Source: a virus. From it: a stretch of 28,422 bases of DNA. Every line of letters starts with the position of its first letter. Within the stretch, counting starts at the first letter, position 1. The notes beneath the pieces are model-generated. The model worked only from the letters and a program-made list of their open reading frames with translations, was not told the DNA's origin and ran no database searches. This document shows positions 1 to 28,422 of this stretch, piece by piece. Position numbers and translations under genes: made by a program. The stretch covers positions 64,001 to 92,422 of IMG/VR virus record IMGVR_UViG_3300035156_000188. One strand, given 5' to 3'.

Positions 1-2683
1 CAAGACGCGCCTCGTGACGGCCGACACCTTCGACCAGGCGATCGCCTGGGCCATGCCGCACATCCTGGCTTCGGGAGAAATCGCGCTCGACATCGAGACG
101 TCGACCCCGGAAGAGTCGGACGAGTGGCTGGCCAACATGACCAAGTCGGGCGACGCGGAGGACGCCGGCGTCGATGTGTTCGGCTCGTACCTGGTCGGCC
201 TGTCGATCACGTTCGGCCCGAACAATCAGTACACGCTCTACTTCTCGGTCAAGCACGCCCAGACCAACAACGTCGACAGCGAGCTTCTCCGGCAGTTCAT
301 CGCCCAGATCCCGCAGGAGATCCCGCTTATCATCCAGAACATGAACTTCGAGCTGGTCGTTCTGTTCAATGAGTGGGGCGCGCGCCAGATGAACAACGGC
401 TACGAAGGCTTCCTGCCTCACGTGCTGGACACGGCGCTGGAAGGCTCCTACGTCGACGAGAACACCCGGCGCGGCTTGAAGGAGCGCTCGCACAGCATCC
501 TGGGTTACCGCCAGCAGACGTTCGACGAGACGGTGCGCCTGACCGCGCATCCGGACGACCTGTTCCCGGGCGGCCGCCTGGTCTCGACCGACTACGAATA
601 CCAGACGGTCGGCACCGGCCGGTTCGAGCCGCTGTCGGACGAGGAAGTCCTGGCCGGCGTGCAGCCGGTTGAGGCGACGAAGCAGGAGCTGGTCGTTGAC
701 GCCTGCGGCGTTCCGGTCGTCAAGACCGAGACGCGCCGCTACAAGATGCACGAGCTGCCTGCGGCGCACGTGCTGGGCTATGGCGCCGATGACACCATCT
801 GCACCATCGCGCTGCACAACTACTACAAGCTGCACATGCAGCTGGAGCACCAGTGGAGCGTCTACCTGGAGGTGGAGATCGACGCGGCTTACCAGCACGC
901 CAAGAACTTCATCGACGGCTGCGACATTTCGCTGGAGAAGATGAACGCCCTGGCACTTGAGGACGACGAGACGTTCGACAAAGGCTGGGGCGTGCTGCGC
1001 GACTACCTGATCGACTCGGGCTGGGACGGCACGAAGCCACCTTGCTATACAGTCGACATCACGCCGGCGCAGGTCAAGGAGGCCTATACGATCGTGACCG
1101 GCAAAACGCTGGGCACGGCCATGCGCACCCTGTCCAAGCTGGTGACCTTCATCCGCGAGGTCGAGGAAGAGCCCCAGTTCGCCGGGATGCTCGACCTGCT
1201 GGTTCAGGCGCCCGCAGCAAGCACCATCGCTGCGTCGGAGCAGGCCTTCAACAACTACGTCGGCATGTTCTTCAAGGGCGAGCCCCAGTTCAACGACGGC
1301 TCGCCGAAGCAGATGCAGCGCCTGATGTACGAGGTGATGGGCCTGCCGATCGTGGTGCGCAACAAGGCCACCGAGACGATGCGCGCGGCCGGCATCAAGC
1401 AGGGCACGCCGAAGACGGACAACCTGGCCATCAACTACGCCTTGCTGGGCGTGATCAAGGACGCAGCTGACGCCGCGACCGAGATGGAGATGTGCCCGGA
1501 ACCGCAGCGCAGCGCCTGGGCGAAGGCTCGGGACGAAGCCCTGCGCAAAAAGGCCGTGCTCGAGGCCTTGCAGCTGATGTCGATGATCGGCACCCGCCGC
1601 TCGCTCTTCTACGGTAAGTACCCGTACTTCCCGCACTGGAAGGACGGCAAGGTGCGCTCGAATCACAACCAGTCCGCGGCCAACACCCGGCGCGCGACCG
1701 AGAGCAAGCCGAACAAGCAGCAGCTGCCGAAGCACCCGAAGATCGAGGGCTACCAGTCCAAGTTCCGCGAGGTGATCGTGCCGCACCGCCCTGACGCCGT
1801 CATCGTCTCGATCGACTTCAAGGCGCAGGAGCTGCGCATCATGGCCGAGCAGTCCCAAGATCCGGTCATGCTCTCGATGTACGTCGGCGACAACAAGCGC
1901 GACCAGCACACGCTGACCGCGTCGGCGATCGCCATGCGGGAGCAGCCAGACCGCGGCTGGAGCTACGAGACGTTCGAGGCGGCGCTCAAGAGCGAAGACC
2001 ACGAGACCACTACCTTCAAGTGGGTCAAGAAGATCCGCGGCCTGGGCAAGAAGCTGAACTTCACGGCGGAATACGGCGCGATGGCCGAGAAGGTCGCCAT
2101 CACCCTGATGATCAGCGTCGAGGACGCCCAGGCCTACCTGGATGCCCGCGAAGAGCTGTTCGTCGTCTCCGGCCAGTGGAAGAAGGCGGTCCAGGAGGAA
2201 GCGCGCAGCACCGGCATCGTTCGCACGATGATGGGCGCCGTGCGTCACCTTGGCCCGGCCTTCATGTCCGACGACAAGTGGGAAGCCTCGAAGGCGGAGC
2301 GCCAGGCGGTCAACTTCAAGATTCAGGGCTCGGCTGCCGAGCAGACGAAACTTGCAGAAGGCCGCATGTGGAAAGAGCGCCTGGCATACCGCTTCGACGC
2401 GGTCTGCATCGGCCCGATCCACGATGAAATCGTCTGGTCAGTTCGCATCTCCGACCTGTTCGAGTTCATCCCGGCGATGCATGCCTGCATGGTGGCCAAC
2501 TACGCCAACATGCAGGTACCGATCGAGGGCGACATCTCCTTCGGCCTGGACTTCTTCAACCAGGTCGAGGTCGGTGCGGTGCCGTCGCGTGAAGCGATCC
2601 AGAAGGGTCTCGACACGATGTGGGCCGAGAAGGCCAAGCGCGAGGCCAAGCGACTGGCTGAGCGCGAACTCGCAGCAGCATAA
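1..2683 (+). CDS. Family A DNA polymerase with 3'-5' exonuclease (5' end beyond window)
   Basis: Replicative DNA polymerase of the Pol I (family A) type. Numbering from the GTG at 14, the exonuclease domain has Exo I as ALDIETST (D26, E28), an Exo II-like NMNFE, and Exo III YGADD. The polymerase domain has motif A around D601 (SIDFKAQELR), motif B R675-K679-F683-Y687, and motif C HDE at 803-805. All catalytic carboxylates are present. Phe at 683 is the position that favours dNTP over ddNTP in E. coli Pol I. The frame is open to the left edge (codons from base 2) and the GTG lies only 25 codons before Exo I, so the true start may be upstream; 889 residues are visible from the GTG. No 5'-nuclease domain is fused. 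It heads the visible replication operon. The assignment is firm; only the start is uncertain. Confidence 0.95.
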   Translation, partial: KTRLVTADTFDQAIAWAMPHILASGEIALDIETSTPEESDEWLANMTKSGDAEDAGVDVFGSYLVGLSITFGPNNQYTLYFSVKHAQTNNVDSELLRQFIAQIPQEIPLIIQNMNFELVVLFNEWGARQMNNGYEGFLPHVLDTALEGSYVDENTRRGLKERSHSILGYRQQTFDETVRLTAHPDDLFPGGRLVSTDYEYQTVGTGRFEPLSDEEVLAGVQPVEATKQELVVDACGVPVVKTETRRYKMHELPAAHVLGYGADDTICTIALHNYYKLHMQLEHQWSVYLEVEIDAAYQHAKNFIDGCDISLEKMNALALEDDETFDKGWGVLRDYLIDSGWDGTKPPCYTVDITPAQVKEAYTIVTGKTLGTAMRTLSKLVTFIREVEEEPQFAGMLDLLVQAPAASTIAASEQAFNNYVGMFFKGEPQFNDGSPKQMQRLMYEVMGLPIVVRNKATETMRAAGIKQGTPKTDNLAINYALLGVIKDAADAATEMEMCPEPQRSAWAKARDEALRKKAVLEALQLMSMIGTRRSLFYGKYPYFPHWKDGKVRSNHNQSAANTRRATESKPNKQQLPKHPKIEGYQSKFREVIVPHRPDAVIVSIDFKAQELRIMAEQSQDPVMLSMYVGDNKRDQHTLTASAIAMREQPDRGWSYETFEAALKSEDHETTTFKWVKKIRGLGKKLNFTAEYGAMAEKVAITLMISVEDAQAYLDAREELFVVSGQWKKAVQEEARSTGIVRTMMGAVRHLGPAFMSDDKWEASKAERQAVNFKIQGSAAEQTKLAEGRMWKERLAYRFDAVCIGPIHDEIVWSVRISDLFEFIPAMHACMVANYANMQVPIEGDISFGLDFFNQVEVGAVPSREAIQKGLDTMWAEKAKREAKRLAERELAAA

Positions 2684-2698
2684 CCAACCCCACCACCC

Positions 2699-2720
2699 GC
2701 CCGGCGCCAGCGCGCCGGGC
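2699..2720 (+). other. Intergenic GC-rich hairpin after the polymerase gene
   Basis: A perfect 9-bp stem (GCCCGGCGC / GCGCCGGGC) closes a 4-base CAGC loop in the 56-base gap between the polymerase and the next gene. No T-tract follows, so it is not a standard intrinsic terminator. It could be an mRNA processing or stability element. A hairpin with similar surroundings lies at 4538-4557. Confidence 0.6.
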
Positions 2721-2739
2721 ACATAGTCAGGAGAATCAC

Positions 2740-3015
2740 ATGGGAATCGAATACAGCGCAGTTTTGATCGTCGGCCTGCCGCGCGGCGACATTGAAGACC
2801 AGGAGGTGATCGACGACGAGCTCGAAGCGGTTGCCGCGCGCTACGACGGCGACGGCGAGGACGACGCGATCGCCGGTATCGTCATCGTCGACAGCGGCGA
2901 CTATCAGGCGAAGGAAATCACCTTCGACCAGGCCAAGGTCGACGCGGCCAAAGAAAAATTCCGCAAGCTGACCGGCCAGGAAGGCAAGCTGTACCTCACG
3001 CCGTGCGGCTACTGA
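2740..3015 (+). CDS. Acidic hypothetical protein, 91 residues
   Basis: I do not recognise a family. The product is strongly acidic, with a run rich in Asp and Glu at about residues 19-45, followed by a beta-like stretch (GIVIVDSG) and a Lys-rich helix near 66-80. There is no signal peptide, membrane segment or cysteine pattern. The ATG has a good ribosome site (AGGAG, spaced 6). It lies between the polymerase and the zinc-ribbon gene, ending 3 bases before the latter. Its acidity would fit a DNA mimic or a partner of a replication protein, but this is only a guess. Confidence 0.8.
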   Translation: MGIEYSAVLIVGLPRGDIEDQEVIDDELEAVAARYDGDGEDDAIAGIVIVDSGDYQAKEITFDQAKVDAAKEKFRKLTGQEGKLYLTPCGY

Positions 3016-3018
3016 GCC

Positions 3019-3249
3019 GTGAAGACGACTATCACCGACTGCTGTGAATGCGGCAGCACCGAACTGTCCTGGCAGACCTCGATCGTCAACCGGTCGGATG
3101 TCCAGCAGGGGCGTCTGAACACGAACGATGTCGAGTGCGTATTCTCGCTCGGCTGCGACGAGTGCAGCGAGACCCTGGCCCTGGTCACCGCCGACCAGAT
3201 CGCCGGCGGCCTGAACAACCTTACCATCACCATAACCCCCACCATCTGA
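3019..3249 (+). CDS. Small zinc-ribbon-like protein, 76 residues
   Basis: The start is GTG, 3 bases after the preceding stop. Two cysteine pairs (C8/C11, with an extra C9, and C46/C49) are spaced like the two knuckles of a zinc ribbon, with the second pair in the context GCDECSE. The rest is polar and beta-like, ending in a Thr/Ile-rich tail. Zinc ribbons of this size usually act as nucleic-acid-binding or protein-adaptor modules. The place between polymerase and ligase suggests an accessory role in replication or transcription, but no specific function can be assigned. Confidence 0.75.
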   Translation: MKTTITDCCECGSTELSWQTSIVNRSDVQQGRLNTNDVECVFSLGCDECSETLALVTADQIAGGLNNLTITITPTI

Positions 3250-3258
3250 AAGAAAAAT

Positions 3259-4269
3259 ATGACCAAGACCCTCCCACAACTGGCCCTCGACATCAAGCCT
3301 GATTTCGCCGGCATGCGCTTCCCTGTCTGGGGCTTCCGTAAGATCGACGGCGTGCGCGGCTGCCACGTGACCGGCAAGTTCACTGGGCGCTCGCTCGAAG
3401 ACATGCCCAACACGGCGCTGGTCGAGAAGTTCAGCCGTCCAGGTTACGAAGGCTTCGACGGTGAGCTGACGATCGACGGCTACTTGCGCAACTGCGATCT
3501 GCCGGCGACGCTGGCAGCACCAGACAAGCCAGGCGACAAGCCGAAGACGCTGTGCAGCCTGACCACCGGCATCACCAGCCGCGGCAAGATCAAGAAGGGC
3601 GAGACGGCGCTGCCGACGAATGTCGTCTGGAACCTGTTCGACTACCTGCACCCGGACTACATCGACGCGCCATACGAAGACCGCTACGCCGCCTTGGCCG
3701 AACTGGTCGGCGACGGCGCCGATCCAGCGATTCACCTGCTGCCGTACGTCGTGATCGAAGACGCCGAGCAGGCCCAAGCCTTCATCGACGAATGCATCCT
3801 GCTGGGCTATGAAGGCGGCATCTTCCGTGATCCGAAGGCCAACCACAAGCACGGGCGCGCCACGGCCAAGGCCAACGACTTCTGGCGCTTCAAGCCGGCG
3901 TCGGTGAAGGACTGCGTCATCGTCGGCATCGAGGAAGCGATGGAAAACCAGAACGAGGCCAAGACGAACGCTCTGGGCCGCACCGAGCGTTCGTCGCACA
4001 AAGAGAACAAGGTCGGCAAGGGTATGGTCGGCGTGTTCCTGGCGCGGGATGTCGACGCTGCCGGCGCGCCGGTAGGCCCGGTGCTGCGTCTGGGTCCAGG
4101 CAGCGCCTCGCACGCCCAGCGCCTTGCATGGTTCAACGCCCCGGAGCAGATCGTCGGCTGGCCAGCCGAATACTGCAGCCTCGACACCGGCGTGAAGGAC
4201 GCGCCGCGCCAGGCCCGCTTCGTGCGCCGCCGCGAGAAGTTCGACCAGGCGGCGGAGCGTGCAGCATGA
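3259..4269 (+). CDS. ATP-dependent DNA ligase
   Basis: Seals nicks in DNA through an enzyme-AMP intermediate. The nucleotidyltransferase motifs are in order: motif I RKIDGVR with the adenylated K28, motif III FDGEL (E69), motif IIIa WNLFDYL (124-130), motif IV YEGGIFR (E185) and motif V FWRFKPA (K212). Motif V begins with Arg where many ligases have Lys. The C-terminal ~100 residues fit the OB-fold domain of small phage ligases, ending in a basic stretch (ARFVRRREKFD). At 336 residues it is near the size of T7 ligase. It overlaps the next gene by ATGA. Presence beside the polymerase fits Okazaki fragment joining and repair. An RNA ligase is less likely because of the OB-like tail. Confidence 0.93.
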   Translation: MTKTLPQLALDIKPDFAGMRFPVWGFRKIDGVRGCHVTGKFTGRSLEDMPNTALVEKFSRPGYEGFDGELTIDGYLRNCDLPATLAAPDKPGDKPKTLCSLTTGITSRGKIKKGETALPTNVVWNLFDYLHPDYIDAPYEDRYAALAELVGDGADPAIHLLPYVVIEDAEQAQAFIDECILLGYEGGIFRDPKANHKHGRATAKANDFWRFKPASVKDCVIVGIEEAMENQNEAKTNALGRTERSSHKENKVGKGMVGVFLARDVDAAGAPVGPVLRLGPGSASHAQRLAWFNAPEQIVGWPAEYCSLDTGVKDAPRQARFVRRREKFDQAAERAA

Positions 4270-4526
4270 GAATCATCGACACATTCACCGGCCCGGCCGG
4301 CAGCGGCAAGACCACGAAGCTGCGGCGCGTCGCGGCCGCCGCGCGCAACAACGGCCAGACGGCACTCGAGATCGTCGCGTCCGAGATCTACAAGTCTGAA
4401 CTCGAGCGCCTGATCCGCGAGGTCAAGCCCGACGTGCTGCTGCTCGACGAGTGGAGCCCAGCTTGCGGCTGGCGCCCGGAAGATCTCGTCGGCCCGGACA
4501 CGGTCCAGGTCTACTACGCAGCGTAA
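4266..4526 (+). CDS. Minimal P-loop NTPase-like protein, 86 residues
   Basis: The ATG overlaps the ligase stop (ATGA), implying coupled translation. The protein has a textbook Walker A (GPAGSGKTT, K15) at its N-terminus and a Walker B (VLLLDEW, D61-E62) 45 residues later, then only about 20 more residues to TAA. This is about one third of a normal P-loop domain: the strands that complete the fold and any sensor or arginine finger are absent. No coding sequence continues it in another frame before thymidylate synthase. It may be a decayed helicase- or kinase-like gene, or a small functional protein that completes another fold. Walker motifs are certain; function is unknown. Confidence 0.8.
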   Translation: MRIIDTFTGPAGSGKTTKLRRVAAAARNNGQTALEIVASEIYKSELERLIREVKPDVLLLDEWSPACGWRPEDLVGPDTVQVYYAA

Positions 4527-4537
4527 ATTCCCCACCC

Positions 4538-4557
4538 TGGCCGGCGCCTGCCGGCCA
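4538..4557 (+). other. Intergenic GC-rich hairpin before thymidylate synthase gene
   Basis: A perfect 8-bp stem (TGGCCGGC / GCCGGCCA) with a GCCT loop occupies the 47-base gap upstream of the thymidylate synthase gene. No T-tract follows. It is flanked by CCCACC before and ACAT after, much like the hairpin at 2699-2720. Confidence 0.6.
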
Positions 4558-4573
4558 CATCTGAAAGCGACTA

Positions 4574-5470
4574 ATGGAACAACAATACCTCTCCCTCCTG
4601 TGGGAAATCCTCAACCACGGCCAGCGCGAATCGAATCGCACCGGCATCGACACCCTGACCCTGCCCGGCGCCATGCTCAAGGGCGACCTGCGCGACGGCT
4701 TCCCGGCCGTCACGACGAAGGAGCTGGCGTGGGGCCCGGTCGTCGGCGAGCTGATCGCCTTCCTGCGTGGCGCCACCAACGTGGCCGACTTCCAGGCGCT
4801 CGGCTGCAACATCTGGAACCAGAACGCCTACGCCGACAAGTGGAAGGCCAGCCCGCACCACAGCGGCGAGCCGGGCGACATGGGCCGAATCTACGGCGCG
4901 CAGTGGCGTGACTGGCGCGGGTTCTACCCGGCCATGACTGACAACATCGGGGAGGTCGACCGCGTCGACCAGATCGCCGTGGCCCTGGACCAGCTGCGCA
5001 ACAACCCGGAAAGCCGCCGCATCATCGTCAACGCCTGGAACGCGGCCGAGCTCGACCAGGCCGCCCTGCCACCTTGCCACGTGTTGTTCCAGCTGCTCCC
5101 GCGCAGCGACGGCACGCTGCACATGACGATGTACCAGCGCAGCTGCGACATGTTCCTGGGCGTGCCCTTCAACATGGCCAGCTACGCGCTGCTGCTCGAA
5201 CTCTTCGCCGCCTGGTCGGGCCGGCAAGCTGCCACGCTGACGATGTTCCTGGCCGACGCCCACATCTACGTCAACCACATCGACCAGGTGAAGGAGCAGC
5301 TGAACCGTTCGATGCTGCCGGCGCCGAAGCTGGACATCTTCGACGCGCTGCCTGACGGCTGCCGGGCGCAGCTGCCTCTCGAAGATCTGCTGGCCGCGCT
5401 GCACCCGGCTGCGATCCGCCTCGAAGGCTACCAGTCCCACCCTGCGCTGCGCGCGCCGATGGCCGTATGA
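4574..5470 (+). CDS. thyA: Thymidylate synthase
   Basis: Converts dUMP to dTMP using methylene-tetrahydrofolate, supplying thymidine for phage DNA. Family signatures are intact over 298 residues: R22 in the N-terminal NRTG loop, the GRIYGAQWR block, the Arg pair R148-R149, catalytic C168 in PPCH, the QRSCD phosphate-binding block (C191, D192), N200 in LGVPFN, HIY at 230-232, and the C-terminal APMAV tail that closes the active site. N200 matches the Asn that selects uracil in E. coli ThyA; dCMP hydroxymethylases carry Asp there. A dUMP hydroxymethylase cannot be wholly excluded by eye. The ribosome site is weak (GAAAG). Its stop overlaps the next start (ATGA). Confidence 0.95.
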   Translation: MEQQYLSLLWEILNHGQRESNRTGIDTLTLPGAMLKGDLRDGFPAVTTKELAWGPVVGELIAFLRGATNVADFQALGCNIWNQNAYADKWKASPHHSGEPGDMGRIYGAQWRDWRGFYPAMTDNIGEVDRVDQIAVALDQLRNNPESRRIIVNAWNAAELDQAALPPCHVLFQLLPRSDGTLHMTMYQRSCDMFLGVPFNMASYALLLELFAAWSGRQAATLTMFLADAHIYVNHIDQVKEQLNRSMLPAPKLDIFDALPDGCRAQLPLEDLLAALHPAAIRLEGYQSHPALRAPMAV

Positions 5471-5631
5471 GCGCCGCCGCCAAGATCGAAGAGGCCGTGA
5501 CAAGCCTGGACGATGCGCGGCGGCAGCTGCGCGCCCTGGCTGAGAAGGTGGGCCTCACCACCGAGCTCGGGCGCCAGCTTGAGCTGATCGACGAAAAAGT
5601 TTTCGATGCGCGTATCGCGCTGGAAGGATAA
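5467..5631 (+). CDS. Small helical protein, 54 residues
   Basis: The ATG overlaps the thyA stop (ATGA) and the TAA lies 2 bases before the nuclease start, so the gene fits exactly into the operon. The product (MSAAAKIEEAV... to ...ARIALEG) is almost all helix-forming, with alternating charged and Leu/Ala residues consistent with one long amphipathic helix or coiled coil. There are no cysteines or membrane segments. No family is recognised. Coupling on both sides is the main evidence that it is real. Confidence 0.7.
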   Translation: MSAAAKIEEAVTSLDDARRQLRALAEKVGLTTELGRQLELIDEKVFDARIALEG

Positions 5632-5633
5632 CC

Positions 5634-6098
5634 ATGGCAACAGTAGGACAACGCGGCAAGTGGGCCGAGACGCAGGTGCGCAACTGGATGAAGATCCGCA
5701 GCGACGCCGACGCCCGCTTCGCATTCATGAGGTATCCGGATGCTCGCGCCGGCTCCCTGCAGGCGGCGCCGTCCGACTTCGAAGCGTCGTCGCACGGCAC
5801 GCACTACAAGGTTGAGGTCAAGGAGGTGAAGATCACGACAGCATCGACACGCCGGCTGCCATCTACCAACTTCTCGGCCGACAAGGTCGCCCGAATGATG
5901 AAGTGGCGCATGGCCGGCGACGAGGCTTGGGTGATCGTCGTGCACCTTGCGGCGCCGGCCGCGCGCGCCCACCAGGAATGGCGCCTGATCCCGATCGAAC
6001 ACTTCAAGCCCGGACAACCGTCCTGGGACGTGTCGATGTACAAGGCACACGCCCGTCTGGCTGACCTGATGCTCGAACTTTTCCCGGAGAAGAAATGA
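5634..6098 (+). CDS. Putative PD-(D/E)XK-type nuclease
   Basis: A 154-residue protein with a nuclease-like motif layout: an N-terminal helix with E12 (GKWAETQVRNW), then FMRYPDARAG, D48 in PSDFE, and E61-x-K63 in KVEVKEVK, followed by helices and a WVIVVHLA strand. D48...E61-x-K63 is the expected metal-binding core of PD-(D/E)XK enzymes, which include Holliday junction resolvases, VRR-NUC and recombination nucleases. It starts 2 bases after the preceding stop and overlaps the next start by ATGA. A position just before Mre11/Rad50-like genes fits DNA end or branch processing. The nuclease class is inferred from motifs; the substrate is unknown. Confidence 0.7.
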   Translation: MATVGQRGKWAETQVRNWMKIRSDADARFAFMRYPDARAGSLQAAPSDFEASSHGTHYKVEVKEVKITTASTRRLPSTNFSADKVARMMKWRMAGDEAWVIVVHLAAPAARAHQEWRLIPIEHFKPGQPSWDVSMYKAHARLADLMLELFPEKK

Positions 6099-6310
6099 AG
6101 CGCAGCAAAATCGAAGAGAAGCTGAACGACGCCATGCAGCGCAAGTCGAGCGCTGAGTGGGACGAGCGCAGCCTCACCAGCGACATCAACTACCACGACG
6201 GCGAGGCCAGCCGCATTCGCAAGCGGCGCCAGAGCGCGCGCAGCAAGATCGACCGCGCCAAGGCGACGATCGAGCGCCTGACCCAACAACTTTACGAAAG
6301 CGCCCCATGA
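6095..6310 (+). CDS. Small charged coiled-coil protein, 71 residues
   Basis: ATGA overlaps join it to genes on both sides. It is very rich in Arg, Lys, Glu, Ser and Asp, with predicted helices at both ends: an N-terminal KIEEKLNDAMQRK segment, and a C-terminal segment (RSKIDRAKATIERLTQQL) with heptad-like Ile/Leu spacing. There are no cysteines and no membrane segment. It may be an adaptor for the nuclease before it or the phosphoesterase after it, but no family is recognised. Confidence 0.75.
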   Translation: MKRSKIEEKLNDAMQRKSSAEWDERSLTSDINYHDGEASRIRKRRQSARSKIDRAKATIERLTQQLYESAP

Positions 6311-7338
6311 CCCTGACAGTAGTTAACGACTGGCACCTCGGTGCCCACCGCAGCGCCGGCACCACGCCGGCGACTGCCTACCAGCTGCGCATGGATCTGC
6401 TGGAGTTTGCTTCACGCCTCCTGGGCGGCGTGACTGGCAACCTGCTGGTGAATGGCGACCTGTTTGACGGCCCGGACATCCCGCGCGCCGACATGCTGAT
6501 GGCCGTGCGCCTGTTCAACGACTGGCTGGAGGCCGACCGCAGCCGGCGCCTCTGGCTGTCGAACGGCAACCACGACCTCGACAAGAACGCGACGCGGCTC
6601 TCGTCCTTCCAGTTCTTCGCCCAGCTGCTGGTGTCGATGCACCCGGAGCAGGTCGAGCACATCACGACCGGCCAGCACCTGCGCCTGCACGACGCCTGGG
6701 TCATCCCGCACATGCCGAACCAGGACCTGTTCGAACTTGAGCTGGAGAAGGTGCCGCCTTGCCGCTTCCTGTTCGTCCACTGCAATTACGACAACCAGTT
6801 CGCCGTCGAGCAGGATCACAGCCTGAATTTGTCGCGGGAATGGGCCGAAAAGTTGCCGGTGGAGTATATTGTCTTCGGGCATGAACACCAGGGCCGTACC
6901 GAGCTGGGCGGCAAGGTCGTGATCGTCGGGAACCAGTTCCCGTCCTCGGTCAGCGACTGCCTGGGCAACTGCGACAAGAACCTGCTGCGCACCGCCGGCG
7001 GCCGCTACGCCCTGCAGACCACGTGGCAGCCTGACGGCGACTTCGCGATACAGGACTGGCGCGAGCTGGAAGACACCGGTGCCCGCTTCATCCGGGTGAC
7101 CGGCCAGGCGGCAGCTGCCGAGGCGCCGGCCGTGGTCAACGCCGTCAGCCGCTTCCGCGCCAAGGCCGACGCCCTCGTCATCACCAACGCGGTGAAGATC
7201 GAAGGCGTCAACGACAGCGCCCAGCTCGAGCTCAGTCACGAGCAAATCAATTCGTTCAACGTCCGCGAAGCCTTGCGCGAGATGCTGACCGATACCGAAA
7301 ACCAAAAGATCGACATGTTGATGTCGGAAAGGGAGTAA
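6307..7338 (+). CDS. Mre11/SbcD-like metallophosphoesterase (DNA exonuclease subunit)
   Basis: Calcineurin-like phosphoesterase of 343 residues starting at the ATGA overlap. The two-metal motifs are all present: D8-x-H10 (NDWHLG), D51 (NGDLFDG), N88-H89 (SNGNHD), H158 (FVHCN) and H192-x-H194 (FGHEHQG). The Rad50/SbcC-like ATPase encoded shortly downstream makes the Mre11/SbcD or phage gp47/D12 nuclease role most likely, namely ATP-controlled processing of DNA ends. The tail beyond the catalytic core (about 220-343) would hold the capping and ATPase-binding parts. In most genomes the two subunits are adjacent; here a PP-loop gene is inserted between them, beginning the base after this stop. 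Confidence 0.88.
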   Translation: MTLTVVNDWHLGAHRSAGTTPATAYQLRMDLLEFASRLLGGVTGNLLVNGDLFDGPDIPRADMLMAVRLFNDWLEADRSRRLWLSNGNHDLDKNATRLSSFQFFAQLLVSMHPEQVEHITTGQHLRLHDAWVIPHMPNQDLFELELEKVPPCRFLFVHCNYDNQFAVEQDHSLNLSREWAEKLPVEYIVFGHEHQGRTELGGKVVIVGNQFPSSVSDCLGNCDKNLLRTAGGRYALQTTWQPDGDFAIQDWRELEDTGARFIRVTGQAAAAEAPAVVNAVSRFRAKADALVITNAVKIEGVNDSAQLELSHEQINSFNVREALREMLTDTENQKIDMLMSERE

Positions 7339-8049
7339 ATGCAACAGCCCAAGCACGTCGTCGGCCTCTCGGGCGGCAAGGATAGTGTTGCCCTGGCCCT
7401 CTGGCTGGTGGAGAACGAGCCGCGCGAGTACGAGTTCATCTGCAACGAGACGGGGAACGAGCTGCCTGAGTGGCGCCGCCACATGGAAGAGCTGGAAGTG
7501 CGCCTCGGCGCGCCCATCAAGCGTATCCGGTATCACACTGACTTCTTCGGCATGATCGAAGAGGTGCAGATGCTGCCAAACTTCCGGGCCCGGTTCTGCA
7601 CTCGCATGCTGAAGATCGAACCGACGATCGAGTATTTCGAGAGCCTGCCGGCCGGCTCCGTGCTGTATGTGGGCCTGCGCTCGGACGAAGAGGAACGCCG
7701 CGGCCTGTACGGCGAGGACATCGTCGTCCGCTTCCCGCTGCGCGAGCAGGGGATCGACCTGGCCGGCGTCTGGTCGATCCTGAACGACCGCGGCGTCGCC
7801 ATCCCGGCGCGCACCGACTGCGCGCTGTGCCCGTACCAGCGCCTGGGCGAGTGGCGCAACCTGTGGCGCGACGAGCCGGCCGAATACCAGCGCGGCATCG
7901 AGCTGGAGGCGAAGTTCGGGCACACCTTGCGCTCGCCAGGGCGCGACAAGTGGCCAGCTCGCCTGGTCGACCTCGCAGAAGAATTCAAAAAGGGCCGCCG
8001 CATCCGCGGCGACGGTAAGGAACAACCCTGCCGCGTCTGCTCAATCTAG
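7339..8049 (+). CDS. PP-loop ATPase, PAPS reductase/DndC-like (copy 1)
   Basis: Adenine nucleotide alpha-hydrolase (PP-loop) fold: the signature SGGKDS lies at residues 11-16, and ICNETG at 34-39 is the expected second strand. Three conserved cysteine sites follow: C87 (FCTRMLKIEP), C161/C164 (CALCP) and C231/C234 (CRVC at the extreme C-terminus). The superfamily includes PAPS reductases, DndC and tRNA-thiolation enzymes, which activate substrates by adenylylation and often carry sulfur or Fe-S chemistry. The cysteines could bind an Fe-S cluster or zinc. The gene begins directly after the Mre11-like stop (ribosome site GGGAG) and is followed 10 bases later by the Rad50-like gene. The actual substrate cannot be named from sequence. 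Confidence 0.85.
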   Translation: MQQPKHVVGLSGGKDSVALALWLVENEPREYEFICNETGNELPEWRRHMEELEVRLGAPIKRIRYHTDFFGMIEEVQMLPNFRARFCTRMLKIEPTIEYFESLPAGSVLYVGLRSDEEERRGLYGEDIVVRFPLREQGIDLAGVWSILNDRGVAIPARTDCALCPYQRLGEWRNLWRDEPAEYQRGIELEAKFGHTLRSPGRDKWPARLVDLAEEFKKGRRIRGDGKEQPCRVCSI

Positions 8050-8059
8050 GGAGAAAATC

Positions 8060-10264
8060 ATGTTAGAAAGTATCCGCCTGCAGAATTTTCGTAAGCACGC
8101 TGACCTGACGGTGCACTTCACCGCAGGCATCAACGCCATCCGCGCTGCCAACGAAGCCGGCAAGTCGACCCTCATCGAGGCCAGCGCCTACGCCGACTTC
8201 GGCGCGGCCGGCCTGAAAGAGAGCATCGACGACGTCGTCACCTACGGCTTGGCCAAGTCCAAGCTGCGCGTCGAGAAGGTGTTCACCCTGGCCGGCGCGC
8301 GCTACAAGATCGTCCGGTCGCCGTCCGGCGCCGAAGTCTACGTCAACGGCAAGGACGTGCCGGACGTCACCGGCCAGAAAGAGGTGACGAAGTTCATGGA
8401 GAACCTCTACGGCACCACCCACGCCATGGCCGCCAAGCTGATGCTGGCCAAACAGAAGGATCTGGGCGGCGCGCTCGCTGGCGGCCCGACCGAGGCCGGC
8501 CAGATGATCGAGGCCTTGGCCGACCTGGGCCTGATCGACGAGCTGGTCGGGCTTGTGACGAGCAAGCTGCCGCAGGGCGACACAAAGGCGACGCAGGCCC
8601 AGATCGAAGCCTGGCGCTCGCTGGCCGAGCCCGCCGAGGTGCCGGATCTCGCGCCGCTGGAAGCGACGGTGGCCGAGCTGGCTGGACGCCGCGACATCGT
8701 CAGCGGCATGCACGAGCGCCGCATGCTCGAGCTCGAACTGGCGCAACCTGGCGAGCTGGTTGCGCGCGGCGTGCAGGACGACGCCCATATGCTCGAGGTC
8801 ACGATGCAGCGCCGCACCAGCCAGATCGAAACCCTGGAGGCGGCGGTCGCTGGCGAACTGCCGACGGCGCCGGCGCCGGAGGAGATCGAGGCCCTGCGCG
8901 CCAAGGTAGAGCAGCAGAAGCAGGCCGGCGCCGTCGCCGGCCTGCATCGCTTGCTGGTGTCGGCGAAGATCGTGCCGCACCAGTGGGATGAACCGCTCGA
9001 CAAGCTAGAAGCGGAGATCGCGGCCATGAAGGCCAAGGTCGCCGGCTTCGACACCCTGCGTGGCGCCACGCGCCGCGAGCTGCAGGCGATCGAGGATTCA
9101 GCGCAGCAGGCAGGTGCTGATTTCCGGCAGCGTCGCGCCGAGCTCCAGGGGCGCCTGATCAAGGAGGACTCGTGCGCGTTCTGCGGCAAGGATTTGAAGG
9201 ACGTGCCGGAGGTGGCGCGCTTCAACAGCCCGCTGCAGGCGGAACTCGACCAGCTTGAACGTGACCACACCGCCGCAGGCCAGACACGCCTGGACGCGGC
9301 TCAGGTGCTGCGGCAGAAGATCGACGAGATCGACGCCGAGTCGCAGGAGGCCCAGCAGTATTTGGAAGCCCTGCAGAACGTGATGACCGCGCACGCCAAG
9401 GCTGATCTGCTCTACGCTCGCGCGCACGACTACATCAGCCTCGATCGCAGCGGCGTGCCGTTTGCCTGGTCCTGGACCGGGCCGGTCGAGACCGACACCA
9501 CCGACTACGCCACCGAGCTGCGCGGGCTGGAGCGCCGGCGCGATGCGGCGACGGCGGCGATCGCGCGCCGGCAGGAGCAGCTGCTGCAGCTGGTAGCCCT
9601 GCAACAGGAACAGGAGCACGACGCCTTGGTGCGCCGAGAGCTCGACACCGACGCGGCCCAGGCCACGATCGTAAAGTTCCAGGCCCTGCGCCAGCTGGTC
9701 CAGGAGCTGGGTGCCGACCTGCGCGCGAAAGAGATGGCGCACCGCGAGGCCGTGCAGCAGCTGGAGCTGGCCAAGGTCAAGCGTGACGGCGTGCTGGCGC
9801 AGGTCGAGCGCGCGAAGGTGCAGCTTGCCGGCGCGCAGGCACAACTTGCCGAGATCGAAGCGAACAACCTGCTGGTGAAAAAGCTGCGCGCGGCGCGCCC
9901 GGCGATCACCGACAAGCTGTGGGCGATGGTGTTGGCCAGCGTCTCGATGCACACGGCGCAGATGCGCGGCGAGATGTCCGTCATCACCCGCGACGAGGGC
10001 CGCTTCAAGATCAACAGCCGCCCGGTGTCAGGCCTGTCCGGCTCGGCCGAAGACACGCTGGGCCTGGGTATCCGCATCGCCCTGACCCGCACCTTCCTGC
10101 CCAACGTCGACTTCCTCATGCTGGACGAGCCGGCCGCAGCATGCGAAGATGCTCGGGAGCAAGCCATGCTGGGCCTCCTGGCCACGTGCGGCTTCGACCA
10201 GGTGATCCTGGTCACCCACTCCCCACTGGCCGACTCGTTCGCCCAAAACATCATCACCTTCTAA
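8060..10264 (+). CDS. Rad50/SbcC-like ATPase with zinc hook
   Basis: SMC-family ATPase that would pair with the Mre11-like nuclease at 6307. Walker A is degenerate at its start but intact in NEAGKST (G34-K35-S36). Long Glu/Gln/Ala/Leu-rich coiled-coil arms surround a CAFC zinc hook (C372, C375) in the middle. The C-terminal lobe has the signature region GLSGSAED (about 658-665), Walker B MLDEP (D689-E690) and the H-loop VTHSP (H720). At 734 residues it is much shorter than bacterial SbcC, so the coiled-coil arms are short, as in phage versions. The signature reads SGS rather than the usual SGG. The ATG has a good ribosome site (GGGAGAAAA). Confidence 0.9.
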   Translation: MLESIRLQNFRKHADLTVHFTAGINAIRAANEAGKSTLIEASAYADFGAAGLKESIDDVVTYGLAKSKLRVEKVFTLAGARYKIVRSPSGAEVYVNGKDVPDVTGQKEVTKFMENLYGTTHAMAAKLMLAKQKDLGGALAGGPTEAGQMIEALADLGLIDELVGLVTSKLPQGDTKATQAQIEAWRSLAEPAEVPDLAPLEATVAELAGRRDIVSGMHERRMLELELAQPGELVARGVQDDAHMLEVTMQRRTSQIETLEAAVAGELPTAPAPEEIEALRAKVEQQKQAGAVAGLHRLLVSAKIVPHQWDEPLDKLEAEIAAMKAKVAGFDTLRGATRRELQAIEDSAQQAGADFRQRRAELQGRLIKEDSCAFCGKDLKDVPEVARFNSPLQAELDQLERDHTAAGQTRLDAAQVLRQKIDEIDAESQEAQQYLEALQNVMTAHAKADLLYARAHDYISLDRSGVPFAWSWTGPVETDTTDYATELRGLERRRDAATAAIARRQEQLLQLVALQQEQEHDALVRRELDTDAAQATIVKFQALRQLVQELGADLRAKEMAHREAVQQLELAKVKRDGVLAQVERAKVQLAGAQAQLAEIEANNLLVKKLRAARPAITDKLWAMVLASVSMHTAQMRGEMSVITRDEGRFKINSRPVSGLSGSAEDTLGLGIRIALTRTFLPNVDFLMLDEPAAACEDAREQAMLGLLATCGFDQVILVTHSPLADSFAQNIITF

Positions 10265-10274
10265 GGAAAATTCT

Positions 10275-10487
10275 ATGAACGACGACTTCAAACTGCACGA
10301 CGGCTGGATGGAGCTCAACGCCTTCTGCGAGAAATACCAGCAGCGCGCCAACACCATCCACAAGCGCGTGACCGACGGCGTCTGGCCGCGGGGCGAGTTC
10401 TATGCTGCCCCATCCGGCAGCGTTGGCTACGTGCACGAAAAGAAGGCCACCGAATGGTTGGCCTCGAAAGGGAAGCTGGTACTGTGA
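10275..10487 (+). CDS. Small excisionase-like DNA-binding protein
   Basis: A 70-residue protein with the look of a Xis/AlpA-type winged helix: GWMELNAFCEKY forms the first helix, NTIHKRVTDGVWPRGE the helix-turn-helix and wing entry, and GYVHEKKATEWLASKG the closing helix. Proteins of this shape bind and bend DNA or regulate promoters. No integrase is seen, so an excision role is unlikely to apply here and local regulation or a link to neighbouring enzymes is more plausible. The ribosome site is AAGGAAA, and the stop overlaps the next start as GTGA. Confidence 0.65.
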   Translation: MNDDFKLHDGWMELNAFCEKYQQRANTIHKRVTDGVWPRGEFYAAPSGSVGYVHEKKATEWLASKGKLVL

Positions 10488-11317
10488 GCGACATCATCAC
10501 CGCAGGCGGGATCGCCATCCCGCGCCAGCCCGGCACCCTCCGCGCGCTGGCATACGGCGGCGGCCGGGACTCTTCCGGCATCCTGGCCGGCTGGTACGAG
10601 AAGGGCCTGCAGGAGACCGACCCGATCCACGTCATCGTCTTCGCCGACACCGGCGGCGAGCGCCCGCACACCTACGCCTACATCGAAGAGATGCAGAAGT
10701 GGCTTGCCGCGCACGGCTTCCCGCCGATCACGATCGTCCGGAAGGGCGGGCGCCAGGAGAGCTTGGAAGAGAATTGCCTGCGCATGAACATGCTGCCGTC
10801 GCTGGCCTACGGCTTTAAGGGTTGCTCGCACAAGTTCAAGGTCGAGCCGCAGGAGAAGTTCTTCAACAACCTGCCGGCCGCGCGCGAGACCTGGCGCGCC
10901 GGCCAGCTGGTCACGAAGATGATCGGCTACGAGCACCGGGAAAACCGGCGCTGGTCGAAGGCGAAGCGCAGCGACGACAAGTACGAATACGAGTTCCCGC
11001 TGGTGGACTGGGGCTGGAACCGTGAAGAGTGCGAGGCGGCGCTGGTGCGGGTCGGCCTGCCGATTCCGCAGAAGTCGAGCTGCTTCTTCTGCCCGGCCAG
11101 CACTCTGCCCGAGATCCGCGCGCTGCGCGAGCAGTACCCGGATCTGCACGAGCGCGCGCTGGCCATGGAAGCCCAAGCCAAGCTGACCAGCGTCAAGGGT
11201 CTCGGCCGGCGCTTCGCCTGGCGGGACGTCGACGTGATCGACATCCCGGTGCGCGTGGTCCAGGAGCTCGAGGTCGACCGCTGCCGCAGCTGCATCGACC
11301 ACCCGATCGACGAGTAA
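10484..11317 (+). CDS. PP-loop ATPase, PAPS reductase-like (copy 2)
   Basis: Starts at GTG in a GTGA overlap; 277 residues. The PP-loop is a variant, YGGGRDSS (residues 24-31), in which Gly and Arg replace the usual Ser and Lys; GGG-type loops are known in phage members. VFADTGGERPHT (52-63) follows. Cysteines repeat the layout of the copy at 7339: C114 (GCSHKFKVEP), C200/C203 (CFFCP) and C267/C270 (CRSC near the end), plus C98 and C183. The shared C-(T/S)-x-x-(M/F)-K-(I/V)-EP, CxxCP and CRxC pattern makes the two paralogues. It is the last gene of the operon, 3 bases before the terminator hairpin. Substrate unknown; nucleotide, nucleic-acid or sulfate-type chemistry is possible. Confidence 0.83.
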   Translation: MSDIITAGGIAIPRQPGTLRALAYGGGRDSSGILAGWYEKGLQETDPIHVIVFADTGGERPHTYAYIEEMQKWLAAHGFPPITIVRKGGRQESLEENCLRMNMLPSLAYGFKGCSHKFKVEPQEKFFNNLPAARETWRAGQLVTKMIGYEHRENRRWSKAKRSDDKYEYEFPLVDWGWNREECEAALVRVGLPIPQKSSCFFCPASTLPEIRALREQYPDLHERALAMEAQAKLTSVKGLGRRFAWRDVDVIDIPVRVVQELEVDRCRSCIDHPIDE

Positions 11318-11319
11318 AG

Positions 11320-11346
11320 AAAAGGCCACCTTCGGGTGGCCTTTTT
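11320..11346. terminator. Bidirectional intrinsic terminator between convergent operons
   Basis: Perfect stem AAAAGGCCACC / GGTGGCCTTTT with a TTCG tetraloop (11331-11334). On the plus strand it ends in TTTTT; on the minus strand the A-rich left flank gives TTTTCTTT. It lies between the last plus-strand gene (stop 11317) and the last minus-strand gene (stop 11352), so it can stop both early and late transcripts. Confidence 0.93.
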
Positions 11347-11351
11347 GCATT

Positions 11352-12116
11352 TCAGGCTGCGTACTGCAGCTTTACGTCCGAGAGCGCGATGAAGTGCTCG
11401 TCGAAGTGCCCGTCCTCCACGTTGTGGAGCATCAGGACGCCGTGCCAGTGCTTGTTACCCTGCGGGCCGAGATAGCCTTCCTCGTGCTCGTAGCAGCTGC
11501 CGGCGATGATCGACGTGATGCGCCGGCCATCGGCGCGGTAGGCCGAGGCGGCCTGGCGCCCTTGCTGGTGGCCGGCGATACAGCTCATGTGCTTCTTGTT
11601 AAGTTGGGCCTGGGCGGTTGAAGCTGGGCGGCCCATGGTGCCGGTGGTGAAATAGTGCGAAAACGCAACAGCTTCGATCACCACCACTTCCAGGAAGTCG
11701 TAGACTTCCCAGCCGAATTCCCTGTAGCGCAGATCGTCGGTCGAGATTGTGCCGTCGAGCATCGGGTCGTTGTTGATGGCGCGGTTGATACGGTCTTCGT
11801 GATTGCCCATTGTGAGCACCAGACGCGGGCGGTAGATACCGTGCTTGCTGGCCAGCCGACGCAAGTTGTACTCGCGCAGCGGCCCGAGCAGGGCCTCCAT
11901 GCCGCGGTGTACCGACTCGACGTCGGCGCGGTAGCGGCGGCCCTCGAAGGATTTCTTGCCCTTGTCGTACGAGGAAAGGGACGGCATGTCGGCGAAGTCG
12001 CCGATGCACACCACTGCGTCAGGCTTCTCGGCCACGATCATGCGGCCAATGCAGGCCAGGAACTCGAGATCGTCGCCAGGGCGAATCTGTGTGTCAGGGA
12101 TTACCAGTATTTTCAT
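11352..12116 (-). CDS. Calcineurin-like metallophosphoesterase (late cluster)
   Basis: A second metallophosphoesterase, 254 residues. Metal motifs: D8-x-Q10 (IPDTQ, Gln in place of His), D40 (IGDFAD), N105-H106 (MGNHED), H183 (AGHQQG) and a late HWHG. The DxQ variant occurs in phage and stand-alone phosphoesterases and is unlike Mre11. The ATG at 12116 was chosen over two in-frame ATGs at 12128 and 12137 because GGAAG is well placed before it. It overlaps the Rz gene end by 23 bases and is last in the late operon. Possible substrates are nucleotides, phosphorylated ends or signalling nucleotides; nothing in the sequence decides this. Confidence 0.85.
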   Translation of the reverse strand: MKILVIPDTQIRPGDDLEFLACIGRMIVAEKPDAVVCIGDFADMPSLSSYDKGKKSFEGRRYRADVESVHRGMEALLGPLREYNLRRLASKHGIYRPRLVLTMGNHEDRINRAINNDPMLDGTISTDDLRYREFGWEVYDFLEVVVIEAVAFSHYFTTGTMGRPASTAQAQLNKKHMSCIAGHQQGRQAASAYRADGRRITSIIAGSCYEHEEGYLGPQGNKHWHGVLMLHNVEDGHFDEHFIALSDVKLQYAA

Positions 12117-12624
12117 CGGGGCTTCCATAGAATCCATTGGCGCGCACCCAGCCCTGCAGTGCCCGCAGCTGCTCGGCCAGTTGGTCGGCGCGCAGGGTCA
12201 AGCCGAAAAGGCGTTCTTGAGTTCGTTCAGGAAGCTCGACGGTGCCGGCGCCGGCTTCATCAGGTCCGCTGGCGCCTGTGGCTTCGCCGGCGGCGGCAGC
12301 TGGTCGGCAGGAAGCAGGGGCGGGGATGCGCAGCCCGCCAGCGCGGCGCACAGCAGCAAGGTCAGTTTCATAGTGGTGATCCAGGTCAGAGAGGGCTTTG
12401 TCATGGGCGGCGGTGGCCGCGCGGGCTTTGGCTTCGGCGGCGCGGCGCTCGACGTCGTACTTGTTCACGAGCGCGGCGACGGCCTTGGCGCGGGCATCGA
12501 GCATCTCGACGCGCTCAGCCTGCCAGGCTGCCCGCTCGCCGTTGGCGCCGACGCTGTGGCCGAAGTAGAAGGTCGCGATGAAGACGACCAGGAGGCTGAT
12601 GACGATGGCGAGTGCGCGATTCAT
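12094..12624 (-). CDS. Rz: Inner-membrane spanin (Rz-like)
   Basis: A 176-residue protein with an N-terminal transmembrane anchor (about residues 3-22, ALAIVISLLVVFIATFYFG) followed by a long charged Ala/Glu/Arg-rich coiled coil, the typical i-spanin plan. It would span the periplasm and fuse inner and outer membranes at the end of lysis. The start was placed at the ATGA overlap with the preceding gene; an ATG 12 bases further upstream is also in frame. Identity is strengthened by the Rz1 lipoprotein encoded inside it in another frame. The Ala/Pro/Gly-rich centre is where the two frames overlap. Confidence 0.88.
   Translation of the reverse strand: MNRALAIVISLLVVFIATFYFGHSVGANGERAAWQAERVEMLDARAKAVAALVNKYDVERRAAEAKARAATAAHDKALSDLDHHYETDLAAVRRAGGLRIPAPASCRPAAAAGEATGASGPDEAGAGTVELPERTQERLFGLTLRADQLAEQLRALQGWVRANGFYGSPDENTGNP
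12198..12371 (-). CDS. Rz1: Outer-membrane lipoprotein spanin (Rz1-like), embedded in Rz
   Basis: Entirely inside the Rz gene in a different frame. The 57-residue product begins with a short lipoprotein signal (MKLTLLLCAALAGC) with lipobox LAGC and lipidated C14. The mature part is rich in proline (LPPPAKPQAPAD), as usual for o-spanins. An in-frame ATG at 12404 would add 11 residues that do not look like a signal peptide, so 12371 is preferred, although its ribosome site is weak. Lipidation implies a Gram-negative host. Confidence 0.87.
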   Translation of the reverse strand: MKLTLLLCAALAGCASPPLLPADQLPPPAKPQAPADLMKPAPAPSSFLNELKNAFSA

Positions 12625-12971
12625 TGTCCGTTCCATTCCCAGTCAGGCAGGTCGACCGTATGGTTGGCCATGTCGTGCGTGCAGTCGGCCAGGAATTCGA
12701 TCCGGCCGTCGGTGATGAAGGAGTGGCAGACGATCTCGACCTTAGTCTGTTCCCACGGTGCCGCGCGCCAGGCGTCGAGGTTGGCGTCGGTTACCTGCGG
12801 CTCCCAGGTGTGGCTCTGGTACAGCACGGACGGCGAGAAGGTCGGCTTCTCCATGTCGCCGTTGAACTGCCACGGCTCACGGCCGTAGGCGGACTCGACG
12901 TAGATCGTGTGGCGCCGGCCGCAGCCAGGGCAGTGGAACGAAACGGCGGGGCCGGTGCGCAGCAGCTTCAT
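12621..12971 (-). CDS. DUF6527-like small zinc protein in lysis cassette
   Basis: A 116-residue protein starting at an ATGA overlap with the lysozyme gene (ribosome site GGAG) and ending in an ATGA overlap with Rz. An N-terminal CPGC knuckle (C14, C17) follows a beta strand, with conserved-looking GREPWQFNGD, KPTFSPS and VCHSFITDGRIEFLADCTHDMA blocks. The resemblance to DUF6527 phage proteins is from recall, not a search. Cys and His in the C-terminal half (VCH, DCTH) could complete a metal site. The function is not known; the position suggests a late role. Confidence 0.72.
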   Translation of the reverse strand: MKLLRTGPAVSFHCPGCGRRHTIYVESAYGREPWQFNGDMEKPTFSPSVLYQSHTWEPQVTDANLDAWRAAPWEQTKVEIVCHSFITDGRIEFLADCTHDMANHTVDLPDWEWNGQ

Positions 12972-13453
12972 TTCGTCTCCATGCAGATTTTGTAGGAGCG
13001 CTCGCGACGCAAGGCGAGCCCGCGCACGACCTTGCCCTTGACGTAGACCCACTTGTGCAGGGCCGCGCAGGAAGCGGCGACGTTGCCGGCATTCGCCTGG
13101 CGCGCCATGCTGGAGCCGCAGAAGGCCGACACGCCGATGTTGTAGGCGGTGTCGACGAAGGCGATGCGCTGGCCGGTGGTCAGTTTTTCCATCGGCACGC
13201 AGCTGGCCACGCCGATGGCGTGCCGCTCCAGGTCGCGATCGAGCTGGGCGTTGCACTCGGCCGGCGTGTAGGTCTTGCCCCAGATCGCGTTCTCGGTGGC
13301 GCCGTCGCAGTACGTCAGGACGCCGCCGATGTCGCGGTAGGTCTTGAGCTCGCGGCCTTCCTGGGTCGGCGTGAACACCAGCAGCGCGGCGCAGGCAACT
13401 GCACCGACGATGCCCGCCAGCCCTTTCGAATTACTCTTTTTTACTGGTTTCAC
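12968..13453 (-). CDS. Phage lysozyme (GH24), probable signal-anchor-release endolysin
   Basis: Peptidoglycan muramidase of the T4/P21 type. From the GTG at 13453 (GGAG 7 bases upstream) it has 161 residues. The catalytic triad has exact T4 spacing: E32 (QEGREL), D41 (YRDIGG) and T47 (LTYC). The later AFVDTAYNIG and RGLALRRERS blocks are typical of the family. A weakly hydrophobic Gly/Ala-rich N-terminal segment (about 11-27, GLAGIVGAVACAALLVF) after several Lys residues fits a SAR domain that exports the enzyme and later leaves the membrane. A TTG two codons upstream is less likely because it is too close to the ribosome site. It overlaps the holin-like gene by 23 bases. Confidence 0.92.
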   Translation of the reverse strand: MKPVKKSNSKGLAGIVGAVACAALLVFTPTQEGRELKTYRDIGGVLTYCDGATENAIWGKTYTPAECNAQLDRDLERHAIGVASCVPMEKLTTGQRIAFVDTAYNIGVSAFCGSSMARQANAGNVAASCAALHKWVYVKGKVVRGLALRRERSYKICMETK

Positions 13454-13667
13454 TGGCAAGCTCCTTTTGGGCCAGGATGCGCACGGCCGGGGTCAGCATG
13501 GACAGGGCGATGGCGGCGCTGGCGAAGAGGCCATCCGGAATGCCGGCTGGCGCCAGCTTGTCGACGGTCAGCTCGGCCAGACCGCAGATAGCGGCAAGCA
13601 GGCTGAATTTGATCGACCAGGCCTTCGTGAGGATGGCTTTCCAGTCTTCGTGGAGGGTGAAATTCAT
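13431..13667 (-). CDS. Holin-like membrane protein, 78 residues
   Basis: Two hydrophobic segments (about 18-36, SIKFSLLAAICGLAELTV, and 47-65, LFASAAIALSMLTPAVRIL) separated by a short turn, a charged N-terminus and a C-terminus rich in Lys and Glu: a class II holin layout. It starts in an ATGA overlap with the gene before it and sits directly upstream of the lysozyme. With a SAR lysozyme it could act as a pinholin that collapses membrane potential; that is inference. Confidence 0.82.
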   Translation of the reverse strand: MNFTLHEDWKAILTKAWSIKFSLLAAICGLAELTVDKLAPAGIPDGLFASAAIALSMLTPAVRILAQKELASETSKKE

Positions 13668-13951
13668 TTGCGCATTCCCGAGTTGGTCAGGCGGTCGGAG
13701 ATCTTCTCGATGCCGCTTTTGACGTCGCGCAGGGTCTCTTTGATCTCCTGCGCTTTCTCCCGGGCCGCCACGTCTTGCGCGGCGTCGCGCTCGCGCTGGA
13801 TGGCTCGGGATTCCTCCAGCACCGTGATACGCTTGTCGACCATGTTCCACTGGACGCTGATAGCTGCCAGGAACATGATCATGCTGATCACGTGGCCGAG
13901 ATTGATGGTTTTGTCGAACTGGATGCCGCTGCCAGGGGTCGGAGTGCTCAT
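13664..13951 (-). CDS. XhlA-like membrane-anchored coiled-coil protein (first gene of lysis cassette)
   Basis: A 95-residue protein with one transmembrane segment (about 18-37, LGHVISMIMFLAAISVQWN) followed by a charged coiled coil to the C-terminus (ERDAAQDVAAREKAQEIKET). This resembles hemolysin XhlA-type or antiholin-type proteins found beside holins. The start has a good ribosome site (AGGAG). It is the first gene after the 144-base intergenic region that holds a putative promoter, so it heads the lysis unit. An antiholin or holin-partner role is inferred. Confidence 0.75.
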   Translation of the reverse strand: MSTPTPGSGIQFDKTINLGHVISMIMFLAAISVQWNMVDKRITVLEESRAIQRERDAAQDVAAREKAQEIKETLRDVKSGIEKISDRLTNSGMRK

Positions 13952-14033
13952 GCCTCTTCTCCTACAGCGTACGATTTACGTGCGAGGCACAAAGATGGAA
14001 AAGGCATGTTTAGTCCTGGAAAGTGTTTCCAAG

Positions 14034-14062
14034 ATTCTAGGTCTATTCCTACATGCCGTCCA
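14034..14062 (-). promoter_or_regulatory. Putative sigma70-type promoter for the lysis cassette
   Basis: On the minus strand, -35 TGGACG (14062-14057) and -10 TAGAAT (14039-14034) are separated by exactly 17 bases, predicting a start near 14027, about 75 bases before the lysis start codon. The -35 box is inside the sequence ATTGCTGGACGGCAT, which recurs almost unchanged at 14605-14619. The intergenic stretch is AT-richer than its surroundings: 27 of 60 bases are G or C at 13981-14040. Confidence 0.5.
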
Positions 14063-14089
14063 GCAATAACTGTGCCAGGTGGAAATATC

Positions 14090-14105
14090 TGTGACTTAAA
14101 TCACA
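14090..14105. promoter_or_regulatory. Perfect CRP-type palindrome TGTGA-N6-TCACA
   Basis: TGTGACTTAAATCACA matches the CRP half-site consensus at all ten defined positions, and the arms extend one more base each side (CTGTGA / TCACAG). It spans the end of the NlpC/P60-like gene (stop at 14098-14096). Relative to the predicted lysis promoter start near 14027 it is centred at about -70.5, close to the -71.5 spacing of class I CRP activation. No T-tract follows on either strand, which argues against a terminator. Confidence 0.5.
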
Positions 14106-14563
14106 GGCACAAGTTGCATTCCTGCGCTGCGGTGAATTTCCAGCGCGCGCAGGACGATCGCGTAGGCTGCGTTCGGCTCGTAGCGGAAGGATTGCGTGAA
14201 GCCCAAGGCGCCCATGCCCAGTTCGGAGCAGAACTCCCGATCGCTCGAATCAGGCAGGAAACCGAACATCAGGTGGACGTTGCCCATCAGGTCGTACTTG
14301 CGGCCCAGGCGCGCTTCGACGTAGCGGCGCGCGTACGGCTCCCACTCCGGCGGCAGGTCCAGGATGTCCCAGCGGTCTTCGCTGTAGTCGATCTTCTTGA
14401 GGCGCACGCCGCCGTCGGCGAACGAGGACGAGCCGGAGAGGCCGTCCGAGAAGATTAGCTCCATGTGGCTGTGCGGCCCGCGGCCGCGCGCACGCACCAG
14501 GCGGTTGTAGATGCCAGGGATGCCAGGACGAGTGCCCCGGTAGAACGCGACTTGAAATGTCAT
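14096..14563 (-). CDS. NlpC/P60-like (permuted papain fold) hydrolase
   Basis: A 155-residue protein with the pattern of permuted NlpC/P60 (YiiX/YebB-like) enzymes: an early His-Glu motif (PHSHMEL, H33 and E35), a KYDLMGNV block near 89-96, and a late Cys motif (EFCSELG, C112). Here the Cys follows the His, the circularly permuted order. Members cleave peptide or amide bonds, including cell wall peptides. Its place between tail fibre genes and the lysis cassette suggests a tail-associated wall hydrolase or a lysis accessory. The ATG at 14563 is supported by GGAGG 4 bases upstream; a TTG at 14596 is also in frame. A putative promoter and a large inverted repeat lie just upstream. Confidence 0.75.
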   Translation of the reverse strand: MTFQVAFYRGTRPGIPGIYNRLVRARGRGPHSHMELIFSDGLSGSSSFADGGVRLKKIDYSEDRWDILDLPPEWEPYARRYVEARLGRKYDLMGNVHLMFGFLPDSSDREFCSELGMGALGFTQSFRYEPNAAYAIVLRALEIHRSAGMQLVPVI

Positions 14564-14570
14564 AAAGCCT

Positions 14571-14603
14571 CCGAATATTGCCTTGAGGATAGGCAATATT
14601 CGG
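14571..14603. repeat. Perfect 12-bp inverted repeat overlapping promoter and ribosome site
   Basis: CCGAATATTGCC (14571-14582), a 9-base centre, and GGCAATATTCGG (14592-14603) are exact reverse complements. The centre contains the putative -10 of the NlpC/P60-like gene's promoter, and the gene-proximal arm contributes two bases of the GGAGG ribosome site. It can act as a DNA operator or, if transcribed from upstream, as an RNA hairpin. Confidence 0.7.
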
Positions 14604-14614
14604 AATGCTGTCCA
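14586..14614 (-). promoter_or_regulatory. Putative sigma70-type promoter for the NlpC/P60-like gene
   Basis: On the minus strand, -35 TGGACA (14614-14609) and -10 TATCCT (14591-14586) are 17 bases apart, predicting a start near 14579 and a leader of about 16 bases containing GGAGG. The -35 lies in ATTGCTGGACAGCAT, nearly identical to the box of the lysis promoter. The -10 fills the centre of the 12-bp inverted repeat. Confidence 0.45.
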
Positions 14615-14628
14615 GCAATTATTTCCTG

Positions 14629-16041
14629 TCAGCTACTCTGCACCGACAGCGTTGCGCTGGCCACCCGGAACGACGGCAGGGCCATCGACGGCAGCTGCTC
14701 CAGGCAGCCCCAGATCTGGTGCGTCGCTTCCAGGTGCAAGTCCGGGTTTTCTGGGAACAGGCTGATCCAGACCGGGTAACCGACGCCGCTCGCGCGCAGG
14801 ACGTCCCAGATGTACGCGCGATCCGCCGGCGACATCTTCGACAGCGAGAACTTGAGCTTCTTGCTGCGCGTGCTCTGCGCCGCCATCAGGTCGCCCCCGC
14901 CCGAGCGCGTGACCTGGGTCGAGTCGACCGGTGTTGCGTCGGCACCATAGTCGGCGTTCTTCTCCGCTTCCCAGTACGGCGCGGCCACGAGGTTGGTCGC
15001 CTCGACGAAGCCTTGCTGGTTGCCTGCGCTGTCGTCGATGTCGATGGCCAGGCGCCGCGCGGTCACTGCCATCGGCATCCAGTGGCGCGCGAAAGTGCCG
15101 CCACCGAAGGCGTAGGCGCTGGCCGCTTGCGCCGCGGTGAAGCGGCGCAGTTTCGCAGCTGGCGCCGGGCAGGCCTGGACCCAGCCGCTGTCGTAGTCGT
15201 ACGACTGCCAAGTGTCGATATAGCCGGCAGGGCGCGTGGCCGCGGCCGCGCCGGTTGGGTAGTAGCTGGTGGCCACGGCGCCAGTCTCAAGCTGGGCGCC
15301 CCAGACGTAGATGCTGTTGGCGGTGGCGCCGGCGTAGCTAGTCGTGCTCGTGCCTGTGTCAGGCATCATGTAGACCGTCATGACCGCGCTGCCGCCGGTG
15401 GTGCACGCGCCGGTGAGCGTGATGCGATCCCAGCCGCCGCCGATCGAGGCGATCGTGGGCGAGCCGCCGTTAATGCTCGGAATCGTGTTCAGGGTCACGT
15501 CGAAGGTTGCGCGCTCGTTGGCGGCGAACTGCGCGGCCGGGAAGGCCACCCGCAGGCGTTTGCGCGTGTCGGCCTTGACGAAGATGCTCCAGGTGTAGGT
15601 CACGCCGGCGGTGACGGTCACAGCCGGCGCCGTCATCATGTGGTCGGCCGTGGTGGCTGTCTCGACCAGGCGCTCGGCCGTCAGCGTCCCGTCAGGCGCG
15701 GTCGTGGCGTTTGCGACGTAGGTCGTGCCGGTGTTCACCCACAAGGCGTTGTCGAACGCGGCGCTGTAACGCAGCAGGTTCGTCATGGCGGCCTCGTTCG
15801 ACGTGCGGATGCGCCAGGTCGCGGTTGGCGACCAGTTGCAGTTCGGCGCGCCGACTGCCTGGATCGACTCTGGCGTGGCCCACAAGGCGTCAAGGCGCTC
15901 GGCCTTGGACAGGCCGCGCCAGATGTTGGCTTTCAGATCGCCCGCAAGGTTCGCTGGGGAGAAGGCCGCGCCGGCGCTACTCGAGGCCGAGAGGATCGCG
16001 CGCTCGATCGCGTTGTCGGAGACGATTCGAATATTAGGCAT
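14629..16041 (-). CDS. Tail protein with inserted jelly-roll (carbohydrate-binding-like) domain
   Basis: A 470-residue structural protein. The N-terminal part (1-85, MPNIRIVSDNAIER...) and the C-terminal half (about 265-470, with WQSYDYDSGW and SRSKKLKFSLSKMSPADR-like text) read as one tail protein. Residues about 87-262 form a separate block that opens NLLRYSAAFDNALWV and closes YVWGAQLETG, the usual borders of a jelly-roll carbohydrate-binding module in phage tail fibres. The block is rich in Thr, Ala and Val, with no catalytic motif seen. It is expected at the tail tip, possibly contacting surface glycans. There is no strong ribosome site before the ATG, and it starts 17 bases after the preceding stop. 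Confidence 0.75.
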   Translation of the reverse strand: MPNIRIVSDNAIERAILSASSSAGAAFSPANLAGDLKANIWRGLSKAERLDALWATPESIQAVGAPNCNWSPTATWRIRTSNEAAMTNLLRYSAAFDNALWVNTGTTYVANATTAPDGTLTAERLVETATTADHMMTAPAVTVTAGVTYTWSIFVKADTRKRLRVAFPAAQFAANERATFDVTLNTIPSINGGSPTIASIGGGWDRITLTGACTTGGSAVMTVYMMPDTGTSTTSYAGATANSIYVWGAQLETGAVATSYYPTGAAAATRPAGYIDTWQSYDYDSGWVQACPAPAAKLRRFTAAQAASAYAFGGGTFARHWMPMAVTARRLAIDIDDSAGNQQGFVEATNLVAAPYWEAEKNADYGADATPVDSTQVTRSGGGDLMAAQSTRSKKLKFSLSKMSPADRAYIWDVLRASGVGYPVWISLFPENPDLHLEATHQIWGCLEQLPSMALPSFRVASATLSVQSS

Positions 16042-16058
16042 AGGAGCTCAGATCAGGT

Positions 16059-16739
16059 TTAGGAAAGCAGCGACGCGAACGGCGCGGTGTCGTTATAGGC
16101 GCGCCAGGTGACCGCGCTCGCCTCTTCGCTGGTGGCAGCGCTTTCGATCAAGGCCCGCAGATGGCGCGCCTTGGCATAGATCGCGTCGATATGTGCATCG
16201 AGGACCAAGCCCATGGCGACCACTTGGTCGGCGCTCAGCGCGCGCACCGTGTTGTCGGTCAAGGTCCAGTCCTTGCTGTACGGCTGGCCCGATGCTTTCG
16301 TCAGGTATGCAGCGACGGCGGCGCCCGTCATGTCTTCCTTGTTGATCTGGTAGACGCCCCCTTCGAACGTGAAGCTGCCGGCCAGCGCCTGCGTGCGCGC
16401 AGCCTTGACGGCGACCCAGGCGCGTTCACGCGCGGCCTGCACGGTGTCGCCGTTGTCCACCACCAGCTGGCCACCGTAGAACGGCAGGTCTGGGCGCTGG
16501 GTCAGGACGTGCTCCAGGTTGTCGGAGATCGAGTCCAGGCCCACAAATTCATTAAGGTGGACGCTATGCTGCCAGGAGCAAGCTTGCTGTTTGCCAGCGA
16601 GGTAGTCAGCCTCGGTAACGAAGGACACGACGCCCAGCAGCGCGAAGCCCTCCTTGAAGTGCATGTCTGCTTTAATCAAAACGTGGAACGACACAGGGAC
16701 GTTACTCGCTCCATAGTAGGTTTCTTTCAGGATTGGCAT
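16059..16739 (-). CDS. DUF4376-like tail protein
   Basis: A 226-residue protein. The N-terminus (MPILKETYYG) resembles the start of small tail-tip proteins. Residues ~105-205 carry a helix-rich region with the flavour of DUF4376: ARERAWVAVKAARTQAL, a GGVYQINKEDMTGA turn, then DNTVRALSADQVVAMGL. That family is found in tail and fibre-assembly proteins of many phages. It follows the 252-residue gene by 13 bases (ribosome site AAAGGG). It may be a fibre cap or a chaperone; the family call is from pattern recall. Confidence 0.75.
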   Translation of the reverse strand: MPILKETYYGASNVPVSFHVLIKADMHFKEGFALLGVVSFVTEADYLAGKQQACSWQHSVHLNEFVGLDSISDNLEHVLTQRPDLPFYGGQLVVDNGDTVQAARERAWVAVKAARTQALAGSFTFEGGVYQINKEDMTGAAVAAYLTKASGQPYSKDWTLTDNTVRALSADQVVAMGLVLDAHIDAIYAKARHLRALIESAATSEEASAVTWRAYNDTAPFASLLS

Positions 16740-16752
16740 AGTGCCCTTTCGG

Positions 16753-17511
16753 TTATACGTCGTGCTGCCAGCGGTCGATGACCATGACGGTGTTGTTGAT
16801 GCCGTTGGACCGGTTGATGCGGGTGAATGGCGCCGGGAACGTCAGCCCATCGATGGTGTACTCATAGCGGCAGAAAATGCTCTGTAGCTGGTCTCCCGCG
16901 AAACGGTAGAACATCCGCGCTCTCGCTATGCCATGCTCTTGCTTACTGCCCCACTCTTCGTGCAACTCGCAACTGTCGGTCGAGATGGCCGGGTACGTTG
17001 GAATGAATCCTTTCGGCGAGCCGTAGCCGTTGAGCACCATGGACGCTTCGTGGTTCGAGTAGCCCATGTTCTGATTCAGCCCCGTAAAGGTCTGGTCGAG
17101 GTTTAGGTGCCGGTTGCCGCTGTCGTACAGCAGTCGGCCGCTTGCGTCCCATACTCGGCGACCGTAGCGGTCCGGCCCATACGTCACGTAATCGAGCGCG
17201 AAATAGTAGAGCATCGGCGGGTCGACAACGGCGCCGGGCTGGAATATGCACGCAGCTCCTGCAGGTGCGCCGTAATAGTAGACTTCGCGCGTGTCCTTCG
17301 GCAGCGAGAAAAACAGCAGGTATGGACGCCCCAATGCCACCTGCGGAATGTCGATGACCCATTGCCGATGCCACCAGCCATTTTGCGCTGGGCTGTCGTA
17401 AGACTGGTAATTGCCCGCCCATATCTGTGCGATCAGCTGCGGCACCAGGCGCTTGTGGTCGACCTGACGCTTGCCGCCGGCCGAGATGATGCGTGATCCG
17501 TATTCGCTCAT
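16753..17511 (-). CDS. Putative tail/virion protein, 252 residues
   Basis: No named family is recognised. The sequence is rich in Tyr, Trp, Gly and Asn (WWHRQWVIDIP, YYYGAPAGAA, ALDYVTYGPDRYG), typical of beta-rich virion proteins, and has no signal peptide or membrane segment. It starts in an ATGA overlap with the 98-residue gene and lies among the tail genes, so a minor tail or fibre role is likely. Codon composition is less GC-rich than in the replication arm (34 of 60 bases G or C at 16861-16920), in keeping with the mosaic tail-tip region. Confidence 0.7.
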   Translation of the reverse strand: MSEYGSRIISAGGKRQVDHKRLVPQLIAQIWAGNYQSYDSPAQNGWWHRQWVIDIPQVALGRPYLLFFSLPKDTREVYYYGAPAGAACIFQPGAVVDPPMLYYFALDYVTYGPDRYGRRVWDASGRLLYDSGNRHLNLDQTFTGLNQNMGYSNHEASMVLNGYGSPKGFIPTYPAISTDSCELHEEWGSKQEHGIARARMFYRFAGDQLQSIFCRYEYTIDGLTFPAPFTRINRSNGINNTVMVIDRWQHDV

Positions 17512-17804
17512 TTTGCAAACACCGCAAGTGTTGTCGTGAAGTCGCCGGATGATCCCTCCGGCGGGGCGTATCCGTTGGCATACACATAGGGATACCCATT
17601 TCCGTCACGGCCGAACTGGATCGTGTGGTAGCCGCCTTTAATGATCTGGCCGAAAATGTTCATCGAGTCGAGGTCCGTGAACGTGCGGCTTGCCGCCACA
17701 TTCGCGAACGTCACCAGCTCGACGAACACCCCGCCGTCCCCGTCCGGGTTCAGTACCTCCCGCCCGCTGCGGAAGGTGATGTGGCCATAGCGCGCGCTCG
17801 ACAT
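17508..17804 (-). CDS. Small tail-tip protein, 98 residues
   Basis: The ATG overlaps the stop of the large tip gene (TAATG) and its own stop overlaps the next start (ATGA), so it is tightly coupled. The product (MSSARYGHITFRSGREVLN...) is Gly/Asp/Phe-rich and beta-like, with GYHTIQFGRDGNGYPYVYANGY in the centre; there are no membrane segments. No family is recognised. It may complete or cap the large tail tip fibre encoded just before it. Confidence 0.72.
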   Translation of the reverse strand: MSSARYGHITFRSGREVLNPDGDGGVFVELVTFANVAASRTFTDLDSMNIFGQIIKGGYHTIQFGRDGNGYPYVYANGYAPPEGSSGDFTTTLAVFAK

Positions 17805-20800
17805 TACCAGAGCCTCCCATCGAGTAGACGCATAGTGCCGCCCTCGTCGTAGATCGCGATCTGGTCTTTGATGATGGTGGTGCCGGCGCCCTGCCCGTTC
17901 ACGCGGCTGGTCAAGGTGCCCACGTCGACGGCGATCGCCGACACCTGGCCGACGCTGATCTTGCCAGCGGTGATGGCGCCGTCCTTGATCAGCACGTTGT
18001 CCTGCACACGCGTGATCGTGAAGCCGCCAATCTCGCAAGTGCCGGCGCGGACTTGACGCATGATGATGAACTGGCAACCGACTACAGCGTTATTGGCCGG
18101 AACCGTGAAGTATTTCACGATGTCCTGACCGCCCCGGCTGTTGCTTGGGTATTGGATAGGATCACCGTTGCCATTGAAAAAATATCCGCTGTTCGGCACG
18201 CCCCCGCCCGGCAGGCTCGGACCTAGCGTATTTGCATTGGAATTGTATGTGTGCAACCAAATAGACAGGTCACCATTGAAATCGCTACTAAATCCAACCT
18301 GATACTCAACCAAATAGGTGGCACCTGGAACGATAGACATCGTTTGCGTTCTGGTGACCACAAGTTCGTTGCTCACAGTGGTCGCACCGAGGTAGACAGA
18401 GACACCGTGCTTCCAGCGTGTCGGTTGCTGCGCATCCGCCCAGCGACCAAAGCTCACTCCCTCCATCGTCCGCCCGGTCAGTCCCCACCATGCGAGATCA
18501 TTGAACTGTGGATCGCGCACGAGATTGTTCTGGTCGCCGCCGACCTGCAGACTGGAAGTCTTGACTGACCCTGCTCCCAGCGTGCCGCTGAACGTTCCGG
18601 ACAAAGCTGTCATTACGCCTGTGCTGGATACTCGGAACGGAGCATTTGCGAAAGTCGCAGCACCCGCCCACATATTGCCGTTTCCGTCCACGTGGAAGCT
18701 GTCAGAGCCCGACCCGATGTCTAGCTTACCGCCAGTAATCGTGATGTTGCTTGCCACCACGGCACCTGCGTTGCTGACGCGGTAAGGAGCACTCGCGTAG
18801 CTGGCGTTACCTGCCCACGTGTTGCCCAGGGCGTCCACGTGCCAGCTCGTCGCCCCCGTGCCGATGTCGATCGAGCCGCCGGTGATCGCGCCCAGGTTGG
18901 CCACGATGGCCGACAGCGTGCCGACCTTGAGCGAAGACCAGTACGGGATCGACCAGATAACGGTGTCGGTGGCCGGGTTGTACAGACCGTCCACCTGGTA
19001 CATGAATTGGCCGGATGACAGGGTCGGTACAGTTTTCGACCAGGTGCCGGTGATGCCGCCGCCGTTGACGGCCGGGAAGCTGTTGCGGCCGAGCGTGCTC
19101 GCCGGCGCGGTCGTGGTGCTGAGCGTCGCGGAGGCGCAGTAGGCCGTCACATAGCTCACACCCTCGGCACCAGGCAAGCTCGCTCCGGCCTTGGCCTTGG
19201 CCAGGGAGAAGACTTTCTGGATCGTAACGCCGCCGTAGACCGCCTGCAGAACCGCCGCGCCTTGGTCCGAGCCGAAGGACACGATCGAGTAGGCGCCGGT
19301 GGTGGCGTTGATCGACACGTCGACGCCGGTCTCGCTTGACACTGAGTAGGCAACGCCGTTGCCGGTCTTGTCGACCACGCCCTCGAACACCTTGAAGATG
19401 CCGGTGATGGCCGACAGATCGCCGGCGGCGACGGTGCCGGTGCTCGACGCCGGGACGGCCGCCGACTCATTGGTCAGGAAGCCGACGATCGCGCTCGTGC
19501 CGTTGATGCCGTCCTTGCCGCCGGTGACTTTGACGAGAGTCATCTCGTCGTAATAGTTGGTGCCGCCGACGGTCATCTGCACGCGGTAGGTGCGCGAAGC
19601 GGTGAAGGCGGTGCCGGACGCCACGGCAAGCGTCGCGGCGGTGCTGCCGGCGGCGACCCAAGCCGAGCCGTCCCAGTATTGCCAGAGGTACGCGGCGGTG
19701 CCTGGACCGTACTGCGTCGCGGTCAGCGTGATCGAGGCTGGTGCGAAGGTGCCGGCGCTGTCGCCGCGCGAGTAGACTTGGCCGGCGCCGCCGTTCGAGA
19801 TTTCGACCCAGACGGCCGTGCCGTTGTTGCCATTCGTGCCGGCATAGCCGATGGCAGTAATGCCGGCGTTCGTCCAGTTGAAGCCTGTCGTGACGGCTGC
19901 GGCCGAGTCGATGACTTGCACGCGCGCCTTCCACAGGGTCATGCCTGGCGACGGCGCGGCGCCCGAGGTCAGTGCCCAGTTGGTCGGCGCGGCGCCGAAT
20001 GACTGCGACGCCCAGGTCCAGGTTGGCGAGCCTACCGGCCCGGTGGGCAGGCTGGTGTCCCAGCGGTAGACAACGGCCTCGCCCGCCTGAACGCCGGTCG
20101 TGCCGTTGGCGCCGTTTTGGCTCCAGGCGGCGACGGTGCCGGCGGCGTAGTTGGTGACGCTGACGGTGGTCGTCGTGGCGCTGTTCGCCGCGGAGACCGG
20201 CGACGAGATCACGAACAGCTGCATGCCTGGCGTGCCCGGGTTCGCGTCGGGCGCGATCTTCCAGTTATCGGTGCCGGCATAGGCCGTGTTGACGCCGCTG
20301 GCCCAGGTAAAGGTGCTCGCGCCGTTCGGCTTGGCCGGCACGGCAGTGCTCCACTGGTACAGGAACGCCGTGTGGGTCTTGTTCGGGGTGACGCCGTCGG
20401 CGCCCTTGAACAGCGTCCAGACGTAGTCGGCCGCGTTGGTCGATTCGGTCGGCGAAGCCTGGTTGAAGGCCTGGCCGATGTAGCTCATGCCGGTCGGGCT
20501 GTCCTGCATGGCCGCGCCGCTGGACGAGTTCGAATACTTGGTCCAAGTGTAGCTGGAGCCGCCGTCCTTGGTGACATTGATGATGCGCTCGGTGCTGTAG
20601 GTCTTCCCGGCGTAGGTGACGCTGGCTGTCACCTTGACGAAAGAGCCGGTCACACTCGAATAGGCAAGCTGGGCGTTGGCGTTGTTGACGCCGCCGACGC
20701 CGGTGATCGTGCCGTTCTGGGCGGCCCAGGTCACCGGCCCGCGCAGGCCGATGAAGGTCGCGGTCAGGTCGATGATGGCCACGGCCGGCACGTTCGCAGC

Positions 20801-20920
20801 GCTGACCTGGAAGGTCTCGGCGCTGGGCGTGATGACGACCTTGTAGCCGCCGGTGTCGGTCAGGCGCGCGACGGCGTTCTCGAGCAACGCGTCGCGGTCG
20901 TTCAGGGAAGGAAACGTCAC
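17804..20920 (-). CDS. Large tail tip / central fibre protein
   Basis: About 1038 residues, Ala/Thr/Ser/Gly-rich and beta-like throughout. Order: an N-terminal VTFPSLNDRDALL segment; Ig-like beta domains (GPVTWAAQNGTITG, VTASVTYAGKTY); several blocks built round a Tyr-x-Trp strand (YVWTLFKGADG, FLYQWSTAVP, VYRWDTSLP, YLWQYWDG); a region with two 49-residue repeats (HVDxxGNxWAG); a jelly-roll-like block opening NNLVRDPQFND; and a final GAITAGKISVGQV to MRLLDGRLW tail typical of tip fibres. The GTG at 20920 overlaps the upstream stop (GTGA) after AGGTGA; a TTG at 20956 is an alternative. The role would be host recognition at the tail end. It has no catalytic motif that I can see. Confidence 0.82.
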   Translation of the reverse strand: MTFPSLNDRDALLENAVARLTDTGGYKVVITPSAETFQVSAANVPAVAIIDLTATFIGLRGPVTWAAQNGTITGVGGVNNANAQLAYSSVTGSFVKVTASVTYAGKTYSTERIINVTKDGGSSYTWTKYSNSSSGAAMQDSPTGMSYIGQAFNQASPTESTNAADYVWTLFKGADGVTPNKTHTAFLYQWSTAVPAKPNGASTFTWASGVNTAYAGTDNWKIAPDANPGTPGMQLFVISSPVSAANSATTTTVSVTNYAAGTVAAWSQNGANGTTGVQAGEAVVYRWDTSLPTGPVGSPTWTWASQSFGAAPTNWALTSGAAPSPGMTLWKARVQVIDSAAAVTTGFNWTNAGITAIGYAGTNGNNGTAVWVEISNGGAGQVYSRGDSAGTFAPASITLTATQYGPGTAAYLWQYWDGSAWVAAGSTAATLAVASGTAFTASRTYRVQMTVGGTNYYDEMTLVKVTGGKDGINGTSAIVGFLTNESAAVPASSTGTVAAGDLSAITGIFKVFEGVVDKTGNGVAYSVSSETGVDVSINATTGAYSIVSFGSDQGAAVLQAVYGGVTIQKVFSLAKAKAGASLPGAEGVSYVTAYCASATLSTTTAPASTLGRNSFPAVNGGGITGTWSKTVPTLSSGQFMYQVDGLYNPATDTVIWSIPYWSSLKVGTLSAIVANLGAITGGSIDIGTGATSWHVDALGNTWAGNASYASAPYRVSNAGAVVASNITITGGKLDIGSGSDSFHVDGNGNMWAGAATFANAPFRVSSTGVMTALSGTFSGTLGAGSVKTSSLQVGGDQNNLVRDPQFNDLAWWGLTGRTMEGVSFGRWADAQQPTRWKHGVSVYLGATTVSNELVVTRTQTMSIVPGATYLVEYQVGFSSDFNGDLSIWLHTYNSNANTLGPSLPGGGVPNSGYFFNGNGDPIQYPSNSRGGQDIVKYFTVPANNAVVGCQFIIMRQVRAGTCEIGGFTITRVQDNVLIKDGAITAGKISVGQVSAIAVDVGTLTSRVNGQGAGTTIIKDQIAIYDEGGTMRLLDGRLW
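18618..18880 (-). repeat. Two tandem 49-codon repeats in the tip fibre gene
   Basis: The encoded units share the core (S/T)-(W/F)-HVD-xx-GN-x-WAG-x-A-x-(Y/F)-A-x-AP-(Y/F)-RVS. The identical GTCCACGTG at 18686-18694 and 18833-18841 is spaced 147 bases apart, exactly 49 codons. The copy at lower coordinates has clearly lower GC and many silent differences. Confidence 0.75.
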
Positions 20921-22464
20921 ACGATCACCTGCATCACAACTTTGCGATTTTGCCAATCAGGCTTGAACCCGATAACCATACCTTCGACCCCTTCGGACAA
21001 CGAAAAACGCGAACTGAAAAGCCGCACACTAGATCCAAGCTCGAACTGCAGACAGGGCGCTTCGCCGGTGAATTCGAACACCGTGCGCTGAACCTTGTAG
21101 AGGTTGCGCTGGCGCAGCGCCTCGACTGCTGCGTCGACCCGGCGCATCAGATAACCGTTCTGCTGGGTTGGGTCGGCGCTGAGCTTGTAAAGAGATTGCA
21201 CTGTGGCATCAACCGATGTTTCCGTCAAGAACTCTGTGGCGTAAAGGTCGATATGCTCGGCCGGCAGCGACGTCTGCAGCCCCTCCTGGACCGTCCAGTT
21301 TTTGGCGAAGCCCAGCTTCACGGCCGGGGCCACTTCCGGGCGCTCGGCGATGCGCAAGGTGCTGCGCCCGTTGGTCTCCTGTGCGATCCAGGTTTCCGGG
21401 ATGTCTACGATTGGGCCTGGCGGCGGCAGCTGCACCTGCAGCAGGCGCAGTTTGCCGTCACGCGTCGGGACGAGCTGGGCGCCCACCGACGCGGCGATGT
21501 CCTGGCAGGCCGAGCTGGTGTTGGTGCGGCCGTCAACGTTGTAGCCGATCAGGTACGGCACGCGGGCGTCGAAGGTGTCGAAGCTGGTACGGTCGATCTC
21601 GGCTGCGGAGAAGCGCGTGTTGACGTTGCCGTAGGTCGTGACCAGGCGCTCGATGACATCGGCGATCGTGCTGACGTAGACGCCGCCGGTCTCGTCGCCC
21701 ATGACGCTGCAGGTGATCGTGCCCACCGGCGCCTGGGTCAGCTTGAACTGGCCGATCAGCGGGTAGGGGATGAAGCCGACCGGAACACCGTTGTCGCGCA
21801 CCTCGCTGATCTGGCGCACCCGGCCCAGGCTCACCCGGTAGGTCAGGTCTGCCTCGGACTCGAGCAGCGGCGTCATGTTGTGCACCTCGCCGAACGGCAA
21901 CGGCAGCACCTCGTCCTTGTTGGTCGTGGCGCCGCCCAGCTTGACCTCGGTCACCGGCATGTTCAGGCGATCCATCTTGTCGCGCAGCTTGATGTTCAGG
22001 ACGTCCCGATCGCGGCTGTCAAGGTTGCTGGCCGCCTGGCCGGCGAACACCAGCTTGAAGCTGCCGGCGTCCCAGAGCAGATCGCCGAAGTACATCTCGA
22101 CCGGGCAGTTGCTCCAGACGTAATTGAGCCAGCCGTCGCGTGAGCCGTCGACGTTGTCGATCTCGATGTCGCCGGCGGACAGCTTGCCGGCCCCGCCCTG
22201 GAGCGCCAGACTTTCCTGCACCGCGGACCCAAGCCGGCAGATGCCCGGGTAGTGGGTTTGTGTCGGCGCGCCAGTGGCGGCGATCGGGAAGGTGCGCGTG
22301 CCCATCGTGATCAGGGTCGGCACGCCGTTGATCAGCGGCCAGGCCTTGATCAGCAGCACCGGCTTCGCGGACGGGTCCTGGAGCCAGGCCAGATAGTCGG
22401 CGGCGCCGATTACTGCGCCGTCGGGTTCGCCGATTGTGGCGCTGGGTTGGTCAGAAAGAATCAT
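20917..22464 (-). CDS. Tail hub/tip structural protein, 515 residues
   Basis: Starts in an ATGA overlap with the tape measure stop and lies just before the large tip gene, the usual place for distal tail or baseplate hub proteins of siphophages. The sequence is beta-rich and has no membrane segment. Blocks include an N-terminal region with LLIKAWPLINGVPT, then LSAGDIEIDNVDGSRDGW and LFWD-like strands, VLNIKLRDKMDRLN, a central domain with EVRDNGVPVGF, and a C-terminal VQRTVFEFTGEAPCLQFELG domain. It would join the tail tube to the tip fibre. Exact homology cannot be named without a search. Confidence 0.75.
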   Translation of the reverse strand: MILSDQPSATIGEPDGAVIGAADYLAWLQDPSAKPVLLIKAWPLINGVPTLITMGTRTFPIAATGAPTQTHYPGICRLGSAVQESLALQGGAGKLSAGDIEIDNVDGSRDGWLNYVWSNCPVEMYFGDLLWDAGSFKLVFAGQAASNLDSRDRDVLNIKLRDKMDRLNMPVTEVKLGGATTNKDEVLPLPFGEVHNMTPLLESEADLTYRVSLGRVRQISEVRDNGVPVGFIPYPLIGQFKLTQAPVGTITCSVMGDETGGVYVSTIADVIERLVTTYGNVNTRFSAAEIDRTSFDTFDARVPYLIGYNVDGRTNTSSACQDIAASVGAQLVPTRDGKLRLLQVQLPPPGPIVDIPETWIAQETNGRSTLRIAERPEVAPAVKLGFAKNWTVQEGLQTSLPAEHIDLYATEFLTETSVDATVQSLYKLSADPTQQNGYLMRRVDAAVEALRQRNLYKVQRTVFEFTGEAPCLQFELGSSVRLFSSRFSLSEGVEGMVIGFKPDWQNRKVVMQVIV

Positions 22465-25400
22465 CGTTCGTATGCCTCATTGCGGTGTTCCCATTGGCGG
22501 TTGTTGTTGCGCTCGCGCAGCGCCTCGGCCTGCGCCTCGGCGGCGCGGCGGATCTCTTCGGCGTTGCTGTTGATTGCGTCCTGCGCTTCCTGGGCCTGCT
22601 GTTCGCGCCACTGGCGGGTCTGTTCGACCTGGTCGATCATGATCCCCACCAGGGCGTCGGACTTGCCTTCACGCTCGTAGTAGCCGTAGATCGGGCCGGC
22701 CGTCGAGGTTTGGGTGCCAGGTGGCGGTGCGGCGGCGGCCGCCTGCGCCGCCAGGTACTCGGCCTGCTTAGCTGCGAAATTGGCCAGCTCTTGCGCGACG
22801 GTGCCGATCTTCTCGTCGATGCTGACCAAGTGCTCGACCTGCGTCTTGAGCGCGTCCAGGCTGGCCTTGGCCACATCAACCTCGCGACGAGCCCAAGCCT
22901 CGTTCGCTTCGGTGTCCTGCAGCACGCCGTCGAAGTCGCGGGTGTAGTTGGCGCCGGAGGCGTTGGCCACGCGCGACGCGTCCAGGAGGGCTTCGGCCAC
23001 CGATTGGTAGGCGTCCTGGGCCTTCGTGTCGCCGCCGCGCGCCGCTGCCAGCGTCTCTTCGTACTTGGCCTGGGCCGCGGCGTATTTCTGCTGCGGCGTC
23101 AGGGTCGACTTGTCGCCCATGATCAGGTTGTTGCGGAACTCCTTCCAGCTGTCAGCCAGGCCGTTGATACGGTCGATGGTCGCCTCGATGGAGGACTTCT
23201 CCTGGTCATAGGCCTCGCTGATGCGATCGCGCGCCTCGGCCACAGCCTTGGCGGCCTGCAGCTGGTCGTAGAGCGCGCGGTTGGTGGCGTCCAGCTCGTT
23301 GCGCTCCTTCGCCCGCAGCTCGGCCTGCGTCATCATCAGATCGTCGATTTCGTCGCGCAGGTCCTTCGCCTGGTCGGCCACCTCGCCGGCCGCGTCGGCG
23401 ACTTCCTTGAGCGCTGGCGCGACCTGCATCAGGGTGGCGTAGGCACGCGCACCGTACTCGGACGTCACGTCCAGGCTCTCGACGAACTTGCGCAGCTGCA
23501 TCATCGCGTCTGGCGCGGAGGCGTTCACGCCATAGCCGGCCAATGTCGGTGCGATGCGTGCGCGCAGTTTTTCACGCTGCTCGGCCTCGGTGTAGAAATT
23601 CTCCAGGAAGAACTGGCCCTGCGAGACGAATTCTTCCAGGCCGCCCGACAGCTCGATCAGGCGGGCGCGCGCTTCCAGCGACGCCATGCCGATCTGGCCG
23701 AACGTCTTGCCGAACGACTGGAACACCACGTCGATGGTCGCGTATTCCTGCGCCATGCGTGTGAGGGTCTCAAGTGGGCCTTCGCCGATCTTGGCGAATT
23801 TCTCCATGCCCTGGACGGTCCAGGAGGCCATGTCGTCACCCAGCTTCGAGAACACGGACTCGAGCTCTTGCTGGATCTCGTCAGCGTCCATGTCCTTCAG
23901 GCTGATCTTGCCGATGTCGACGGAGAAGGCGTTCAGGCGCGCCTCCAGCTCGCCGCCGGCGATACCGAGAATGCTGCCGGCGGCCATGATGCCGTCGGCC
24001 ATCGAAGTGATGACCTGGGTGAACTGGCGATTGGCGTCGGCGCCGAGGCCGTCGAGCTGCGTGCTGTGCTTGTCACTGCGGAACCAGCCACCGTCTTTTT
24101 TGATGTCGGCGAACTGATAGCCGGAAACGCCGCCCTGACGAATGCCGCCCAGGCTATCCCGGGCCATGGTGAACCCGGTATCCTCGACCGTCTGCTTGCC
24201 GCCGAAGATTTTGGCGCCGAGCTTGCCGAGGGTTTTGCCGAAGACGGCGCCGAGGAGAGCGCCGGCCAGCATCCCAATCGGGCCGCCGAGCATGCCCAAC
24301 ATCGTGCTCGACGACGAGCCGATGACGCCCATCGTCATGGCACCGCCGATCGCACCGCCGGCTAGGCCACCACCGACTGCTCCGCCCAACATACCAATGC
24401 CCGGCAGAACCTTGGCGCCAAACCCGGACTTGTTCAGGCCTTCGTAGCCTTCGCCGGTCAAGCCGGAGTTGCGGACGATCAGCGCAGCGAAATTGCCTAT
24501 CGAATTCTGGATGCCGCGCAGTGCGTCGAGCATGCTGGTGCTGACCGACAGGCCCTGGTAGGTATTGCTCTCGATGCGATCGAGCGCACGGCTGATCGAC
24601 TCCGATTTCGCTTTCGGGCTGCCCAGCACCGTGCCGGTGCCTTGCTTTTCCTGGCGCTCTTCGGAGATCGACTTGCCTTTCCCGCCGCCACCCGAGACGA
24701 CCACGCCGATCGCTGCGAGCATCGCAGCGACAGCAGCGAAGGCCGCCAGGTTGGCAGGGAACGGGGCAGCCAGTGCCGAGGCAAGCGCCGAGACGCCGTA
24801 CGCGGTCTGCTTGGTGCCCTCAGCTGCCAGCGTGACTGGAACAGTGCTGACCACGGCAGCATTCTCCAGCGCCGCGCCGGTGACCTTGGCGGTGGTAACC
24901 GTCTGGGTGGCGAATAGCTGCGTGGCCATCGACTTGATGGCCAGGACCATCTCGGCCGCGCGGAAGATGTTCTGCACCTTCGTCAGCGCCTCGTAGCCTC
25001 GCGAGTTTTCGCTGAAGAAGCCCTTCGCGGCGCCGGCCATGTCGCCGTACGAGCGCACCTGGTTTGCGGCCAGATCCTCGGTCGCCTTCTTCTGCAGCTC
25101 GATCGTCTTGGTCGGGTCCTTGGCGGTATCGCGCGCAAGGTTCGCCTGGATTTCCTTCTGCTTGGCGAAGTAAGAGGCGGTGGCGGTGAACAGCTGGCCG
25201 GCAGCCTTGCCGCCCTTGCCGAAGGCATCGCCCAGCGACTTCTCGATCGCCTTGCCGACGGTGACCCACACGCTGCGGGTGCGCGCGGCGGCGGCGTCGA
25301 TCTCCGCCAGAGCCTTGGACGCGCCGCGCTTCTCGTCCGGCGTCACGGCGTTGGCCTGCATCTCGCGCTGCTTGGCGATCAGGCCAGGCAGGGCAGCTTC

Positions 25401-28400
25401 CAGCGCCTTCTCAGCTGCCAGGGCGTTCGTGAACATCGCACCGATGCTGCCGCCTTCGCCGTCGCTCTGCATACGGTCCAGGATCTGGTCGAGCTCGGTG
25501 AAGCCGGCCTTGAACTGGTCAGCAAGCTGCTTGCCGAGCGCGGTGCGGCGCCCTTCCGTCTCCATGCGGGTGAGCATGAGCAGGTAGTTGGCCAGGACGT
25601 CACGGCGTCCTGCATCCTCTTCGAACGCCCAGTCGGAGATGGTGCGGCGGACGGTCTCGCCGTACTTGGTTTCGTACTCCAGGTTGAAAGCGTCGACCAG
25701 CTGGCCGCGATCGGCCAGCGCCTTGGCTTCAGCTGCGACGGTCTCCTGCTGCATGCGGGCGATGGCGGTGCGGGTACGGTCAGCTGCTTCTTGCTGCTCA
25801 TAGCCGATCGTGGCGCGCGCCACCGTGCCGCGGTTCTGGTACTCCTGCATGCGTGCGGCTTTGTTTTTGGCGTCAGCCAGCTCGTACTGACGCTGTGCCA
25901 CGCTGACCGCCTTGTTTTCCAGGTCGATCTTCGACTGCAGCTCGCGCTGGATCAGCTGCAGATCGCCGATCTCGCCGCGGGCATATTCACCGCGGGCACT
26001 GCTGACCTCGCTCTGGGAGCGCAGGCGCGCCAGCTGCATCTCAAGGTCCAGGCGCTTCAGGGCGGCCGCCAGTTCGGCGTTCTCCGTTTTTGCGTCAGGC
26101 TTGGCTGCGCGCGCAGACAGCACCGAGTTGTACTGCTGCTCAATGGCCAGCAGCTCGATCTTCGCCTGCTTGGTGTCGATCGTACCGGCCTTGAGCTTCT
26201 CCCCCAAGTCGACAGCCGTCAGCGCGACGGCGCGCGACTTTTCATTGCCCATCGGGTCGAGGGCGACCTTGCTGCCGGCCAGCGTCTGCTCGACCTGCCC
26301 CTTCTTCACCATTGCGTCGATCTGGTCCAGGACCGCAGCCTTTTCTTTGCGGTGGCCTTCCAGCGACTGGTCGACGGCCAGCGATTCGGCAGCTGCCGTC
26401 ATCTTCCACAGCGTTGCCTTGTCGGCAGCCTGCTTTTTCTCCAGCGCGCTCAGGCGCAAGGTGCTGCCCATCGCCAGGTTGTCCTTCTGCAGGCCTGTGG
26501 CGATCTCCTCCTTGAGCAGGTCGATCTGGGTCTGGCGGTTGGTGATATTGGTCGAGAGCTTGCTGGTAGCGTCGACGTCGACCGGGTCGACCTTCTTGTC
26601 GAACCGTTGGGTCTCCGGATTCCAAGCTTTGTTGCGCTCCTTGAGCGCTTCGGTCTCGCGCTCGATGTACTCGATGTTCGCCTGGATCGAGTTACGCATG
26701 CGCGTGTCAGCCTTCTCGACATCGCTGGTCGTGGAGATGAAGATTTGCCAGACAGCGACAGCGGCAGCCACGGCCAGGCCGATCCAGCCGAGGGAGGCAT
26801 TCAGCAGCGCCATGCGCGCGGCCAGGGTCTGGGTAGCGGTGGCGGCGGCAAGCGACGCGGTGCTGTAGGTGCCGAGCATCGTGGCGATGCCGCCTACCAT
26901 GCGCATCGCAACCAGGCCGGCCACGGCCACAGCGATCACGCCGGAGAATTCGATTACCGTCTTCACCACGCGCAAGGTGGCGTCGCCCATGGCCGTCAGC
27001 AGCTTGACGGTGCCGTCGCTGCGCGCGATTTCCGCCAGGTGCATGGTCAGTTCCTGCAGCGCCGGCGACGAGCTGGCGAATGCACGGTTGAGCGAGTCGC
27101 TCGCGCTGTTGGCAAGCCGCTTGAACGCGCCGGTGGTGCTGTCTTCGAGCGTGGCGACCGCGCGGCCCATGTAGCCGGTGGCGTTGCCGGCTTCATCGAT
27201 CTTGCGCATGTACAGGTCGAGGTTCTCGATGATGGTCGAGGCCGCTTTCTGGCCGCGCACCGTGAAGATGTCGCCCAGGATGTCGGCGCGCGCCGGCGCA
27301 TTGAATTGGCTCAGCTTCGTGCGCAGCTCGGTGAGCAGCTGGGTCGAGTTCTTCAGCCCGCCCATGCCATCGTCTGTTGAGATGCCCAGCTCTTTCAGTG
27401 CTGCGGCCGCCTGCTTCGTTGGCGAGTACAGATTCGTCAACATGTTGGTGTAGGCCGTACCAGCTGCCGAGCCAGTCACGTTGATCTTGGCCAGCACGCC
27501 CAGCGCGGCGGCCGTTTCCTCGATCGTCGAGCCGTAGACAGCAGCGACCGTCGAGGCCTGCCGCATCGACTCGGTCATGGCCGCCACCGAAGTGTTCGAC
27601 GTGGCCGCGGCCTGGGCGAAGATGTCGCCGACCTTGTCGATGTCCTGCAGCTTCATGCCGAAGGCGCTGAGCGTACCGGTGGCCGAGAGCGCGGCGTTAG
27701 CCACGCTCAGCTCGCCGATCACGGCAAGGTTCAGCACCGACGGCAGCGCCTGCAGCGACTCGGTGGCGTTCAGGCCGTTCTGCGCGAGTGCGCGCATACC
27801 TTCCGCGGCCTCCTTGACGGAGACGACAGTGGCGTCGGTGATCTTCAGGAAGCTGTCCAGGTTGACGTTGCCGCCGCCCAGCGCCTGCACGAACTTGAGC
27901 TGGTACTCAACGTCCCGGCCCGACTCGACTACAGCCTTGAGCGAGGCGGAGATGGCGGCGCCGGCGGCGAGCGGCACCAGAGAGCCGTAGGTCAGCCACA
28001 AGCCGCCGAGCGAGCCGGTCAAGCCGCGGGCGAGGCTGTGGGCCTCACGCATGGCTTCGTTGTGGGCCTGGACCCCGCCGCGCGAGCCGGCAGTGGCCCG
28101 CTGCAGCGCTTCATGTGCGGCCGTCAGCGCGCGAATGTCGGCAGAAGCCGCCGCACTGCCGTATTTCTCGACCGCGTTGCCGCCCTGGCTGGCGTAGACC
28201 GCAGCCTTCTGCGCCGTGCCTAGCGCGGCCGTGGGGCCGGACGTCAGGAAATTGGTGTTGAGGGTGCGCTGGCGTTCAGCTGCGCCGGCAGCGTCGGCTG
28301 CCGCGCGCTGGCGCATGGCGTGCAGTTCAACGTCACGTGCGCGCTCGATCGCGATCTGGCGCGCCACGCCAGCTTCCTGCGTGGCCAGCGTCTGCTTCCA

Positions 28401-28422
28401 CCACGACTCGTAGTCGCTGCGC
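22461..28422 (-). CDS. Tail tape measure protein (5' end beyond window)
   Basis: Sets tail length and is ejected with the DNA. At least 1986 codons are open to the right edge, with no stop or convincing start, so the gene begins outside the window; a GTG at 28367 is in frame but internal-looking. The N-terminal third matches TP901-type tape measures (VSVKEAAEGMRALAQNG, NVTGSAAGTAYTNMLTNL, LGDIFTVRGQKAAS). Hydrophobic segments lie at about 26890-26960, 26735-26800 and 24680-24780, with a Gly-rich hydrophobic stretch at 24225-24410. Long Glu/Lys/Ala coiled coils fill 25000-26700, and the C-terminus is Gln/Glu/Arg-rich. No lysozyme or peptidase motif is seen inside it. Tail chaperone genes should lie just beyond the edge. 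Confidence 0.95.
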   Translation of the reverse strand, partial: RSDYESWWKQTLATQEAGVARQIAIERARDVELHAMRQRAAADAAGAAERQRTLNTNFLTSGPTAALGTAQKAAVYASQGGNAVEKYGSAAASADIRALTAAHEALQRATAGSRGGVQAHNEAMREAHSLARGLTGSLGGLWLTYGSLVPLAAGAAISASLKAVVESGRDVEYQLKFVQALGGGNVNLDSFLKITDATVVSVKEAAEGMRALAQNGLNATESLQALPSVLNLAVIGELSVANAALSATGTLSAFGMKLQDIDKVGDIFAQAAATSNTSVAAMTESMRQASTVAAVYGSTIEETAAALGVLAKINVTGSAAGTAYTNMLTNLYSPTKQAAAALKELGISTDDGMGGLKNSTQLLTELRTKLSQFNAPARADILGDIFTVRGQKAASTIIENLDLYMRKIDEAGNATGYMGRAVATLEDSTTGAFKRLANSASDSLNRAFASSSPALQELTMHLAEIARSDGTVKLLTAMGDATLRVVKTVIEFSGVIAVAVAGLVAMRMVGGIATMLGTYSTASLAAATATQTLAARMALLNASLGWIGLAVAAAVAVWQIFISTTSDVEKADTRMRNSIQANIEYIERETEALKERNKAWNPETQRFDKKVDPVDVDATSKLSTNITNRQTQIDLLKEEIATGLQKDNLAMGSTLRLSALEKKQAADKATLWKMTAAAESLAVDQSLEGHRKEKAAVLDQIDAMVKKGQVEQTLAGSKVALDPMGNEKSRAVALTAVDLGEKLKAGTIDTKQAKIELLAIEQQYNSVLSARAAKPDAKTENAELAAALKRLDLEMQLARLRSQSEVSSARGEYARGEIGDLQLIQRELQSKIDLENKAVSVAQRQYELADAKNKAARMQEYQNRGTVARATIGYEQQEAADRTRTAIARMQQETVAAEAKALADRGQLVDAFNLEYETKYGETVRRTISDWAFEEDAGRRDVLANYLLMLTRMETEGRRTALGKQLADQFKAGFTELDQILDRMQSDGEGGSIGAMFTNALAAEKALEAALPGLIAKQREMQANAVTPDEKRGASKALAEIDAAAARTRSVWVTVGKAIEKSLGDAFGKGGKAAGQLFTATASYFAKQKEIQANLARDTAKDPTKTIELQKKATEDLAANQVRSYGDMAGAAKGFFSENSRGYEALTKVQNIFRAAEMVLAIKSMATQLFATQTVTTAKVTGAALENAAVVSTVPVTLAAEGTKQTAYGVSALASALAAPFPANLAAFAAVAAMLAAIGVVVSGGGGKGKSISEERQEKQGTGTVLGSPKAKSESISRALDRIESNTYQGLSVSTSMLDALRGIQNSIGNFAALIVRNSGLTGEGYEGLNKSGFGAKVLPGIGMLGGAVGGGLAGGAIGGAMTMGVIGSSSSTMLGMLGGPIGMLAGALLGAVFGKTLGKLGAKIFGGKQTVEDTGFTMARDSLGGIRQGGVSGYQFADIKKDGGWFRSDKHSTQLDGLGADANRQFTQVITSMADGIMAAGSILGIAGGELEARLNAFSVDIGKISLKDMDADEIQQELESVFSKLGDDMASWTVQGMEKFAKIGEGPLETLTRMAQEYATIDVVFQSFGKTFGQIGMASLEARARLIELSGGLEEFVSQGQFFLENFYTEAEQREKLRARIAPTLAGYGVNASAPDAMMQLRKFVESLDVTSEYGARAYATLMQVAPALKEVADAAGEVADQAKDLRDEIDDLMMTQAELRAKERNELDATNRALYDQLQAAKAVAEARDRISEAYDQEKSSIEATIDRINGLADSWKEFRNNLIMGDKSTLTPQQKYAAAQAKYEETLAAARGGDTKAQDAYQSVAEALLDASRVANASGANYTRDFDGVLQDTEANEAWARREVDVAKASLDALKTQVEHLVSIDEKIGTVAQELANFAAKQAEYLAAQAAAAAPPPGTQTSTAGPIYGYYEREGKSDALVGIMIDQVEQTRQWREQQAQEAQDAINSNAEEIRRAAEAQAEALRERNNNRQWEHRNEAYER

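Follow-up and report, generated by a model that had tools for sequence, protein, structure and literature searches.

Two PP-loop genes set around an Mre11–Rad50-like pair in a phage replication module: candidate accessory enzymes of nucleic-acid modification

PP1 and PP2, two PP-loop genes of a 92.4-kb phage record (IMG/VR IMGVR_UViG_3300035156_000188), lie in a block that also encodes an Mre11–Rad50-like pair. With about even confidence, their products are regarded here as independently acquired, interchangeable accessory PP-loop enzymes that probably act in nucleic-acid modification or counter-restriction, possibly through sulfur, and not as subunits of Mre11–Rad50. This reading draws on a new result, the exchange of four PP-loop subfamilies with DNA methyltransferases in slots beside the gene for DNA polymerase A.

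The gene block and its Mre11–Rad50-like pair

The window, the whole stretch of DNA analysed (28,422 nucleotides), covers positions 64,001–92,422 of the record and contains the following features.

6307..7338, + strand: Mre11/SbcD-like nuclease, 343 aa, all phosphoesterase motifs retained
7339..8049, + strand: PP1, SspD-clade orphan PP-loop protein, 236 aa, with SGGKDS, CTRMLK, CALC, and a C-terminal CRVC; inserted in the mre11–rad50 slot
8060..10264, + strand: Rad50/SbcC-like ATPase, 734 aa, with a central CxxC hook motif
10275..10487, + strand: small HTH/excisionase-like protein, 70 aa; 3' of rad50 in 6/6 closest relatives
10484..11317, + strand: PP2, second-clade orphan PP-loop protein, 277 aa, with a GGGRDS loop, CSHKFK, CFFC, and a C-terminal CRSC
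11324..11346, no strand assigned: terminator-like hairpin (GGCCACC-TTCG-GGTGGCC, then TTTTT), predicted to end the block ahead of a convergent gene

The five genes and their order, Mre11-like, PP-loop 1, Rad50-like, small protein, and PP-loop 2, as proposed in the first-pass annotation, were confirmed as real and tightly packed. The mre11 and PP1 genes abut (0 bases), 10 bases separate PP1 from rad50 and rad50 from the hth gene, and the hth and PP2 genes overlap by 4 bases with the GTG start of PP2 at 10484; an alternative, longer PP2 frame with an ATG start at 10454 would enlarge this overlap. PP2 is inserted between the hth gene and a convergent phosphoesterase gene. None of the five genes is a chance ORF, because they are conserved, with dN/dS values of 0.02–0.06 among relatives that reflect strong purifying selection.

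The Mre11-like protein (Pfam Metallophos, 4.2e-9) retains the five phosphoesterase motifs DxH, GDxFD, GNHD, FVH, and GHEH, and the Rad50-like protein (Pfam AAA_23, 5.7e-12) retains Walker A, a central CAFCG zinc-hook-like motif, the signature, Walker B, and the H-loop. The pair matches phage SbcCD/Mre11–Rad50 proteins (PHROG 100 and 77) with the full motif set and is best explained as an ordinary phage SbcCD-type end-processing pair; unlike in those systems, its mre11 and rad50 genes are separated by PP1. The small gene downstream is likewise real, and the sole support for designating its product as DNA-binding is a weak excisionase PHROG match (0.002).

Linkage in relatives and slot exchange beside polA

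The six closest relatives retain the polA...mre11/rad50/hth/MPE order without PP1 or PP2, and in one of them mre11 and rad50 are just 4 bases apart. Gaps between mre11 and rad50 in relatives range from 4 to 2008 bases and the pair is often split; the split itself is common, and it is the occupant, a PP-loop gene, that is unusual. In Vibrio phage SHOU24, a D12 adenine methyltransferase occupies the mre11–rad50 slot, the only methyltransferase case noted there.

A coordinated machine, in which PP1, PP2, the HTH protein, and Mre11–Rad50 would form one DNA-modifying or end-processing system resembling DndCDE, with Rad50 as the analogue of DndD, is highly improbable and largely refuted. In its favour, the genes are tightly packed on the same strand, and DndD, the ATPase partner of DndC, has been described as an ABC ATPase (PMC12707154); however, tight packing is usual in phage operons, and the co-occurrence that such a system implies is absent elsewhere. 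No PP-loop gene lies inside any of 21 related Mre11–Rad50 blocks, and no Mre11 match was found near the PP-loop relatives at 98 loci (0/18 for PP1 and 0/80 for PP2), where Rad50 gave a single weak match; a Rad50 search in viral contigs returned nothing useful. The coordinated system suggested by the first-pass annotation, and the joint PP-loop/Mre11/Rad50 unit on which it depends, were rejected on these counts, the arrangement not being conserved in other phages.

A different pattern emerged from 66 complete polA-module loci of one phage family (not the family of this phage), which were selected on resemblance to polA from a PP1 carrier. Of the 66 loci, 21 have a single PP-loop gene in one of two slots next to DNA polymerase A, and the occupants, PP-loop and methyltransferase alike classed solely by similarity to representatives, comprise eight PP1-type, four PP2-type, five NinC-like, and four PptA-like genes, the last including close relatives of PptA (3.6e-68). 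The remaining slots contain DNA methyltransferases, HNH genes, or nothing; as 28/66 loci have empty slots and others carry HNH genes or methyltransferases, the idea that PP1 or PP2 always occupies them was discarded. Mutual exclusion of PP-loop genes was also considered and dropped, since the absence of loci with two (0/66) does not differ significantly from the approximately 1.6 that we estimate under independence. HNH genes are selfish elements, and their presence in the same slots means that a common slot is no proof of a common function. Nevertheless, PP-loop genes that are independent of the repair genes and trade places with DNA methyltransferases make DNA modification or protection likelier than a single machine with the repair proteins.

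Two PP-loop clades and their possible chemistry

PP1 matches Pfam PAPS_reduct (5.9e-8) and PHROG 424 (1.5e-35), and PP2 matches PHROG 424 (8.4e-30), with PAPS_reduct (0.0094) under the cut-off. The loops are as first reported, SGGKDS in PP1 and GGGRDS in PP2, and the shared CxxCP and CRxC motifs hold as well; the first shared motif is C[TS]xx[LF]K[IV]EP, so that the M/F originally given at its variable position is wrong. The full cysteine motifs are CTRMLKIEP, CALCP, and CRVC in PP1 and CSHKFKVEP, CFFCP, and CRSC in PP2. The altered loop of PP2, which is GGGTNS in its relatives, may reflect a weaker or different use of nucleotide.

In a tree that included four SspD proteins from sspABCD loci, PP1 falls in a phage clade sister to SspD (support 99/98), while PP2 belongs to a separate, abundant phage and plasmid clade. 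A PP2 homologue adjoins acrE1–acrF3 on plasmid pBR164. A sister relationship of PP1 and PP2 was rejected (p-AU 1.5e-9), which rules out a recent duplication in place; they are diverged paralogues, as had been proposed, at the superfamily level only. Carrying two PP-loop genes is not unique to this phage, as Pseudoalteromonas phage KB12-38 and two contigs (L119 and L131) also have two.

SspD is the ATP pyrophosphatase in single-strand DNA phosphorothioation by the SspABCD system. PP1 resembles it in an SGG[KR]DS loop, CTRxLK, CxxC, and a C-terminal CxxC, with five cysteines in common, and is about 30–41% identical to the SspD-like proteins listed from plasmids. In contrast to SspD, PP1 is an orphan without SspA, SspB, or SspC, is about 40 aa shorter, and scores far lower with the PADLOC SspD model (1.9e-44, 150.5 bits, model positions 1–202 of 277) than true SspD proteins (437–464 bits over nearly the whole length). 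Neither SspB (DUF4007, PF13182) nor a cysteine desulfurase (PF00266) was found in the phage record, in searches that detected the positive controls; a complete phosphorothioation pathway is therefore missing from the phage, and no complete Ssp system was found in it. A contig search for further PP1 kin gave nothing useful.

It is quite unlikely that PP1 mimics SspD, serving as a decoy or replacement subunit that binds SspA/IscS or SspB/C and thereby blocks host phosphorothioation or marks phage DNA. Such a role would suit a sister of SspD that retains all its cysteines in a phage record without other ssp genes. PP2, NinC-like, and PptA-like genes occupy the same slots yet lie outside the SspD clade (the tree included PP2 and NinC), and an SspD-only mechanism therefore fails to explain the exchange; PP2 itself has the SspD cysteines, but its GGGRDS loop and its clade set it apart.

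CysH has the same fold, and PHROG 424 bears the label "phosphoadenosine phosphosulfate reductase" (often "viral cysH") for scattered orphan genes in many phages. Metagenome papers commonly count viral cysH among auxiliary metabolic genes and take it as phage sulfur metabolism, so that PP1 and PP2 would reduce PAPS for sulfate assimilation. This reading, although it has the common fold and the database annotation on its side, is very improbable: PP1 has an ATP-type SGGKDS where E. coli CysH has SFGIQA, carries extra CxxC pairs, and lacks the terminal ECGLH, while the NCBIfam CysH model gives PP2 16.7 bits against a cut-off of 154 and does not match PP1. The genes also reside in replication modules and not among sulfur genes. 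The PHROG label is thus unsupported as a function, and the two proteins are not plain sulfate-assimilation reductases. DndC, too, fits neither protein (TIGR03183 gives PP1 14.1 bits against a cut-off of 290.4).

Foldseek matches to CysH, LarE, TtuA, NcsA, QueC, and GMP synthetase, at TM scores of about 0.4–0.5, fix the PP-loop fold only and not the subfamily. Those to the [4Fe–4S] tRNA thiolases NcsA and TtuA, together with a cysteine layout that suits a [4Fe–4S] cluster, would agree with tRNA thiolation or repair as in TtcA, NcsA, and TtuA, for example against anticodon-cutting defences. This is rather unlikely, as PP1 groups with SspD and not with TtcA/NcsA, an RNA-binding add-on domain is absent, and the surrounding genes encode DNA polymerase, primase, and nucleases. 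The QueC and GMP synthetase matches and the replication-module location leave a slim chance for QueC-like amidation or nitrile formation, or for modification at the dNTP level, against which the conserved CxxC pairs and the SspD kinship suggest transfer of sulfur and not nitrogen.

Proposed role and comparison with known systems

Under the preferred reading of interchangeable accessory enzymes, PP1 and PP2 would be drawn from a phage set of PAPS-reductase-like proteins and inserted into slots within the DNA replication/recombination module. The loop probably binds ATP, and the target would be activated by adenylylation with release of pyrophosphate, as in ATP pyrophosphatase chemistry. The conserved cysteines (CTRxLK and two CxxC pairs) probably hold a [4Fe–4S] site and deliver sulfur that a host cysteine desulfurase would supply. 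Nucleic acid is the likely target, with phage DNA, which would be protected from restriction or sensing by the host, as the foremost candidate. A role in DNA modification or counter-defence, already raised in the first-pass annotation, remains the leading interpretation, given that PP1 is sister to SspD and that the family shares slots with DNA methyltransferases. A bolder version is tentative and somewhat doubtful. In it, the SspD-like, PP2, NinC-like, and PptA-like subfamilies, widely labelled as viral genes of sulfate assimilation, would be stand-alone counter-restriction enzymes able to replace one another in function; they would put sulfur (or another group) on phage DNA, drawing on activated sulfur from the host, and would alternate with DNA methyltransferases in slots of the replication module. 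The loop and cysteine motifs, the PP1–SspD kinship, and the way in which four subfamilies trade slots with methyltransferases nonetheless favour a nucleic-acid role for such genes over sulfur metabolism.

PptA (PDB 21fy) is the top solved-structure sequence match of PP1 (2.5e-4) and represents a different subfamily; literature searches found no paper on it. Lambda NinC offers a further parallel: it too is an orphan of the PP-loop family, encoded in a recombination module with NinB on one side and the NinG junction endonuclease on the other, although its clade is separate from those of PP1 and PP2. NinC is dispensable in the laboratory (PMC10695390), which fits a conditional role of whatever kind, and the unexplained function of NinC and its kin becomes testable through effects on virion DNA chemistry or on plating on restriction- or phosphorothioation-positive hosts.

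The Mre11–Rad50 block and its relatives

The window (64001–92422) is part of a 92,422-base IMG/VR virus record and contains the following genes:

6307-11317, + strand, five-gene block in the order Mre11/SbcD-like; PP1, the first PP-loop gene (7339-8049); Rad50/SbcC-like; 70-aa HTH-like; PP2, the second PP-loop gene (10484-11317)
11352-12137, - strand, second metallophosphoesterase-like gene, convergent with PP2

The block genes are separated, in order, by gaps of 0, 10, and 10 bases, followed by a 4-base overlap. DNA polymerase A, ligase, thymidylate synthase, and junction-resolvase-like genes lie 5' of the block, which closes at a terminator-like hairpin, and the convergent phosphoesterase gene beyond it shows 71–80% identity in the five relatives where it is found. 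The catalytic motifs of Mre11 and Rad50 are intact, and Rad50 carries a central CxxC hook.

The first-pass annotation raised the possibility of a joint system of Mre11, Rad50, and the PP-loop proteins, and considered the splitting of the pair unusual. Relatives do not preserve this unit. Among them, the six closest by Mre11 (65–69% identity, contigs of 82–93 kb) have polA, ligase, thymidylate synthase, resolvase, mre11, rad50, hth, and phosphoesterase in this order, apart from single absent genes, and PP1 and PP2 are absent from that position in all six; mre11 and rad50 are 4 bases apart in one, and in three a PP-loop gene from a different subfamily lies at another place in the record. Profiles of five PP-loop subfamilies found no such gene inside the block in 21 Mre11–Rad50 loci (16 viral contigs and 5 named phages), where the mre11–rad50 gap spans 4 to 2008 bases, so that a split pair is ordinary. 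Vibrio phage SHOU24 holds a D12 adenine methyltransferase in this gap. Within flanks of 5–8 kb on contigs that are fragments, Mre11 was matched beside 0/18 PP1 relatives (60–70% identity) and 0/80 PP2 relatives, and Rad50 beside only one, weakly (2e-6); the Mre11 and Rad50 profiles recover 11/11 positive controls, the same ones used to build them. A joint nuclease machine of the PP-loop proteins with Mre11–Rad50 is unlikely.

In another locus (L219 9080-10582), thymidylate synthase matches occur in two pieces ~730 bases apart between mre11 and rad50, possibly reflecting an intron or insertion.

Identity of PP1 and PP2

The sequence motifs first listed for the two proteins are all present, with one slip: the residues listed as MK/FK are LK/FK. 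Both proteins match PHROG 424, and the PADLOC SspD model matches PP1 (1.9e-44), whose best plasmid relatives are SspD proteins. Those SspD loci hold a cysteine desulfurase, DUF4007 (SspB), a large protein in the SspC position, and downstream effectors, one locus being without an annotated desulfurase in the stretch read. In a tree of 42 proteins, phage PP1 is sister to SspD (support 99/98) and PP2 belongs to a different clade of phage and plasmid proteins; these groupings are stable, although the deep branches are long and some of the remaining joins are uncertain. The pairing of PP1 and PP2 as sisters was rejected (p-AU 1.5e-9). Relatives of PP2 retain the first cysteine and the CxxC, have a variable C-terminal pair, and carry the loop GGG[RT][DN]S or similar.

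AlphaFold models of PP1 and PP2 (pLDDT 83 and 80) are PP-loop folds closest to CysH, LarE, NcsA, and TtuA, with the C-terminal cysteines in low-confidence tails; the closest solved relative by sequence is PptA (PDB 21fy). CysH and DndC were ruled out as identities of either protein by model cut-offs or motifs, and a role in sulfate assimilation is unlikely. A role in RNA modification is a live alternative.

Purifying selection on both genes is strong (dN/dS 0.02–0.06, approximate ratios, as several dS values are saturated). Their GC3 (0.87 for PP1, 0.93 for PP2) is like that of their neighbours (0.81–0.91), so by this measure any acquisition was not recent.

PP-loop genes at polA and in other settings

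Most PP1 relatives belong to one phage family with a module of helicase, VRR-Nuc, DUF2800, orf210, polA, and primase, in which the PP1-type gene directly precedes or follows polA; other members carry a PP2-type gene at exactly those two positions. A survey of this family, started from polA rather than from the PP-loop gene, covered 66 complete loci, which fall into 55 clusters at 95% polA identity: PP1-type genes occupied a slot in 8, PP2-type in 4, NinC-like in 5, and PptA-like in 4, and both slots were empty in 28. HNH genes and a handful of unclassified inserts also filled slots, as did DNA methyltransferases (C5, Dam-type, and a putative further type known by sequence only). The same slots are thus used by four deeply separated PP-loop subfamilies and by modification and mobile genes. 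A recurrent phage protein of 193–196 aa with a methyltransferase-like PPC motif and no Pfam match also occurs in a polA slot or beside the helicase:

L203 4423-5004, PPC-motif protein
L004 1732-2322, - strand, PPC-motif protein

PP-loop genes are solitary and on the opposite strand in SP-031 and SI2, and one further gene adjoins a cytosine methyltransferase. Lambda NinC, which lies between NinB, a recombination mediator, and NinG, a junction endonuclease, is dispensable in the laboratory (PMC10695390). Further arrangements are as follows:

L056 1370-5116, P. aeruginosa plasmid pBR164, PP2 homologue directly following acrE1, acrF3, a further acr gene, and an HTH gene
L043 4950-5789 and 8428-9429, Pseudoalteromonas phage KB12-38, two distinct PP-loop genes separated by 2.6 kb
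L119 6001-7741, viral contig, two PP2-like PP-loop genes close together
L131 259-4820, viral contig, two PP2-like PP-loop genes close together

The KB12-38 pair surrounds a ligase-like gene and lies beside methyltransferase genes, and a Rad50-like gene lies elsewhere in that phage. Pseudomonas accounts for 37/153 PP2-matching plasmid records. In L021/L022 (IMGVR_UViG_3300046684_000128), a PP2-type gene spans the contig ends with a change of frame, reflecting either sequencing error or a broken copy.

Possible role and comparison with SspD

The most likely role of PP1 and PP2, to which we give about an even chance, is modification of DNA or nucleic acid against host restriction, with the involvement of sulfur left open; other nucleotide chemistry is a live rival. 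In the Ssp and Dnd systems, the acceptor of sulfur from a cysteine desulfurase is SspD or DndC, each with ATP pyrophosphatase activity (PMC7188994, PMC8569181). DndA is replaceable by IscS. A phage enzyme that carries the loop and cysteines of SspD could thus obtain its sulfur from host IscS. No DUF4007 protein was detectable and no cysteine desulfurase was found in the phage; without SspB/SspC, nothing evident would choose the DNA site, so no claim is made for a full phosphorothioation pathway. A role as an SspD mimic is likewise a live alternative to nucleic-acid modification. PP1 resembles SspD in having the loop and five cysteines in common with it (CTRxLK, CxxC, and a C-terminal CxxC).
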